This document shows positions 1-64,000 of a stretch of DNA of 64,000 bases, in pieces. This stretch comes from Rhodovibrionaceae bacterium (GTDB lineage: Bacteria > Pseudomonadota > Alphaproteobacteria > Kiloniellales > DSM-21159), in contig JANQMX010000002.1 of the NCBI GenBank assembly GCA_028279885.1, positions 1 to 64,000 of the forward strand, in the 5' to 3' direction. The position numbers and the translations under genes were made by a program. Position 1 is the first letter of the stretch, and every line of letters begins with the position of its first letter. The notes beneath the pieces were generated by a model that saw nothing but the letters and a program-made list of their open reading frames with translations, had not been told where the DNA came from and ran no database searches.

Positions 1-1
1 G

Positions 2-901
2 GAGCTCTGGCCGCGCCTCGGCAAACCCGGCTTCGTCCACCTGTTCGGCCGCTTCGGGAATGCGCAGATCGGCCCCATCTTCCTAGGCACCACCGGCACG
101 GTGTCCTTGGCTTGCGGCGCGATCGCCATCGTCATCATGGGCATGAACATGTGGGCCTCGGTCGGCTGGGACCCGGTGCAGTTCGTCCGCCAACTGCCCT
201 GGCTCGCGCTTGAGCCGCCGCCGCCGAAATACGGCCTGCAGATTCTGCCGCCCTTGCGCGAAGGCGGCTGGTGGCTGATCGCCGGCTTCTTCCTGACGGC
301 GTCCATCCTGCTGTGGTGGCTCAGAACCTACCGACGGGCGGTTGCCCTCGGGATGGGCACGCACGTCGCCTGGGCCTTCGCGGCCGCCATCTGGCTCTAC
401 CTCGTGCTCGGCTTCATCCGGCCCATCCTGATGGGAAGCTGGAGCGAGGCCGTGCCCTTCGGAATCCTGCCGCATCTCGATTGGACCGCGGCCTTCTCGA
501 TCCGCTACGGCAACCTCTTCTACAACCCCTTCCACTGTCTCTCGATCGTCTTTCTCTATGGCTCGACGCTGCTCTTCGCGATGCACGGCGGAACCATCCT
601 CTCCGTCTCCCGCCTCGGCGGCGACCGGGAACTGGATCAGATCTACGATCGCGGCACGGCGTCCGAGCGCGCCGCCCTGTTCTGGCGCTGGACCATGGGC
701 TTCAACGCCACCATGGAATCCATCCATCGCTGGGCATGGTGGTTCGCGGTGCTGACTCCGCTGACCGGCGGCATCGGTATCCTGCTGTCCGGAACGGTGG
801 TCGATAACTGGTACCTCTGGGGCATCAAGCACGGCATCGTGCCGCCCTATCCGGAGTATCACCAAGGCTTGACCGACCCGTCCATGGGAGCAGGGCAATG
901 A
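2..901 (+). CDS. pufM: Photosynthetic reaction centre M subunit (partial, 5' end outside window)
   Basis: M subunit of the type-2 photosynthetic reaction centre, an integral membrane protein binding half of the special-pair bacteriochlorophyll, the bacteriopheophytin and quinone sites and the non-haem iron. The frame is open from the first bases, so the start lies to the left. Visible landmarks are the NPFH segment with the special-pair histidine, AMHGGT with an iron-ligand histidine, and ESIHRWAWW with the last iron histidine. Several hydrophobic helices are present. The stop overlaps the pufC start by four bases (ATGA), so the two are translationally coupled. pufB, pufA and pufL presumably lie upstream, outside the window. 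Identification is by family motifs and order pufM-pufC. Confidence 0.97.
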
Positions 902-1977
902 TGAAGATCCCGCTGGGCCTCCTCGCGATCATCGCCGGCTTCCTGACCGTTGCGATGTTCACCACAGCCGGTTGGGATCTGCCGCCGACCGACGACGTAC
1001 AGACCGGCTTTCGCGGCACCGGCATGGTCCAGATCGACGATCGGGAGCAGGTCCGGCTCGAGCAGGCGATGAACCAGGTTCCGGAAGCGCCTTGGGAGCT
1101 CGACACCAGCGGCCCGCGAGCCGGCGATGTCTACGAGAACGTTCAGGTTCTGGGCGATCTGGGCGAAGACCAGTTCACCCGGCTGATGATTGCGGTCACC
1201 GAGTGGGTGTCTCCGGAAGAAGGCTGCACCTACTGCCACAATCCGGATAACCTGGCCGACGACAACGTCTACACCAAGATCGTCGCCCGGCGCATGTTCC
1301 AGATGACCCAGGCGATCAACTCCGGGTGGGACGCGCACGTCGCGGAGACAGGGGTCACCTGCTACACCTGCCACCGCGGCCAACCGGTACCGGAGTACAT
1401 CTGGTTCAAGGACGCCGGTGCCGTGCCGTCCGAGGGCATGCTGGGTTACGCCGCCGGCCAGAATACGGTGTCGATCGGCGCGACCTCGCTGCACACGGAC
1501 CCCTTCTCGGCCCTGCTCAATGACGACGGAGAGATCCGCGTCGAGGCGACCCAGGCGCTGCCCTCAGACCATGTGGCTTCGATCCAGGATACGGAGCGCA
1601 CCTTCTCCCTGATGATCCACATGAGCGAGGGCTTGGGGGTTAACTGCACCTATTGCCACAACAGCCGCGTCTTCAATGATTGGGCGGAGAGCACGCCGCA
1701 ACGCATGACCGCCTGGTTCGGCATCCAGATGGTGCGGGAGATCAACCAGGATTATCTCGAGCCGCTGACCGGGGTCTTCCCCGAAGAACGTCTCGGGCCG
1801 CTCGGCGACGTGGCCAAGACCAACTGCACGACCTGCCATCAAGGCGTGAACAAGCCGCTGCTCGGTGCGCCGATGGCGGCCGACTATCCGAGCCTCTGGG
1901 TGCCGCCGCAATCGGCCGCCCTCATCCCGGGCTCAAGCGTTCCGACGCAGATACGCAGCGAGGTTGTCAGCGAGTAG
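898..1977 (+). CDS. pufC: Reaction-centre tetrahaem cytochrome c subunit
   Basis: Periplasmic four-haem cytochrome that re-reduces the photo-oxidised special pair. The 359-residue product has four CxxCH sites at about residues 110-114, 155-159, 250-254 and 310-314, in the usual two-pair arrangement, with methionines in the helices preceding or following each site as expected sixth ligands. Residues 5-25 are a hydrophobic N-terminal segment ending [10 protein letters not shown]. There is no lipobox cysteine, so the protein is probably held by an uncleaved transmembrane anchor, not by a lipid as in some relatives. It starts inside the pufM stop (ATGA) and is followed by a hairpin, so it is the last puf gene. 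Confidence 0.97.
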
Positions 1978-2011
1978 CCGCTGACCAAAGGAACGAGTCG
2001 CCCTCAACTCT

Positions 2012-2037
2012 GGCCGCAGCCCTTCGGGTGAGCGGCC
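2012..2037 (+). terminator. Hairpin after pufC, probable puf terminator
   Basis: GGCCGC at 2012-2017 pairs with GCGGCC at 2032-2037, and an inner CCC-ttc-GGG pairs in the loop. A moderately T-rich stretch (atctctttgtcc) follows. It lies in the short gap between convergent pufC and tspO and could act in both directions. The U-tract is imperfect. Confidence 0.5.
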
Positions 2038-2058
2038 ATCTCTTTGTCCGCTTTTCGT

Positions 2059-2577
2059 TCAACCGAAGGGCTGGTTGAGGCGGACGATCTCGAGGTTGAG
2101 GAAGGCCGCGATGCTGACCCAGAGGAGATAGGGCACCAGCAGCAGGGCAGCGATACGCGCGCGCCGCCAGAGCACGACGATCAAGGTGGCGATCGCGGCC
2201 CAGAGGAAGACGACCTCGAACAGCGACCAGTCCGGCCGCTTGAGTGAGAAGAACAGCGCCGACCAGGCGATGTTGAGGATGCCGGTCAGCAGATAGAGGA
2301 TGATGATGGCGGCGCGCGCACCGCGGTTGCGCACCGCCCACCAGGCGTTTGCGACCGACAGTGCCGCCAGCGCGAAGATCACCGTCCAGATCGGCGCGAA
2401 GGCCCAGTCGGGCGGTTTCCAGCCCGGCTTGGCGAGGGCCTGATACCAGGGCCCCACGTCGGTCATGCTGCCGCCGATCGCGGCGACCGCCAAGGCAGCC
2501 AGCGCGCCGAGGCCGAGGGGAAGCCAGGAGCGCCGACCCTTGGTCGCGGCCTCTCCCAGCTCCCGGCTCTGAATCAC
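2059..2577 (-). CDS. tspO: TspO/MBR family membrane protein
   Basis: Small membrane protein of the TspO (tryptophan-rich sensory protein / peripheral benzodiazepine receptor) family. In purple bacteria TspO binds tetrapyrroles and dampens pigment gene expression under oxygen. The 172-residue product has about five hydrophobic helices and the family signatures WYQALAKPGWKPPDWAF, an APIWT-type turn and NIAWSALFF. The GTG start at 2577 overlaps the bchP stop as GTGA, which decides it over longer in-frame extensions that run into bchP. Its place at the end of a bch operon fits a role in tetrapyrrole sensing or export. The function of this copy is inferred from family membership. Confidence 0.88.
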   Translation of the reverse strand: MIQSRELGEAATKGRRSWLPLGLGALAALAVAAIGGSMTDVGPWYQALAKPGWKPPDWAFAPIWTVIFALAALSVANAWWAVRNRGARAAIIILYLLTGILNIAWSALFFSLKRPDWSLFEVVFLWAAIATLIVVLWRRARIAALLLVPYLLWVSIAAFLNLEIVRLNQPFG

Positions 2578-3806
2578 GGCGAGACGACGCGCAGCAGGTG
2601 CGCCATGTCCTTGATGAAGATGCGCAGGTGCGCTCCGGGACGGGCCTTCACCAGCTTCTTCTCCATATAGGCCTGCCAGGTGAGGTACTGGACGTCCGGG
2701 TCTTGGCAGATCGAGACGAAGCGCTCGCGGCGTCTGTCGGTCGAGTACCAGAATTTCTGCATCATGCCGAGGATCCAGAAGACTCGGCCATGCTCCCGCA
2801 TGAAGCGCTTGCGCGCCTGCTTGAGCAGGCGGACGTCGCCCGCGACGAGCGCTTCCGCCGCCGCTTGCGCGACCATCTGACCGCAAAGCATGGCATAGTA
2901 GATGCCCTCGCCGGAGGCCGGCGCCACGACGCCGGCGGCGTCGCCGGCGGCAATCACGTCACGGCCGTTGTCCCAACGCTTGAGCGGCTTGAGCGGGATG
3001 GGTGCGCCTTCCCGCCGGATGGTGTCGTTGCCCTCCATGCCGGTCTGCCCGCGTAGGGCGGCGACGGCGCCGCGCAGGGGGAAGCCCTTGTTGGCGGAAC
3101 CGACGCCGACCGAGGTCTGTGCGCCGTGCGGGAAGACCCAGGCATAGAAGTCGGGCGACAGCTTGCCTTGGTAGTAGACGTCGCAGCGGTCGCCGGCGAA
3201 GGCGTCCGAGCTCTCTTCCGGCGAGGCGACGATCTCGTGATAGGCGAAGACGCAGGGCACGTTCTCCGCATTGGGGATGCCGGCCTGCTTGGCGACCTGG
3301 GAGCGGGCGCCGTCGGCGGCAATCACCAGCTTGGCGCGCGCCTGACGCAGCCCCTGGCTGTTGCGCCCGGCGCCCGTGCTGTAGGCGATGACGGCCTCGC
3401 CCTCGGCATTGCGCGAAAAGCACTCGAAGCGGCCGGTCCGGCGAACGGCGCCGTCTTGCGCGGCGCGTTCGCGCAGCCATTCGTCGAACTCGCAGCGGTC
3501 GACCATGCCGACGTAGCCACCCTCGATCGGCATATCCACGGCCTTGTCGCTCGGCGAGACCATGCGGGCCGAGGTGATGCGGGCCTTCAGCAGGTGGTTG
3601 GGAATGGCGAAGTCTCGAATGAGCCGAGGCGGAACGGCACCGCCGCAGGGCTTGATGCGCCCGGCGCGATCGAGCAGCAGGACCGAGTGGCCGTCCTTGG
3701 CCAGCGTGCTGGCTGCGGTGGCGCCTGCCGGCCCTCCGCCGACAACGATAACATCGAAGACCTCATCGGTCGGCTGGTCCAAGCTTGCCTCTGTCCGCTC
3801 GCTCAT
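2574..3806 (-). CDS. bchP: Geranylgeranyl diphosphate / geranylgeranyl-bacteriochlorophyll reductase
   Basis: Flavoprotein that reduces the geranylgeranyl tail of bacteriochlorophyll a to phytyl in three NADPH-dependent steps. The 410-residue product opens with a Rossmann FAD motif VIVVGGGPAGATAA (about residues 19-32), followed by the conserved KPCGGAVPPR stretch. A second FAD-binding segment, AAGDAAGVVAPASGEGI, lies about two thirds along. Length and motifs match BchP/ChlP. It lies in the leftward run bchG - BCD transporter - bchP - tspO, the order seen in many purple bacteria, and its stop overlaps tspO. Confidence 0.95.
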   Translation of the reverse strand: MSERTEASLDQPTDEVFDVIVVGGGPAGATAASTLAKDGHSVLLLDRAGRIKPCGGAVPPRLIRDFAIPNHLLKARITSARMVSPSDKAVDMPIEGGYVGMVDRCEFDEWLRERAAQDGAVRRTGRFECFSRNAEGEAVIAYSTGAGRNSQGLRQARAKLVIAADGARSQVAKQAGIPNAENVPCVFAYHEIVASPEESSDAFAGDRCDVYYQGKLSPDFYAWVFPHGAQTSVGVGSANKGFPLRGAVAALRGQTGMEGNDTIRREGAPIPLKPLKRWDNGRDVIAAGDAAGVVAPASGEGIYYAMLCGQMVAQAAAEALVAGDVRLLKQARKRFMREHGRVFWILGMMQKFWYSTDRRRERFVSICQDPDVQYLTWQAYMEKKLVKARPGAHLRIFIKDMAHLLRVVSP

Positions 3807-3835
3807 CGCGTTTTTCTCCTTTGGCTCGTTCCGGC

Positions 3836-5164
3836 TTAGCCGGCGGCGGATACGCTCAGTTGTGTGTTGCGCAGATCTGCGTCCTGTCGGCGGGTCAGCC
3901 CGACCGCCAGGTGCGCCGCCACCAGGAACAGCAGCGCTTCGCAGAGGAAGACCGTGGCGTAGGCCGCGGCCGGGGACTCGATGAACAGGCGCGCCACGTC
4001 GATGGCCGCGGTGCCGAGGAAGCCGCCCAGACCGAAGGCAACCGCCTGCGCTGCGCCCCAGAGGCCCATGCGGACGCCTTCGCGGGCGCCCTGTCCGGCG
4101 GTGGCGAGGCTCATCATCGAGCCGATCGCGGCCACGGCGAAGCAGCCGTTGGCGACGCCCAGGATGAAAATCGAGGGTTGCAGCGGCCAGCTTCCGCCGA
4201 TCAGCCCGCCGACGCCGATGTTGGCGATGGCCAAGGCCGAGGCGATGCAGCCGCCGACGATCCAGGCATGGAGTGAGCCGATGCGCCGGCTGCGCAGCCA
4301 GCTGCCGACGATGCCGACGATCAGCATGCCGACGAACACGCCACCGTGCTGCACGCCGGCCAGCTTGGTCGACTCGCCCGGCGTCAGGCCGAACACCGTG
4401 CCGGCGAAGGGTTCGAGAATCAGGTCTTGCGCGCTATAGGCCAGCATCGAGACGAAGACGAAGATGGCGAAGCGCCGCGCCGCCGGCTCTGCCCAGACAT
4501 GGGTCAGCGCTTCGCGGAAGGAGGCATCGGCGCGCGGCCGTTCGGCTGCGGTTGCCGGCCGAGACTGGCCTTCGACTCCGGCGATGGCGATCAGGGTCAG
4601 CAGGAAGGCGGCGAGCGAGACGCTGCCCGAAACCACGACCAGGCGCGTGAAGGAGAAGGGGTCGAGGAAGTGGCCGGCCACGGTTGCCGTGACGACGAAG
4701 CCGGCGATCATCATCAGCCACACGGTGGTGGCCGCCGCCGCTCGGCGTTCAGGCGCGACGTTGGTCGCCAAGAGGGTCAAGAGCGCGGTGCCGGAGGCGC
4801 CGACACCGCCGCCGATCAGGACGAAGGCCAGGGTGGCCAGCGCGATGCCGCCAACGGTGTTGGTGGCCATCCAGGCGGTCGCGGCGGCGGCCATCAGTCC
4901 ACCGAGGGCCAGCACCGCCATGCCGCCGACGATCCAAGGGGTACGCCGGCCGCCCTTGTCGGAGCCGTAGCCCCAGCGCGGCCGCATGATCTGCAGCGCA
5001 TAGTGCAGCGCGACCAGAGCCCCCGGCAGCATGGCCGGCAGCATCAGCTCGACCACCATCACGCGGTTGATGGTCGAGGTGGTCAGGACGACGATGGCGC
5101 CGAGCGCAGTCTGCACGAGACCCAGGCGGACGATGCCGAACCAGCCGAGGGTCGCGTGGCTCAT
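3836..5164 (-). CDS. BCD-family MFS protein (PucC/LhaA-like; equivalent of orf428/bch2)
   Basis: Twelve-helix major facilitator of the bacteriochlorophyll delivery (BCD) family, 442 residues. Family members include PucC and LhaA and are needed to assemble light-harvesting complexes. The N-terminus contains TTSTINRVMVVELMLPAMLP, matching the family hallmark TLNRVMIVEL seen in the second family member of this window at 17828-19282. Its position between bchG and bchP is that of orf428 (bch2) in Rhodobacter. It starts four bases after bchG stops, so the two are probably co-translated. Whether it serves LH1 or another complex cannot be told from sequence. Confidence 0.9.
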   Translation of the reverse strand: MSHATLGWFGIVRLGLVQTALGAIVVLTTSTINRVMVVELMLPAMLPGALVALHYALQIMRPRWGYGSDKGGRRTPWIVGGMAVLALGGLMAAAATAWMATNTVGGIALATLAFVLIGGGVGASGTALLTLLATNVAPERRAAAATTVWLMMIAGFVVTATVAGHFLDPFSFTRLVVVSGSVSLAAFLLTLIAIAGVEGQSRPATAAERPRADASFREALTHVWAEPAARRFAIFVFVSMLAYSAQDLILEPFAGTVFGLTPGESTKLAGVQHGGVFVGMLIVGIVGSWLRSRRIGSLHAWIVGGCIASALAIANIGVGGLIGGSWPLQPSIFILGVANGCFAVAAIGSMMSLATAGQGAREGVRMGLWGAAQAVAFGLGGFLGTAAIDVARLFIESPAAAYATVFLCEALLFLVAAHLAVGLTRRQDADLRNTQLSVSAAG

Positions 5165-5168
5165 GGTC

Positions 5169-6092
5169 TCAGCCTCCCTGCGCCAGCGCGGCCATGTCGG
5201 GGCGAATGGCGAAGGCGCTGACCAGCATGCCGATGACGTAGAGGGTGGTCCCCGTTGCGTTGTACCAGGGGGCGTACTTGCGCGGATCCTGGATCAGCCG
5301 GGCCATCAGGGCGAGTTGCACCATCAGAAGCGAGGCGACGATGGCGGCATGGACCGGATGGCCCCAATCGATAAGGAACCACATCACCGCGAGCTGCGGG
5401 ACGGTCATGACGATGCAGGCCAAGCGAGCGGCGCCGGCGACACCGAGCTGCACCGGCAAGGAGCGCACGCCCATCCGCCGGTCGCCTTCGATCGCCTTGA
5501 AATCGTTCAAGGTCATGATGCCGTGGGCGCCGAGGGAATAGAGGCCGGCCAGCACGACGATCTTCCAATCCGGTGCCGCCGCCATCATCAGCGCCGCCCC
5601 GGTGAACCAGGGAATGCCTTCGTAGGAAATCGCCACGGCCGAATTGCCCCACCAGCCGTTCAGCTTCAGGCGCGCCGGCGGCATGGAGTACGCCCAGGCC
5701 AGCACCAGGCCTAGGACAGCGGCATAGAAGACCCAGACGCCGAGCACCCAGGCGACCGCGAGCGAGAGAATGGACCAGACGATCGCCGTGTAGAGGCCCC
5801 AACGCCCGGGCACGCGGCCCGACGGTATCGGGCGGTTCGGCTCGTTGATCGCATCGACATGGCGGTCGAACCAGTCGTTCACCGCTTGGCTGGTGGCGCA
5901 AACCAGGGGGCCCGCCAGAGCGATTCCGAGAAGGATTTCCCACCAGCGTTCGGCCAGCGGCACGCCGGAGGAGACCACGCCGCACATCAAGGCCCACATC
6001 GGCGCAAACCAAGTTATCGGCTTGAGCAACTGCAGCAGGGCAGCAGGCTCAGGCAGGCTGCGCGAGGTTGGCCGGATGACATGATCGCTCAT
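5169..6092 (-). CDS. bchG: Bacteriochlorophyll synthase (prenyltransferase)
   Basis: UbiA-family membrane prenyltransferase that esterifies bacteriochlorophyllide a with geranylgeranyl diphosphate. The 307-residue product is highly hydrophobic. It has the first Asp-rich site in NDWFDRHVDAINEPNRPIPSGR (about residues 72-93) and the second in NDFKAIEGDRRMGVRSLP, both typical of BchG/ChlG. It is the first gene of the leftward block bchG-BCD transporter-bchP-tspO. A consensus PpsR box and a TTGACA hexamer lie 30-47 bases before its start, so repression by PpsR is likely. Confidence 0.96.
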   Translation of the reverse strand: MSDHVIRPTSRSLPEPAALLQLLKPITWFAPMWALMCGVVSSGVPLAERWWEILLGIALAGPLVCATSQAVNDWFDRHVDAINEPNRPIPSGRVPGRWGLYTAIVWSILSLAVAWVLGVWVFYAAVLGLVLAWAYSMPPARLKLNGWWGNSAVAISYEGIPWFTGAALMMAAAPDWKIVVLAGLYSLGAHGIMTLNDFKAIEGDRRMGVRSLPVQLGVAGAARLACIVMTVPQLAVMWFLIDWGHPVHAAIVASLLMVQLALMARLIQDPRKYAPWYNATGTTLYVIGMLVSAFAIRPDMAALAQGG

Positions 6093-6121
6093 GCCTGTAG
6101 CTTGGAATTGACGGTAAAAAG

Positions 6122-6139
6122 TGTCAAGTTAAACTGACA
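6122..6139 (-). promoter_or_regulatory. PpsR/CrtJ operator in the bchG promoter
   Basis: The 18-mer TGTCAAGTTAAACTGACA is an exact TGT-N12-ACA match to the PpsR/CrtJ consensus. Read toward bchG it ends in TTGACA, a perfect -35 hexamer; the downstream -10 is poorly defined. A second imperfect half-box (TGT-N12-ACG) lies at 6096-6113, nearer the gene, as expected for cooperative paired sites. The site falls between divergently placed bchG and the 3' end of ppsR. Confidence 0.75.
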
Positions 6140-6206
6140 GTCATCCAGCGCGAAAGTTTGCCGCGGCCGTGACGCACAACGGCGGCTTTACCGGTCGGAA
6201 ATGGGA

Positions 6207-7649
6207 CTACTGGATGTCTTGGCTGGCGACGCTGATGCCGTAGCGGCGGAGCTTGGCGTAGAGGCTCTGCCGGCTCAGGCCGAGCATCTGTGCCGCCGAT
6301 GCCCGGTTGTCTCCGGTCAACTTCAGCGCGGCCTCGATGCACAGCCGCTCAATGATATCGGTCGCTTCTCGCACCAGCTCTTTCAGTGGGACGCGCCCGA
6401 CCAGCTCGGTCAGCTGATCGACCGACTGCGGCAGCTCCTGGTTCATGCGGAAGTCGAGCCCGACACGACGGCCGACGTTGCGAATCACGAAGCCGACGCA
6501 AGGCTCCTCGCCGTTCTCTACCGAGACGGCCGAGATCTCGATCTCGTCGGTGGTGCCGAGCTCCGAATGCAGCACCGAACCGTAGTTGTTGATGGCGCCA
6601 TGATCGCGCAGGGCCTTGGACAGGATCTGAGTGTCGACACCGGGGCGCCCCACCCAGCGTTCGATCGACTGGCCTTTGGCCTGCGCCTCGCTGGCCAGCT
6701 GAACCATCTCAAGAAAGGCGGCATTGGCCGTCAGGATGCGCCAGGTCGGATCGGTGACGACGAAGCCGTCGGGCATATGCTCCATCACCTTGAGCGCTCG
6801 CGGCTCGGTCTTGAGCAGGTTCACATCGCTAAGAACGCCGCGCAGCGGATGCAGACGAACCAGGAAGTGCGCCGTCCGCTCCTGCCGGAACAGCGTGGCC
6901 GAGACGCTGAGTTGCCGATCGTTCGCCGCAAGCGCGGCATTCACCTCGTCGCCGCGCCCGATTGCCCGCGCCGTGGCCAAGAGCGCTTCCAGTCCCGCCC
7001 GGCTCGCTGTCCCGAACATCTCCATGAAAGACTTGCCGACCAGCGTTCTTTCGTCGCCCTCCAGCAGGTCGCCGACCGCGGGATTGGCATCGACGACGCT
7101 CATGGTGTTGGCGTCGACGATGACGACGGCCTCCGAGGAGATCTGGAACAGCAGGCGATAACGGGTTTCCGCATGGCGCAGGCGCGCGTACTCGCGCTCC
7201 ATCGATTGCTGGAATCCCATGAAGCGCTGCTGGGTGGCCGCGACCGCGGTCAAATCCCGGCCGATCGCGACAATCCGGCCGCAGGTACCGGCCTGAAGCG
7301 CTGTATAGCGGATCGGCGTTGTTAGATTCTCGGCCGCGAGATGATTGATTTCTCGCCAGCGGGTCGGTTCCTCTCCCTTGGCCGCCTTCATCAGGCTGTC
7401 GACTTTGGCGCGGCTTTCCGCCGTCACCGTGTCGACCCAGGGATAGCCGATCCAGCGCCGAACGTCCTCCAGCCCGCCGCCCTCGGTACCGAGGGCTACG
7501 TCGCAGATCGTTCCGTCAGGGTCGAGGAGCAGGGCGATATCGGATGCCGTGGCGATCAGTCGTGCCGCCATGTCAGCATCGAGATCTCCAAGAGCCGATT
7601 TTGGTTCGCTGAAAGGTATTATATCGTCTTGAGAGGCCCGATGCTCCAT
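6207..7649 (-). CDS. ppsR: Transcriptional repressor of photosynthesis genes PpsR/CrtJ
   Basis: Redox- and light-responsive repressor of bch, crt and puc genes under aerobic conditions. The 480-residue product has an N-terminal region, PAS-like domains (about 30-140, 160-275 and 285-395) joined by a helix at 140-165, and a C-terminal Fis-type helix-turn-helix (GDNRASAAQMLGLSRQSLY, about 446-464). Length and layout match PpsR. Cysteines are C49, C123, C384 and C437; C437 sits in the DNA-binding domain, like the redox cysteine of CrtJ. No cysteine lies between 124 and 383, so the PAS-domain partner (C251 in R. sphaeroides) is missing. It is seven bases downstream of aerR/ppaA and probably co-transcribed with it. 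Confidence 0.95.
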   Translation of the reverse strand: MEHRASQDDIIPFSEPKSALGDLDADMAARLIATASDIALLLDPDGTICDVALGTEGGGLEDVRRWIGYPWVDTVTAESRAKVDSLMKAAKGEEPTRWREINHLAAENLTTPIRYTALQAGTCGRIVAIGRDLTAVAATQQRFMGFQQSMEREYARLRHAETRYRLLFQISSEAVVIVDANTMSVVDANPAVGDLLEGDERTLVGKSFMEMFGTASRAGLEALLATARAIGRGDEVNAALAANDRQLSVSATLFRQERTAHFLVRLHPLRGVLSDVNLLKTEPRALKVMEHMPDGFVVTDPTWRILTANAAFLEMVQLASEAQAKGQSIERWVGRPGVDTQILSKALRDHGAINNYGSVLHSELGTTDEIEISAVSVENGEEPCVGFVIRNVGRRVGLDFRMNQELPQSVDQLTELVGRVPLKELVREATDIIERLCIEAALKLTGDNRASAAQMLGLSRQSLYAKLRRYGISVASQDIQ

Positions 7650-7656
7650 TGCGTCC

Positions 7657-8616
7657 CTACAGTCTCTTCGCGCGAGGTGCTCCTCCCATCGCGCGTCTGG
7701 AGGCCAGCAGCTTGTCTGCCAGCAACACTGCCTGAGGGGCGTTGCCCGCTATTCCGTCCGCATCGATCTGCGAGGATAGTTCAGGCTGTCGCTCGAAAGC
7801 GGACCCACCGACAATTACGATCAAGTTGGGGTTACACGACGAACGCCGCAGGCGCCCGATAGCAGACTGCAAGGTATCCAGCAAGTCCTCGCAGGCGAGG
7901 GAAAAGCCAATCAAGGCAATCCACTCGTCTCGGACGGCCGCTTCTGCCGAGCCATTCATCTGCCGTGTCGCCACCAACTCCCAACCGGCGCGCCGGAAGA
8001 AGTGCTCCACCATGGACACGCCGAAGCTGTGCTGCTCGCCTGGGGCAGGCAGCAGCATCGCCCGGCGCCTTGGGTGTGCCTCGTCCGTTGCATAGGGCTC
8101 GAAGTCTGGCGTCAAGTGATGAAGAATCTGCTGCAGCTTCGCCAAGCCGATGGTCACGTCGACAAAGCTCCACTCGTCGGCGAGCCAAAGATCGCCCATC
8201 AGGTGAGCGGTCGGCCCGAGGAGATCGAGAAAGATCGAATCCAGGGATGCGTATTCCGCGCGCAACAGCTCGACGTGAGCCAAGGCGACACCGACATCGT
8301 GGTTGAGCACCAGCTCGGCGAAAGCCTGCACGTCATCCGCGGTGATCGGCGGCGTGCCGCCGTCTGCCGTGACGTGCGTGTGGGACTCGCCACTGTGTGC
8401 CAGCTTCAACCGTGGGATGATCTCACCTTCTATGGTGCGCGCCAGTCGCGCGCCTTGCTCTGCATCCAGTGCGGTCTCCGCACTGCTGTGGCTATCGAGA
8501 CGGTCGCCAGTAGCCTTTTTATTGTGTTCTGGGCTGTCGACGCGGTGCGTGCCTTCAGCACCGCCATGCTCGGAGACTGACTGGCCTAGCCGGAAATCCT
8601 TAATCACTCGGCCCAT
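7657..8616 (-). CDS. aerR: B12-binding photosynthesis regulator AerR/PpaA
   Basis: AerR/PpaA is an antirepressor-type partner of CrtJ/PpsR that binds cobalamin through a SCHIC-type domain. The 319-residue product carries the conserved segment ARTIEGEIIPRLKLAH (about 59-74), the helical block with LLGPTAHLMGDLW (about 132-144), and the cobalamin-fold loop GEQHSFG with candidate axial ligand H196. A predicted nucleotide-fold end, VIVGGSAFE, follows. The ATG at 8616 has a strong Shine-Dalgarno (ggggagga). The first ~55 residues are a poorly conserved extension, so an internal start producing a short isoform, as known for AerR, is possible. ppsR follows directly. Confidence 0.9.
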   Translation of the reverse strand: MGRVIKDFRLGQSVSEHGGAEGTHRVDSPEHNKKATGDRLDSHSSAETALDAEQGARLARTIEGEIIPRLKLAHSGESHTHVTADGGTPPITADDVQAFAELVLNHDVGVALAHVELLRAEYASLDSIFLDLLGPTAHLMGDLWLADEWSFVDVTIGLAKLQQILHHLTPDFEPYATDEAHPRRRAMLLPAPGEQHSFGVSMVEHFFRRAGWELVATRQMNGSAEAAVRDEWIALIGFSLACEDLLDTLQSAIGRLRRSSCNPNLIVIVGGSAFERQPELSSQIDADGIAGNAPQAVLLADKLLASRRAMGGAPRAKRL

Positions 8617-8719
8617 TTGCGGTCCTCCCCGCCCTCTGTTTTGCGACTTCAGCCTGTAGGCTGCGCGCTTTTTCAGACCATTACCTCACCACGACCGGGG
8701 TTTCCTGTCTATTCGAAAA

Positions 8720-8737
8720 CGTCAACCAAGCCTGACA
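8720..8737. promoter_or_regulatory. PpsR-like operator near the aerR start
   Basis: CGTCAACCAAGCCTGACA is a one-mismatch TGT-N12-ACA box (first base C). It lies in the aerR-bchF spacer, about 104 bases before aerR and 150 bases from the second box at 8888. Read leftward it contains TTGACG, but no good -10 is visible at the right distance. The rest of the 348-base spacer (8617-8964) shows no gene. Confidence 0.5.
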
Positions 8738-8887
8738 CTCGTACTCCAGCCTGTGGAAATGTGGCTCGTTCAGGCAGCAAATCGACGTTCTCCCTCCGGT
8801 TTCGAGGCAATCGCCAAGCACTAGGGCGGAACTCCGAACTCGCGCCTAGTCTAGCGTTAGAAATATCCAAATGTAAAGTTCGATGAA

Positions 8888-8928
8888 CGTCAAGTTTGGT
8901 TGACACCCGCAGGAAAGCCGACTTAAAT
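8888..8928 (+). promoter_or_regulatory. bchF superoperon promoter with overlapping PpsR box
   Basis: A perfect -35 TTGACA (8900-8905), a 17-base spacer and a -10 TTAAAT (8923-8928) form a strong vegetative-type promoter. The box CGTCAAGTTTGGTTGACA (8888-8905, perfect GTCAA-N6-TTGAC inverted repeat, one mismatch to TGT-N12-ACA) ends on the -35. PpsR bound there would block RNA polymerase. Transcription would start near 8935, about 30 bases before bchF. Confidence 0.78.
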
Positions 8929-8964
8929 TCCGTCTTGTCAGTGCACCAATTCGGGAGCCAGGGC

Positions 8965-10796
<1,832 letters not shown>

Positions 10797-10802
10797 ACGG
10801 CG

Positions 10803-12437
10803 ATGCAGCTCACCGTCTGGACATACGAGGGACCGCCGCACGTCGGCGCCATGCGCATCGCCACCGCGCTAGAGGATGTGCACTACGTGCTGCACGCACC
10901 CCAGGGCGATACCTACGCAGACCTGCTGTTCACGATGATCGAGCGCCGCGATAAGCGCCCGCCGGTGACCTACACCACCTTCCAGGCGCGCGACCTGGGT
11001 GGCGACACGGCAGAGCTGTTCAAGGATGCGGCGCGCGACGCGGTCGAGCGCTTCGCGCCCCAGGCCATCCTGGTTGGCGCCTCCTGCACCGGCGAGCTGA
11101 TCCAGGACGATCCGGCCGGGCTCGCCAAGGCGCTCGGCCTCTCGCTGCCGGTCATCCCGCTGGAGCTGCCCTCTTACAGCAAGAAAGAGAACTGGGGCGC
11201 CGCCGAGACCCTCTATCAACTGGTCCGCGGCCTCGCCGGTCCGCACGTGCCCAAGCCCGGCGAAGAGCGCCCGGCGCGTGACCCTGAGACGCGGCCCAAA
11301 TGCAACATCCTTGGCCCGACGGCGCTGGGCTTCCGCCACCGCGACGACGTGATCGAAGTGCGCAAGCTGCTCGAGTCCCTCGGCATCGACGTGCACGTGG
11401 TGGCGCCCATGGGTGCCACGGCAGCGGAGATCGCCCGCGTCGGCGAGGCGGACTTCAACGTCGTGCTCTATCCGGAGATCGGGCGCTCCACTGCAAGCTG
11501 GCTGAAGCGCATGTTCGGCCAGCCCTTCACGACAGTGGTGCCGATCGGCATCGGCGCAACCCGCGAGTTCATTCGCGAGGTTGCCGAGATCGCCGGCGTC
11601 GACCCGAGCGCAGCACTGGCGGGAGAGCCTTCGCGTCTGCCTTGGTGGTCGCGCTCGATCGACTCGACCTACCTGACCAACAAGCGCGTCTTTGTCTTCG
11701 GCGACGGCACCCACGCCATCGCCGCGGCCCGCGTCGCCCAGGAAGAGCTGGGCTTCCAGGTCGTCGGGCTCGGCTCCTACAGCCGCGAGATGGCGCGCGA
11801 GCTGCGCGCCGCCGCTGCCCTCTATGACGTCGAGCCTTTGATCACCGACGACTATCTGGAGGTCGAGGAGAAGATCGAGGAGCTGCAGCCGGAGCTGGTT
11901 CTCGGCACCCAGATGGAGCGCCATATCGCCAAGCGCCTGGGCGTCGGCTGTGCCGTTATCTCCGCCCCAGTCCACGTGCAGGACTATCCCGCCCGCTACG
12001 CCCCGCAGATGGGCTGGGAGGGCGCCAACGTCCTCTTCGACACCTGGGTGCATCCCCTGGTCATGGGCCTGGAAGAGCACCTCCTGGGTATGTTCCGCGA
12101 GGACTTCGAGTTCCACGACGAGGCCGGCGCCTCCCACCTCGGCCACGGGGCGAAAGGCACGACGCAAACAGCCGCCGAGGCGGAGGAAGACAGCGAGCCG
12201 GAGGCTCAGGCCGCACCCGAAGAGACGATCGAGACGCCCGCTGCGCCGCAGCCTGCCAGTGCACAATCCGCGGGGGCGCCGGCCTGGACCGACGAGGCCG
12301 AAACGGAGTTGCGCAAGATCCCCTTCTTCGTGCGGGGCAAGGCACGGCGCAACACGGAGAAATACGCCGCCCAGTTGGGCTTGACCGCGATCACACTAGA
12401 GACGCTCTACGATGCCAAAGCGCACTTCGGGAAATAG
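10803..12437 (+). CDS. bchB: Light-independent protochlorophyllide reductase subunit B
   Basis: B subunit of dark-operative protochlorophyllide reductase, 544 residues, forming the substrate pocket with BchN. It opens with [20 protein letters not shown] and contains [12 protein letters not shown] with the cluster-ligand cysteine. The C-terminal domain, from about residue 498 ([20 protein letters not shown]), is the BchB-specific helical lid found in PF08369-type tails. Between about residues 449 and 494 lies a low-complexity Ala/Glu/Pro linker. The last 26 bases overlap the start of bchH in another frame. Confidence 0.96.
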
Positions 12438-15400
12438 CGCGACGAGCAAGACCCCCGTCCGGGTGGTCCTGATCACCCTGGACCGCCATTTGGCCAGCGC
12501 CACCGCGCGCGCCACGGCGGCGCTAAAGCGCGACATCCCGGGGTTGGAGCTTGCTTTCCATGCCGCGACCGACTGGGCCGGTAATCCGGAGTCGCTGGCG
12601 CGCTGCAAGGCGGACATCGCCAAGGGCGACATCGTCATCGCCTGCATGCTGTTCGTCGAGGAGCATATCCAGGCCGTCCTGCCCGACCTGCAGGCCCGGC
12701 GCGATGACTGCGACGCCATGGTCGGCTGCGTCTCGGCCGGCGAGGTCATCCGCCTCACCAAGCTCGGCCGCTTCGCCATGGACGGCTCGGGGCAGGGCGG
12801 CATGCTCTCCCTGCTCAAGCGCCTGCGCGGCGGCAACAAGAAGAAGCCCGGCATGAGCGCCGGCGCGCAGCAGGTGGCGATGCTGCGGCGCCTGCCGAAG
12901 ATCCTGCGCTTCATCCCCGGCACGGCTCAGGACGTGCGCGCCTACTTCCTGACCATGCAGTATTGGCTGGCCGGCTCGGAGCATAACCTGGCCAACCTGG
13001 TGCGCTTCCTGATCGACCGCTATGCCGCCGGCCCGCGTGCTGCGCTGCACGGTGCTTTGACGGTCCAGCCACCGCTCGATTACCCGGATCTTGGCCTCTA
13101 TCACCCGCGCCTCGGCAAGAGCATCGTCGAGCGGGTGAGCAAGCTGCCGAGGCCGAAAGGGAAGAGCCAGGGACGGGTCGGCTTGCTGCTCATGCGCTCC
13201 TACGTGCTGGCCGGCGACACTGGTCACTACGACGGCGTGATCGCCGCCATGGAGGCCCGCGGCTTGCAAGTCGTGCCTGCCTTCGCCGTCGGTCTCGACT
13301 GCCGCCCTGCCATCGAAGAGTACTTCATCGAGGACGGGCGTCCCGTCGTCGACAGCGTCGTTTCGCTGACCGGTTTCTCCCTGGTCGGCGGGCCGGCCTA
13401 CAACGATGCCAAGGCGGCCGAGGAGATGCTGGCCGCTCTCGACGTGCCCTACATCGCGGCCCAGGCGGTGGAGTTTCAGAGCCTGGAGCAGTGGGGCCGC
13501 TCGACCCGCGGCCTGATGCCCGTCGAGTCGACCATCCAGATCGCGCTGCCGGAGCTGGACGGCGCAGTGGGCGCTACCGTGTTCGGTGGCCGCTCGGACG
13601 GGTCGGGCCAGCCCTGTGAAGGCTGCGAGCGCCACTGCAAGTTCGATGCGGACGGCGCGCAGGACATGCATGCCTGTCTGGACCGGGCCGATGCGCTGGC
13701 ATCGCGGATCTCCAAGCTGGTCGCCCTGCGCCGTGCCGAGCGGGCCGAGCGCAAGGTCGGCATCGTGCTTTTCAACTTCCCACCCAACAGCGGCGCCACC
13801 GGCACGGCCGCCTTCCTCGATGTCTTCGCCTCGCTCTACGCGACCCTGCGGGCGATGAAGGCAGAGGGCTACGACGTCGACCTGCCGGAGAGCATCGAGG
13901 CCCTCAGGGCCGCGCTGCTGGAAGGCAATGCCGAGCGTCACGGCGCCGATGCCAATGTGGCCGCCCGCATATCGGTCGAAGACCATGTACGCCGCGAGCC
14001 CTGGCTGAAAGACATCGAGCAGGCTTGGGGCGCCGCACCTGGCCGGCATCTGACCGACGGTCGCGATCTCTTCGTGCTCGGCGCTCAGCTCGGCAAGGTC
14101 TTCGTCGGCGTGCAGCCGAGCTTCGGCTACGAAGGCGATCCCATGCGCCTGCTGTTCGAGCAGGGCCTGGCGCCGACCCACGCCTTCAGCGCTTTCTATC
14201 GCTGGCTGCGCGAGGACTTCGGCGCCCATGCGGTGCTCCACTTCGGCACCCATGGCGCACTAGAGTTCATGCCGGGCAAGCAGGCCGGGGTGTCTGGCGC
14301 CTGCTGGCCGGACCGGCTGATCGGCGACCTGCCGAACTTCTATCTCTATGCCGCCAACAACCCATCCGAGGGCACCATCGCCAAGCGCCGTTCCGGCGCG
14401 ACGACGATCACCTACATGGCGCCGCCGGTGGCCCACGCCGGCCTCTATCGCGGCCTCAGCGATCTGCGCGCCTCGATCGACCGCTGGCGCAGCCTGCCGC
14501 CTGCCGCCGAGCAGGAGCGGGCCGATCTGGAGCCGCTCATTCAGGCGCAGGCGGCCGAGGTCGAGCTCGCCGCGCCCGAGCCGTTGTGGAACGGCGACGC
14601 CGGCGAGCGCATCGCCACCCTCAACGGCGAGCTGCAGGAAATCGAGCAGTCGCTGATTCCCCACGGTCTGCACGTGGTCGGCACGCCGCCCAGCGCCGAG
14701 GAGCGTGCGGAGCTGCTCTTCGCCATGGCCGAACTGGAGTCGGTCTCGGCCCCCTCAATGAACGCCGTTGAAGCCATCGTCGCTGGCAAGACGCCCGGTG
14801 AGGCCGCGAAACTGGACGGACACGGTGACGACGATCGACTCATCGCCATCCTCACCGGTTTGGCGGATGCCAACGAGAAGCTGCAAGGCGAGCACGAGCT
14901 GGAAGGCATCATGCACGCCCTTGACGGCGGCTACATCCGCCCGGTGCCCGGCGGCGATCTGCTGCGCACGCCGGAGACTTTGCCGACCGGGCGCAACCTG
15001 CATGGTTTCGACCCCTTCCGCATTCCCAGCGCTTTCGCGGTCGCCGACGGCGCCCGCCAGACCCAGCGCCTGCTCGACCGCCATCAGGCCGAGAGCGGCG
15101 ACCTGCCAAGCTCTGTGGCTTTCGTGCTCTGGGGGACGGACAACCTGAAGAGCGAGGGCGGGCCCATCGGACAGGTCCTGGCGCTGATCGGGGCCAAGCC
15201 GCGCTTCGACGGCTACGGCCGTCTCTGCGGCGCCGAGCTGATCTCCCTCGAAGAGCTGGGCCGGCCGCGCATCGACGTGGTGGTCACTCTCTCCGGCATC
15301 TTCCGCGATCTGCTGCCGCTGCAGACCAAGCTCTTGGCCGAGGCCTGCTATCTCGCGGCCAGTGCTGACGAACCGCTCGAGATGAACTTCCTGCGCAAGC

Positions 15401-16209
15401 ACGCTCTGGCCTACCAGGAGACGCACGGTTGCGATCTGGAAACGGCATCGCTGCGCGTCTTCTCCAACGCCGACGGCGCCTACGGGGCGAACGTCAACCA
15501 GCTGATCGAGAGCGGCGCCTGGAGCGACGAGGGCGAGCTGGCCGACACTTACACCCGGCGCAAGTGTTTCGCCTACGGCCGCAGCGGCCGCCCGGTGAAG
15601 CAGGCGGAGCTGCTGCAGTCGATGCTGAGCGATGTCTCCATGGCCTATCAGAACCTGGAGTCGATCGAGGTCGGCATCACCACCGTCGATCACTACTTCG
15701 ACACGCTGGGCGGCATCAGCCAGGCGGTGCAGACTGCGCGCGGCGAGGTCATCCCGGTCTACATCGGCGATCAGACCCGCAGCGAAGGCACCGTGCGCAC
15801 CCTGAGCGAACAGGTCAGCCTGGAGACCCGCACCCGCATCCTCAATCCGCGCTGGTACGACGGCATGCTGCGCCACGGCTACGAGGGCGTGCGCCAGATC
15901 GAAGCCACCGTCACCAACACCATGGGATGGTCGGCCACCACCGGCCAGGTGCAGCCCTGGGTCTACAGCCAGGTCAGCGAGACCTTCGTGCTCGACCCCG
16001 AAATGCGCCAGCGCCTGGCGGAGCTCAATCCCAAGGCCCTGGCCAAGGTCGCCAACCGTCTGTTGGAGGCCCACGACCGCAACTATTGGACGCCTGACGA
16101 AACGACCCTGGATGCCTTGCGGCAAGCCGGGGAGGAGCTGGAGGACCGCCTCGAAGGGCTGCCGCAAAGCCAGACCTCCTCGCAAGTCACCCAAGGCGTT
16201 CCCGCATAA
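12412..16209 (+). CDS. bchH: Magnesium chelatase subunit H
   Basis: Large porphyrin-binding subunit of Mg-chelatase, which with BchI and BchD inserts Mg2+ into protoporphyrin IX, the first committed step of the pathway. The 1265-residue product has the expected length and CobN/BchH-family sequence throughout, including FHYGTHG-like [15 protein letters not shown] (about residues 610-624) and the conserved C-terminal segment [17 protein letters not shown]. Start chosen at the ATG lying within the end of bchB (26-base overlap); the next in-frame codons begin the conserved region (VRVVLITLD) 16 residues later. bchI and bchD are not in the window. Confidence 0.96.
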
Positions 16210-17129
<920 letters not shown>

Positions 17130-17130
<1 letters not shown>

Positions 17131-17831
17131 TGCCAACCGCAAGCTTCGCCCAGCGCCGCAGTCAGCTGGAGGCCTACTTCGATCGCACCGCGGTCGATGC
17201 CTGGGCACGCCTGACCTCCGATGCGCCGGTCAACAAGATCCGCGAAACGGTGCGCCAGGGCCGCGACCGCATGCGGGCGAAGCTGCTGTCCTACCTTCCG
17301 CATGACTTGAGCGGCGCGCGTCTGTTGGACGCCGGCTGCGGCACCGGCCTCTTGGCGGTGGAGGCGGCGCGGCGCGGCGCTTCGGTCACCGCCGTCGATC
17401 TCTCGCCCAGCCTCATTTCCTTGGCAGCCGAACGGCGGCCCGAGGATGTGGACCCGGCCAAGCTCGACTTCCAGGTGGGCGACATGCTGGAGACCGGCGA
17501 AGGCCGCTTCGACTTCGTCGTCGCCATGGACTCGCTGATTCACTATACGGCCGGTGACATGGTTGTGGCGCTCGGCCGTCTGGCGGATCGCACCGATCAT
17601 TCGCTCGTCTTCACCTTCGCGCCGCGCACCCCGGCGCTCACCGCTATGCACACCGTCGGTCAGCTCTTCCCGCGCGGCAATCGCTCGCCGGCCATCGAGC
17701 CGGTCGGCCCCGGCGTGCTGCATCGGCGAATCGCCGGCGCGCAGGCGCTCTCCGATTGGCATATCGGCCGCAGCGAACGGATCGTCAGCGGCTTCTACAC
17801 CTCACAGGCGCAGGAACTGACTCGCGGATGA
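17130..17831 (+). CDS. bchM: Magnesium-protoporphyrin IX methyltransferase
   Basis: SAM-dependent O-methyltransferase that converts Mg-protoporphyrin IX to its monomethyl ester, the substrate of AcsF further down the operon. The 233-residue product has the class I motif LLDAGCGTGLLAVEAARRG (motif I at about residue 66) and FDFVVAMDSLIHY (motif II/III). The ATG at 17130 overlaps the bchL stop by one base (TGATG). Its own stop overlaps the lhaA start as ATGA. Confidence 0.95.
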
Positions 17832-19282
17832 GAGGTTTGAGCGACAGGGTTGCGCGTAACTGGATGCGGCTCGGCCCGCGGTACCTGCCGTTTGCCGATG
17901 CCGCCAGCGACGAGTTGCCGCTCGGCCGCTTGTTGCGCCTGTCGCTTTTCCAGGTTTCCGTCGGAATGGCCCTGGTGCTGCTGACCGGGACGCTCAACCG
18001 GGTGATGATCGTCGAGCTCGACGTACCGGCGGGCCTGGTCGCAACCATGGTCGCCCTTCCCGTGCTCTTCGCGCCCTTCCGCGCGCTGATCGGCTTCCGT
18101 TCGGACACCCACCGCTCGGCTCTCGGCTGGCGGCGCGTCCCCTTCATCTGGTTCGGCACTCTGCTGCAGTTCGGCGGCCTGGCGATCATGCCCTTCGCCT
18201 TGCTGGTGCTCTCCGCCGATCAGCTGCACGGCCCTGAAGAGGCGCGCTACATCGGCGCCGCCCTGGCCTTCCTGCTGGTCGGCGCCGGCCTGCACACCAC
18301 GCAGACCGCCGGCTTGGCGTTGGCCACGGATTTGGCCCCGGCCGAGTCGCGCCCGCGGGTCGTGGCGCTGCTCTATGTCATGCTGCTGCTCGGCATGGTC
18401 GTCAGCGCCTTCATCTTCGGCCTGCTGCTCGGCGACTTCGACCCGGGCCGGCTCATCCAGATCATTCAGGCAGCGGCGGTGGTCACCGTCCTGCTCAACA
18501 TCGTCGCCCTGTGGAAGCAGGAAGTGCGGGCGCCCGAGCGCACGCGCAAGGATCTGCCACGGCCGAGCTTTGCCGACGCCTGGCGCGACATCCAAGACGG
18601 TGGCCGCACCAAGCGCTTGCTCGTCGCCGTCTTCCTGGGCACGGCCGGCTTCTGCATGCAGGACATCCTGCTCGAGCCCTATGGCGGCGAGGTCTTGGGC
18701 CTCAACGTCGGCGCCACCACCTTGCTGACCGCGATCCTGGCGGGTGGTTCGCTCGCCGGCTTCGCCTTCGCCGCCCGGGCTCTGACGCGCGGCTTCGATC
18801 CTTTCCGCTTGGCAGCACTCGGCAGCCTGGTCGGCATCTTCGCCTTCGCCGCGGTGATCTTCGCGGCACCGCTTGAGTCCGCCGGCCTGTTCCGCTCCGG
18901 CACGGCGATGATCGGCTTCGGCGGCGGCCTGCTGGCGGTCGGCACCCTGACCGCCGCCATGGCCATCGCGGACGGCGACACCTCCGGCAACGGCTTGGCG
19001 CTGGGCGCCTGGGGCGCGGTGCAGGCGACGGCAGCGGGTGCCGGCATCGCGCTTGGCGGCCTGCTGCGCGACCTGGTGAGTGGCCTGGCGGCTGCGGGTC
19101 ACCTCGGCCCCGGGCTGACGTCACCGGATATCGGTTACTCGGTGGTCTACCACTTGGAGATTCTTTTGCTTTTCGCGGCGCTGGTCGCGCTCGGCCCGCT
19201 GGTGCGCCGCCGCGCATCGGCCGGTTGGCAAGCCAGTCGACAAGGCTCGGGCCGCTTCGGCCTAGCCGACCTGCCCGGATAG
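17828..19282 (+). CDS. lhaA: Light-harvesting 1 assembly protein LhaA (BCD-family MFS)
   Basis: Second BCD-family protein of the window (484 residues, about 12 transmembrane helices). It contains the hallmark TGTLNRVMIVELDVPAG near residue 60 and GWRRVPFIW a little further on. LhaA-type proteins, encoded between bchM and puhA in purple bacteria, are needed for LH1 assembly, probably by delivering bacteriochlorophyll. The ATG overlaps the bchM stop. After the last helix there is a short basic/Ser-Gly tail. Identification rests on family and on the fixed position bchM-lhaA-puhA. Confidence 0.92.
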   Translation: MRGLSDRVARNWMRLGPRYLPFADAASDELPLGRLLRLSLFQVSVGMALVLLTGTLNRVMIVELDVPAGLVATMVALPVLFAPFRALIGFRSDTHRSALGWRRVPFIWFGTLLQFGGLAIMPFALLVLSADQLHGPEEARYIGAALAFLLVGAGLHTTQTAGLALATDLAPAESRPRVVALLYVMLLLGMVVSAFIFGLLLGDFDPGRLIQIIQAAAVVTVLLNIVALWKQEVRAPERTRKDLPRPSFADAWRDIQDGGRTKRLLVAVFLGTAGFCMQDILLEPYGGEVLGLNVGATTLLTAILAGGSLAGFAFAARALTRGFDPFRLAALGSLVGIFAFAAVIFAAPLESAGLFRSGTAMIGFGGGLLAVGTLTAAMAIADGDTSGNGLALGAWGAVQATAAGAGIALGGLLRDLVSGLAAAGHLGPGLTSPDIGYSVVYHLEILLLFAALVALGPLVRRRASAGWQASRQGSGRFGLADLPG

Positions 19283-19325
19283 GCAGGGCCGCGTCACAAC
19301 AGCTTCTGAATGGAGGTTCAGTCTC

Positions 19326-20276
19326 ATGGAAACCGGCGCGATCACCAACGAAATCGATGTGGCGCAACTGGTTCTCTACGCCTTCTGGGTATTCTTTGCC
19401 GGCCTGATTTTCTACCTGCGCATGGAGGACAGGCGGGAAGGCTATCCTCTGGAATCCGAAGTGACCGGCGAGCCGATCGACCCGGGCGCGATCTACGGCC
19501 CTTCGTTGAAGGTCTTCAAACTGCCGGACGGTTCGACGCTCGACACCATGCGGCCGGACACGCGGCCGCTCGCGCTCAAGCCGATGGAGGTCTTCTCCGG
19601 TGGGGCCTCCGAGCCGACCGGCGACCCGATGATCGACGGGGTCGGCGCGGCGGCCTGGGTGGAACGCCGCGACGTGGTCGACCGGACCGGCGAGGGCGAG
19701 CCGCGCATCGTGCCCATGCGTCTGCTTCCGGATTACTCGGTTGCCGAACAGGACATCGACCCGCGCGGTCTTCCCGTCATCGCCTGCGACGGCAAAGTCG
19801 CCGCAACAGTGAAGGACATCTGGCTCGACCGCGGCGAGTGCTTCATTCGCTACCTCGAGCTCGAACTTCCGCAAGAGAAGCAAGCGGCGCCGAGCCCGGC
19901 ACCGGCCGTTGCTGAAGCCCCGACAGCGCAAGCGCCTGTGGGTGACGCGCCGACGGGAGAGGTGGCGCCGATGGGAGAGTCAGCCCCGATGGGTGGGGAT
20001 GCGCCGGCAGCGCCAGCCCCAACAGCGCCAGCCCCTCAGCCGGCTCCGGTGGTTCAGGCTCCAACGGGCGCGCTGCTGATGCCGATGACCATGGTGCGCC
20101 TGTCATCTCGGCCCGCGCAGGTGAAGACGGGCTCGATCCGCAGCGATCAGTTCGCCGACGTGCCGCGCACCAAGAGTCTCGACCAGATCACCCTGCTCGA
20201 GGAAGAGAAGGTCATGGCCTACTTCACCGGCGGCTATCTCTATGCCGAGCCCGAGCGCCAGGAGCCCTTGATCTAA
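19326..20276 (+). CDS. puhA: Reaction centre H subunit with an unusual Ala/Pro-rich insertion
   Basis: H subunit of the reaction centre, capping the cytoplasmic face of L/M and guiding protons to QB. One N-terminal transmembrane helix (about residues 12-31) is followed by the PRC-barrel cytoplasmic domain, with GLPVIACDGKVAATVKDIW and the C-terminal block QFADVPRTKSLDQITLLEEEK. The product is 316 residues against about 255-260 usual. The excess is a low-complexity Ala/Pro/Gly segment, about residues 183-248, inserted between the strand IRYLELEL and the strand LLMPMTMVRL. It has loose APxG repeats. Start has a ggaggttcag Shine-Dalgarno. It begins 43 bases after lhaA. Confidence 0.96.
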   Translation: METGAITNEIDVAQLVLYAFWVFFAGLIFYLRMEDRREGYPLESEVTGEPIDPGAIYGPSLKVFKLPDGSTLDTMRPDTRPLALKPMEVFSGGASEPTGDPMIDGVGAAAWVERRDVVDRTGEGEPRIVPMRLLPDYSVAEQDIDPRGLPVIACDGKVAATVKDIWLDRGECFIRYLELELPQEKQAAPSPAPAVAEAPTAQAPVGDAPTGEVAPMGESAPMGGDAPAAPAPTAPAPQPAPVVQAPTGALLMPMTMVRLSSRPAQVKTGSIRSDQFADVPRTKSLDQITLLEEEKVMAYFTGGYLYAEPERQEPLI

Positions 20277-20321
20277 CGCGCCAATCGAGGCCGCCGACGC
20301 AGTTTTTGGAGAGACAGAACG

Positions 20322-21026
20322 ATGTGCGAGATCGAAGTCGAGCAAATCCCCGGGCTCCCGGGCAAACTCCCCGAGGGAGAGCGGCTGCTCTGGCAGGGCA
20401 GGCCGTCGTGGTGGGCCTTGGCGCGCCGCTGCTTCAAGGTCCGGGCCATTGCCATCTACTTCGCCATCTTCGCGGTCTGGTGGACGGTATCGGCCTTGTC
20501 CGATGGCGTGGGCTGGGGACAGGCGCTGCTGGACGGACTGGCCGTCGTTCCAGTCGCCGCCCTGGCGATCGCGGTGGTCGCCGGTCTCGCCTGGCTGACG
20601 GCACACAACTCGATCTACAGCATCACCAGCAAGCGCGTCGTCATCCGCACCGGCATTGCCTTGCCCATGACGTTCAATGTGCCGTTCAGCCGGATCGCTT
20701 CCGCCAACATGAAGGTCGAGGCCAACAAGAGCGGCGACATCGTCCTGGCGCTGAGCGGCCGCGACCGAATTGCCTATGCCCATCTCTGGCCGCACGTGCG
20801 TCCCTGGTACCTCAAGGACGTGCAGCCCATGCTGCGCGGCCTGCCGAACGTGCAGGAGGTCGGCGCTTTGCTCTCGAACGCGCTGGCCGGGGCCTCGGCC
20901 CAGACCGCGGAGCAGGCTGAAAGCGTCACGGCGGAGCCGGAGCTCTTGGACAAGCGGGGCAAGGAGCGGCCCTGGCAAGGCGAGCCGCGTCCTGCCGGCG
21001 CCGTGCCCCTGGCCGCCGCCGAGTAG
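20322..21026 (+). CDS. puhB: Photosynthetic complex assembly protein PuhB
   Basis: Membrane protein needed for efficient reaction-centre assembly. The 234-residue product has an N-terminal soluble strand rich in GLPGKLPEGERLLWQG, two to three hydrophobic helices (about 45-65 and 75-95), then a PH-like domain beginning NSIYSITSKRVVIRTGIALP and ending in a charged Ala/Glu-rich tail. The start ATG at 20322 follows ttttggagag. The order puhA-puhB-puhC is standard in purple bacteria. Confidence 0.93.
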   Translation: MCEIEVEQIPGLPGKLPEGERLLWQGRPSWWALARRCFKVRAIAIYFAIFAVWWTVSALSDGVGWGQALLDGLAVVPVAALAIAVVAGLAWLTAHNSIYSITSKRVVIRTGIALPMTFNVPFSRIASANMKVEANKSGDIVLALSGRDRIAYAHLWPHVRPWYLKDVQPMLRGLPNVQEVGALLSNALAGASAQTAEQAESVTAEPELLDKRGKERPWQGEPRPAGAVPLAAAE

Positions 21027-21059
21027 CGCCGCAGCGTCGCCCTGATGGGAGAGTCCCGG

Positions 21060-21536
21060 ATGACCGAGAAGATCTACCACAGCAACCCCTTTCCCAAGGC
21101 GGTGCTTTGGGGTGCCGGCGTGCTGCTCGCCCTCAGCTTGGTCGCCGTGGCCTTCGGCCGTTTCACCGGCATCGGCACGGTGATGAACCCGCAGGCCAAG
21201 CCGCGCGTGGTCCACAGCCTCCATTTCGACGACCGCGCCGACGGGGCCGTGGTGATCACCGATGCGGAAACGCAGCAAGTGGTTCTGGAGCTTGAGCCGG
21301 GAACCAACGGTTTCGCCCGCGGCGTCATGCGGGGCATGGCGCGGGGCCGTAAGCTCGAGGGGCTGGGCAACGAAACGCCGTTCCAGCTGGTCAGCTGGAG
21401 CGACGGGCGCCTGACACTGTCGGACCCGGCGACCGGCCACGTCGTCGAGATGAACGCCTTTGGTGAGACCCAACTGGAGAGCTTTGCGGCGATCTTGAAC
21501 GCCGCCTCCGCCAAGCAGGAGAGCGTAACGCAATGA
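21060..21536 (+). CDS. puhC: Photosynthetic complex assembly protein PuhC
   Basis: PuhC, 158 residues, one N-terminal transmembrane helix (about residues 13-35) and a periplasmic domain; required for optimal RC-LH1 formation. Family traits visible are the N-terminal NPFPKAVLWGAG and the GFARGVMRGMARGRKLEG segment. ATG 21060 is preferred over 21045 because the gggaga Shine-Dalgarno lies between them. The stop overlaps the next start as ATGA. Confidence 0.9.
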   Translation: MTEKIYHSNPFPKAVLWGAGVLLALSLVAVAFGRFTGIGTVMNPQAKPRVVHSLHFDDRADGAVVITDAETQQVVLELEPGTNGFARGVMRGMARGRKLEGLGNETPFQLVSWSDGRLTLSDPATGHVVEMNAFGETQLESFAAILNAASAKQESVTQ

Positions 21537-21835
21537 CCTTCTCTCTTTTTGCCCGGCGCAGTGTCGAGGTGCCCTGTCGGATCGAGGTGGCGAACACCTT
21601 CGAGAGCCTGCATGCCCACGTCGACCTCGCCCGGGAAAGCGACCTGCAGCCGGGCGATGAAGTGCGGGTGCACGGCGCCGACATTCATGCTGCGTACGGC
21701 GAGAGCTTTACGCTCGAACGCAGCGCCACGGTGACTCGCGCCAGCTGGCTGGAGCGCGCCGTGACCCGAGTTCTGGGCAACTTCGAATTCATGGAGCTGC
21801 TCGATATCAGCTTTAGCGACAGGAGAAAGCTATGA
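21533..21835 (+). CDS. Small conserved puh-acsF operon protein of unknown function
   Basis: A 100-residue soluble, acidic product with no transmembrane segment and no motif I recognise. It starts in the puhC stop (ATGA) and its own stop overlaps the acsF start (ATGA), so it is tightly coupled on both sides. The sequence looks like a compact beta-rich fold: [21 protein letters not shown], then [14 protein letters not shown], then a C-terminal amphipathic helix with [21 protein letters not shown]. Small open frames at this place, between puhC and acsF, are known from other purple bacteria, but I know of no defined function. An assembly or cyclase-associated role is inferred only from position. 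Confidence 0.85.
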
Positions 21836-22965
21836 CCGCAGCCGCTCGCCGCATCGTACCGGCAGACAATGAGTACGTGAAAGCCGAGCTGGCGAAGAAC
21901 GGTATCGACGCTACGGCAGACAACGGGCCGAACGAGTCGACCCGGACGGCGCAAGAGGACACGCTGCTCAGCCCGCGCTTCTACACCACCGACTTCGACG
22001 CCCTGGATGCGATCGACGTCTCGCCGGTGCGCGCGGAATGGGACGCCTTGTTGGAGGAGCTGGCCGAGGATCGGAACAAGCGGCACTTCAAGCGCGACGA
22101 AGACTGGCATCAGCAGATCCGCGATCTGCCGGAGGGTCTGCGCAAGGAGTTCATGGACTTCCTGATCTCCTCGCTGACCGCCGAGTTCTCAGGCTGCGTG
22201 CTCTATGCCGAGATGCGCAAGCGCGGCACCAACAAGGACATCATCGATCTCTTCAAGTACATGAGCCGCGACGAAGCGCGCCACGCCGGCTTCCTCAACG
22301 ACACGCTGAAGGACTTCGGCATCGGCGTCGATCTCGGCTTCCTGACCAAGACCAAGAAGTACACCTACTTCCAGCCCAAGTTCATCTTCTACGCGGTCTA
22401 CCTGTCGGAGAAGATCGGCTACGCGCGCTACATCACCATCTTCCGCCATCTGCAGAACCATCCCGATCGGCGCTTCCATCCGATCTTCAAGTGGTTCGAG
22501 CAGTGGTGTAACGACGAGTTCCGCCACGGCGAGGCCTTCGCCCTTCTGATGCGGGCGCAGCCGCATACCCTGCGCGGCCTCAACAAGCTCTGGATCCGCT
22601 TCTTCCTGCTGGCGGTCTTCGCCACCATGTACGTGCGCGACCATGCGCGGCCCGAGTTCCATGAGGCGCTCGGCGTCGATATCGACGACTACGACATGCG
22701 TGTCTTCCGCATCACCACGGAGATCTCGAAGCAGATCTTCCCGCTGACCCTCGACATCGACAACCCGCGCTTCAAGCAGCTGATGGACCTGCTGCTGCGG
22801 ACCTCGGTGAAGATCGATCAGGCCAAGCGCCGCGGCGGCGTTGTCGGCGCCCTGAAGCGCATCGGCTTGGCCGGTGTGGCGGCGACCACCTTGGCACGGC
22901 TCTATCTGCTGCCGGTCAAGCGCAACACGCCGCCGGCCGACAGCCGCCTGGTCCCCGCCTGGTAA
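21832..22965 (+). CDS. acsF: Aerobic Mg-protoporphyrin IX monomethyl ester (oxidative) cyclase
   Basis: Di-iron, O2-dependent cyclase that forms the isocyclic ring E of (bacterio)chlorophyll. The 377-residue product has the two carboxylate-bridge motifs, DEARHAGF (about residues 145-152) and [10 protein letters not shown] (about 225-234), with further Glu ligands in [14 protein letters not shown]. Family length is normal. It is coupled to the upstream small gene by ATGA. The O2-independent alternative BchE is not in this window, so at least this route needs oxygen. Confidence 0.96.
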
Positions 22966-22984
22966 GAAGGAACCAAGGGGTAGA

Positions 22985-23872
22985 ATGGAAACTTACGGCG
23001 TTCCCGCACTCTTTGCCGTGCTGGTCTGGTGGTGGAGCACGGGGGCCATCCTCTGGCTGGTCAGCCTGCCGCGCCGCTACCACCCGACGCTGTTCGTCGG
23101 CGCCACCCTGCTGCTGCCCATGGCAGTTTGGGGCGTGGTGACCAGCAGCGGCAACGCCAACATGTTCGGCGCCTATCTCGGCTTCGCCGCGGCGATCGGT
23201 GTCTGGGCCTGGCATGAGCTGGCCTTTCTGCTGGGTTACATCACCGGGCCCAATACCGAGCATTGCCCTGAGGGCGCCAGCGGCTGGCGCCGTTTCTCCG
23301 CCGCCACGCGCACCGTGATCTACCATGAGATCGCCTTGGCCCTGACCGTGGTGGCGCTGCTTTGGCTGCTGTGGGACTCGCCCAACCAGGTTGCCGCCTG
23401 GACCTTCATGGTGCTCTGGATCATGCGGCTCAGCGCCAAGCTCAACGTCTTCTTTGGCGTCCCGAACATGGCCGAGGAGTTCCTGCAGCCGCATCTCGCC
23501 TACATGAGCAGCTACTTCCGCAAGCGGCCGGTCACACCCCTCTTCTCCGTCGTGGTGACGGCGGCGACGGCCGTTGCGGTGCTGGTGGTCTTGCGCATGA
23601 TCGACACCGCCACCCCGATGTGGGAGACGGCGGCCCTCGGGCTCGCCGGCACGCTGCTGCTGCTGGCCATCATCGAGCATTGGTTCCTGGTCCTGCCCGT
23701 GCGGGAGGCCGTCTTGTGGCGCTGGGCGCAGCGCAAGAGCGACGGCCCCCCTGCGCCGGCCGCGCCGCCGAAAACTAGAAGTGCATCAGAGTGTGAGGTG
23801 TCAGTGAACGGTCTGCCGTCCGGCAGTCCGCCAACCGCGTTGCTTAGGCCGACGGCGTCGACCGCCGGCTAA
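22985..23872 (+). CDS. puhE: Photosynthetic complex protein PuhE
   Basis: Membrane protein of the PuhE family (DUF3623), a modulator of bacteriochlorophyll production and photosystem assembly. The 295-residue product has seven to eight hydrophobic helices; recognisable stretches are WWWSTGAILWLVSLPRRYHP and MRLSAKLNVFFGVPNMAEEF. Start ATG follows ggaaccaaggggtaga. The last ~40 residues, after VLWRWAQRK, are Pro/Ser-rich, use AT-rich rare codons (AAA, ACT, AGA, TCA) and contain a short hairpin at 23813-23826, so this tail may overlap regulatory DNA for hemA. Confidence 0.9.
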   Translation: METYGVPALFAVLVWWWSTGAILWLVSLPRRYHPTLFVGATLLLPMAVWGVVTSSGNANMFGAYLGFAAAIGVWAWHELAFLLGYITGPNTEHCPEGASGWRRFSAATRTVIYHEIALALTVVALLWLLWDSPNQVAAWTFMVLWIMRLSAKLNVFFGVPNMAEEFLQPHLAYMSSYFRKRPVTPLFSVVVTAATAVAVLVVLRMIDTATPMWETAALGLAGTLLLLAIIEHWFLVLPVREAVLWRWAQRKSDGPPAPAAPPKTRSASECEVSVNGLPSGSPPTALLRPTASTAG

Positions 23873-23903
23873 ACGATAACAAAACAACTGGGAAAGACGA
23901 CCC

Positions 23904-25124
23904 ATGGACTATCAAGCCTTCTTCGAACAGCAGCTCGACGCTCTCAGGACCGAGGGCCGCTACCGCGTGTTCGCCGATCTGGAACGCAAGCTGGGCAACT
24001 TTCCGCGGGCCACCCGACATAAACGCAGCGAGAAGTCGGAGGTCACCGTCTGGTGCTCCAACGACTACCTCGGCATGGGGCAGAACCGCACGGTCATCGA
24101 TGCGATGCACGAGGCGCTGGAGCGCTGCGGCGCAGGGGCCGGGGGCACGCGCAACATCTCCGGCACCAATCACTACCACGTGCTCTTGGAGCGTGAGCTG
24201 GCCGACCTCCACGGCAAGGAGGCCGCGCTGCTCTTCACCTCGGGCTACGTCTCCAACTGGGCCAGTCTCACGACCCTGGCGGCGAAACTGCCGAACTGCG
24301 CGGTGTTCTCGGACTCGCTCAACCACGCGTCGATGATCGAAGGCATCCGCCACAGCCGGGCGGAAAAGCACGTCTTCGCCCATAACAGCCCGGACGATCT
24401 CGACCGCAAGCTTGCGATGATCGAGCCCAACCGGCCGAAGCTGGTGGCCTTCGAGTCGGTCTATTCCATGGATGGCGACATCGCCCCCATTGCCGAGCTC
24501 TGCGACGTGGCCGACAAGCACGGCGCCATGACCTATCTCGACGAGGTGCACGCGGTCGGGCTCTACGGACCGCGCGGCGGCGGCGTCGCCGAGCGCGAAG
24601 GCCTGATGGATCGCCTGACGCTGATCGAGGGCACGCTGGGCAAGGCCTTCGGCGTGGTCGGCGGCTATATCGCCGGCTCCGCCGCGCTCTGCGACTTCGT
24701 GCGCTCCTATGCCAGCGGCTTCATCTTCACCACCGCGCTGCCTCCGACCGTGGCGGCGGGTGCCATTGCTTCGGTGCGGCATCTCAAGACCAGCCAGGCC
24801 GAGCGCCTGACTCAGCGCGAGCGGGTGGCGCAGCTGCGCGCCCGCCTCGATGCGGCCGGCATTCCGCATATGCAGAACCCGAGCCACATCGTGCCGGTGA
24901 TGGTCTGTGAGCCGGTGCTCTGCAAGCAGATCAGCGACATCCTGCTGGATGACTGGGGCATCTACGTGCAGCCGATCAACTATCCCACCGTGCCGCGCGG
25001 GACGGAGCGCCTGCGCTTCACGCCCTCACCGTTGCATTCCGAACAGGACATCGACTACCTGATGGAGGCCCTGACCAGCGTCTGGGCCCAGCTCGGGCTG
25101 ATGCGGCGCGAAGCGGCGGAGTAG
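23904..25124 (+). CDS. hemA: 5-aminolevulinate synthase
   Basis: PLP enzyme condensing glycine and succinyl-CoA to 5-aminolevulinate, the first step of tetrapyrrole synthesis in alphaproteobacteria. The 406-residue product has the family motifs [37 protein letters not shown] and the PLP-lysine loop [17 protein letters not shown]. It ends the superoperon, 31 bases after puhE with a gggaaaga Shine-Dalgarno. Linking hemA to bch/puh genes matches precursor supply to pigment demand. A second, housekeeping hemA elsewhere is possible. Confidence 0.96.
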
Positions 25125-25139
25125 CCGCTACGCAATCAG

Positions 25140-25170
25140 GCGACCCGAGCAGCCGCCCGGGTCGCGGCTG
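25140..25170. terminator. Overlapping hairpins between hemA and the cytochrome gene
   Basis: GCGACCCG (25140-25147) pairs with CGGGTCGC (25158-25165), and a competing stem CAGCCGC (25150-25156) pairs with GCGGCTG (25164-25170). No T-run follows on either strand. Position between convergent genes supports a bidirectional terminator. Confidence 0.45.
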
Positions 25171-25178
25171 TGGGGACT

Positions 25179-25568
25179 CTACTGTGCGGACGCCTGCCTG
25201 AGGTAGGCGATGACGTTGACGATCTCGACCTCTTTCTTGAGGCCGGCGAAGGCCATGCGGTTGCCTTTTATGAAGCCCCTGGGATCGGACAGATAGGCCG
25301 TCAAGTTTTCCTCGGTCCAGGTGATGCCCGAGTCCTTCATGGCCTTGGAGTACTTGAAGCCCTCGACCGAGCCGGCGCTGCGGCCAATGATGGCGACGAG
25401 GTGCGGGCCGACGCGGTTCTTCTCCTCGTTGACCACGTGGCATGCCTTGCACTTGCGAAAGACCTTTTCGCCTTTCGCCGGATCGCCCTCTGCCAAAACC
25501 GGACCGGATGCCAGCACGGCAAAGAGCGTAGCGACCAGGCTAACGAAGCCAATTTTCCCGTAGCGCAT
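25179..25568 (-). CDS. cycA: Class I cytochrome c (cytochrome c2-like)
   Basis: Small soluble periplasmic cytochrome, 129 residues. A signal peptide (about residues 1-26, cleavage after VLA) precedes a single haem site CKACH (40-44). The sixth ligand is M105 in GNRMAFAGL. The mitochondrial-type features VGPHLVAIIGR and KYSKAM are present. It probably shuttles electrons from the bc1 complex to PufC or to oxidases. Strong Shine-Dalgarno (ggaggagataaacccc). The gene converges on hemA. The gene symbol is assigned by resemblance and context; other small cytochromes c of the same class cannot be excluded. The 108 bases upstream hold its promoter region, with no clear boxes. Confidence 0.85.
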   Translation of the reverse strand: MRYGKIGFVSLVATLFAVLASGPVLAEGDPAKGEKVFRKCKACHVVNEEKNRVGPHLVAIIGRSAGSVEGFKYSKAMKDSGITWTEENLTAYLSDPRGFIKGNRMAFAGLKKEVEIVNVIAYLRQASAQ

Positions 25569-25676
25569 GGGGTTTATCTCCTCCCTGGTGTAAATTGTCT
25601 GCCGTCAAACTAGGGCAGTGTTCAACAGTTCTCCAGGGGCAAAGCCAAAGAAAGTGCCGACCATGCTCAGCGTGGC

Positions 25677-27137
25677 TCAGTCCGAGCGCTTGCGTTCGGC
25701 CAGGGCGAGCAGCCCCGTCACGTCTAGGTGCGCCTCCATATGGGCAGCCAGGGCATCCAGCGTTTCCTCCACGGCGGCTCCATAGCTGAGCTCGGAGGGG
25801 GCAGCCCCCAATTCTCTCAGAAACGTGGCGCGAAAGCCGTCGGCGGTGAAGAGACCATGCAGGTAGGCGCCGGTGACCCGGCCGCAGGGCGAGACGGCGC
25901 CCTCCGGCCGGCCCTCGATCTCCAGGAAAGACCGTGCGCAGTCCGGCCCCTCGGTGCGGCCGATGTGGATCTCGTAGCCTTCGATGGCCTCGCCGCTGGA
26001 CAGATGGTGCCCGGCTACCCGGGCCAGACGCTTGTCGCCGCCCATCACCGTATCGACGGCAAGCAGTCCAAGACCCTCGCTCTCACCCGGCGGGCCCTCG
26101 ATGCCGTCGGGGTCGGCGATGCGGCGTCCGAGCATCTGATAGCCGCCGCAGATTCCCAGCACCCGGCCGCCTCGGCGGGTGTGTGCCAGAAGATCGATGT
26201 CCCAGCCCTGCTCGCGCATAAAAGCGAGGTCGCCGCGGGTCGATTTGCTGCCGGGCAGGATGACGAGATCGGCATCGCCGGGCAGGGCCTGGCCGGGCGG
26301 CACCATCTCCAGCGAGACCTCGGGCTCGAGTTTCAGCGGGTCGAAATCGTCGAAGTTGGCAATGCGCGAGAACATCGGGCAGACGATCTTGCGCTTGCCG
26401 GGCTTGCTGCCGCTCACGAGGTCGACAGAGTCCTCGGCGGGCAGGCGTGCAGCGCCCACGAACCAGGGTAGCACGCCGAAGCCGCGCCAGCCGGTGCGCT
26501 CCTCGATGAAGCGGTAGCCATCGTCGAACAGCCGGATGTCGCCGCGGAACTTGTTGATCAGGAAGCCCTCGATCATCGCCGCATCCTCCGGGTCGATCAC
26601 CGCCTGGGTGCCGACGATCTGGGCGATGACCCCGCCGCGGTCGATATCGCCGGCCAGCACGACCGGGACGTCGGCCGCCCGGGCGAAGCCCATGTTGGCG
26701 ATGTCGCCCAGCCTCAGGTTCACCTCTGCCGGGCTGCCGGCGCCCTCGACGATGATCAGCTCCGCGTCGGTGCCGAGCCGCTCGAAGCTCTCCAGCACGC
26801 CGTTCATCAAGCGCGGCTTGAGGTCGGCATAGTCGAGCGCCTTGACCGTCGCCAGGCGCTGGCCCTGCAGCACCACCTGGGCGCCGATGTCCGTTTCCGG
26901 TTTCAACAGCACGGGATTCATGTCGACTGTCGGCGTGCGGCCGCAGGCCAGGGCCTGAAGCGCTTGCGCCCGGCCGATCTCGCCACCCTCGGCCACGGCA
27001 GCGTTGTTCGACATGTTCTGCGGTTTGAAGGGCGCGACATTCAGGCCGCGTTGCCGCGCCGCCCGGCAGAGCCCGGCGACCAGCAGCGACTTGCCGACAT
27101 TCGAGCCGGCCCCCTGGATCATCAGCGCAGAGGGCAC
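25677..27137 (-). CDS. cobQ: Cobyric acid synthase
   Basis: Glutamine-dependent enzyme that amidates four carboxyls of adenosylcobyrinic acid a,c-diamide to adenosylcobyric acid. The 486-residue product has the N-terminal ATP-binding motif [12 protein letters not shown] and, in the C-terminal glutamine amidotransferase domain, the nucleophile loop [11 protein letters not shown] and the His of TGAYLHGLF. Length is typical. It lies one base after cobO and is the last gene of the riboswitch-controlled cobW-cobN-cobO-cobQ operon. Confidence 0.96.
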
Positions 27138-27138
27138 C

Positions 27139-27774
27139 TCAGAACTCGACGCCTGCCTGGGCTTTGACGCCGTCGCGGAAGGGATGCTTCAGCAGGGTCA
27201 TCTCGGTCGCCAGGTCAGCTGCCTCGATCAGCTTGTCGGCGGCGTTGCGGCCGGTAAGCACCACGTGGCAGTCCTCGGGCTTCTCGGTCTCAAGGAAGGC
27301 CAGCACCTCGTCGAGATCGAGATAGCCGTAGCGCAGGGCGATGTTGACCTCGTCGAGCAGCACCATGCGGATGGCGGGATCGCGGATTAGCTCCTTCGCC
27401 TTCTCCCAGCCGGCCTGGGCCATCTCCATGTCGCGAGCCTTGTCCTGGGTCACCCAGGTGAAGCCTTCGCCCATGGTATGGAAGGCGCAGAGGTCCGAGA
27501 AGTGCTCGGCGATCAGGGCGCGCTCGCCGGTCTCCATGCCGCCCTTGATGAACTGCACCACGGCGCAGGGCATGCCGTGGGCAATGCAGCGGAAGATCAT
27601 GCCGAAGGCGGCCGAGCTTTTGCCCTTGCCCTTGCCCGTGTGGACGATGATCAGGCCGCGCTCCTCGGTCTTGCCGGCCATGATCTTGTCGCGGGCGCGG
27701 GCCTTCTTGGCCATCTTGGCGGCGTGGCGTTCCTGCTCCTCGGCGTCGACGGCCGGGACGTCATTCTCGCTCAT
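27139..27774 (-). CDS. cobO: Cob(I)yrinic acid a,c-diamide adenosyltransferase
   Basis: Transfers the 5'-deoxyadenosyl group from ATP to the cobalt of corrinoids (CobO/BtuR/CobA type). The 211-residue product has the P-loop [15 protein letters not shown] (about 44-58), KGGMETGE, and [14 protein letters not shown] Lys/Arg-rich N-terminal helix precedes the fold. Start ATG 27774 overlaps the cobN stop (ATGA), which decides it over an upstream extension. Confidence 0.95.
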
Positions 27775-30700
27775 GCCTTCTCTCCTTTCAGCTCTGCAAT
27801 CAGGCCCTGCGCGGTGTTGGAGCGCGGCTGCCAAAGGCCGCGCCGTACCGCTTCGTCCAGGCGGGCCGCGATCTCCTTCAGGGCCGCGGGGTTCGCTTCT
27901 TCCAGGAAGGCGCGCGTGTCATCATCCGCAAGATAGGCCTGGTGGACGAGATCGAAATGGTGATCCTGCACCGCCTGGGTGGTGGCTGCAAAGGCAAAGA
28001 GGTAGTCCACCGTCGCCGCCATCTCGAAGGCGCCCTTGTAGCCGTGGCGCTTCACGCCGGCGATCCATTTGGGATTGACCACCCGCGACCGCACGACCCG
28101 CGCCACCTCTTCGGTCAAGGTGCGGACGACCGGCCGCTCCGGGCGCGCATGGTCGTTGTGGTAGATCGTCGGCGCGCGGCCGCTCAGGCTTTCCACCGCT
28201 GCCGCCATGCCGCCTTCGAACTGATAGTAGTCGTCGCTGTCCAGCAGGTCGTGCTCGCGATTGTCCTGGTTCTGGACCACGGCCTCGACCTGGGTCAGGC
28301 GCTTTTCCAGCAAGTCGCGGGCGACAGCGCCCTCAGCCGCCTGGCCGTAGGCATAGCCGCCCCACTCCAGGAAGGCCTCCCCGAGATCGGCGCGGCTTTC
28401 CCAGACGCCGCTGTCGATCAGCGCTTGCAACCCGGCTCCGTAAGCGCCGGGCTTGGAGCCGAAGACGCGGAAGCCGGCGCGCAGGGCGGCATCGGCCACA
28501 CCCTCGGCTTCCAGCCGTCGCGCTTCCGCCCGGTAGCGCGCGGCGGCCGGGTTGTCGGCTTCCGGCTCGTCCAGTTCCATGACGGCGCGAGCGGCGCTGT
28601 CGATCAGGTCGATCTGGCCTGGGAAGGCGTCGCGGAAGAAGCCGGAGATGCGCAGGGTGACGTCGACCCGCGGCCGCCCGAGCACCGACAGCGGCAGGAT
28701 CTCGAAGCCGGTGACCCGCCGCGAGCCTTCGTCCCAGCTCGGGCGCACGCCCATCAGCGCCAAGGCCTGTGCGAGATCGTCGCCGCCGGTGCGCATATTG
28801 GCGGTGCCCCAGGCCGTCAGCGCCATCGCCTTGGGCCAGTCGCCGTGGTCCTGAACGTGACGCTCGATCAAGCGGCTGGCCGACTTCCAGCCCAAGGCCC
28901 AGGCCGTCGGCGTCGGCAGCGCCCGGTTGTCGACCGAGAAGAAGTTGCGCCCGGTCGGCAGCACGTCCGGCCGGCCGCGCGTCGGCGCGCCGGAGGGGCC
29001 GGGCGCGATGAAGCGCCCGTCGAGCCCGGCCAATAAGCCGGCCAGCTCCCGCTCGCCGCAGGCGCGCAGGGCCGGGCGCAATGTGCTGTCCATGCGCTCC
29101 AGGACGGCGCGGGTGGCGGTCCAGTCTTCAGCCGGCTGCCAGGTCCCGGCGATCAGTTGGCCGGCGAGCAGTTCCAGCCGCTCGACGCTGTCGCCCTTGT
29201 TGCGCCAAGGGTCCTCCGACTGCGCCTGCAGCGCTTCGGGGCGCGGCCCCTGCCAGGCTTCCGACATGACGCAGTCGAGCGGGTCGAAGTCCTCGGACGC
29301 CAGCTCCAGGTCGCGCGCCAGGGCGCGGATGAGGGAGGCGTCACCGCCCTCGTCCCGCCCGCGCGGCAGCCGGGCGAGCGCGGCCAGCAGGTCGCACTCC
29401 AGCCGGCCCTCGGGCGCGGCCCCGAAGATGTGCAGACCGTCGCGGATCTGGCTTTCCTTCAGCTCGCAGAGGAAGTCGTCGAGCTTGCGCAGGCGGCTGT
29501 CCGCATCGTCCGCGCTGTCGATGCCGGCATCGCGGTCCAGGCCGCTGACCTCGGTCAGGCTGAGGATCTCCTTGCGCAGCAGTTCCAGCCGGCGCGGGTC
29601 GACGCCGGCCGCGTCGTAGTACTCGTCGACCAGAGCCTCCAGATCGCGCAGCGGGCCGTAGGTTTCCGCGCGGGTCAGCGGCGGCGTCAGATGATCGACA
29701 ATGGCCGCCTGCGACCGCCGCTTGGCCTGCGTGCCTTCGCCGGGGTCGTTGACGATGAAGGGGTAGAGGTGCGGCAGAGGGCCGAAGATCGCCTCGGGCA
29801 GGCACTCGCCCGAAAGTGCGACCGCCTTGCCCGGCAGCCATTCGAGATTGCCGTGCTTGCCGAGATGCACCAGGGCCTGGGCGCCAAAGGTCTCGCGCAG
29901 CCAGGTGTAGAAGGCCAGGTAGTGGTGCGGCGGCGGCAGGTCGGGACTGTGGTAGCTCTGCATGGGGTCGAGCTGATAGCCGCGGGCCGGCTGTACCCCG
30001 ACGACCACGTTGCCGAAGCGGTGCAGCGAGAGGGCGAAGGCTTCGCCGTCTAGAAAGGGGTCGTCTTCCGGTGGACCCCAGCGGGACTCGATGGTGTCGC
30101 GCACGCTTTCAGGCAGTCGGGCAAATGCCTCGCGATAGTCGGCGAGCGGCAAGCGCTCGCCGCCCTCGCGCTCGGCCCGGTCGGCCAGCCAGTTGGTCGG
30201 CCCGGCGGTGAGGATCTGCATCAGTGCGGCGCCGTCGGCAGGCGCGTTCTCGATCCCATAGCCGGCTTCGCCCAGGGCGGCGAGCACGCGGGCGCAGCTT
30301 TCCGGCGTGTCGAGGCCGACTCCGTTGGCGAGACGCCCGTCCTTGTTGGGATAGTTGGCGAGGATGAGCCCGATGCGGCGTTCGGCTGCCGGCGTGCGCG
30401 CCAGTTCCGCCCAGTTGGCCGCCAGCTTGGCGACGAACTGCGCACGCTCCTCCTGCGCCCGGTGGCGCGCCACGGGGAACTGGGTGGTCTCGTCGAAGTA
30501 GGCCTCGTCCTTGAAGGCCACCGCGCGCGCCAGGATGCGCCCGTCGACCTCGGGCAGGGAGACGTTCATGGCGATGTCGCGCGGCGAAAGCCCGCGGTCG
30601 CCTTCAGCCCAGGCCTCTTCGCTGCCGCCGGAGAAGACGACCTGGAACACCGGCACGCCCGGCGCGTCGAGCACGGTCGGCTGGCGCTCCTCGCGCCAGT

Positions 30701-31529
30701 CCTCCGCCTGGGCCGAGCCGACCGCGAAGCTGGTGGCGTTCAAGACCACGTCGGGCGCTGCGTCGGCGAAGATCTGCGTCAGGGTCGCGGCCGAGAGCGA
30801 GTCCTTCAGGGAGGCGACGAAGACAGGCAGGGGGTTCAAGCCTTCGGCCGTCAGGGCGGCGGCGAGGCGGTCGATCACCTCGGCTCCGGCGCCTTGCAAG
30901 AGAGCCCGATAGAACACCAGGGCGGCGGTCGGGGCGCCCGGTGTCCAATGCGCCTGAAGGGAAGTGATGTCGCCCGGTCCCTCGCCTGGTAGGTAGGTCC
31001 CGGCGCGCAGCAGCGGCACGGCCCGCGCCGGCGGTGGCGCGCCATCCAGCAGATGCGCGGTGAAGCGCAGCAGGTTGGCGGCGTTGGCGGCACCGCCCTC
31101 GACGAAGTAGCTCCAGAGCGTCTGCTGTGTCTCGTCGGGCAGGCTCGAGGCGCGCGCCAGGGCCTCGTCCGGCTTGTCATCACCGGGCAGCGCGACGAAG
31201 GGCACGCCGGCCTCGGCCAGGCGCAGGGCGCACTGCTCGAGACCGTAGGGCCAATAGGCTTCGCCGCCGAGCAGCCGGGCGATCACCAGGCGCGAGCGGG
31301 TCAGAGTCTTGTCGAGATAGAGATCGACCGAGAAGGGGTGCTGCAGCCAGGCGAGCCGGGCCAGCCGCAGGGAGGGTACCGCATCGCCCAGGCGCTGTTT
31401 GGCGCTGGCCAGCGCCGCCAACTCCATGTCGTTGGCCGAGAGAACGACCACATCGGCGGGCGACTGCTGTGGGTCGACCGGCTCCGTGCCGTCGCTGATC
31501 TCACCCGCCTGCGCCTGAAGCAGATGCAT
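27771..31529 (-). CDS. cobN: Aerobic cobaltochelatase subunit CobN
   Basis: Large corrin-binding subunit of the ATP-dependent aerobic cobalt chelatase, which with CobS and CobT inserts Co2+ into hydrogenobyrinic acid a,c-diamide. The product is about 1252 residues and related to BchH in this window. Conserved stretches include LVHLGKHGNLEWLPGKAVALS and VRTLTEEVARVVRSRVVNPKW. Start ATG 31529 lies 16 bases after the cobW stop; the frame stays open another 22 codons upstream, but that part would overlap the end of cobW. cobS and cobT are not in the window. Confidence 0.95.
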   Translation of the reverse strand: MHLLQAQAGEISDGTEPVDPQQSPADVVVLSANDMELAALASAKQRLGDAVPSLRLARLAWLQHPFSVDLYLDKTLTRSRLVIARLLGGEAYWPYGLEQCALRLAEAGVPFVALPGDDKPDEALARASSLPDETQQTLWSYFVEGGAANAANLLRFTAHLLDGAPPPARAVPLLRAGTYLPGEGPGDITSLQAHWTPGAPTAALVFYRALLQGAGAEVIDRLAAALTAEGLNPLPVFVASLKDSLSAATLTQIFADAAPDVVLNATSFAVGSAQAEDWREERQPTVLDAPGVPVFQVVFSGGSEEAWAEGDRGLSPRDIAMNVSLPEVDGRILARAVAFKDEAYFDETTQFPVARHRAQEERAQFVAKLAANWAELARTPAAERRIGLILANYPNKDGRLANGVGLDTPESCARVLAALGEAGYGIENAPADGAALMQILTAGPTNWLADRAEREGGERLPLADYREAFARLPESVRDTIESRWGPPEDDPFLDGEAFALSLHRFGNVVVGVQPARGYQLDPMQSYHSPDLPPPHHYLAFYTWLRETFGAQALVHLGKHGNLEWLPGKAVALSGECLPEAIFGPLPHLYPFIVNDPGEGTQAKRRSQAAIVDHLTPPLTRAETYGPLRDLEALVDEYYDAAGVDPRRLELLRKEILSLTEVSGLDRDAGIDSADDADSRLRKLDDFLCELKESQIRDGLHIFGAAPEGRLECDLLAALARLPRGRDEGGDASLIRALARDLELASEDFDPLDCVMSEAWQGPRPEALQAQSEDPWRNKGDSVERLELLAGQLIAGTWQPAEDWTATRAVLERMDSTLRPALRACGERELAGLLAGLDGRFIAPGPSGAPTRGRPDVLPTGRNFFSVDNRALPTPTAWALGWKSASRLIERHVQDHGDWPKAMALTAWGTANMRTGGDDLAQALALMGVRPSWDEGSRRVTGFEILPLSVLGRPRVDVTLRISGFFRDAFPGQIDLIDSAARAVMELDEPEADNPAAARYRAEARRLEAEGVADAALRAGFRVFGSKPGAYGAGLQALIDSGVWESRADLGEAFLEWGGYAYGQAAEGAVARDLLEKRLTQVEAVVQNQDNREHDLLDSDDYYQFEGGMAAAVESLSGRAPTIYHNDHARPERPVVRTLTEEVARVVRSRVVNPKWIAGVKRHGYKGAFEMAATVDYLFAFAATTQAVQDHHFDLVHQAYLADDDTRAFLEEANPAALKEIAARLDEAVRRGLWQPRSNTAQGLIAELKGEKA

Positions 31530-31545
31530 CGGTCTCTGGCCAGCT

Positions 31546-32649
31546 CTACTCCGCGGCGGCTTGTCGGGGCATGTAGCCGCCGAGTGCCGCGGCAATGCTC
31601 TCCCGGTCGAGCCCGGCGTGGCCGATGGCGACCAGCGCGCTCCGCCTCTCTTCCTCGGGCCGGAAGGGCCGGTCGAAGTAGGTCGAAACCCGCGGGCCCA
31701 CCGCTTGGACCACCAGGCGCATGGGCTTGCCCGTCACCGCGGCGAAGCCTTTCACCCGGAGCAGACCGTGCGCGGCGATCGCCTGCTGGACTCGTTCGGC
31801 GATGGCCTCGGGCGAGGCGGCCTCCGGCAGCTCGACGATGAAGCTCTCGAACGCGTCGTGCCCGTGATCATGATCATGCTCGTGGTCGTGATCCTCGTCG
31901 TCATGATTATGGTCATGATCGTGGCGATGATGGACCTCGACCCGCGCGTCCATGTCATCTTCCGCGCCCATGCTGCGGCCCAGGAGCACATCCATGGGGG
32001 CAGCGCCATGGGCGGCCGAGACCACCGAGACGCCGTCTCGTGCCCGGCTCTGCAGATCGCCGGTCAGCCTCTCCGCGGTGTCTTCGCCGAGCAGGTCGGC
32101 CTTGTTGAGCAGCACGAGATCGGCGCAGGCGAGCTGGTCCTCGAAGAGCTGGGAGAGCGGCGTGTCGTGGTCCAGGTTCTCATCCTCGGCGCGCTGGCGC
32201 GCCACTGCCGCCTCGTCAGCGGCAAAGTGGCCCGCGGCGACGGCTGCGCCGTCGACCACCGTCACCACGCCGTCGACGGTGACCTGGGCGCGGATGTCCG
32301 GCCAGGCGAAGGCGCGAACCAGCGGCTGCGGCAGGGCCAGGCCCGAGGTTTCGATGACGATGTGGTCGGGCGGGACCTCCCGCTCCAAGAGCTTGGTCAG
32401 TGCCGGCAGGAAATCCTCTGCCACCGTACAGCAGATGCAGCCGTTGGGCAGCTCCACCACGTCATCGTCGGCGCAATCCTCGAAGCCGCAGCCCTGGACG
32501 ATGCCGCCGTCGACGCCGAGGTCGCCGAATTCGTTGATGATCAGGGCGATGCGCCGTCCCTCGGCGTTGGCCATCAGGTGCCGGATGAGGGTGGTCTTGC
32601 CGGCGCCGAGGAAGCCGGTGATCACGGTGGCAGGGATTTTGCCGCGCAT
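31546..32649 (-). CDS. cobW: CobW: G3E GTPase, cobalt metallochaperone for B12 synthesis
   Basis: G3E-family GTPase thought to deliver cobalt to CobNST. The 367-residue product has the P-loop TGFLGAGKTT (about 11-20), the metal motif GCICCTV (about 70-76), NKADLL for guanine recognition, and a His/Asp tract at about residues 240-264 that likely binds metal. The C-terminal CobW_C domain follows. ATG 32649 has a GAGGAGG Shine-Dalgarno. The frame is open further upstream through the riboswitch, which is rejected as coding. It is the first gene of the riboswitch-controlled operon. Confidence 0.94.
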   Translation of the reverse strand: MRGKIPATVITGFLGAGKTTLIRHLMANAEGRRIALIINEFGDLGVDGGIVQGCGFEDCADDDVVELPNGCICCTVAEDFLPALTKLLEREVPPDHIVIETSGLALPQPLVRAFAWPDIRAQVTVDGVVTVVDGAAVAAGHFAADEAAVARQRAEDENLDHDTPLSQLFEDQLACADLVLLNKADLLGEDTAERLTGDLQSRARDGVSVVSAAHGAAPMDVLLGRSMGAEDDMDARVEVHHRHDHDHNHDDEDHDHEHDHDHGHDAFESFIVELPEAASPEAIAERVQQAIAAHGLLRVKGFAAVTGKPMRLVVQAVGPRVSTYFDRPFRPEEERRSALVAIGHAGLDRESIAAALGGYMPRQAAAE

Positions 32650-32774
32650 CGCGGTCCTCCTCAGTCGCTTCAGCGGGATCGCAAGGAGGATCGGCGCGCC
32701 GACGAGAGCCGGCTGCGGCAATCCGTGACCTGGTGCACCCCGCCCGTTCACGTTTCTCGCCGGTGGGTCCGGCG

Positions 32775-32985
32775 TTGCGCGGCAGGTCTCCCGGCTCGCG
32801 GATCTGGCCCTTGCTGTGTTTCGGGCCGGCACGCTCTCCTTACCTTCCCGGAGATCTGGCTCCAGTGGCAGCGGTGGAGAGCGCTCTCCACTCACGGTCG
32901 CGGGGGCGGCGCCGGCTGGCGGCCTCCTTTGCGGATCGACCACACCCGGCTTCCCTCTTAGCTTCCGCCTCGCGCTCGCTCGGCG
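32775..32985 (-). promoter_or_regulatory. Cobalamin riboswitch controlling cobW-cobN-cobO-cobQ
   Basis: Read leftward, the conserved AdoCbl-riboswitch landmarks come in order: agaGGGAAgccGGGT (32944-32962), GCCGCCCCCGCgACcGT, CCACTG, CGGGAAGG, and the B12 box AGCCGGGAGACCTGCC (complement of 32781-32796). About 125 bases separate the B12 box from the cobW ATG, leaving room for an expression platform. Binding of cobalamin is expected to switch the biosynthetic operon off. Confidence 0.92.
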
Positions 32986-33104
32986 GAAGAACCATCGCAA
33001 GCGAAAGCAAGCGGCAGGTATGCCCTTACTGTCAACCGGAAAAATCGTCGTTGACAAGATGCGCGCCGGCCTGCCCCACTCTGCGCCAGCGAACGGTTCC
33101 CTCG

Positions 33105-33300
33105 GCCAGGCGGCTTTGGGATGAAAAGGGAACGCGGTGCGGTCGACCCGGGTGCGGGGGCCAAATCCGCGGCTGCCCCCGCAACTGTAAGCGGCGAGCG
33201 CGCTCCCACCACGCCACTGCGCCATCGGCGCGGGAAGGCTGGAGCGACGCAGAGACCCGCGAGCCAGGAGACCTGCCGTCCGCGGTCACCTGTCCCTCCG
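33105..33300 (+). promoter_or_regulatory. Cobalamin riboswitch controlling the btuB-like receptor operon
   Basis: Landmarks in order are AAAAGGGAAcgcGGTG (from 33123), GGCTGCCCCCGCAACTGT (from 33171), CCACTG, CGGGAAGG and the B12 box AGCCAGGAGACCTGCC (33262-33277), a near-perfect consensus. A TTGACA lies upstream at 33051-33056 without a convincing -10. The receptor ATG is 168 bases past the B12 box. Cobalamin should repress the uptake operon. The open frame crossing this RNA is not coding. Confidence 0.95.
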
Positions 33301-33409
33301 TACGGGGTGTGCGAAGGGGGCGGTCTTCCGCTTGCGGTGACGTCCGTCGTTGATGGTCGCGCCGCGCGTCGATTTCTTCATTTCGCCGGCGACGACCGAG
33401 TTCGCAACA

Positions 33410-33438
33410 CCGGGCCCAAGGCCCGGCAGCTAAGGGGA
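33410..33438 (+). promoter_or_regulatory. Hairpin beside the receptor ribosome-binding site (possible expression platform)
   Basis: CCGGGCC (33410-33416) pairs with GGCCCGG (33420-33426) around a three-base loop. The Shine-Dalgarno aagggga (33432-33438) starts five bases later, followed by the ATG at 33445. The hairpin is well placed to participate in riboswitch control of translation; that role is inferred. Confidence 0.45.
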
Positions 33439-33444
33439 CGTCGT

Positions 33445-35295
33445 ATGCGAAAACAGATTGAGCGCACTCTTGTCTTTGGTGCGGCAGCTTGGCTTGTGCT
33501 GCCGCCGTTCGTCGTGGCCGAAGAGGTCTTTCTGGCCGACCCGGTGGTCGTCTCGGCCACCCGCACGCCCATTGAGGCAGCCAAGACCGGCTCCTCCATC
33601 TCGGTCATCACGCAGCAGGACCTGGAGGACAATCCCCAGAACACGGTCGCCGAGGCGATCGAGACCGTGCCGGGCGTCGCGGTGGCGCCGCGCGGCTCTT
33701 TGGGCGCCAGCACGGAGATCTCGGTCCGCGGTTTCGATCAGTCCGACATCCTGGTTCGCTTCGATGGCATCGAGCTGGCCGACCCGGGCGAGCTGCGTGT
33801 GCAGTCGGACCTCGGACAGATTCTGCTCGGCGACGTCAACCGCATCGAGGTGCTGAGGGGCGCGCAGAGCGCGCTCTACGGTGGCGAGGCCATCGGCGGG
33901 GTGATCGACATCACCTCCGGCGTCGGGCGCGGCACCGGCCGCACGCTCAAGCTCTTCGGCGAGGGCGGCAGCTACAACACCGCTGTCGGCGGCGCCACCG
34001 TCGGGCTCGGCGAGTTGGATTGGGATCTCTCCGCCTCGGTGCAGGGCGCGCGCTCCGCTGGCTTCTCCGCGGCGGACAAGGAGACCGGCGCGTCGGAGCG
34101 GGACGGCTATGAGAACGTCACACTTTCGACTGTCGGCTCGGTTGACGTGACGGAGTTCGTGACCTTGGGTGGGGCCGCACGCTACGTGGAGCGGGAGACG
34201 CAGATCGATCGCATTGCGGGCGGCCTGCCGGTGGATGCCGACGGGCGTTCGGTGGAGAGTGAGCTCGCTGCTGGGCGCGGCTTCGCCCGCGTCGGCCTGT
34301 TCGAAGGGCAGTTCATGAACGAGTTTTCCGCGCAGTTCCTCACCTCGACTCGGGAGTTCAAGGAAGCGACCGACAGCAAGTTCGAGGGGGATCGCTTGAA
34401 GCTGGAGTATCTCGGCAGCTGGGACGTCACCGAGGGCATCGACTTCGTGCTGGGCGGCGACTGGACCGATGAGGACGTGAAGACGAGCGACGGCGTGGAC
34501 GAGGACAGCCAGATCGCCGGCGGCTTCCTGCAGATGGTGTTCGAGCCGACCAGCTACCTGACCTTTACCGGTGCTGGGCGCTACGATCACCATTCGGAGT
34601 TCGGCGGCGAGCCGACCTGGCGCGGCACGGCGGCGGTGCAGCCGCTGCAGGGCACGGTGGTGCGCGGCGCCGTCGCCACGGGCTTTCGCGCGCCCTCAAA
34701 CCGTGAGCTCTTCTCGCCGCCGGGTATTTTCGGCCCGGTGGGCAACCCGGACCTGGAGCCCGAGCGCTCCTTCACCTGGGAGATCGGCGTGGACCAGAAT
34801 TTCTTCGGCGGCCGTGCCCGTGCCTCCGCGACCTACTTCCAGTCTCGCACCGAGGACCTGATCGCTTTTCGCTTCGGCGAGGGCTTCGTGCAGATCGAAG
34901 GCGACACCGAGCGGCGCGGCGTCGAGCTGGGTTTGCAGGCACGGCCCTTCGACAACTTGGACGTCAATGTCGCCTACACCTACCTCAACGCCGAGGAGCC
35001 GGACGGCGACCAACTCGAGTTCGCGCCCCGCCACGACGTCACGACCAAGGTGGTCTGGCGACCCATCGAGCGGGTCACGCTCACCGGCACCGCCACCTAT
35101 CTCGGGGAGGTGCGGGACAGTGGCGAGGACCTCAGCCCCTTCTTCGTGCTCAATGCCGTAGCGGCCTACGAGGTGGTCGAGGACATATCGCTCTATGTGC
35201 GGGTCGTTAACATCCTGGACGAGAACTACCAGCGCGTAGACGGTTTCGAAACCTCCGATCTGGCGGCCTATGCCGGCTTTCGCGCTCAGTTCTGA
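33445..35295 (+). CDS. btuB: TonB-dependent outer-membrane cobalamin receptor (BtuB-like)
   Basis: Outer-membrane receptor for cobalamin or related corrinoids, energised by TonB. The 616-residue product has a signal peptide (about 1-25, ending FVVA), a TonB box within DPVVVSATRTP, a plug domain (VAEAIETVPGVAV ... IEVLRGAQSALYGGEAIGGVIDI) and a 22-strand-type barrel ending in Phe (AYAGFRAQF). Length agrees with BtuB. The cobalamin riboswitch in its leader and the btuC/btuD genes behind it support the substrate. ATG 33445 is chosen for the Shine-Dalgarno and signal peptide. Confidence 0.92.
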   Translation: MRKQIERTLVFGAAAWLVLPPFVVAEEVFLADPVVVSATRTPIEAAKTGSSISVITQQDLEDNPQNTVAEAIETVPGVAVAPRGSLGASTEISVRGFDQSDILVRFDGIELADPGELRVQSDLGQILLGDVNRIEVLRGAQSALYGGEAIGGVIDITSGVGRGTGRTLKLFGEGGSYNTAVGGATVGLGELDWDLSASVQGARSAGFSAADKETGASERDGYENVTLSTVGSVDVTEFVTLGGAARYVERETQIDRIAGGLPVDADGRSVESELAAGRGFARVGLFEGQFMNEFSAQFLTSTREFKEATDSKFEGDRLKLEYLGSWDVTEGIDFVLGGDWTDEDVKTSDGVDEDSQIAGGFLQMVFEPTSYLTFTGAGRYDHHSEFGGEPTWRGTAAVQPLQGTVVRGAVATGFRAPSNRELFSPPGIFGPVGNPDLEPERSFTWEIGVDQNFFGGRARASATYFQSRTEDLIAFRFGEGFVQIEGDTERRGVELGLQARPFDNLDVNVAYTYLNAEEPDGDQLEFAPRHDVTTKVVWRPIERVTLTGTATYLGEVRDSGEDLSPFFVLNAVAAYEVVEDISLYVRVVNILDENYQRVDGFETSDLAAYAGFRAQF

Positions 35296-35311
35296 TCGGC
35301 TCTGAACGGCG

Positions 35312-36313
35312 ATGAGCGAGGCAGCGCGCTACAGGCTTTTGATCGCCGGGCTTTGCCTGCTGGTCGCGCTGCTCTTCGCTGTCTCGCTGCTGGTCGGCCC
35401 GGCAGGCCTCGGGCTCGGGGAGAGCCTTGAGGCGCTGTTTAGCGGCCGCGGCGAAGCGCAGGTGCTGGTCATGCGGGAAATTCGCCTGCCGCGGGCGCTG
35501 CTCGGCCTGATGATCGGCGCCACCCTCGGTCTCTCGGGCGCGGCCCTGCAGGGCTACCTGCGAAATCCCTTGGCGGAGCCGGGCTTGATCGGCGTTGCGC
35601 CCTGCGCCTCGCTCGGCGCCGTCATCGCCATCTTCACCGGCCTCGCAGCCGCCTTTCCCCTCGCCCTGCCGCTGACCGCTCTGGCCGGCGCCGGGGTGGC
35701 GGTACTGGTTGTGCAGGCCATGGCCGGCATCCGCGGCGGCGCCATTACCTTGATCCTGGCCGGGGTCGCGCTCTCCAGCTTTGCCGGTGCCTTGACCTCG
35801 CTGGTCCTCAATCTCTCGCCCAACCCTTTCGCGGCGTTGGAGATCGTCTTTTGGATGCTCGGCTCCCTGGCCGACCGCTCGATGCTGCATGTCCAGCTGG
35901 CCGCCCCCTTCATGATCGTCGGCTGGGCCATGCTGATCGTGCTTGGCCGGGGCCTCGACGCCTTGACCCTGGGCGAGGACGCGGCCGCCTCCATGGGCGT
36001 GCGGCTCAGTCGTCTACGCGGCCTCGCCGTGCTCGGCACGGCGGCCTCGGTCGGCGCGGCGACCGCCGTCGCCGGCGCCATCGGCTTCGTCGGCCTGGTG
36101 GTGCCGCATCTCCTGCGGCCCCTGGTCGGCGCGCGCCCCTCGCGGCTTTTGCTCGCCTCGGCCTTGGGTGGGGCCGCCATGCTGTTGGCAGCCGATCTGG
36201 CCGTTCGCTTGATCGCGCCCGGCAAGGACCTCAAGCTCGGCGTGCTGACCGCCCTGGTCGGTGCGCCCTTCTTCCTCTGGCTGATCATCAAGACGCGGAG
36301 ACGCCTGGCATGA
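35312..36313 (+). CDS. btuC: Cobalamin ABC transporter permease (FecCD/BtuC family)
   Basis: Inner-membrane permease of the FecCD family, 333 residues with about ten helices. Family stretches visible are REIRLPRALLGLMIGATLGLSGAALQG near residue 55, the EPGLIGV loop, and the coupling region GFVGLVVPHLLRPLVG. In the context of a cobalamin receptor and riboswitch it is best read as BtuC. The stop overlaps btuD (ATGA). No substrate-binding protein gene (btuF) is adjacent. Confidence 0.9.
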   Translation: MSEAARYRLLIAGLCLLVALLFAVSLLVGPAGLGLGESLEALFSGRGEAQVLVMREIRLPRALLGLMIGATLGLSGAALQGYLRNPLAEPGLIGVAPCASLGAVIAIFTGLAAAFPLALPLTALAGAGVAVLVVQAMAGIRGGAITLILAGVALSSFAGALTSLVLNLSPNPFAALEIVFWMLGSLADRSMLHVQLAAPFMIVGWAMLIVLGRGLDALTLGEDAAASMGVRLSRLRGLAVLGTAASVGAATAVAGAIGFVGLVVPHLLRPLVGARPSRLLLASALGGAAMLLAADLAVRLIAPGKDLKLGVLTALVGAPFFLWLIIKTRRRLA

Positions 36314-37083
36314 GCCTTCTGGCCCTCTCGGACATCACCGCCCAGCTCGGCGGCAACGAGGTGTTGCGGGGTGTCTCGCTGGAGGTGGACGCCGGCGAGT
36401 TCGTCGGCCTGATCGGCCCTAACGGCGCCGGCAAGTCCACTCTGATGCGCGCGGCCCTCGGCCTCATCCCTTCCGGTGGCGCTCGCCAGATCGGCGCGGA
36501 GCCAATCGAGCGGCTGCCGGCGGGAGAGCGTGCCCGGCGGGTGGCCTATCTGCCGCAGGGGCGAGAGATCGCTTGGCCCGTCACCGTCGAAACCCTGGTC
36601 GGCTTGGGCCGCGCGCCCTATCGCAAGAGCTTCGCGCCGCCGGACGCCGCCGACCGTGCCGCGGTCGAAGCTGCGCTCAGCCGCATGGATGTGGCCGACT
36701 TCCGCAGGCGGCCGGCGACCGATCTCTCGGGCGGTGAGCAGGCCCGGGTGCTGATCGCGCGTGCCTTGGCGCAGGAGGCGCCGCTCCTGATCGCCGACGA
36801 GCCGACGGCCGGCCTCGACCCTTCGCACCAGATCGAGCTGATGGAGACCTTCGCCGCGCTGGCCCGGGAGGGCCGCGGTGTTTTGGCCTCGCTCCATGAT
36901 CTCAGCCTCGCCGCGCGCTGGTGCGGCCGCGTGGCCCTGATGGACGGTGGGCATATCGTGGCCGAGGGCGCGCCGGCCGATGTCTTGACCGCCGAGCGCT
37001 TGCAGCAGGTCTACGGCATCACCGCGCGCATCGAGGAGGGTCCCGACGGACTGCTGGTACAGCCGCTTGCACGCGTTCACTAG
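36310..37083 (+). CDS. btuD: Cobalamin ABC transporter ATP-binding protein
   Basis: ABC ATPase partnering BtuC, 257 residues. Walker A is GPNGAGKSTL, the signature is LSGGEQARV, Walker B LLIADEPTAGLD, and the switch His is in ASLHDLSLA. The Q-loop is LPQGREIAWP. It starts within the btuC stop. It converges with cobD, the two stops overlapping by four bases. Confidence 0.92.
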   Translation: MSLLALSDITAQLGGNEVLRGVSLEVDAGEFVGLIGPNGAGKSTLMRAALGLIPSGGARQIGAEPIERLPAGERARRVAYLPQGREIAWPVTVETLVGLGRAPYRKSFAPPDAADRAAVEAALSRMDVADFRRRPATDLSGGEQARVLIARALAQEAPLLIADEPTAGLDPSHQIELMETFAALAREGRGVLASLHDLSLAARWCGRVALMDGGHIVAEGAPADVLTAERLQQVYGITARIEEGPDGLLVQPLARVH

Positions 37084-38030
37084 AAGCCGACCAGAAGGGC
37101 GATCGCTGCCAGCATGGCCGCAACGAGCCACATGGCGCGCCGATAGAGAGCGAGCGCCCGCTTCAGGTCGGGGGCCAGGGGGTCGGGGCTGTCGGGGTTG
37201 AGCCAGGGCTCCTCGGCCACCCGGTCATGATAGGCGCGCGGGCCCGAGAGGCGGCAGTCGAGCGCCGCCGCCATGGCGGCCTCCGGCCAGCCGGCGTTGG
37301 GCGAGCGGTGCCGTTTGGCGTCGCGGCGCATGATCGTGACGGCGTGGCCCGGATTGCCGGAGACGGCGGCGAAGATCAGGCCGGTCAGGCGGGCGGGCAG
37401 CCAGTTCACCCAGTCGTCCAGGCGCGCCGCGAAGCGCCCGAAGTCCTCGTGCCGCGGGGAGCGGTGGCCGATCATGCTGTCGAGCGTGTTGATGGCCTTG
37501 TAGGCAGCGATGCCGGGCAGGCCGAGCAGCAGGCCCCAGAAGAGCGGCGCCACCACCCCGTCGGAGCTGTTCTCCGCCAGGCTCTCGATGGCGGCGCGGG
37601 AGATGCCAGCCTCGTCGAGGACGGAGACGTCCCGGCCGACGATCTTGGCCACCTCCGCCCGTGCTTGATCGAGATCGTCGCGGGCCAGTGCCTCGGCGAC
37701 CGGTGCGACATGGTCATGGAGGCTGCGGGCGGCGATCAACGGCCAAGCCAGCACGGACGCCAGCATGAGCCCGAGCGTTCCATCGGGCAGCAGCCAGGCG
37801 GCCAGGCCCGCGGCCCCGGCCGCAGCGGCGATGGCCAGACAGGCAGAAGCCTCGCCGAGCTTGCGGCGTTTGGCGGGGCTGTCGGCGTCCCGATTGAGGC
37901 GCTTGTCCAGCCGATCGATCAGGGCGCCGAGCCAAGTCACGGGGTGGCCAATGGCCCGATACAGCTTATCCGGCCATCCGACCAGGGCATCGATCGCCAA
38001 GGCAATCAGCATGACAAGCGCCCAGCTCAT
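37080..38030 (-). CDS. cobD: Adenosylcobinamide-phosphate synthase
   Basis: CobD/CbiB membrane enzyme that attaches (R)-1-amino-2-propanol (or its phosphate) to adenosylcobyric acid. The 316-residue product has several hydrophobic helices and the family motifs DALVGWPDKLYRAIGHPVTW, SLAENSSDGVVAPLFW and the AYKAINTLDSMIGHR stretch. ATG 38030 matches the usual N-terminus; the frame is open upstream but lacks conserved sequence. It diverges from cobP. Confidence 0.93.
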   Translation of the reverse strand: MSWALVMLIALAIDALVGWPDKLYRAIGHPVTWLGALIDRLDKRLNRDADSPAKRRKLGEASACLAIAAAAGAAGLAAWLLPDGTLGLMLASVLAWPLIAARSLHDHVAPVAEALARDDLDQARAEVAKIVGRDVSVLDEAGISRAAIESLAENSSDGVVAPLFWGLLLGLPGIAAYKAINTLDSMIGHRSPRHEDFGRFAARLDDWVNWLPARLTGLIFAAVSGNPGHAVTIMRRDAKRHRSPNAGWPEAAMAAALDCRLSGPRAYHDRVAEEPWLNPDSPDPLAPDLKRALALYRRAMWLVAAMLAAIALLVGF

Positions 38031-38109
38031 GCGGCGCGTCTCCCAAGACTGGTGTGTCGCAGCCTCTATGCCTATCAAGAGCCCGACAGAAAACACAGGG
38101 TGATCAGCG

Positions 38110-38625
38110 ATGGCAGGGGTCAGACACAGGCTCGTCTTGGGTGGCGCACGCTCGGGCAAGTCGCGCCACGCGCAAACGCTGGCCGAGGCCACGGGGCCGC
38201 GACGCACCTATCTCGCCACCGCCGAGGCGCGCGACGGGGAGATGGCGGCGCGCATCGCCCAGCACCAGGCGGAGCGCAGCGAAGGCTGGCAGACCCTCGA
38301 AGCGCCGCTCGACATGCCGGCGGCGTTGGGAACTGTCACCGAAAGCGATGTGGTCCTGGTCGACTGCCTCACGCTCTGGCTGACCAACGTCATGCTGGGC
38401 GAGCGCGACGTCGATCCAGCGACGGACGCCTTGGTGGCGGCGCTGGCGGCGGCGCAGCAGCCGGTCATCCTGGTGTCCAATGAAGTGGGGCTCGGCCTGG
38501 TGCCGGAGACGCCGCTGGGGCGTGCCTTCCGCGACGCGCAAGGGCGACTCAACCAGCGTATGGCCGAGGAGGTGGACGAAGTGCGTTTCGTGGCTGCCGG
38601 CTTGCCCCTCGTCTTGAAGGGCTGA
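38110..38625 (+). CDS. cobP: Adenosylcobinamide kinase / guanylyltransferase
   Basis: Bifunctional CobP/CobU, 171 residues, which phosphorylates adenosylcobinamide and transfers GMP to it in nucleotide-loop assembly. The P-loop LVLGGARSGKSRHA is near the N-terminus; the guanylyl-accepting His lies in IAQHQAERSEGW; VLVDCLTLWLTN and VSNEVGLGLVP are further family motifs. Divergent from cobD with an 80-base spacer, and convergent with the DUF1636 gene. Confidence 0.94.
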   Translation: MAGVRHRLVLGGARSGKSRHAQTLAEATGPRRTYLATAEARDGEMAARIAQHQAERSEGWQTLEAPLDMPAALGTVTESDVVLVDCLTLWLTNVMLGERDVDPATDALVAALAAAQQPVILVSNEVGLGLVPETPLGRAFRDAQGRLNQRMAEEVDEVRFVAAGLPLVLKG

Positions 38626-38631
38626 TGGACT

Positions 38632-38994
38632 CTAATCGAGCGGCGGCACCCGGGCGACGAAGTGCCCCTTCACGCCGGACGGCCATTGCTTGTAGGCGAC
38701 GACGCCTTCCTCGCTTTCCGCATGCAGCGCGGCGTAGGCGACCAGCGCCTCGGCGCTCTCGGCTTCCGGCGCGAAGCTGCCGAGCACGTAGGACATCTTA
38801 CCCGGTGCCGAAATCGCCACGTTGCAGCCGTGCTCGCAGCCCATCAGGCAGGCGGTGCCGCGCACCGTGACGGCTGCCGCGTCGCTAGCGCTGTCCTCGA
38901 CCAGCGCCAGCATGGCTTCGCCGCAGGGCGGCAAGGTCCTGTCCTCCCGCGCTTCGCCGCGGCGGCAGGTGGTGCAAACCGTGATGACCGTCAT
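38632..38994 (-). CDS. DUF1636 metal-binding-like protein associated with cobalamin genes
   Basis: A 120-residue soluble protein with Cys clusters: CTTCRRG near the N-terminus, PPCGEAM, and CLMGCEHGCNVA (about residues 49-60). The layout resembles thioredoxin-like ferredoxins and the DUF1636 family, often found near cobalamin or metal-uptake genes. The Cys pattern suggests an Fe-S cluster or bound metal. Its reaction is unknown; a role in corrinoid redox or cobalt handling is inference from position. It starts at ATG 38994 and converges on cobP. Confidence 0.8.
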   Translation of the reverse strand: MTVITVCTTCRRGEAREDRTLPPCGEAMLALVEDSASDAAAVTVRGTACLMGCEHGCNVAISAPGKMSYVLGSFAPEAESAEALVAYAALHAESEEGVVAYKQWPSGVKGHFVARVPPLD

Positions 38995-39016
38995 GATGTT
39001 CCGCTATTGAAACGCC

Positions 39017-40231
39017 TTAGGAAGCCTTGATTGACTCCGCCGCGACCTCCTCGCGCAGCGCCCTGGCTAGCAGCATGGCGATGCCGAGCGCAAGGACTGC
39101 GGCGACGGTGACGCCGGTCCAATCCAGATGCTCGTAGACCAAGCCGAGGGTGAAGGCGCCGAACAGGCCGCCGAGGTAGTAGCTCGATAGATAGAGGCCG
39201 TTGGCGGCGGCGTGGGAGTGGCCGGCCGCGCGCCCGACATAGCCGGCGACGGCGGCCTGGGCGAAGAAGAGGCCGATACCGATCAGCGACAGCCCGAGCA
39301 GCACGACCCAGAGATTACCGAGCCAGACCGCGAAGATGCCGGCGTAGGTCACCGCCGCGCTGAGCCAGAAGCTGTTACGGGCGCCCCATTTCCGGGCCAG
39401 CTTTCCGGCGATGGGCGTGGTGAAGATGGCCGGCAGGAAGACGAAATAGACGAGGCCGAGCAGCAGCGGGTCGAGTTGGAGGCGCGGGCCGACCAGCTCG
39501 AAGTTCACGTAGGTGAAGAGGCCGACGAAAAGAAACAGGATGACGAAGCCGATCAGAAAGCTGGCCCGCAGCCGCGGGTTGGAGAGATGCGCCGCCCAGG
39601 CCTTGCCCGGCTTCTGTCCCGAAACCGGCCGCTCACCCGAGGAGGGGCCGATCAGCACGAAAGCGATGACGGCACCCAGTAAGTTGAGCGCGGCGAAGGC
39701 GAAGAAGCTGCCGGCGAGCCCGACCGACTCGGCGAGCGAGCCGGCCATCAGGCGGCCGAAGAGATTGCTGGCCACGTTGCCGGTGATGTAGGCGGCCATG
39801 GCGCCGGAGGCGGCGGTGATGCTGCACTGCTCCGAAAGGTAGGTCATGGTCAGGGTGAAGGCCGCCGCCATGAACACGCCCTGCAGGATGCGCAACATGG
39901 CGAAGAGGGCGACGTCGTCGACGATCCCGAGCAGGAAGGTGGGAATGGAGAGCAGCGCCAGGCTGAGCCAGATGCCGCGCTTGCGGTCGATGCGGTCGGC
40001 GAACCAGGCGACGGCCAGTCCCGAGGCTGCCATACCGAGGGTGGAGAGATTGACCGCCACCCCCATGGTCGAGGTGTCGACCTGGTAGGCTTCGACCAAC
40101 TGGGGCAGCAGCGCCTGGCTGCCGAAGAGGTCGATCAGGGTCAGGAAGCTGATGATGGCGATGATGGTGCTGCGCCGCAGGGTGTCCTGCAATCGGTCAC
40201 CCTGCAGCGCGCCCTCCACGAAGTACCGCAT
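39017..40231 (-). CDS. MFS transporter
   Basis: Twelve-helix major facilitator, 404 residues, of the drug/sugar efflux type. The loop between helices 2 and 3 has the MFS signature WFADRIDRKRG. Helix 1 follows a short amphipathic N-terminus (YFVEGALQGDRLQDTLRR). ATG 40231 with a GAGGGA Shine-Dalgarno is preferred over the TTG two codons upstream. No substrate can be assigned. It lies between cobalamin genes and a hydroxyproline-type enzyme, and could belong with either. Confidence 0.82.
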   Translation of the reverse strand: MRYFVEGALQGDRLQDTLRRSTIIAIISFLTLIDLFGSQALLPQLVEAYQVDTSTMGVAVNLSTLGMAASGLAVAWFADRIDRKRGIWLSLALLSIPTFLLGIVDDVALFAMLRILQGVFMAAAFTLTMTYLSEQCSITAASGAMAAYITGNVASNLFGRLMAGSLAESVGLAGSFFAFAALNLLGAVIAFVLIGPSSGERPVSGQKPGKAWAAHLSNPRLRASFLIGFVILFLFVGLFTYVNFELVGPRLQLDPLLLGLVYFVFLPAIFTTPIAGKLARKWGARNSFWLSAAVTYAGIFAVWLGNLWVVLLGLSLIGIGLFFAQAAVAGYVGRAAGHSHAAANGLYLSSYYLGGLFGAFTLGLVYEHLDWTGVTVAAVLALGIAMLLARALREEVAAESIKAS

Positions 40232-40342
40232 TCCCAAGCTTCCCTCTTCGCTGCGGCGTCCAGCGGCCGCGCCTGCTCGCTATGTAGTACGATTTCGCGA
40301 CGGCGGCATGTCGGCCGTCGAAAGATCCCTGGGATCTTTCGA

Positions 40343-41380
40343 TCACGCCCGATCACTATGGGGCCAGGTATCGCTCAGGCGGTAGCCGCCCGGCCAGGGG
40401 TCCTCTGGGTCGAGGTAGTGCTGCGTGCTGCCGGTCAGCCAGGCGCGGCCGGTGATGGAGGGCACGATGGCCGGCTGGCCGGCGACCGTGGTCTCCGCTT
40501 CGATGCGGCAATCGAAGACGGAGTCGATAATCGAAACGCCGCGGAAGCGCTCGCCCACCGCAAGCGCGCCGCGCGCGTGCAGCACCGCCATGCGGGCGCT
40601 GCAGCCTGTGCCGGTCGGGCTGCGGTCGATCTTGCCCGGGCGCACCGTCACTGCGTTGCGGCCGGTCTTGATGCCCTCGACCTCCTCGACCTTGGCGGCG
40701 ATCTGGCAGAAGGAGATGTGCGACCAGTCCGGGTTCTCCGGGTGGCGGAAGCCGAGCTGCTCGTTGGCGGCGGCGGTGATGCGCACGCCGATCTCAGCCA
40801 GCGCGCGGGCCTCGTCGGCGGTCAATGCGAAGCCGAGATCCTCGGCCGAGACGATGACGAAGCTGTCTCCGCCGTAAGCGGTGTCGGCCTTGAGCGTGCC
40901 GAGACCCTCGACCTCCAGCACGGCGTCGAGCTGTGCGGCGAAGGAGGGCAGGTTGCGCACGGTGACCGCCTCGACCTTGCCACCGCGGCAGCGGGCGCGC
41001 GCCTCGATCAGGCCGCCCGGCGCCTCCAGGGTCAGGACTGTCTCCGGCTCCTGCATCGGCAGGATACCGGTCTCCAGCAGCACGGTGGAGACGCAGATGC
41101 TGTTGGAGCCGGACATGGGTGGCGTGTCCGCCGGCTCCATGATGATGAAGCCCATCTGGGCCTCGGGATGTTTGGGCGGGACCAGCAGGTTCACGTGGCG
41201 GAAGACGCCGCCGCGCGGCTCGTTGAGCACGAAGCGGCGCAGCGTCTCATCCCGGGCAATGAAGCGCGACTGTTCCCACAGGGTCTCGCCCGGCGGCGGC
41301 GCCACGCCCCCGACGATGACATCGCCGACCTCGCCCTCGGCATGGCAGCCGACGATGTGAACGATGCGGCTGGAGCGCAT
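40343..41380 (-). CDS. Proline racemase family enzyme (hydroxyproline epimerase/dehydratase type) with Ser/Cys active site
   Basis: Cofactor-independent proline racemase superfamily, 345 residues. The second catalytic cysteine is present (C260 in DRSPTGTGC). The first, normally in MCGH, is Ser90 in MSGSNSIC. Classic proline racemases and 4-hydroxyproline 2-epimerases have Cys/Cys, and trans-3-hydroxyproline dehydratases have Cys/Thr; Ser/Cys variants form separate subgroups. It is therefore not a standard racemase, but probably acts on hydroxyproline or a related imino acid. A divergent GntR regulator and a polar amino acid importer nearby fit imino acid catabolism. Start ATG follows agggggtagcc. 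Confidence 0.85.
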
Positions 41381-41456
41381 GGCTACCCCCTGTTGCTGAA
41401 GCCGAGCGGCCGGTTTCCGATTTGCGTGCAGGCAGTAGCTGGAGTAGTACGCAGGC

Positions 41457-41467
41457 TGTATGCAAAA
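41457..41467 (+). promoter_or_regulatory. Candidate GntR operator upstream of the regulator
   Basis: TGTATGCAAAA lies 33 bases before the GntR start, in the 119-base divergent spacer with the racemase-family gene. The same core (TGTATGyAAA) recurs in the promoter region of the amino acid importer at 45662-45671. Also nearby is GTAGTACG (41444-41451), found again at 40284-40291. Confidence 0.4.
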
Positions 41468-41499
41468 TCAAGCAAGCCCTGCATTCAGAAAGGCTCTAA

Positions 41500-42225
41500 A
41501 TGCCTAGGAAGCAGGTGAGTGACCAGCCAGACAGGAAGCCCTCGCGGGGCGGCGGCGCGCTGCGCATCTACGAAGGCCTGCGCCACGATATCCTGACCAT
41601 GGCCTTGCCGCCGGGTGAGCTGCTCGACGAGGTGACGATCGCCTCGCGCTATGCGGTTTCCCGCTCGCCGGTGCGGGAGGCGCTCATCCGCCTTACCGCG
41701 GAAGGGCTGGTGAAGACCCTGCCGAACAAGAGCGCCATGGTCGCCTCTCTCAACATCGAGGAGTTTCCCGCCTACCTGGATGCGCTCGATCTGATGCAGC
41801 GGGTCACCACCCGTCTCGCCGCCAGCCTGCGCAGCGAGGACGATCTGGTGCGCATCAAGCGGGAGCAGGCGGCCTTCGAGCGCGCGCTGGCCAAGCATGA
41901 CGCGCTGGCCATGATCGAGACCAATCGAAACTTCCACATCGCCATCAGCGAGGCTGGCAAGAACCGGCACTTCACCATGCTCTACGCGCGCCTGCTGGAC
42001 GAAGGCCGGCGCATGCTGCGTCTCTATTTTTTCTCATTGGGCGACAGCCTGCCGCCGGAGCTGGAGTCAGAGCATCGCAAGATCATCGACGCCATCGAGG
42101 CGCAGGATGCCGATCTCGCCGAGCGCCTGGCGCATGAGCATGCCATGCAGGTGGGGGAGCGCTTCCTGGCCTACCTCGGCACCCGCCGCACGGCCGACGT
42201 GAAGCTCGGCGCGGGCGAGTTATAG
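41500..42225 (+). CDS. GntR family transcriptional regulator (FCD domain)
   Basis: 241-residue regulator with an N-terminal winged helix (about residues 22-90; LDEVTIASRYAVSRSPVREALIRLTAEGLV is the helix-turn-helix) and a C-terminal all-helical FCD effector domain, with candidate metal-ligand residues in NRNFHIAI and ESEHRKIIDAI. FCD regulators respond to small organic acids or amino acid catabolites. It is divergent from the proline-racemase-family gene and probably controls it and perhaps the importer at 42593-45585. Confidence 0.9.
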   Translation: MPRKQVSDQPDRKPSRGGGALRIYEGLRHDILTMALPPGELLDEVTIASRYAVSRSPVREALIRLTAEGLVKTLPNKSAMVASLNIEEFPAYLDALDLMQRVTTRLAASLRSEDDLVRIKREQAAFERALAKHDALAMIETNRNFHIAISEAGKNRHFTMLYARLLDEGRRMLRLYFFSLGDSLPPELESEHRKIIDAIEAQDADLAERLAHEHAMQVGERFLAYLGTRRTADVKLGAGEL

Positions 42226-42249
42226 CCCTGACGTTGCAGCACTACAGAC

Positions 42250-42551
42250 TGTCATCCCGGTCTTGAGCCGGGATCCATTTATCGGCCCGCGCGAACCGTT
42301 CGACCGTCTGCGCCTGGCCCCGCCATGGACCCCGGCTCGCGGCCTTCGCTTGCGCGAAGCCCTTGGCCGGGGTGACGAGAGGAGGTGAAATCGCTGACGC
42401 GAAGCTCGGTGCGCATTTACCCTCCCTCGTCACCCCGGAGGAGCCTCGCGAGAGGCGACATCCGGGGTCCATCTATCGGTCTGCGCGGACCCCAACATGG
42501 TTCCCGGCTCACGGCCTTCGCTGACGCGAAGCCCGCGTCCGGGATGACGAG
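42250..42551. repeat. Two tandem copies of a palindromic intergenic repeat
   Basis: Copy 1 (about 42250-42380) and copy 2 (about 42428-42551) share the order GTCA-cCCCGG ... CCGGGaTCCAT/GGGTCCAT ... TATCGG ... CCCGGCTC-CGGCCTTCGCT ... GCGAAGCCC ... GGgGTGACGAG, in the same orientation. Each copy begins GTCAyCCCGG and ends CCGGGrTGACGAG, so each can fold on itself. This is typical of dispersed REP-like elements between alphaproteobacterial genes. The 367-base spacer 42226-42592 holds no gene and separates two convergent units, where it may also stop transcription. Confidence 0.75.
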
Positions 42552-42592
42552 CGGAGGGGCGGTGCGGTCGAGGGTGACAGTCCGAAATGGCG

Positions 42593-43315
42593 CTAGCGCA
42601 CCTTGGCGAGGAAGCGCTTGGTCTTCTCCGAGTGCGGCGCGCCGAAGATCTGATCGGGCGGGCCGATCTCCTCGACCTGGCCTTCGTCGAAATAGGCGAC
42701 CTTGTCGGAGACGTCCCGGGCGAAGCCCATCTCGTGAGTGACCACGATCATGGTCATGCCCTCCTCGGCCAGGAGGCGGATGGTGTCGAGTACCTCGCCC
42801 ACCAGTTCGGGATCGAGCGCCGAGGTCGCCTCGTCGAACAGCATGTAGTCCGGTTCCATCGCCAGCGCCCGTGCGATGGCCAGGCGCTGCTGCTGCCCGC
42901 CGGAAAGCTTGGAGGGATAGACCTCGAGCTTGTCGCCGAGGCCGACATGAACGAGCTGCTTCTCCGCCACCGCGCGGGAGTCCGCCTTGCTCAGTCCTCT
43001 GACGATGCGCGGCGCCAGCGCGACGTTCTCCAAGGCGGTCAGGTGGGGAAAGGCGTTCCACTGCTGGAAGACCATGCCGAGCCGCTGGCGCAGCTTGTTG
43101 AGATCGGTGCCGCGGGCGTGCACGTCGATGCCGTCGACCTCGATCTTGCCGCCCTGGATGGTCTCGAGGCCATTGACGCAGTAGAGCAGGGTGGATTTGC
43201 CGGAGCCGCTGGCGCCGATGATGCTGATGACCTCGCCCCTGCGGACGGTCAGGTTGATGCCCCTCAGCACCTCCAGATTGCCGTAGCTCTTCTGCAGGTC
43301 GGTGATCTCAATCAT
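42593..43315 (-). CDS. Polar amino acid ABC transporter ATP-binding protein
   Basis: ABC ATPase of the PAAT family (GlnQ/HisP type), 240 residues. Walker A is GASGSGKSTL, the Q-loop FQQWNAFPH, the signature LSGGQQQR, Walker B MLFDEATSALD and the switch His in VVTHEMGFA. It overlaps the upstream permease gene by eight bases and is the last of a four-gene leftward operon: binding protein, two permeases, ATPase. Confidence 0.92.
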   Translation of the reverse strand: MIEITDLQKSYGNLEVLRGINLTVRRGEVISIIGASGSGKSTLLYCVNGLETIQGGKIEVDGIDVHARGTDLNKLRQRLGMVFQQWNAFPHLTALENVALAPRIVRGLSKADSRAVAEKQLVHVGLGDKLEVYPSKLSGGQQQRLAIARALAMEPDYMLFDEATSALDPELVGEVLDTIRLLAEEGMTMIVVTHEMGFARDVSDKVAYFDEGQVEEIGPPDQIFGAPHSEKTKRFLAKVR

Positions 43316-43976
43316 GTTGCCACCTGCGTTCGAGGTGCTCCGTCAGCCGGGCGATCGGGAAGGAGAGCGCGAAGTAGAACAGCCCGGCAATGCCGAGAAT
43401 CAGGAAGGGCTGCTGGGTGCGGGTGATCATCTCCTGGGAAACCTGCATCAGCTCGCCGGCCTTGAGCACCGAGACCAGCGCCGAGTCCTTGAGCACGCCC
43501 AGCGCGACCCCGGTCCAGGAGGGCAGCACGGCCCGCAGGCCGATGGGCAGGACCACATAGCGTAGGTCCTGCCAGTAGCTCATGCCGAGCGAGCGGCCGG
43601 CCCAGCGGGTGGTCTTGGGCACAGCCTCGATGCCGGCGCGGGCGACCTGGGCGACCAGGGCGCTGCAGTACATCATCAGCACCAGGGTGCCGGCCTCGGC
43701 GGCATCCAGCGGGAAGCCGATGATCGGGAAGAAGTTGACGAAGAGCACCAGCTGAACGATCGGCGGCACGCTGCGGAAGATGTCGAGCACCCAGCCCAGG
43801 GTAATGGCGCCGACCCGCCCGCCGATCGACAGTAGCCACCCGAACAGCCCACCCAGGATGGTGCCGCCGACGATGGCGAGCGAGGAGATGATCAGGGTCA
43901 GCTTGGCCCCTTCGGCCAGGATCAGCAGATCCCGCTCGGTGAACTCGAAGAAGAACTGGACGCCGCCGCTTCCCAT
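43308..43976 (-). CDS. Polar amino acid ABC transporter permease
   Basis: HisM/GlnP-type permease, 222 residues, about five transmembrane helices. The cytoplasmic coupling motif is in KTTRWAGRSLGMSYWQDLRYVVLP (EAA-type loop), and DIFRSVPPIVQLVLFV is the family's conserved N-terminal stretch. It pairs with the second permease encoded ten bases upstream. The start lies ten bases after the neighbour's stop. Confidence 0.9.
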   Translation of the reverse strand: MGSGGVQFFFEFTERDLLILAEGAKLTLIISSLAIVGGTILGGLFGWLLSIGGRVGAITLGWVLDIFRSVPPIVQLVLFVNFFPIIGFPLDAAEAGTLVLMMYCSALVAQVARAGIEAVPKTTRWAGRSLGMSYWQDLRYVVLPIGLRAVLPSWTGVALGVLKDSALVSVLKAGELMQVSQEMITRTQQPFLILGIAGLFYFALSFPIARLTEHLERRWQHD

Positions 43977-43986
43977 CGCCCCGGCC

Positions 43987-44646
43987 TCAGTAGCGGAACA
44001 GGCGCCAGGCGATCAGGCGCGAGCTGAGGATGATGATCTTGACGATCACGTAGTAGATCACCGCGGTGACCAGGAAGAACTCGAAGAGGCGGAAGCTGCG
44101 GAAGGCCTGCCGCTGGGTCTCGCCCGCCAGTTCGTGGAAGCCGACCAGCATGCCGAGCGAGCTGATCAGTACGGCCCAGACCATCTGGTTGGTCATGGGG
44201 TAATAGACGATGCGAAGGACCTGCGGGATGATGATACGGATATAGGCCTGGGTCGCCGTCATGCCGAGCGAGCGGGCCGCCTTCATCTGCGTGTCCGGGA
44301 TGGCGGCGAAGCCGCCGCGGAAGCTTTCGGCGAGATAGCCGGCGTTGTTGAAGGCCATGCCGCAGAGCACGACCATGTAGGGTGTCAGGTGGATGCCGTA
44401 GGCACCGAGCCCGAAGCTGAAGAAGAAGAGCTGCAGAAGCGCCGGCGTGTTGCGGGCGATCTCGATCCAGCCGATGGCGAACCAGGCGATCGCCGGATTG
44501 CCCGACATGCGGATGAGGGCGAGGCCGAGCCCCAGCGCAATGCCGATCACCATGGAGAGCGCCGACACCTCGAGGGTGATCAGGCCGGCCTCCAGCAGAT
44601 CGGGGAGCCTGTTGAAGACCGGTCGCCAGTGAAAGGTATATTCCAA
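43987..44646 (-). CDS. Polar amino acid ABC transporter permease
   Basis: Second PAAT permease, 219 residues, with about five helices. The conserved stretches are EIARNTPALLQLFFFSFGLG and the coupling loop DTQMKAARSLGMTATQAYIRIIIPQ. It forms a heterodimer with the neighbouring permease. It is separated from the binding-protein gene by a strong hairpin, so permeases and ATPase are probably made in smaller amounts than the binding protein. Confidence 0.9.
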   Translation of the reverse strand: MEYTFHWRPVFNRLPDLLEAGLITLEVSALSMVIGIALGLGLALIRMSGNPAIAWFAIGWIEIARNTPALLQLFFFSFGLGAYGIHLTPYMVVLCGMAFNNAGYLAESFRGGFAAIPDTQMKAARSLGMTATQAYIRIIIPQVLRIVYYPMTNQMVWAVLISSLGMLVGFHELAGETQRQAFRSFRLFEFFLVTAVIYYVIVKIIILSSRLIAWRLFRY

Positions 44647-44699
44647 CGCGCCCTGCCCGACTCAGCTCGCAGCCGGCGAGAGCGCCGGCGCGAAGACGG

Positions 44700-44737
44700 A
44701 CCGCCCCCGACCCAAGGTTAGCGCGGTCGGGGGCGGT
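44700..44737 (-). terminator. Strong hairpin between binding-protein and permease genes (partial terminator or mRNA stabiliser)
   Basis: ACCGCCCCCGACC (44700-44712) pairs perfectly with GGTCGGGGGCGGT (44725-44737) over a 12-base loop. No T-run follows leftward. Such stems between the first and later genes of importer operons commonly lower downstream expression or protect the upstream mRNA. Confidence 0.6.
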
Positions 44738-44769
44738 CGAACTTCAGACTATCACGGAAGCGCCGTGGG

Positions 44770-45585
44770 TCAGTACATGACGCCTGGGATTCTCAGGTCG
44801 GGCGCCTCGCCGCCGACGAACTGCCCCCAAAGCTCCTGGTAGCGGCCCGAGCGCACCTGGTGAGTGATGAAGAGGTTGAGGTAGTTGAGCCAGCCGAAGT
44901 CTTTCCGCGGGCCGACCACGGAGGTGTAGTCGGTGGTCCAGGGCATGCGCGGACCGGCGATGACGTTCTCGTACTGATCGGTGATCGGCTTCACCGCCGT
45001 GTTGGTGGTGATGCCGGCGTCGATCTTGCCCTGGGCGACGGCGAGGAAGACTTCGTTCTCGCTCTGAAAGCCCTGGTAGAGGTCTTCGGTGCCCCATTCC
45101 TTGGCGTACTTGAGGAACTCGATCTCCGGTACTGTGCCGACGGCAGCACCGACGCGCTTACCCTTCATGTCCTCGAAGGTTGCGATGCCGGAGTCCCGGG
45201 TGACCACCGCCTGCGCGTAGTAGATGGCGTAGGGGATGGTGAAGCCGACCGTCTTGGCCCGCTCCAGGGTGTCGGAGGTGGCACCGAAAACCACGTCGGC
45301 TCGATTGGTGACGATGACCGGCAGGCGCTCGGCCCAGGTCAGCGGCAGGATCTCGTAGTCGACCTCCATGGCCGCCGCCAGGTCCTTGCAGTATTCCACA
45401 TCGAAGCCGGCCGGCTCGTTGTTGGCATCGCGAAAGCCGATCGGCGGGAAATCCAGAACCACGCCGCAGCGGACTTTGCCCGCGTTGATCACGTCGTCCA
45501 GCTTGTCGGCCTTGGCGCTCTCTACCTCGCCGAGCGCGAACAAGCCGATCACGGCGCTTGCCAGTAATGCAGTCCCGATTTTCAT
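44770..45585 (-). CDS. Polar amino acid ABC transporter substrate-binding protein
   Basis: Periplasmic binding protein of the SBP_bac_3 family, 271 residues. A signal peptide (about 1-24, ending SAKA) is followed by the family opening INAGKVRCGVVLDFPPIGFRD, GFDVEYCKDLAAAM and the ATSDTLERAK motif. ATG 45585 with a gggagg Shine-Dalgarno gives a proper signal peptide and is preferred over the open extension upstream. The substrate is unresolved; the neighbourhood with a proline-racemase-type enzyme and GntR regulator suggests hydroxyproline or a similar amino acid (inference). Confidence 0.9.
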   Translation of the reverse strand: MKIGTALLASAVIGLFALGEVESAKADKLDDVINAGKVRCGVVLDFPPIGFRDANNEPAGFDVEYCKDLAAAMEVDYEILPLTWAERLPVIVTNRADVVFGATSDTLERAKTVGFTIPYAIYYAQAVVTRDSGIATFEDMKGKRVGAAVGTVPEIEFLKYAKEWGTEDLYQGFQSENEVFLAVAQGKIDAGITTNTAVKPITDQYENVIAGPRMPWTTDYTSVVGPRKDFGWLNYLNLFITHQVRSGRYQELWGQFVGGEAPDLRIPGVMY

Positions 45586-45661
45586 GATTTGGCCTCCCTG
45601 CATGAGCCTCTTGCGATGCGATCGAAGCAGCGGATCGCATCCGGTCGCAGGAGGATAGAAC

Positions 45662-45671
45662 TTTACATACA
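45662..45671 (-). promoter_or_regulatory. Candidate regulator site in the importer promoter region
   Basis: Read leftward, TGTATGTAAA lies 77 bases before the binding-protein start, sharing TGTATGyAAA with the GntR promoter region at 41457. TTGTCGACAG lies just beside it. The 250-base spacer 45586-45835 contains this and no recognisable gene. Confidence 0.35.
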
Positions 45672-45835
45672 ATCTGTCGACAAAACCGGTATGCGCGCCA
45701 AGCCTGTCGGGGGCGCATGGCTGGCACCGCAACTGCAGCGCTCAGCAAAGCGAGGACGGGCTGCTTGCCGTGGGGTGCTTCTGCTCTTAAGCCGGAAAGC
45801 TGCGTTCATCGAAAAACGCCGGAGTGATTGCCCTC

Positions 45836-46108
45836 ATGATGGAGTTCCTCGCCGGCCCGGCGCTCTTCGACTTGGTTATCGCCGTCCTCGTCCTGGAAGC
45901 CCTGCTGCTGCTCGCTTGGCGCAGCCTGAGGGGCGGTGGCGTGCCGCTGGCCGATCTGCTGCCGCCGGTGCTCTCAGGTCTCTTCCTGCTGTTGGCCTTC
46001 CGCATCTGGGTCGGTGAAGGGGCTTGGCTCTGGGTTGCCTTGTGCCTTCTGGCCGCCTTGGCGGCACACCTTTTCGACCTGCGCCGCCGCTGGCGAACCC
46101 AGGACTAG
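45836..46108 (+). CDS. Small three-helix membrane protein of unknown function
   Basis: A 90-residue hydrophobic product with three predicted membrane helices (about residues 9-28, 40-60 and 65-80) and a basic Arg-rich C-terminus (LRRRWRTQD). I recognise no family. The ATG at 45836 lies 11 bases after a ggag; a GTG at 45824 in the same frame is also possible. It stands alone between divergent importer and convergent LuxR-type regulator genes, so its context gives no function. Confidence 0.65.
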   Translation: MMEFLAGPALFDLVIAVLVLEALLLLAWRSLRGGGVPLADLLPPVLSGLFLLLAFRIWVGEGAWLWVALCLLAALAAHLFDLRRRWRTQD

Positions 46109-46125
46109 CATCCGAAAGGTCTGTT

Positions 46126-46791
46126 TTAGTCCTCGTCGTTGTCCGTCTGGAATGGCGCCATGTAGCTCGGCGAGGAATAGTAGAAGGCGATGGCCTGCGC
46201 CCGGCTGTTGACCGAGAGCTTCTCGAAGATGCTGCGCAGGTGGAACTTCACCGTGTTCACCGAGATCGAGAGCTCGCGCGCCAGCTGTTTGTTGCTGTAG
46301 CCCTTGGCCAGCATGCCCATCAGGATGCGCTCCCGTTGGGTCAGGGTGTCCATCGGGTCCCGCTTCAAGGTGCGCACGTCCAGGAAGGGGAAGACCATCC
46401 GGCCGGCGGCAACCTCGGCGACGATGTCGAGCAGGCGTTCCGGCGGCTCGCTGCGATCGCAGAAGCCGGCCGCCCCGGCGGCCATGGCGCGGCGCGCGAC
46501 CTCTGCCTGGGGGTCGTGGGAATAGACCACCATGCGCGGCGGCGTGTCCTTCGCGCGCAGCATCTCCAAGAGCCGCTCGCCGCCCAGGTTCGGCAGGGTC
46601 CAATCGATGATGCCGACCGCGACGCTGGTTCTCAGGACCAGCTCGAGGAAGCCCTCCGCCGTCTTGGCCGTCGCCACCAGGCTGAAGCGCGGATCGCGTT
46701 CCAGGAACTCGGAAAGGGCGCCCAGCATCAAGGGATTGCTGTCGGCCAATGCCACGTTCACTGCAGCACGGGCTCTCGTCGCGTCGCTCAT
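46126..46791 (-). CDS. NarL/LuxR-type response regulator with atypical receiver, divergent from the serine-cycle genes
   Basis: 221 residues: an N-terminal receiver-like domain (about 10-130) and a C-terminal GerE helix-turn-helix (LTQRERILMGMLAKGYSNKQ, then VNTVKFHLRSIFEKL). The candidate phospho-site is D63 in GIIDWTLP. Of the usual acidic pair only D17 (VALADSN) is seen, and the conserved Lys is R113 (CDRSEPP), so phosphorylation may be weak or absent. The ATG at 46791 is chosen over an upstream extension crossing the promoter. No sensor kinase is adjacent. Divergence from sgaA suggests control of the serine-cycle operon. Confidence 0.87.
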   Translation of the reverse strand: MSDATRARAAVNVALADSNPLMLGALSEFLERDPRFSLVATAKTAEGFLELVLRTSVAVGIIDWTLPNLGGERLLEMLRAKDTPPRMVVYSHDPQAEVARRAMAAGAAGFCDRSEPPERLLDIVAEVAAGRMVFPFLDVRTLKRDPMDTLTQRERILMGMLAKGYSNKQLARELSISVNTVKFHLRSIFEKLSVNSRAQAIAFYYSSPSYMAPFQTDNDED

Positions 46792-46819
46792 AACGCCAGT
46801 CTCATTGCGGCCTTTCACC

Positions 46820-46889
46820 CACCCAATGGGTGGTACTCTAGCACGCTGCACTGCAAAAACAATACATAAGGGTGGGAAAATACCCACCC
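46820..46889. promoter_or_regulatory. Divergent promoter region with two CACCC palindromes
   Basis: Two inverted repeats, CACCCA-a-TGGGTG (46820-46832) and GGGTGGG-aaaata-CCCACCC (46870-46889), share the CACCC core. Between them, read leftward, lies TTGTTT (46857-46862), 16 bases, TAGAGT (46835-46840), a plausible promoter for the regulator gene. The first palindrome would sit just downstream of its -10. The second lies 132 bases before the sgaA start. They are candidate operators for the regulator. Confidence 0.55.
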
Positions 46890-47021
46890 ATAAAGATACT
46901 CGAAGGTAGGAGTTCTGGGTGTTGTGCCCTTGATGGTTTCCATGTGATCTGGAGGCAAGGCGGCAAGGTTCCAAAGACCACGCCAAATCGCGCCAACGCG
47001 CAGCTCAGGAGGAAAGCCCAG

Positions 47022-48224
47022 ATGACTCGTAGCCTTGTCGGCACCCCTGCTCTCTTCATTCCGGGGCCCACCAACGTCCCCGAGCGCGTGCGCAGCGCGA
47101 TCGACATTCCGATGGAAGACCAGCGGGCGCCGGACCTGCCCGAGTTCACTCTGCCGCTCTTCGCCGACCTCAAGAAGGTCTTCAAAACCGAAAGTGGCCA
47201 GGTCTTCCTCTTCCCGTCCTCAGGCACCGGTGGCTGGGAAGCGGCCATGACCAACACCCTGTCGCCGGGCGACAAGGTGCTGATCGCCAGCTTCGGCCAG
47301 TTCTCCCATCTCTGGGTCGATCTCTGCCAGCGTCAGGGCTTCGATGTCGAGGTGGTCGACGTCGACTGGGGCGAGGGCGTGCCGGTCGAGCGCTTCCAGG
47401 AGATCCTGGCCGCCGACACAGAGCATGAGATCAAGGCGGTGCTCGCCACCCACAACGAGACAGCGACGGGCGTGACCAGCGACATCGCCGGCGTGCGCGG
47501 CGCGCTCGATGCGGCCGGCCATCCGGCCATGCTGTTCGTCGATGGGGTCAGCTCCATCGCCAGCATCGATTTCCGCATGGACGAGTGGGGCGTCGACGTC
47601 GCCGTCTCCGGCTCGCAGAAGGGCTTCATGCTGCCGGCTGGCTTGGCCATCGTCTGTTTCAGCCAGAAGGCGCTTAAGGCGGCGGGCAGTGCCACCTCGC
47701 GCCGCTGCTATTTCGACATCGCCGACATGATCCGCACCAACAAGGACGGCTACTTCCCCTATACCCCGCCCATGTCGCTCATCCGCGGCCTGCGCGCCTC
47801 GGTGGACATGCTCTTCGAGGAAGGGCTGGAGAACGTCTTCGCTCGCCACTACCGCCTGGCAGAAGCCGTGCGCCGCGCCGTCTCGGCCTGGGGGCTCAGC
47901 CTCTGTGCTACGGAGCCGAAGTGGCACTCGGATACGGTGAGCGCGATCTACCTGCCGGAGGGCGTCGATTCCGGTGCCTTCGTGAAGTACGCCTATCAAC
48001 AGTACGGCATCTCCTACGGTGTCGGCCTGTCGAAGGTCGCCGGGCGCGTGTTCCGTATCGGCCATCTCGGTGCGCTCAACGAAACCATGATCCTCTCGAT
48101 CATCGGCGCGACGGAGCTGGTGATGCGCGACTTCGACGTCGCCTTCCAGACCGGCAGCGGTGTTGCCGCGGCCGTGGAGTATCTGCACGAAAGCAATAAG
48201 AACATCCGCGACATCGCCGCCTAG
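47022..48224 (+). CDS. sgaA: Serine-glyoxylate aminotransferase
   Basis: PLP enzyme transferring the amino group of serine to glyoxylate, giving hydroxypyruvate and glycine in the serine cycle. The 400-residue product has the class V aminotransferase fold: N-terminal FIPGPTNVPERVRSA, FPSSGTGGWEAAMTN, THNETATGV, FVDGVSSIAS and the PLP lysine in SGSQKGFMLPAG. ATG 47022 has a strong aggagga Shine-Dalgarno. It opens the operon sgaA-mtkA-mtkB-hprA-ppc-glyA. Confidence 0.95.
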   Translation: MTRSLVGTPALFIPGPTNVPERVRSAIDIPMEDQRAPDLPEFTLPLFADLKKVFKTESGQVFLFPSSGTGGWEAAMTNTLSPGDKVLIASFGQFSHLWVDLCQRQGFDVEVVDVDWGEGVPVERFQEILAADTEHEIKAVLATHNETATGVTSDIAGVRGALDAAGHPAMLFVDGVSSIASIDFRMDEWGVDVAVSGSQKGFMLPAGLAIVCFSQKALKAAGSATSRRCYFDIADMIRTNKDGYFPYTPPMSLIRGLRASVDMLFEEGLENVFARHYRLAEAVRRAVSAWGLSLCATEPKWHSDTVSAIYLPEGVDSGAFVKYAYQQYGISYGVGLSKVAGRVFRIGHLGALNETMILSIIGATELVMRDFDVAFQTGSGVAAAVEYLHESNKNIRDIAA

Positions 48225-48260
48225 CGGCTCCGAAACAACGAGCGGCGAGGGAGGGATGCC

Positions 48261-49460
48261 ATGGATATCCATGAGTATCAGGCCAAGGAGATTCTGACTG
48301 GTTTTGGCGTGAAGACGCCGCGTGGCGGGCTGGCCTACAGCCCCGAGCAGGCGGCCTACCGGGCCCACGAAATCGGCGGCGAAAAGTGGGTCGTCAAGGC
48401 GCAGATCCACAGTGGGGCGCGCGGCAAGGCCGGCGGCATCAAGCTGTGCAGCGACGAGCATGCCGTGTTTGACGCGGCCAACGAGATGTTCGGAAAGCGC
48501 CTGGTGACCAATCAGTCCGGCCCGGGCGGCAAGGTGGTCTACCGCGTCTACGTGGAAGAGGCGGCCAACATCGAGAAAGAGTTCTATCTCGGTTTGGTGC
48601 TCGACCGCACCACCGAGCGGATCATGGTCGTCGCCTCCAAGGCGGGTGGCATGGAGGTCGAAGAGATCGTCCGGTCGCAACCGGCCTCGATCATTCGCGC
48701 CGTAATCGACCCGGCGGTCGGCCTGACCGAATTCCAGGCCCGCGAGATCGCCTTCGGCTTGGATCTCAATCCGAGCCAGGTGCAGCAGGCGGTCAAGATC
48801 ATCAACGGCTGCTATCGCGCCTTCCGCGATCTCGACGCCACCATGGTGGAGATCAATCCGCTGATCGTCACGGAGGAGGGCACTTTGATCGCCCTCGATG
48901 CCAAGATGTCCTTCGACGACAACGCGCTCTTCCGCCGCCCGGAAATCGCCGAGCTGCGCGACAAGAGCCAGGAGGACCCCCGGGAGACGCAGGCCGCCGA
49001 CCGCGGGCTCGCCTACGTCGGACTCGAGGGTAACATCGGCTGCATCGTCAACGGCGCCGGTCTTGCCATGGCGACCATGGACATGATCAAGCTGGCCGGC
49101 GGCAGCCCGGCCAACTTCCTGGACATCGGCGGCGGCGCCTCGCCTGAGCGGGTGGCCAAGGCCTTCCGCCTGGTGCGCTCCGACGAGAACGTCCAGGCCA
49201 TCCTGGTCAACATCTTCGCTGGCATCAATCGCTGCGACTGGGTGGCCGAGGGCATCGTCCAGGCCTTGGAGAACAACCCGGTCGGCATCCCCGTGGTGGT
49301 CCGGCTTTCCGGCACGCACGTCGAGGAGGGCCGCAAGATCCTGGCTCAGAGCGGCTTGCCGATCATCCGTGCGGCGACCCTGTCGGAGGCGGCCGAGCGC
49401 GCCGTTTACGCCTGGAAGCAAAACAACGAACACGACGTCAAGCTGGCGGCCTCGTCATGA
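48261..49460 (+). CDS. mtkA: Malate-CoA ligase (malate thiokinase) beta subunit
   Basis: ATP-grasp subunit of malate thiokinase, which forms malyl-CoA from malate, CoA and ATP. The 399-residue product is SucC-like: [20 protein letters not shown] at the N-terminus, [15 protein letters not shown], and [13 protein letters not shown]. Succinyl-CoA synthetase is the close paralogue; placement among sgaA, hprA, ppc and glyA decides for malate thiokinase. It overlaps mtkB by four bases. Confidence 0.92.
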
Positions 49461-50347
49461 GCATTCTGATCGATCAAACGACTCCCCTCCTGGTCCAGGG
49501 AATCACCGGGCGCATCGCCTCCTTTCACACCAAGGAGATGCTGGAGTACGGCACCAACGTAGTCGGCGGCGTCGTCCCCGGCCGCGGCGGCGAGACGGCC
49601 CAAGGCCTACCGGTGTTCGACACCATGAAGGAGGCGGTGGCCTCCACTGGCGCCAAGGCGAGCCTTGTGCTGGTGCCGCCGCCCTATGCGGCGGACTCGA
49701 TCATGGAAGCCGCCGACTCCGGCATCCGCCTCTGCATCGCCATCACCGACGGCATCCCGGCCCAGGACATGATGCGGGTGAAGCGCTACATGTGGCGCTA
49801 CCGGCAGGAGCGGCGCATGCGCCTCATCGGCCCCAACTGCGCCGGCATCATCAGCCCGGGCAAGGCGCTGATGGGCATCATGCCCGGCCACATCTACGTG
49901 CCGGGGAACGTCGGCATCGTCGGGCGTTCCGGCACCCTGGGATACGAGGCCGCCTCGCAGATGAAAGAGGCCGGCATCGGTGTCTCCACCAGCGTCGGCA
50001 TCGGTGGCGACCCGATCAACGGCAGCTCCTTCCGCGACATCCTGCAGCTCTTCGAGGAAGACCCGGAGACGCACGCCGTGGTGATGATCGGCGAGATCGG
50101 CGGGCCGCAGGAAGCCGCTGCCGCGCAGTACATCCTCAAGCACATGAGCAAGCCCGTCGTCGCCTACGTCGCTGGCCTCAGCGCTCCAAAAGGAAAAAAG
50201 ATGGGCCACGCCGGTGCGATCATCTCGGCCTTCGGCGAGAGCGCGCCGGAGAAAGTGGAAATCCTCCGCGACGTCGGCGCCACCATCGCCGAAACCCCGG
50301 CGGACATCGGCAACACGGTTTCGCAGGTCCTCAAGAAGGCCGCGTAA
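49457..50347 (+). CDS. mtkB: Malate-CoA ligase (malate thiokinase) alpha subunit
   Basis: CoA-binding subunit of malate thiokinase, 296 residues, SucD-like. The CoA-binding N-terminus [16 protein letters not shown], the [11 protein letters not shown] nucleotide loop and the phospho-histidine H251 in KMGHAGAI are present. Start ATG lies in the mtkA stop (ATGA). Malyl-CoA lyase, which would split the product into acetyl-CoA and glyoxylate, is not in the window. Confidence 0.92.
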
Positions 50348-50358
50348 GGGAGAGAAGA

Positions 50359-51333
50359 ATGATGACTCAGCCAAGGGTACTGGTGACGCGCCGCTGGCCG
50401 GAAGCTGTCGAAGCCGCCATCGCAGACCGCTTCGACGCCATCTTCAACGAGTCCGACCGGCCGCTGTCGAACGACGACTTCAAGCTCGCCTTCAAAGAGG
50501 TCGACGCCATCCTGCCGACCGTGACCGATCACATCGGCGCCTCGCTTTTCGAGGCCGCCGACACGCGCACGCGGATCCTCGCCAACTATGGCGTCGGCTT
50601 CAATCACATCGACGTGGACGCGGCAAAGGGGCGTGGCATGGTGGTCACCAACACGCCCGACGTTCTGAGCGAGTGCACGGCCGATCTCGCGATGACCCTG
50701 ATGCTGATGGCGGCACGCCGCGTCTCCGAGGGTGAGCGCGAGGTGCGCGATGGCGAATGGAGCGGCTGGCGGCCGACCCATCTGCTGGGCACCAAGATCT
50801 CCGGCAAGACGCTGGGCCTGGTCGGTTTCGGGCGTATCGGCCGCGAGGTTGCACGGCGGGCGCACCACGGCTTCGGCATGACGGTGAAGGTCTTCAACCG
50901 CTCGCCGGTCGATCCGGCCGTGCTGCGCGCCTTCGGCGCCGAGCAGGTCGCCAGCCTCGAGGAACTGCTGCCGCAGTGCGACTTCGTTTCGCTGCATTGC
51001 CAGGGCGGCGCCGACAACCGGCATCTGATCGACGCGCGGCGGCTCAACCAGATGAAGCCGACCGCCTACCTGATCAACACCGCGCGCGGCGAGGTGGTCG
51101 ACGAGAAGGCCCTGGCCCAGGCGCTCTGGTTCGAGACCATCGCCGGCGCCGGCCTCGACGTCTACGACGGCGAGCCTTCCGTGCATCCGGACCTGCGGGC
51201 TTGCGACAATGCCGTACTGCTGCCGCATCTCGGCAGCGCCACCTTCGAGACGCGAGAGGCCATGGGCTTTCGCGTCATCGAGAACTTGCAGGACTTCTTC
51301 GCTGGCCGCACGCCGCGTGATCGGGTGATCTGA
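50359..51333 (+). CDS. hprA: Hydroxypyruvate / glyoxylate reductase (D-2-hydroxyacid dehydrogenase)
   Basis: NAD(P)H-dependent D-2-hydroxyacid dehydrogenase, 324 residues, which reduces hydroxypyruvate to D-glycerate in the serine cycle. The nucleotide fold is VGFGRIGREVARRA (about residue 152 on); the catalytic Arg is in NTARGEVVD, Glu in DVYDGEP, His in LPHLGSAT. Start at ATGATG 50359 after ggagagaag. The frame is open far upstream through mtkB but that is not coding. GyaR/GhrB-type glyoxylate reductase activity is equally compatible. The stop shares one base with ppc. Confidence 0.9.
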   Translation: MMTQPRVLVTRRWPEAVEAAIADRFDAIFNESDRPLSNDDFKLAFKEVDAILPTVTDHIGASLFEAADTRTRILANYGVGFNHIDVDAAKGRGMVVTNTPDVLSECTADLAMTLMLMAARRVSEGEREVRDGEWSGWRPTHLLGTKISGKTLGLVGFGRIGREVARRAHHGFGMTVKVFNRSPVDPAVLRAFGAEQVASLEELLPQCDFVSLHCQGGADNRHLIDARRLNQMKPTAYLINTARGEVVDEKALAQALWFETIAGAGLDVYDGEPSVHPDLRACDNAVLLPHLGSATFETREAMGFRVIENLQDFFAGRTPRDRVI

Positions 51334-54080
51334 TGTTTGCGGCGCAAGCCGACGTCATGACGTTGGCTGCGACCGACGCGCAGCCGATCGAAGTCGTCAC
51401 CGACCGCCATGGCGAGGAGGTCATCGACCTGCTGCACGGTCTTCTGGAAGGCGTGATCAAGCAGCATGCGCCCCCCGTGCGCGATGTGCTCAAGGGCGGT
51501 GCGACGGCTCAGGCCCTGCGCGGCGAACGGCGACTGTCGGCCCTGCAGGCTGTCGGCATCTGGTTTCAACTGCTCGGCATCGCCAACGAGCGCAACGTGA
51601 CGCGGCAGCGTCGCCTGATCGAGATGGGCGGTGGCCCGGACGCGGCGCAAGGCTCTTTCTCTCGCGTGCTGGCGGAGGCGGCGGCCGAAGGCACCGAGCC
51701 GGCAGCTGTCGCAAGCCTGCTCGCTGCCTTGGATATCGGCCCGACGATCACGGCGCATCCGACCGAAGCCAAGCGGGTGACGGTGCTGGAAATCCATCGG
51801 CGCATCTATCGCAAGCTGGCTGAGCTGGAAACGCAGCGTTGGACTGCCGGCGAGCGCGAGCAGCTGGTGCGCGATCTGCGCAACGAGATCGATCTTCTCT
51901 GGATGACCGGCGAGCTGCGTCTCGACCGCCCCACCTTGGACCAGGAGATCGCCTGGGGGCAGCATTTCTTCCGCGATGTGCTGTTCGACAGCACGCCGCT
52001 GCTCTATGAGCGGCTGGAGCAGGCGGTGGGGCGCCACTACCCCGAGGGCGGCGTGCGGGTCCCGGCTTTCATGCGCTTCGCCTCCTGGATCGGCGGCGAC
52101 CGCGACGGCAATCCCAACGTGACCGCGAAGGTGACGCGGGCCGCCCTGGCCAGCAACCGGGCCACGGCGGTCGTCCACTATCGCGAGAAGGTCGGCGAGC
52201 TGGTCCGTGTGTTGAGCATCAGCGCCAATGCGATCGCTATCCCAACGACACTCGTCGAGCGGCTGGCCCAGCTTGAGGCCGAGTGCGACAGCGGCAAGGC
52301 TCTGGCCAAGCGCAACCCGGCAGAGCTCTTCCGCCAGTATCTCATGGCCGTCGACAAGAAGCTGGCGGCGATGCAGGAGCGGGGCAGCGACCGAAGCCTG
52401 GCCTACCGCAGCCCGCGACAGCTTGCCGACGACCTCTTGGTCATGGAGCGGGCGCTTCTCGAGCTGGGCTCACACAGCCTGGCTTGCGGACTCATTCGCC
52501 CGCTGCGCTGGCAGGTGGAGACCTTCGGCTTCCGCAGCGTCTCGCTCGACATCCGGCAGAACGCCACGGTGATCAACCAGGCGGCGCTGGAGGTGCTGCG
52601 CCACAACGGCCATGACGGCCTGGAGCTCGGGACGCCGGCCTGGTCCGCCGCCCTGCGCCAGGCCCTCAACGCGCAGGAGCCCGCACCCTCGCTGCCGGAA
52701 GAGCTGTCGGAGATGAGCCGCGAGACCGTGGCGCTCTTCTCGCTGCTGCGCGACGTGGAGAACGGCACGGACCCGCGGGCGATCGGCGCCTTCATCCTCA
52801 GCATGACCACTTCGGCCGAGGACCTCCTGGCCGTTTGCCTCCTGGCCCGTATGGTCAATCTGCACGTCGGCGGCGATGTTACCGGCCCGCTGGCCCTGCG
52901 CGTGGTGCCGCTGTTCGAGACCATCGACGACTTGCGCCGCGCACCGGAGATCCTGCGCGGCTTCCTGGAGGTGCCCTTGGTCCGGCGCTCTCTGCGTGCC
53001 CAGGGCAACGCTATGGAGATCATGCTGGGCTATTCGGACTCCAATAAGGACGGCGGCTTCTTCTGCTCCACCTGGGAGGTCAGCAAGGCGCAGAAGAAGC
53101 TGGTTGCGGCTGGCCAGGCGCTCGGCATTGGCGTCCGCTTCTTCCATGGCCGCGGCGGCTCGGTCAGCCGTGGCGGCGCGCCGACCGGGCGGGCCGTGGC
53201 CGCGCAGCCGGCCGGAACCGTCAACGGAGCGATGCGGCTGACCGAGCAGGGCGAGGTGGTGTCCTCCAAGTACGCCAACGGCCCGACGGCGCGGTTCCAG
53301 ATGGAGTTGCTGTCGGCCAGCGTGCTGGCCCACTCGCTGCGGCCGGCCTCGAGCAGCGCCGCCACCAGCAAGCCGGAGTTCGAAGAGGCGCTGGAAGCGC
53401 TCTCCGGCCTGTCGCAGGTCGCCTATTGCCAGCTGCTCGCTCAGCCAGGCTTTCTCGGCTACTTCCAGTCGGCCAGTCCGGTCGAGGAACTGGCTCTGCT
53501 CAAGATCGGCTCGCGCCCGGCGCGGCGCTTCGGCGCCGCCAGCCTGGCCGATCTGCGTGCCATCCCCTGGGTCTTCGCCTGGACCCAGAACCGCCATCTC
53601 CTGACCGGCTGGTACGGCATCGGCCGCGCCCTTCAGGCCTTCGTCGACGTGCGCGGCAGCGAAGGCCGCAAGCTGCTGGCGGAACTCTTCGCCGAGTCGC
53701 CGGTCTTCCGACTGATCGTCGACGAAGCGGAAAAGACGCTCTACCAGGCCGACATGGACATCGCCGCGCTCTATGCCGAGCTGGCCCCGGCGGAGGTCCC
53801 GGCAGGCGATATCCTGACCAGCGTGCGCCAGGAATACGATAGGACCTGCGAGGAGATCCGGTCGCTGACCGGCAGCGGCGAGATCGCCGAGCGCTTCCCC
53901 TCCTTCCGGCAGAGAATGGACCGGGTGCGCGACTTGGTCGCCGCGACCAACCGTCAGCAGGTCGAGCTGCTGCGCGATCTGCGCCGGCGGCCGCCTGGCG
54001 ACCCGGCCCGCGAAGAAACCATCGTACCGCTCCTCATGTCGATGAACTGCATCGCCAGTGGCCTCGGCTGGACCGGCTAA
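51333..54080 (+). CDS. ppc: Phosphoenolpyruvate carboxylase
   Basis: Adds bicarbonate to PEP to give oxaloacetate. The 915-residue product has the catalytic AHPTEAKR (H142) and the flexible loop FHGRGGSVSRGGAP (from residue 604). The C-terminus ends GLGWTG where most PEP carboxylases end in RNTG. It sits in the serine-cycle operon, supplying malate for malate thiokinase. The ATG overlaps the hprA stop by one base. Confidence 0.95.
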   Translation: MFAAQADVMTLAATDAQPIEVVTDRHGEEVIDLLHGLLEGVIKQHAPPVRDVLKGGATAQALRGERRLSALQAVGIWFQLLGIANERNVTRQRRLIEMGGGPDAAQGSFSRVLAEAAAEGTEPAAVASLLAALDIGPTITAHPTEAKRVTVLEIHRRIYRKLAELETQRWTAGEREQLVRDLRNEIDLLWMTGELRLDRPTLDQEIAWGQHFFRDVLFDSTPLLYERLEQAVGRHYPEGGVRVPAFMRFASWIGGDRDGNPNVTAKVTRAALASNRATAVVHYREKVGELVRVLSISANAIAIPTTLVERLAQLEAECDSGKALAKRNPAELFRQYLMAVDKKLAAMQERGSDRSLAYRSPRQLADDLLVMERALLELGSHSLACGLIRPLRWQVETFGFRSVSLDIRQNATVINQAALEVLRHNGHDGLELGTPAWSAALRQALNAQEPAPSLPEELSEMSRETVALFSLLRDVENGTDPRAIGAFILSMTTSAEDLLAVCLLARMVNLHVGGDVTGPLALRVVPLFETIDDLRRAPEILRGFLEVPLVRRSLRAQGNAMEIMLGYSDSNKDGGFFCSTWEVSKAQKKLVAAGQALGIGVRFFHGRGGSVSRGGAPTGRAVAAQPAGTVNGAMRLTEQGEVVSSKYANGPTARFQMELLSASVLAHSLRPASSSAATSKPEFEEALEALSGLSQVAYCQLLAQPGFLGYFQSASPVEELALLKIGSRPARRFGAASLADLRAIPWVFAWTQNRHLLTGWYGIGRALQAFVDVRGSEGRKLLAELFAESPVFRLIVDEAEKTLYQADMDIAALYAELAPAEVPAGDILTSVRQEYDRTCEEIRSLTGSGEIAERFPSFRQRMDRVRDLVAATNRQQVELLRDLRRRPPGDPAREETIVPLLMSMNCIASGLGWTG

Positions 54081-54106
54081 CCCTTACCCTGAAGTGAGAG
54101 GACATC

Positions 54107-55411
54107 ATGCTGCAGAATGCCGTTGCCTATGCTGACGACCAACAGTCGGATTTCTTCACGGCCAGCCTCGCCGAGAGCGACCCGGCGCTGGCCCAAGCCG
54201 TCAAGGACGAGCTGCACCGGCAGCAGACCGAGATCGAGCTGATCGCCTCGGAGAACATCGTCTCGCGCGCCGTGCTCGAAGCGCAGGGCTCGGTGCTCAC
54301 CAACAAGTATGCAGAGGGCTATCCCGGCCGGCGCTACTACGGCGGCTGCGAGTACGTCGATGTCGCCGAGGACCTGGCACGGCAGCGCGCCCGCGAGCTT
54401 TTCGGCTGCGACTTCGTCAACGTGCAGCCCCACTCCGGCGCGCAGGCCAATCAGGCCGTCTTCTTCGCTTTGCTGCAGCCGGGCGATACCTTCCTCGGCC
54501 TCAACCTCGCGGCGGGCGGGCATCTGACCCACGGCTCGCCGGTCAACATCTCGGGCAAGTGGTTCAACGCCGTGCCCTACGGCGTCCATGAGGACACACA
54601 TCGGATCGACTACGACGAGGTGGCGCGTCTCGCCGAGCAGCACAAGCCGAAGCTGATCGTCGCCGGCGGTTCGGCCTATGCCCGGCACATCGACTTCGCG
54701 CGTTTCCGAGAGATCGCCGATGCGGTCGGCGCCTACTTCATGGTCGACATGGCGCACTTCGCCGGCCTGGTCGCCGGCGGCGCGCACCCGAGCCCCATCC
54801 CCCATGCCGACGTGGTCACGACCACCACCCATAAGACGCTGCGCGGACCGCGCGGCGGCATGATCCTCTCGCGCTCGGAGGAGCTCGGCAAGAAGATCAA
54901 CTCCGCCGTCTTCCCGGGCCTGCAAGGTGGGCCGCTGATGCACGTCATCGCCGCCAAGGCGGTCGCCTTCGGCGAGGCGCTGCGGCCGGAGTTCAAGAGC
55001 TATGCGGCACAGGTCGTCAGCAATGCGCAAGCCTTGGCCGAGACGCTCAAGCAGGCCGGGCTCGACATCGTCTCCGGCGGGACCGACACGCACCTGGCGC
55101 TGGTCGATCTCAGGCCCATGGGTGTCACCGGCAAGGCGGCCGAGGCAGCGCTCAGCCGGCACCTCATCACCTGCAACAAGAACGGAATCCCCTTCGACCC
55201 GGAGAAGCCCATGGTCACCTCGGGCATTCGTGTCGGCTCGCCGGCCTGCACCACGCGCGGCTTCGGCACGGCCGAGTTCGAGGAGGTCGGTCAGATGATC
55301 GGCGCTGTCCTCGAGGCCGAGCGCATCGCGTCCGGCGAAGAGCCCGTCCTCTCCGAGGTCAAGGAGCAGGTGCGGCGGCTGACCGAGCGCTTTCCGATCT
55401 ACGCAGGCTGA
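54107..55411 (+). CDS. glyA: Serine hydroxymethyltransferase
   Basis: PLP enzyme making serine from glycine and methylene-tetrahydrofolate, the C1 entry step of the serine cycle. The 434-residue product has [28 protein letters not shown], and the PLP lysine in [17 protein letters not shown] 54107 follows agtgagagga. It is the last gene of the operon. Downstream is only a 10-base palindrome TGAGGCCTCA (55409-55418), too small to be called a terminator. Being operon-linked, it may be a dedicated serine-cycle copy. Confidence 0.95.
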
Positions 55412-55421
55412 GGCCTCACAT

Positions 55422-56789
55422 TTAGGTCTTTGCGGCGGTTGGGCGGTCGTTCGGAATGGTGAGCCAGCCGAGGGTCAGCACGGTCAAAAAGAGGCAGGCG
55501 GTCAGCAAGTAGATCGGCCAGTAGGCCGATGTCATGGCGAAGAGCGTGCTGCAGGCCGTCATGCCGACCGTGCCGCCGAGCAGCTGAGCGGTCATGCTAA
55601 CGCCGCCGGCCTCGCCGCGCTTGTCGGGCGGGACGGTGTTCATGACCTCGCGCAGCGAGGGCACGAAGAGGAAAGACATGCAGCCGCCCCAGACGATCAG
55701 GGCCGGCACCAGCAGGGCATAGCTCTGCCAGATCACGGCAAAGACCAGGCACAACATAGCAAGGGCCGATGCCGCCGCGCCGCGCAGCACCAGCACGCGG
55801 GCGCCGACCTGATCGAGCAGCTTGCCGGCCGGCAAGGACGTCAGAATGGTCGGCACGGTCGAGGCGAGCAGAACGACACCCGCTATCAGGGCACCGACGC
55901 CGAGACTGTTCTGCAGGTAGAGCGCGACGAAGACGAACACCGCCATCTTGCTGAATTGAGCGGCGAAGATGGTCAGGTTGAAGGCCGTGAAGGCGCCGTT
56001 CCTGAACAGCACGACATCGATCAAAGGCTGCGGCACGCGCCGTTCGATGATGACGAAGAGGACCAGCACGATCGACCCGGCCGCCAGCGCCGCCCAGATC
56101 GCGATGGACTGCCAGCCCCAGTCGGGACCTTGCATGACCGCAAAGACGACCAGGCTCAGTCCGGCCACCAGCGTCAGCGCGCCGGATTTGTCGAGCTTGA
56201 TCGCGGCGCCCTCCCGGGGCGGATCCCTCCAAAGGGCCAGGACCATCAGGGCAATCACCACGACGATCGGCGGATTGATCCAGAAGATCCAGCGCCAGGA
56301 GATGAGCTCGGAAAAGAAGCCGCCGGCGATCGGGCCCAGGGAGAGGAAGCAGGTGCCGATCGCGCCGTAGATTCCGATCGCCATGCCGCGCTGCTCGGGT
56401 GGAAAGGCGTGGGTGATGATGGCCAAGGAAGCGGGAAAGATCACCGCGGCTCCGACACCCTGCACGGCACGCATCGAGACCAGCCAAGTACCACTTTCGG
56501 CGAAGCCCGACGCGAGCGAGGCAAGGCCGAAGATCAGAACGCCGATCACGAACAGCCTTTTCAGCCCGATGATATCGCCCAGCCGTCCCGCTGCCGCGGC
56601 AAGGCCGGCGAACACCAGAAGATAGGCGTTCACCACCCAGTGGGACTCGCTCAGCGTCAGACCGAGCTCGTTGTCGATTGTCGGCAGGGCGACGCCGACC
56701 ACGGTTTCGTCGAACACGACGATCCCCAGGACGCCCCCCATCGCAGCAAGTATCCACCACTTGCGGGTATTCTCGTTGACGTTCAGCAC
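55422..56789 (-). CDS. MFS transporter (DHA2/EmrB-like)
   Basis: Fourteen-helix-type major facilitator, about 455 residues, DHA2 family. Signature motifs are DETVVGVALPTIDNELGL in helix 1 and GRLGDIIGLKRLF after helix 2. A GTG at 56789 with a ggagggg Shine-Dalgarno is preferred; another GTG at 56807, four bases after the LysR stop, is also in frame. It probably forms an operon with the upstream LysR gene and may be its target. Drug or metabolite efflux is likely by family; substrate unknown. Confidence 0.85.
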   Translation of the reverse strand: MLNVNENTRKWWILAAMGGVLGIVVFDETVVGVALPTIDNELGLTLSESHWVVNAYLLVFAGLAAAAGRLGDIIGLKRLFVIGVLIFGLASLASGFAESGTWLVSMRAVQGVGAAVIFPASLAIITHAFPPEQRGMAIGIYGAIGTCFLSLGPIAGGFFSELISWRWIFWINPPIVVVIALMVLALWRDPPREGAAIKLDKSGALTLVAGLSLVVFAVMQGPDWGWQSIAIWAALAAGSIVLVLFVIIERRVPQPLIDVVLFRNGAFTAFNLTIFAAQFSKMAVFVFVALYLQNSLGVGALIAGVVLLASTVPTILTSLPAGKLLDQVGARVLVLRGAAASALAMLCLVFAVIWQSYALLVPALIVWGGCMSFLFVPSLREVMNTVPPDKRGEAGGVSMTAQLLGGTVGMTACSTLFAMTSAYWPIYLLTACLFLTVLTLGWLTIPNDRPTAAKT

Positions 56790-56811
56790 GCCCCCCTCCG
56801 ACTTCACTCAA

Positions 56812-57717
56812 TCATGCGCCAAGCCTTTCCTGTAGCCGATCACCGGCGGCCAGGACTACCTCCAATGCCCGTCCCACGCGGGAAGGGTTCCAGATCAAGC
56901 GAGTCGAGACGCGAGGGACGGGAGGTTCCAAGTCGCGGATGACGACGCCTTTCCGCTGCAGGACACGCCAGCCGGCCGGTCCCAGCCCGACGCAGCCGGC
57001 CGTGGCGATGACGAAGAGGATGGTGGCGATCTGGCTGACCTGCTCCACGATGCGCGGCTCGAAGCCGGCCTGCCGGTAGAGCGCCACGTAGAAGTCGTGT
57101 GCCGCCGGGTCGTAGTCGCGTGAGAGGTTGAGGATCGGCTCGCCCTCCAGCTCGGCGATGGCGATGCGCTCCTTGCGGGCCAAGGGGTGGCCCTCGGGCA
57201 GCAGGCAGATGACCGGCTCGGTCATCACCGTCTTGAGCGCCAAGCCGGCGCCGCGCGGCTCGGCGCGCACCATGCCAGCATCGATGGTGCCTTCACGCAG
57301 AGCGGTCATTTGCTCCTTCGCCGTCATCTCGCGAAAGCGGAAGGTAATCTCGGGGGCGACGCTCTGCACCTCGGCCATCAGCCGCGGCATGGCTTCGAAG
57401 GTGGCCGCGCCGATCAGGCCGAAGGTCACGGTGCCGCGTAGGCCACGCGCCGCTTCGCGTGCCCTGAGAACCGTCCGCTCCGCCTTGGCCAGGATCTCAC
57501 CGGCATCCTGGTAGAGCGTGGCGCCGGCCTCGGTCAGCTCGACCAGCCGGCGGTTGCGGCGAAACAGCGGCACGCCCAGACGCCGCTCCAGCTCCTTCAC
57601 CTGCTGGCTGACGGCCGATTGGGTGGCATTGAGCCGGACGGCGGCACGCCGGAAATGCAGCTCTTCGGCGACGGTGCAGAAGCTGCGCAGCAGCTTGAGT
57701 TCCAAATCACTGTTCAC
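56812..57717 (-). CDS. LysR family transcriptional regulator
   Basis: 301 residues with the N-terminal winged helix (FRRAAVRLNATQSAVSQQVK, about residues 22-41) and a LysR effector domain. It has a GTG start. It precedes the DHA2 transporter on the same strand and is divergent from the cytochrome P460-like gene. Either may be its target. The inducer cannot be predicted. Confidence 0.9.
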   Translation of the reverse strand: MNSDLELKLLRSFCTVAEELHFRRAAVRLNATQSAVSQQVKELERRLGVPLFRRNRRLVELTEAGATLYQDAGEILAKAERTVLRAREAARGLRGTVTFGLIGAATFEAMPRLMAEVQSVAPEITFRFREMTAKEQMTALREGTIDAGMVRAEPRGAGLALKTVMTEPVICLLPEGHPLARKERIAIAELEGEPILNLSRDYDPAAHDFYVALYRQAGFEPRIVEQVSQIATILFVIATAGCVGLGPAGWRVLQRKGVVIRDLEPPVPRVSTRLIWNPSRVGRALEVVLAAGDRLQERLGA

Positions 57718-57843
57718 GAATTCTAATCACACGATCAGCAGTGAGCGGTTTTAGTGCTTTACCCTAACGCCATGTCCAGTGCGAACCGAAGAGCATATGC
57801 ACGGAGACCAGCGCCGGGTGGCGTGAAGACAGGGAGCGATGTC

Positions 57844-58404
57844 GTGAGTGCAGCCGTAGCTTTTTCCGGAGCTCTGCCGGTTTTCGCCGTTGCCTTGATC
57901 ACGGCAGCCACGCTCGGGCAGCTCACGAGCAAGGCATCGTCGTCAGAGCCCGTGGAACAGAGTGGGCTGGAGACGGTCTCCGACTACGGCCCGGCGCTCC
58001 TCGCCTATGCCAGGGTCCAGCGGAACGATGGTAGCTATCGGCGCATGCTCATCACGCCTGAGAGCTTGGATGCACTCGAGCATGGCGACGCGCTGCCGGA
58101 AGGCACGCGGATCCTAATGGAGACCTACTACCGGCCGGACCGTGTCAGCACCGTCTTTCACAAGCAGAAGCGCGGGGGCGATTGGCTCTACGGCTCCTTC
58201 GCCGCCTCACGGCCCAATCTCGAGGTGACCGCCCGCAGCTCTTGCGCTGCCTGCCACACCCGCGCCGCCAAGACCGATTCGACCTTCACCCTGCCCAGCA
58301 TCTGGTCCGCGGCAGCAGGTTTGGGCCCTTCCGACTTCGCGTGCGAGCGGGGCGGCCGCACGCCCTGCGGCCTCGACACCTATTCCGAAGGGGCGGCGCG
58401 CTAG
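57844..58404 (+). CDS. Cytochrome P460-like c-type haem protein
   Basis: About 186 residues from the GTG at 57844, which follows agggag and gives a hydrophobic N-terminal signal or anchor (residues 4-26). One haem site CAACH lies at about 134-138. The body matches the pattern of the cytochrome P460 family: GSYRRMLITPESL, LPEGTRILMETYY, then GDWLYGSFA before the CxxCH and DSTFTLPS after it. Family members handle hydroxylamine/NO or other small substrates; this one has no clear partner. Earlier ATG codons (57754, 57772) in frame would give a less signal-like N-terminus. It is convergent with mrpG. Confidence 0.72.
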   Translation: MSAAVAFSGALPVFAVALITAATLGQLTSKASSSEPVEQSGLETVSDYGPALLAYARVQRNDGSYRRMLITPESLDALEHGDALPEGTRILMETYYRPDRVSTVFHKQKRGGDWLYGSFAASRPNLEVTARSSCAACHTRAAKTDSTFTLPSIWSAAAGLGPSDFACERGGRTPCGLDTYSEGAAR

Positions 58405-58408
58405 GAGT

Positions 58409-58759
58409 CTAAGACCGTTCCTGGCGCTGCTTTTCCTGGGCGTCGCGCAGCTCGTCGATGCGGGTCTTCTCCCACAGCGGCACACCGGTGCGGTAGGCCG
58501 CGCGGCCGATCATGTGCGCCGCCACCGGCGCCGTCAGCAGCAGGAAGATGAAGGCGGCCAGCGCGCGGGCGATGGTTCCCGTGTCGCCGCCCGAGCCGAT
58601 GGCGAGCGCCAGCAGGATCAAGCCGCAGCCCAGAGTTCCCGCTTTGGTCGAGGCATGCATGCGGATCAGCACGTCCGGCAGGCGCAGCACGCCGACGGCC
58701 GCGACAAGGGTGAAGAGCGCACCGACCACGATCAGGATGGCGATGATCCAGTCGATCAT
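58409..58759 (-). CDS. mrpG: Na+/H+ antiporter subunit G
   Basis: 116-residue subunit of the Mrp cation/proton antiporter, with three hydrophobic helices. Recognisable stretches are GVLRLPDVLIRMHASTKAGTLG and LTAPVAAHMIGRAAY. The ATG overlaps the mrpF stop by four bases. It is the last gene of the leftward mrpABCDEFG operon. Confidence 0.92.
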   Translation of the reverse strand: MIDWIIAILIVVGALFTLVAAVGVLRLPDVLIRMHASTKAGTLGCGLILLALAIGSGGDTGTIARALAAFIFLLLTAPVAAHMIGRAAYRTGVPLWEKTRIDELRDAQEKQRQERS

Positions 58760-59106
58760 GGCTGTGCCTCCCCGTCCTTTTGACGGTCGCCGGGCAAGGG
58801 GCGCGTCTCGCCGATGTCCTCGACCCCGCGCACGCTGCGCCGCTCGGCAAAGCGGGCGAAGGCCACGGTGGCGAGGAAGGCGACCAGCGCCAGGGCGATG
58901 GAGACGTCCAGGAAAGCCTGCTCGTCCGAGGCGATGGCATAGAGCGCGGCATAGGCCATGGCCAGCAGCGTCAGGAGGTCGAGCGCCACCACCCGGTCCT
59001 CCAGGCTCGGCCCCAACGCCAATCGGATGAAGCCGATCAGGAACGACAGGCTGATGATGACGTAGCCTGCGGTGATCGCCAGGTCGAGAATGCCGCCTTC
59101 TGCCAT
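58756..59106 (-). CDS. mrpF: Na+/H+ antiporter subunit F
   Basis: 116-residue small membrane subunit. Three helices, with the conserved LALGPSLEDRVVALDLL and the YAIASDEQAFLDVSIALALVAF helix; the C-terminus is a charged tail. It starts two bases after mrpE ends. Confidence 0.9.
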   Translation of the reverse strand: MAEGGILDLAITAGYVIISLSFLIGFIRLALGPSLEDRVVALDLLTLLAMAYAALYAIASDEQAFLDVSIALALVAFLATVAFARFAERRSVRGVEDIGETRPLPGDRQKDGEAQP

Positions 59107-59108
59107 GG

Positions 59109-59582
59109 CTATTCCATTGCCTCGATGACGCTGCGTTCCATGCCCTGCTTCAATTCCTGCTTCAGCGCCTCGGGATCCTCGACGAACATGCCGTGGACAT
59201 AAAGCGTCTTGCGGTCCGGCGAGACGTCCAGGCTGAGTGTGCCGGGGGTGAGCGAGATCAGGCTGGCGACCAGCAGGATCTCGGTGTCGCCCTTGGCGTC
59301 CAGCGGCATGGCGATGATGCCGGGCTGGCTGCGATGGGCCGGTGTCACCACGTCCCAGGCAACCCTGAGGCTCGAAACCAGCAGCTCGTAGAGAAAGAGG
59401 ACGGCGAGACGAATGACGCGGTAGACGCGCAGGAAGTAGGTGTTCTCACCGAACAGGGGCCGTGCGACCCAAAGCGCGATGTAGCCGACGACGAAGCCCG
59501 TCGCCAGGCTGCCGAGGGAAAAGCTGCCGATCAGCGAAGCCCAGCCGATGGCCAGGAAGACGTTCAGCGCCAAGAGGTTCAT
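59109..59582 (-). CDS. mrpE: Na+/H+ antiporter subunit E
   Basis: 157-residue membrane subunit needed for a stable Mrp complex. Three N-terminal helices are followed by the cytoplasmic part with LLVASLISLTPGTLSLDVSP and LYVHGMFVEDPE, both typical of MrpE/MnhE. It starts in the mrpD stop. Confidence 0.92.
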   Translation of the reverse strand: MNLLALNVFLAIGWASLIGSFSLGSLATGFVVGYIALWVARPLFGENTYFLRVYRVIRLAVLFLYELLVSSLRVAWDVVTPAHRSQPGIIAMPLDAKGDTEILLVASLISLTPGTLSLDVSPDRKTLYVHGMFVEDPEALKQELKQGMERSVIEAME

Positions 59583-61081
59583 GAGTCCGCTCCCGTTACC
59601 GCCGCGACATAGGCCGAGGGATCGAGCAATTGGTTCGCCGCCCGCTCAGCGAAGACATAGAAGGGCTCCGGGAAGAAGCCGATGATCAAGGTCAGACCGG
59701 CCAGGAAGCCGATGGGCAACACCAGGCTCAGCCACTCCTGCCGGGGCAGACGGACCAAACCGCTGCCGTTGGTCTCAGGATGCGGCTTCCAGAACACCGC
59801 GGCCCAGATCTTGGTCATGGAGAAGACCGTGAGGATGCCGGTCACCAGCGCCACGGCGGCGATCACGTAGTGGCCGACATCCAGGCTGGCCTTGACCAGG
59901 AGGTACTTGGCCCAGAAGCCGGAGAGCGGCGGGAAGCCGGCCAGCGAGAAGGCCGGGATGAAGAACAGGATCGCCAGCAGTGGGCTTGCGGCATAGAGGC
60001 CGCCGGACAGCGACAGGCTCTCGGAGCCGGTCATGCGCCGCGCCACGCCGCTGACCAGGAAGAGGTTGGCCTTCACGATGATGTGGTGGACCAGGTAGAA
60101 GACCGCGCCGATCAGCGCCAAGGGTGTGTAGAGCGCAAGGCCCAGGACCATGTAGCCGATCTGGCTGATGATGTGGAACGAGAGGATCTTGCGGAACTCG
60201 GTCTGCGCCGCAGCGCCCAGCACGCCGGTCAGCATGGTGAAGGCGGCGACCGCCAGCAGGATGCCGTGGGTGTAGTCAACATCCTGGGTGAAGATCAGGG
60301 TGAAGACGCGAATGAGGGCGTAGACCCCGACCTTGGTCAGCAGGCCGGCGAAGACCGCCGAGACGGCGACGGGCGGTGTGTGGTAGGCGGCGGGCAGCCA
60401 GAAGAACAGCGGAAAGACCGCCGACTTGATGCCGAAGGCGATCATGAAGAGCACGGCGATCATGACCACCACGCCCTGGTTCTCCACCTCGCCCACCGCC
60501 GTGTGGAGATCGGCCATGTTGAGCGTGCCGGTGACGCCGTAGAGCATGCCGATGGCGGCCAGGAAAAGGACGGTGGAGATCAGGTTGAGGGTGACGTACT
60601 TGACGCCGCCGTCGAGCTGCTCCTTGTCGCCGCCGAGGACCAGGAGGCCGAAGGAGGCGATCACCATCACCTCGAACCAGACGTAGAGGTTGAAGAGGTC
60701 GCCGGTCAGGAAGGCGCCGCAAACGCCGGTCAGCAGGCACTGGAAGAGCGCGTGATAGCCGAGCAGCTCGCGTCGCCGGTCGATGTCGGCCAGGGCATAG
60801 ACGGCGACGGCGAGACCGGTAATGGCGGCGATCAGCACCATGACCGCGCCGAAGAGATCGGCCACCAGGGTGATGCCGAAAGGCGCCGGCCAGCCGCCCA
60901 TTTGGGCCGCGATCACGCCTTGCTTCCAAACCTCGAGGAGCAGCGCAATGGAGACGGCGAGATGCAGCACGCAGCCGACGACGCTCAGCCAGCGGCCCCA
61001 GCCGCCCTTCTCCCGCACCAGGAAGACCAGGATGGCGACGATGATCGGCAGCATGATCGGGGCGACGAGAAGCCAGCTCAC
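59579..61081 (-). CDS. mrpD: Na+/H+ antiporter subunit D
   Basis: 500-residue NuoN/NuoM-like proton-translocating subunit with about 14 helices. The conserved core includes WFEVMVIASFGLLVLGG, AFGIKSAVFPLFFWLPAAYHTPPVAVSA with the key Lys in helix 7, and FSLAGFPPLSGFWAKYLL. It overlaps its neighbours by four bases at both ends. Confidence 0.93.
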   Translation of the reverse strand: MSWLLVAPIMLPIIVAILVFLVREKGGWGRWLSVVGCVLHLAVSIALLLEVWKQGVIAAQMGGWPAPFGITLVADLFGAVMVLIAAITGLAVAVYALADIDRRRELLGYHALFQCLLTGVCGAFLTGDLFNLYVWFEVMVIASFGLLVLGGDKEQLDGGVKYVTLNLISTVLFLAAIGMLYGVTGTLNMADLHTAVGEVENQGVVVMIAVLFMIAFGIKSAVFPLFFWLPAAYHTPPVAVSAVFAGLLTKVGVYALIRVFTLIFTQDVDYTHGILLAVAAFTMLTGVLGAAAQTEFRKILSFHIISQIGYMVLGLALYTPLALIGAVFYLVHHIIVKANLFLVSGVARRMTGSESLSLSGGLYAASPLLAILFFIPAFSLAGFPPLSGFWAKYLLVKASLDVGHYVIAAVALVTGILTVFSMTKIWAAVFWKPHPETNGSGLVRLPRQEWLSLVLPIGFLAGLTLIIGFFPEPFYVFAERAANQLLDPSAYVAAVTGADS

Positions 61082-61497
61082 GATGCCGCACTCCTCGGGG
61101 CCTCGGGCTGCTCGGCGTCCCTACCCTCGGTCTCCGCCTCTCCCCCGGGCCTCGGTTCGGCCAGGCGCATGGCGTCGCTGTCCAGGGTGCCGAGCTCGCG
61201 ATAGGCGCGAAACACCAGCGAAAGGGAGAAGGCGAAGAGGCCGAAGCCGATGACGATGGCGGTCAGGATAAGCGCCTGCGGCAAGGCGTTGGCGACCAGC
61301 TCGGTCGGGAAGGGCAGGCCGGAGGGAACCAGCGGCGGCTCGGCGCGGGTCAGGCGGCCGGCGGTGAAGATTGTCAGGTTGGCCGAGTTGCTCAGCAGCA
61401 CCAGGCCGAAGATGAAGCGCAGCACGTTGCGCGAGAGCATCAGGTAGATGCTGCAGGCGACCAGCAGGCCGACGATGAGGGCGAGCGCGACCTCCAT
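61078..61497 (-). CDS. mrpC: Na+/H+ antiporter subunit C
   Basis: 139-residue NuoK-like subunit with three helices. It has YLMLSRNVLRFIFGLVLLSNSANL and the LPQALILTAIVIGFGLFAF helix typical of MrpC/MnhC. A charged Glu-rich tail follows. The start is three bases before the mrpB stop region. Confidence 0.92.
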   Translation of the reverse strand: MEVALALIVGLLVACSIYLMLSRNVLRFIFGLVLLSNSANLTIFTAGRLTRAEPPLVPSGLPFPTELVANALPQALILTAIVIGFGLFAFSLSLVFRAYRELGTLDSDAMRLAEPRPGGEAETEGRDAEQPEAPRSAAS

Positions 61498-61500
61498 AAC

Positions 61501-61920
61501 CTAGACCTCGTCCTCCAGCGCGAAGACGATGGCCAGCACCGAGCCGATCACCACCAGATAGACGCCAATATCGAACAGCAGCACGCTGCTGATGGGCAGG
61601 CCCTTTTCGCCCTCGCCACCGCCGATGAACAGCCATTGGCCGGTGAAGAAGGGGTCGCCGCCAATGACGGCCAGCACGGCGGCGAGAATGGCGAGCGCCA
61701 AGCCGACCATGGCGATGGCGCGCGGGTCGGCGCGCAGGGCGCGGCGCGCTTCCCGCGTGCCGTGGCCGATGGCGTAGAGCGTCAGACCGATGGCCGCGAC
61801 CAGGCCGCCGATGAACCCCCCGCCCGGCTCGTTATGGCCGCGCAGCAGCATGAAGACCGAGAACAGCAGCATCAGGGCGACGAGGATGCGCGTGGCCGCA
61901 TTGAGAATGAGGGAGTTCAT
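61501..61920 (-). CDS. mrpB: Na+/H+ antiporter subunit B
   Basis: 139-residue subunit, MnhB family, with four helices and the conserved [25 protein letters not shown] and [16 protein letters not shown]. The ATG overlaps the mrpA stop (ATGA). It is a separate gene here, not fused to mrpA. Confidence 0.93.
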
Positions 61921-64000
61921 CGGCTCGGCTCCTGCTCTCTGTCTGTGCCGGCAGAGCGGCGAATGAGCGCGAAGGCGGCGATCGCGGCGATGGCAACGAC
62001 GGCGATCTCCCCGAAGGTGTCGAGCGCGCGGAAGTCGACCAGGATGACGTTGACGATGTTGCGGCCGAAGGCTTCCGGCACGCTGGCCTCTTCGAAGAAG
62101 TCGCTCAGCCGGCGGTCCAGCGGCTGGCTGAGGACGGCAAGCAGGGTGATGGAGGTGACCAGGCCGGCAAGCCCGGCGGTGACCACACGCACGGATTGCC
62201 AGCGCCAGGTGAAGGGGCTGCTGCTCGTCCAGCGCGGCAGGCGCAGCATGGCGGCGGCGACCAGCACGACGGTCAGGGTTTCGACCAAGAGCTGGGTGAT
62301 GGCGACGTCCGGCGCGCCGAAGGTCAGGAAGACAAGGGCGACGCCGACACCCACAGCGCTCAGACCGCAGATGGCGGTGAGGCGGGAGCGCGTCATGGCG
62401 GCCAGGATGCCGCCGCCGGCCATAAGGCCGAGAATGACCCACTCCTTAAACAACAGGCCGCGCAGGTCGCCGGGCAGGACCAGGATGTCGAAGACGACGA
62501 GCGTTGCTCCGCCGACGAGGCCCAGGGTCGCCAGGATCGTCAAGGCGTAGTAGCGCAGCACGCCGCTCTGCAGGATGCGGGTCTGGAATTCGGCCAACGC
62601 GATCAGGCCGGCGAGAAAGGCATCCCACGCGCGGTCGGCGGAGAAGGGATAGGCCGCTTCGAAGCGGGCCATGGCCGCACGCAGGCGGCGGCTGAGCAGG
62701 AACAGCACGACACCGAGCAGAACTGTCAGGATGCTCAGCATCAGCGGCAGGTTCACGCCGTGCCAGAGCTTGAGCTTGACGACCTCCGGCTGGCCCAGGA
62801 TGGCGGTGACGGCCGGCTGGATCAGGCTCTCGTCGATCAGCGAGGGGGACAGGCCGAAGGCGAGACCGAGCACGGCGAGCAGCAAGGGGCCGCTCCAAAG
62901 CTGCCAGGGCACCTGGCGGCGCACCGCGGGGGTCTCGGCGGTCGGCCGGCCGAGGAAGGGGCGCAGGGCAATGACGCCGGCGGCGGCCACCATCAGGGCG
63001 TTGGCGGTGACCGCGACGGCCACCACGAACATGGGCTCGGAGGCGATGGCCAATGCGCCTTCGTACTTCAGTTCCTTGCCGATGAAGCCGAGGAAGGGTG
63101 GAAAGCCGGCCATGGAGAAGGCCGAGGCGAATGCGGCGAAGGCGACCAGGGGCATGGCCCGCATCAGCCCGGCGAGACGGTCGACATCGCGGCTGCCGGT
63201 GGCGAAGTCGACCGAGCCGACGACCAGGAACAGCGACGCCTTGTAGAGGCCGTGGACCAACAGGAAGGTCACCGCGGCGGCGATGGCCACCGAAGCTTCG
63301 GCGCCCAGGAACATGGTCAGGGTGCCGAGCGCCATCAGGGTCGTGTAGGCCAGCGCCAGCTTGAGGTCTGTCTGCCGCAGGGCGAGGACCGAGGCGAGGA
63401 TGGCCGTCGTGGCGCCGAACAGCGTCAGGGTCCAGATCCACTCGTCGGTTCCGCTCAGGACCGGATGTAGGCGGGCGAGCAGATAGACGCCGCCCTTCAC
63501 CATGGTGGCCGAATGCAGGTAGGCGCTGACCGGGGTGGGCGCCGCCATGGCGTTGGGCAGCCAGAAGTGGAAGGGCACCTGCGCCGACTTGGTGAAGGCG
63601 CCGACCAGCACCAGGATCAGGATGCCGAGATAGAGCGAGTCGCCGCGGATCACGTCGCCGGCGTTGAGCAACTCCACCATGTCGAAGCTGCCGCCGGCTA
63701 TCCCGAGCAGGATGAAGCCGGCCAGCAGAGCAAGGCCGCCGCCGCCGGTGACCAGCAGCGCCTGGAGCGCCGAGCGCCGCGCCTTCTCCGAGCGGTGGTC
63801 GAAGCCGACCAGCAGGTAGGAGGCGATGGTCGTCAGCTCCCAGAACACGAACAGCGTGATCAGGTTGCCGGCCAGCACCAGTCCCAGCATGGCGAAGGAG
63901 AAGAGGCAGAGATAGAAGAAGAAGCGCCCGAAATGATGGTGGCCTTGCAGGTAGCGGGCCGAATAGAGGGCGATGATCACGCCGATGCCGCTGATCAAGA
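61917..64000 (-). CDS. mrpA: Na+/H+ antiporter subunit A (partial, N-terminus outside window)
   Basis: NuoL-like large subunit. The 694 codons inside the window are open to the right edge, so the N-terminal part, the first helices and the start codon are missing. Visible are [54 protein letters not shown], and the C-terminal MrpA-specific region ([20 protein letters not shown] and [16 protein letters not shown]). It is the first gene of the leftward operon. Mrp antiporters use the proton gradient to expel Na+ and help growth in saline or alkaline conditions. Confidence 0.95.

Follow-up and report, generated by a model that had tools for sequence, protein, structure and literature searches.

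A predicted overlapping double PpsR operator at the bchF promoter, widely conserved among bchF upstreams and missed by the standard consensus

The window, i.e. the whole stretch of 64,000 nucleotides analysed (contig JANQMX010000002.1 of a Rhodovibrionaceae bacterium, positions 1 to 64,000), carries a row of 14 same-strand genes, bchF-N-B-H-L-M, lhaA, puhA-B-C, an orf, acsF, puhE and hemA (8965–25124, + strand), in which the widest gap is 45 bp. Its first gene, bchF (8965–9507, + strand; TIGR02020, 192 bits, cut-off 101), starts at the ATG at 8965, with a putative ribosome site GGGAG (8953–8957) seven bases upstream. The orf between puhC and acsF (21533–21835, 100 residues) had no NCBIfam or Pfam match at the thresholds used. 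Divergent to bchF lie aerR/ppaA (7657–8616, − strand; PF02310), which encodes a B12-binding PpsR co-regulator, and ppsR (6207–7649, − strand; TIGR02040, 453 bits, cut-off 275). PpsR, encoded in the same genome as the operator described here and presumed to be its binding protein, has a Fis-type HTH with the recognition helix SRQSLY and the HTH cysteine. The aerR-bchF gap measures 348 bp (8617–8964), and no Rfam match was obtained in 8500–9100 at E up to 1.

A promoter-proximal PpsR box, CGTCAAGTTTGGTTGACA, occupies 8888–8905 (+ strand). As a preliminary description of this DNA had proposed, it ends exactly on the −35 of bchF: its final six letters, which form its right half-site, are TTGACA (8900–8905, + strand). 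The evidence for this placement is good. Each of the 142 bchF upstreams surveyed (see below) carries a box ending TTGAC[AG], and PpsR of R. sphaeroides was found by ChIP-seq to be bound upstream of bchF (PMC4344238). In D. shibae, PpsR represses bchF, the box lies over the predicted −35 and box mutations derepress bchF-lacZ (PMC10890935). CrtJ ChIP peaks are reported upstream of bchF in R. capsulatus (PMC5362033). That PpsR represses bchF from such a −35 site is not new in itself, being already known in D. shibae and R. sphaeroides.

The promoter had been read as a near-ideal TTGACA-17-TTAAAT. These letters are present (TTAAAT at 8923–8928, 17 nt past TTGACA), but relatives favour another −10. 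Because the family-mates L015 (TAGACT), L016 and L020 (TAAATT) and L017 (TAGAGT) all align with exactly 18 nt between −35 and −10, we place the window −10 at TAAATT (8924–8929, + strand); TTGACA-18-TAAATT matches the sigma-70 promoter at 10 of 12 letters. Spacers were counted in the 120 of 142 loci that fit a relaxed pattern, [TCA]GT-N12-[ATG][CT]G[TC]-N9-TTGAC[AG], used for this count only. Of these, 54 have a TA...T hexamer at spacer 17 and 50 have one at spacer 18, a total of 104; no other spacer between 8 and 39 accounts for more than three loci. The relaxed pattern was dropped as a count of double boxes, for it includes chance hits (e.g. L026, L155, L156). Taken alone, the window promoter does not exceed chance, since a sigma-70 scan of 17 kb gave 2 sites against 1.5 ± 0.9 in shuffles. 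The predicted transcription start of bchF lies near 8936, 29 nt before the ATG. That a single predicted switch would serve all 14 genes agrees with the gene map, because these share one strand with gaps of no more than 45 bp and no perfect TGT-N12-ACA box was found inside the row.

A third PpsR-type box, CGTCAACCAAGCCTGACA (8720–8737, + strand), lies 168 bp from the right box, i.e. 16.0 turns of 10.5. Across the 5.63 Mb of the genome, YGTCA-N8-TGACR is found 12 times and its reversed control pattern 6 times. Two of the 12 places (8720 and 8888) fall inside the 348-bp gap, against a chance expectation of about 0.001. Of the other places, one precedes bchG (6122) and two, on another contig, are upstream of bchC and crtI. 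The place at 6122–6139, TGTCAAGTTAAACTGACA, is the sole perfect TGT-N12-ACA in the window; it follows ppsR and stands 30 bp before bchG, so that a separate PpsR-controlled promoter is probable for this gene.

The upstream half of the operator had been overlooked. A left, promoter-distal PpsR box, TGTAAAGTTCGATGAACG (8872–8889, + strand), with TGT at 8872–8874 and ACGT at 8887–8890, overlaps the right box by 2 bp at an offset of 16 bp, and the two together form a 34-bp overlapping double operator, TGT-N12-ACGT-N12-ACA (8872–8905, + strand). Both boxes retain the GT-N12-AC core. The left box reads TGT-N12-ACG and the right one CGT-N12-ACA, so that neither fits the complete consensus TGT-N12-ACA and the usual consensus scan misses the operator. 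An offset of 16 bp is the smallest with both cores intact, a slightly smaller one destroying a core; it puts the AC of the left box beside the GT of the right one, and therefore the left box ends in G and the right box begins with C. The C for T at the first base, previously taken as the deviation of one weak box, is indeed there, but the box appears to be half of an overlapping double, and the C reads as a built-in consequence of the overlap and not as decay. The neighbouring box at 8720 does share this C, as described before, and sits in ACGT; its upstream TGT (8706) stands at N10, not N12, and 8706–8737 would thus be a look-alike two bases short of a proper double. The left box of the window operator matches 6 of 10 extended-consensus letters and is its weakest element, and the window alone is weak evidence for a double, as only four new letters are involved (about 1 chance in 256).

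The survey of bchF upstreams comprised 142 loci: 15 of the order, 80 of the best named genomes, another 25 found when 385 alphaproteobacterial genomes were drawn evenly from the class, and 22 found in the same way among 398 genomes of the phylum. L018 and L019, where bchF is cut by a contig end, and L138, a broken partial match below the cut-off, were left out; a match in G584 also lies outside the 142 loci. Lineage labels taken from metagenome bins may in some cases be in error, e.g. those of the contigs L083 and L102 (Myxococcota and Polyangiaceae). The strict double YGT-N12-ACGT-N9-TTGACR is present in 105 of the 142 upstreams, from Alpha-, Beta- and Gammaproteobacteria. Because the samples overlap partly (L033 and L016, for instance, share one 34-mer), we count 97 distinct 34-mers beside the 105 loci. 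By sample, with the same overlap, the strict double was found in 11/15 loci of the order, 64/80 named, 22/27 class-even and 16/30 phylum-even loci. The close form TGT-N12-ACGT-N12-AC[AG] arises in 0–0.23% of shuffled upstreams.

The −35 box (ending TTGAC[AG]) has C as first base in 111 of the 142 loci and T in 31. In the 111 loci starting with C, four TGT/ACA letters of a second box are left unmasked per locus, and at offset −16 they match in 96%; the median letter match across offsets −60 to +40 is 25%, and −16 is the only strong offset. Columns that no filter had touched are conserved as well, namely column 4 (C/A, 100%), 5 (A, 88%), 6 (A, 87%), 20 (C/A, 97%) and 22 (A, 86%), and they resemble PpsR half-sites, TGT[CA]AA and CGT[CA]AA. 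Conservation ends at the left TGT. A homologue of the window aerR lies upstream and divergent in 123/142 loci, and codirectional in none. Three loci carry, besides the double at bchF, a further 34-bp double in the part of the gap towards aerR, its centre being TTCACGTGA (bchF-sense strand; L021, 737–770; L023, 821–854; L025, 833–866).

The element is largely confined to genomes with bchF. Searched in whole genomes, the pattern YGTMNA-N9-ACGT-N9-TTGACA occurs in 23/385 alphaproteobacterial genomes (reversed control, 2/385), i.e. in 22 of 27 genomes with bchF over the cut-off versus 1 of 358 others. Among 63 bchF-bearing genomes it was found in 43 (reversed control, 0/63). The match in G164 lies between dxs and a cytochrome gene, not at bchF, and the bchF of this genome has its own double, which the pattern narrowly missed. 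PpsR scored over the cut-off in all 63 bchF-bearing genomes tested, none of them being free of it.

Presence of the strict double follows lineage. Among named loci, it is carried by 18/19 betaproteobacterial, 6/6 gammaproteobacterial, 23/27 Hyphomicrobiales and 0/7 Paracoccaceae loci; it is also carried by 0/1 Neomegalonemataceae loci and by 0/10 loci of the Rhodobacter-like family f30. Boxes and BchF proteins of family f30 resemble those of Paracoccaceae, and 16 of the 17 loci of these two families have a plain TGT-N12-ACA on the −35 with another box 124–156 bp upstream. On a BchF tree that was made quickly and has weak support, the state of the strict double changes 14 times. As it is missing in 37/142 loci, the strict double is not required for bchF control. 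Three order-mates (L024, L028, L029) have separate boxes at offsets of 24–26 bp, close to the offset of known tandem pairs (18 + 8) and removed from 16 by about one helical turn. Two Rhodopila loci, which belong to the Acetobacteraceae, show the double form at bchF; Sediminicoccus is a member of the same family.

As for the cause of the Rhodobacterales difference, an altered recognition helix of PpsR is not supported: SRQSLY is found in loci with and without the double, and the HTH segment is closely similar in both. In Methylobacteriaceae, PpsR has SRQGLY or SRQGFY (L068, L087, L089, L090, L099), most others having SRQSLY, and three of these loci (L068, L089, L099) also have the variant operator centres AGCGTC and AGTGTC. 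The distance from the Rhodobacterales-type −35 box to the upstream TGTCAA box is 124, 134, 142–147 or 156 bp (n = 16; L042, L053, L061, L074, L085, L097, L101, L134, L139, L140, L142, L146, L147 and L154–L156), stepping by about one helical turn as if a looping geometry were kept. In these 16 loci, all from related species, the phasing resultant is 0.78 at 10.5 bp, 0.74–0.79 at 10–11 bp and 0.58 at 12, and we regard the phasing of the distant box as only a lead.

Several known PpsR/CrtJ systems can be compared with the window. The ChIP-seq motif is tGTN12ACa, in which the outer t and a are weak letters (PMC5362033), and the footprinted puc promoter of Rubrivivax includes a box ending ACG (PMC4452267). 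A Rubrivivax bin (L039) has the double, and for R. gelatinosus both purified PpsR and a ppsR deletion have been obtained (PMC4452267). The tandem operators of R. capsulatus bchC and of Rubrivivax puc and crtI, whose boxes stand 8 or 9 bp apart, have, like the window, two GT-N12-AC boxes near a promoter; they are cooperative and spacing-sensitive, and at R. capsulatus bchC and Rubrivivax puc the boxes cover −35 and −10 (PMC5362033, PMC4452267). However, their offset is 26–27 bp with a gap, whereas the window boxes have an offset of 16 bp, a 2-bp overlap instead of a gap and a common ACGT; moreover, the second box of bchC lies downstream over the −10, and that of the window upstream of the −35. 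In R. sphaeroides and other Rhodobacterales, the right half-site is likewise the bchF −35 TTGACA, divergent from ppaA/aerR, and this bchF box is bound by PpsR in R. sphaeroides and repressed by PpsR in D. shibae (PMC4344238, PMC10890935). Unlike the window box, it is a plain TGT-N12-ACA without overlapping partner, its second box standing about 124–156 bp upstream. Finally, distant sites at 45–500 bp (puc, bchE, crtA-crtI) are described as box pairs acting together (PMC6199135), a relation that in the window concerns only the boxes at 8720 and 8888. Spacings reported for pairs are 8–9, 76, 240 or 45–500 bp (PMC4452267, PMC6199135, PMC9144470). We found no description of an overlapping PpsR box pair in a literature search that covered older journals thinly, and its novelty is uncertain.

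Our preferred reading, to which we give a probability of about 0.7, is that the feature is the bchF operator-promoter, with two overlapping PpsR boxes on which two dimers cooperatively block the −35. The two GT-N12-AC boxes would overlap at a 16-bp dyad offset with the central ACGT common to both, and PpsR (dimer or tetramer, Fis-type HTH) would sit on the 34-mer either as a pair of dimers or as a tetramer; PpsR is reported to form dimers, tetramers and octamers (PMC3949515). With dyads 16 bp or about 1.5 helical turns apart, the dimers would sit roughly on opposite faces of the DNA, as they would in the known 26-bp tandem pairs (2.5 turns), and the offset would be one turn closer than the 26–27 bp of these pairs. 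Two recognition helices near one ACGT might clash. Under repressing conditions the right dimer, over the −35, would exclude RNA polymerase, and AerR and redox or light signals would relieve the repression. In the window family the left outer half-site is also the probable −35 of a divergent aerR-ppsR promoter (TTTACA, 8872–8877, − strand; probable −10 TAGACT, 8848–8853, − strand; spacer 18; predicted start near 8841), so that one operator would repress in both directions and could close a loop on its own repressor. What the sequences themselves show is the architecture, its conservation and lineage pattern, the promoter spacing and the presence of PpsR; this autoregulation, as well as PpsR binding, simultaneous occupancy and cooperativity at the 34-mer, we infer.

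The main rival to two-dimer binding is a switch of register, in which PpsR sits on the left or on the right box but never on both: on the right box it would block the −35, and on the left one (about −55, e.g. with AerR) it would leave polymerase unblocked or help it. The two central base pairs common to both boxes fit such exclusion. In the Fis mode, however, recognition helices lie inside the half-sites and would here be about 5 bp apart, so that both dimers could fit. CrtJ is reported both as a repressor and as an activator, and AerR extends the CrtJ footprint (PMC5362033, PMC6199135, PMC9144470), which is in favour of the switch, whereas the reported tandem pairs bind cooperatively (PMC4452267, PMC6199135); we consider the switch unlikely. 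It is quite improbable that a single box on the −35 acts and that the upstream TGT is a coincidence. One box does seem sufficient in Rhodobacter relatives, as the R. sphaeroides bchF motif TGTAAGTCAGAATTGACA is ChIP-bound (PMC4344238) and Cereibacter ovatus (L074) has an identical box without partner at −16; both L074 boxes are those found by ChIP-seq in R. sphaeroides for ppaA and bchF (PMC4344238). The TGT and A at offset −16 in the 111 loci, at 96% of unmasked letters, and the conservation of the unselected columns 4–6 nevertheless speak against coincidence.

The symmetry could also come from the −35 hexamers of two divergent promoters, of bchF and of aerR-ppsR, at the outer ends, the centre being secondary. 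The minus-strand TTTACA-18-TAGACT of the window is in line with this, and TTTACA-18-TA..[CT]T is found in 4 of 5 family members examined (the layout of 8848–8877 recurs in L016, L017 and L020, not in L015). Yet a leftward TA...T at spacer 17 or 18 exists in only 13 of 120 loci, versus 104 of 120 on the bchF side, and no promoter element includes the invariant ACGT centre. We therefore rejected divergent promoters as a general explanation outside the window family and hold them to be an improbable source of the symmetry, while within that family they can be true in addition. Another regulator, reading the full 34-bp palindrome or only its ACGT centre, would be the true ligand with very low probability: PpsR as ligand is so far predicted, but the half-sites are PpsR-like (TGT[CA]AA, TT[TG]AC), the element is nearly confined to bchF genomes and PpsR is encoded in each of the 63 bchF genomes tested.

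Judged from its letters and conservation, the overlapping double is thus a variant operator that is conserved in many lineages and escapes the standard consensus. This matters since maps of PpsR regulons are commonly drawn by TGT-N12-ACA scans, which neither of its boxes fits; a published Sediminicoccus scan gives PpsR sites only at bchC and puc (PMC10949492), while both Rhodopila loci surveyed show the double at bchF. The overlapping arrangement is that of most purple bacteria examined and is not found in the Rhodobacter relatives behind much of the laboratory work; if it is bound as proposed, laboratory models carry a derived bchF operator, and the 34-bp DNA would suit direct tests of PpsR tetramer formation and of spacing-dependent redox control. 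We put forward a wider view tentatively, at somewhat less than even odds. The double would be the prevailing, and probably also the ancestral, bchF operator of purple bacteria, lost in Rhodobacter and invisible to consensus scans, and dimers on opposite faces, spaced by half-integer turns (1.5 in the window operator and 2.5 in the tandem pairs), would read helical phase and not distance; the Rhodobacter lineage would then be the source of the TGT-N12-ACA and 8-bp-gap rules.

Doubles were also observed away from bchF. In L181 and L182 (1501–1534 each) they precede genes for nitrogenase-component-1-type oxidoreductases, which presumably belong to the bchN/B/Y/Z group, and the one in L167 (1501–1534) lies between a nitrogenase-component-1-type gene and an FrhB-like gene. 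In L220 the double (1755–1788) is found between dxs and a cytochrome c gene, and in L221 (1868–1901) it stands immediately upstream of ppsR.

Follow-up and report, generated by a model that had tools for sequence, protein, structure and literature searches.

A long, predicted disordered Ala/Pro-rich loop in one hairpin of a photosynthetic reaction-centre H subunit, and similar loops in other lineages

The reaction centre ranks among the best-studied membrane complexes; its subunit H is conserved, and the architecture of the cytoplasmic domain of H is usually taken as fixed. The window analysed here, i.e. the whole stretch of 64 000 nucleotides, contains a puhA gene whose product carries a long segment rich in Ala and Pro within that domain. 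The locus thus raises the question of whether this segment is genuine, how it arose and what, if anything, it does in the reaction centre.

The protein is otherwise an H subunit by sequence, predicted fold and gene context. TIGR01150, the NCBIfam equivalog model for puhA, scores it at 311.7 bits, above the curated cut-off of 200, and both PF03967 (PRCH) and PF05239 (PRC-barrel) are matched; the genome (G000) has a single PuhA copy. The match to TIGR01150 is split by the insert, breaking off after residue 186 and restarting near residue 247. In an AlphaFold2 model, for which the input was an alignment of 44 sequences, the N-terminal transmembrane helix (residues 12-37) and the barrel strands are present, and comparison of the model with solved H chains gives Z values of about 22-23 despite the insert. 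Residues D168, E171 and R175 align with residues 170, 173 and 177 of R. sphaeroides H (the numbering offset of 2 comes from a phmmer alignment in which query residues 9-182 correspond to chain residues 9-184), which we take to be residues of the Q_B proton path. Since the three are kept, the conserved chemistry appears untouched.

The insert lies in one PRC-barrel hairpin, at about residues 182-249 (Table 1). The initial annotation had placed it at 19872-20069 (residues 183-248), which is right to within a few residues, and had described it as a real in-frame insertion between two cytoplasmic strands with conserved flanks. This description holds: the frame is intact on both sides, columns invariant among the 44 sequences are kept on either flank, and most H subunits lack the segment. 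The reported richness in Ala and Pro is likewise borne out (A+P 55%); F, W, Y, I and L are absent, there are no bulky hydrophobic residues beyond a few V and M, and the net charge is -5. AlphaFold2 assigns residues 191-250 a pLDDT of about 46-66, compared with about 90-97 in the adjoining barrel, and the insert is predicted to be intrinsically disordered. At the DNA level, GC3 is 0.62 in the insert versus 0.83-0.90 in the remainder of puhA, and the same departure is seen at fourfold sites (30/49 in the insert versus 84/94 in the rest of the gene, P = 1.4e-4); the low value suggests that this part of the gene is younger or under less constraint. The loose APxG repeats that had been noted are weakly substantiated: Tandem Repeats Finder detects one imperfect 18-bp unit (Table 1), but a 6-residue periodicity across the whole insert does not differ significantly from that of shuffled sequences (P = 0.086). 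The region has no Rfam match that would indicate a structured RNA. Derivation of the insert from another gene of the same genome was considered and rejected, no second copy being found elsewhere in that genome at either the DNA or the protein level.

Table 1. Features in and around puhA, in coordinates of the window
Feature	Coordinates	Strand	Evidence or remark
PucC/LhaA-type (BCD family) transporter gene, upstream neighbour of puhA	17756..19282	+	PF03209 E 1.8e-145
puhA, photosynthetic reaction centre subunit H, 316 aa	19326..20276	+	ATG-start ORF; TIGR01150 E 3.9e-93, PF03967 E 1.4e-43, PF05239 E 9.5e-7
D168, E171 and R175, Q_B proton path positions, retained	19827..19850	+	D168 and E171 invariant, R175 nearly invariant
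Beta strand aa 173-180 directly before the insert (IRYLELEL region)	19842..19865	+	DSSP on AlphaFold2 model; Y176 and E178 nearly invariant
Predicted disordered insert rich in Ala and Pro, aa 182-247	19869..20066	+	Absent from nearest relatives; pLDDT about 46-66; A+P 55%
Imperfect 18-bp tandem repeat, 2.4 copies, within the insert; encodes APTGEV/APMGES/APMGGD-like units	19950..19993	+	Tandem Repeats Finder, 80% matches, score 53
Beta strand aa 250-253 directly after the insert (LLMP); the C-terminal segment of H comes next	20073..20084	+	DSSP on model; P253 invariant in 44 sequences
puhB assembly gene, downstream neighbour of puhA	20322..21026	+	NF040894 E 1.2e-65
puhC assembly gene, downstream neighbour of puhA	21045..21536	+	TIGR03054 E 1e-46

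How unusual such a loop is was judged from 142 distinct PuhA sequences, extracted from their loci and then aligned. The span from Y176 to S273 counts 98 residues in the window PuhA, compared with a median of 36 (5-95% range 33-41) in this set; similar insertions are therefore not a property of most PuhA proteins, and small differences in hairpin length, of a few residues, occur among all PuhA. The equivalent span is 35, 42 and 43 residues long in the three nearest relatives (G002, G007 and G011), which belong to the same family and have PuhA proteins about 60% identical to the window's. Set against these, the excess amounts to 55-63 residues, so that the extra length announced by the initial annotation is real, but its size, given there as about 66 residues, was somewhat overestimated. 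A PuhA above the cut-off is found in 15 of the 61 genomes of the order (G000-G060), and the match is split by an insert in that of the window only. Among 385 genomes sampled from the class, G207 is the one other case in which PuhA is split in this manner. A search with the window protein (tblastn) returned ten plasmid-borne puhA genes, several of which give a single unbroken alignment that stops short of the insert, and no PuhA relatives were found in viral contigs. One candidate for a further case, in locus L147 (G204), was discarded: its span is 56 residues, but the extra residues follow the LTPM strand instead of lying in the hairpin. This PuhA, with about 20 additional residues in its C-terminal part, is a different length variant. 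As to PuhA itself, its patchy occurrence in the order suggests frequent loss or transfer of phototrophy; within the window's genus, the only other species examined, with a genome 88% complete, has no PuhA.

The cluster of photosynthesis genes around puhA is colinear with that of G002, G007 and G011, and comparison of the neighbouring genes with those of the same three genomes revealed no internal insert of comparable size. The possibility that the operon is generally prone to insertions was rejected on this ground. Some details of the surroundings deserve mention. The contig of the window starts inside pufM (8-841), while the start of pufM, pufL and genes resembling LH1 pufAB are found at the end of another contig of the same genome (C41, locus L208, 1-1010); in the genome, the puf region therefore probably adjoins the puh region. 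No Ala/Pro-rich additions are seen in PufL or the LH1 polypeptides, which look normal. A large ORF at 27774-31733 on the minus strand, whose product shares about 35% identity with BchH of the relatives, is probably a CobN-type chelatase subunit, the true bchH being at 12400-16206.

The short turn that the initial annotation attributed to known H subunits is indeed the rule; there are, however, exceptions in two lineages. The best full-length match to the window PuhA among PDB sequences is chain H of 9m8m (E 1.4e-71, residues 1-314), an entry labelled in the structure library as the LH1-RC of Rhodothalassium salexigens, a purple bacterium whose complex was solved by cryo-EM. This chain has an insert of 59 residues (A+P 58%) between the same two PRC-barrel strands. 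Rhodothalassium belongs to a different order and its insert has a sequence of its own, with a net charge of +2 versus -5 in the window; outside the insert, identity between it and the window PuhA is no higher than that to PuhA proteins devoid of insert. Its sequence comprises 324 residues, of which 268 are present in the structure library; the 56 absent residues are apparently those of the insert, the two lengths being nearly the same. The open-access literature yielded no paper that deals with the 9m8m structure or with an insert in PuhA, and the passages located in the Rhodothalassium genome paper name puhA and describe no insert (PMC11762602). The second exception is a second alphaproteobacterial genus, represented by G207 and G808 (puhA at 10630-11538 of locus L196 in G207, with its counterpart at L213 in G808). 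Here an Ala-rich insert of 45 residues, without large hydrophobic residues, occupies the same hairpin. It has far fewer prolines than the window's insert, is more acidic (net charge -8) and does not align with it above chance; it is conserved between the two species, with a low dN/dS.

Considering these observations together, we lean towards the following reading. The window PuhA would be an ordinary H subunit in which one PRC-barrel hairpin has grown into a disordered, Ala/Pro-rich loop of ~60 residues. A small in-frame repeat expansion probably contributed part of this growth. The hairpin would be a permissive site, at which similar and apparently unrelated loops have appeared in at least two other lineages, and the loop would serve as a flexible spacer in the cytoplasm, without disturbing the chemistry of the reaction centre. 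We infer the translation of the loop in the window, its retention in the protein and its orientation. That such a loop can be accommodated is made plausible by an engineered case: YFP fused to the C-terminus of H in R. sphaeroides supports photosynthetic growth (PMC5512671), which indicates that H can bear extra bulk on its cytoplasmic face.

The alternative that survives best, and that we consider possible if rather unlikely, is a neutral expansion of low-complexity sequence: a tolerant surface hairpin would have been lengthened by slippage, the gene being GC-rich, and the product would be without role, merely harmless. The imperfect tandem repeat, the restriction of the insert to one species of the order and the small differences in hairpin length among all PuhA proteins agree with this account, as does the codon usage of the insert, which departs from that of the rest of puhA and has a GC3 befitting a young and weakly constrained segment. 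The G207/G808 insert speaks against it. Its length is identical in the two species over a dS of about 0.2, and amino-acid changes are as rare in it as in the flanks: there are 2 non-synonymous and 8 synonymous changes in the insert (dN 0.021, dS 0.242), and similar values are obtained for the flanks (dN 0.018, dS 0.195). The binomial probability under neutrality is 0.001 without transition bias and 0.012 on the harsher assumption that only 60% of changes would be non-synonymous, a test that concerns the G207/G808 insert, not the window's, and that rests on ten changes. From these sequences, at least one such loop appears to be under constraint at the protein level, with purifying selection as strong as on its flanks. 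The selection in question may do no more than maintain the solubility and disorder of the loop, without any benefit being preserved. Nor would pure drift be expected to favour loops of like composition at one site in each of three lineages, although tolerance alone could yield that pattern. A bolder version of the selective view, in which H has repeatedly acquired, under selection, a disordered Ala/Pro-rich arm adjoining the strand with the Q_B proton-path residues, and in which this arm fulfils a physiological role (such as spacing or organising RC-LH1, or modulating access at the cytoplasmic face), seems to us doubtful.

Another possibility is that there was one ancient insert, either inherited in common or transferred with Rhodothalassium and/or G207, and lost in the other relatives. 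The three inserts share their site and their composition (A+P 53-58%, almost no large hydrophobic residues), and those of the window and Rhodothalassium align slightly better than dipeptide-preserving shuffles (P 0.016-0.044). The alignments between window and G207, and between G207 and Rhodothalassium, are at chance level, so that beyond this slight similarity the inserts are alike in composition only. A tree of 95 sequences, built with the inserts removed, groups the window PuhA with its insert-free relatives of the same family (support 100/98) and places 9m8m_H and G207 elsewhere, scattering the three; a smaller tree agrees. The AU test, on the other hand, rejects neither the joining of the window with 9m8m_H (p = 0.144) nor its joining with G207 (p = 0.069). 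On the strength of the trees and alignments, separate gains of the three inserts are favoured, and we regard a common origin as improbable.

The initial annotation had also proposed that the segment could serve as a spacer or docking arm. The first half of this proposal fits the predicted disorder; the second fares much worse. A sequence-specific arm for a cytoplasmic or membrane partner (an assembly factor, LH1 or another reaction centre) would be permitted by the length and surface position of the loop, and linear motifs can occur in disordered loops. But the insert offers no aromatic residue and, save the few V and M, no bulky hydrophobic one; the three inserts have no sequence in common beyond their Ala/Pro composition, and even the sign of their charge differs; moreover, the relatives possess the same neighbouring assembly genes and no insert. 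A common site and composition and the lack of hydrophobic residues, combined with the absence of a shared motif or charge sign, make a physical role or mere tolerance likelier than specific docking, to which we would give very little credence. A sequencing or assembly artefact, to be feared with GC-rich low-complexity DNA in a draft genome of 111 contigs, is hardly credible, as the initial annotation had assumed, for a segment that is unique in the genome, that is free of stops in the reading frame over nearly 200 bases (stops being present in frame +2 and in two reverse frames), and that has analogues in three other genomes or structures.

If the permissive-hairpin reading is correct, this hairpin, which has taken up 45-66 disordered residues in several lineages, is a naturally permissive site next to the Q_B proton path and would be useful for engineering fusions. 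It also raises a testable question, namely why such loops are kept, and implies that solved H structures may conceal unmodelled loops.

Compared with known systems, the canonical H subunits (Blastochloris viridis, 1prc/3g7f; Rhodobacter sphaeroides; Rhodospirillum rubrum) have the same transmembrane helix, PRC-barrel and conserved residues as the window protein, but a short hairpin at the site of the insert and a total length of about 240-260 residues. The H subunit of Gemmatimonas phototrophica (7o0u) likewise departs from the standard architecture, in its case by being split in two, Ht and Hc (PMC10214105); the division lies near the start of the cytoplasmic domain, whereas in the window H a loop is inserted inside the barrel. 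The window PuhA is thus an uncommon form of a well-known protein, for which at least one structural precedent has been published, and long Ala/Pro-rich inserts in this hairpin of H appear, from the sequences compared here, to be rare but recurrent, a precedent in both sequence and structure being already at hand in Rhodothalassium salexigens.
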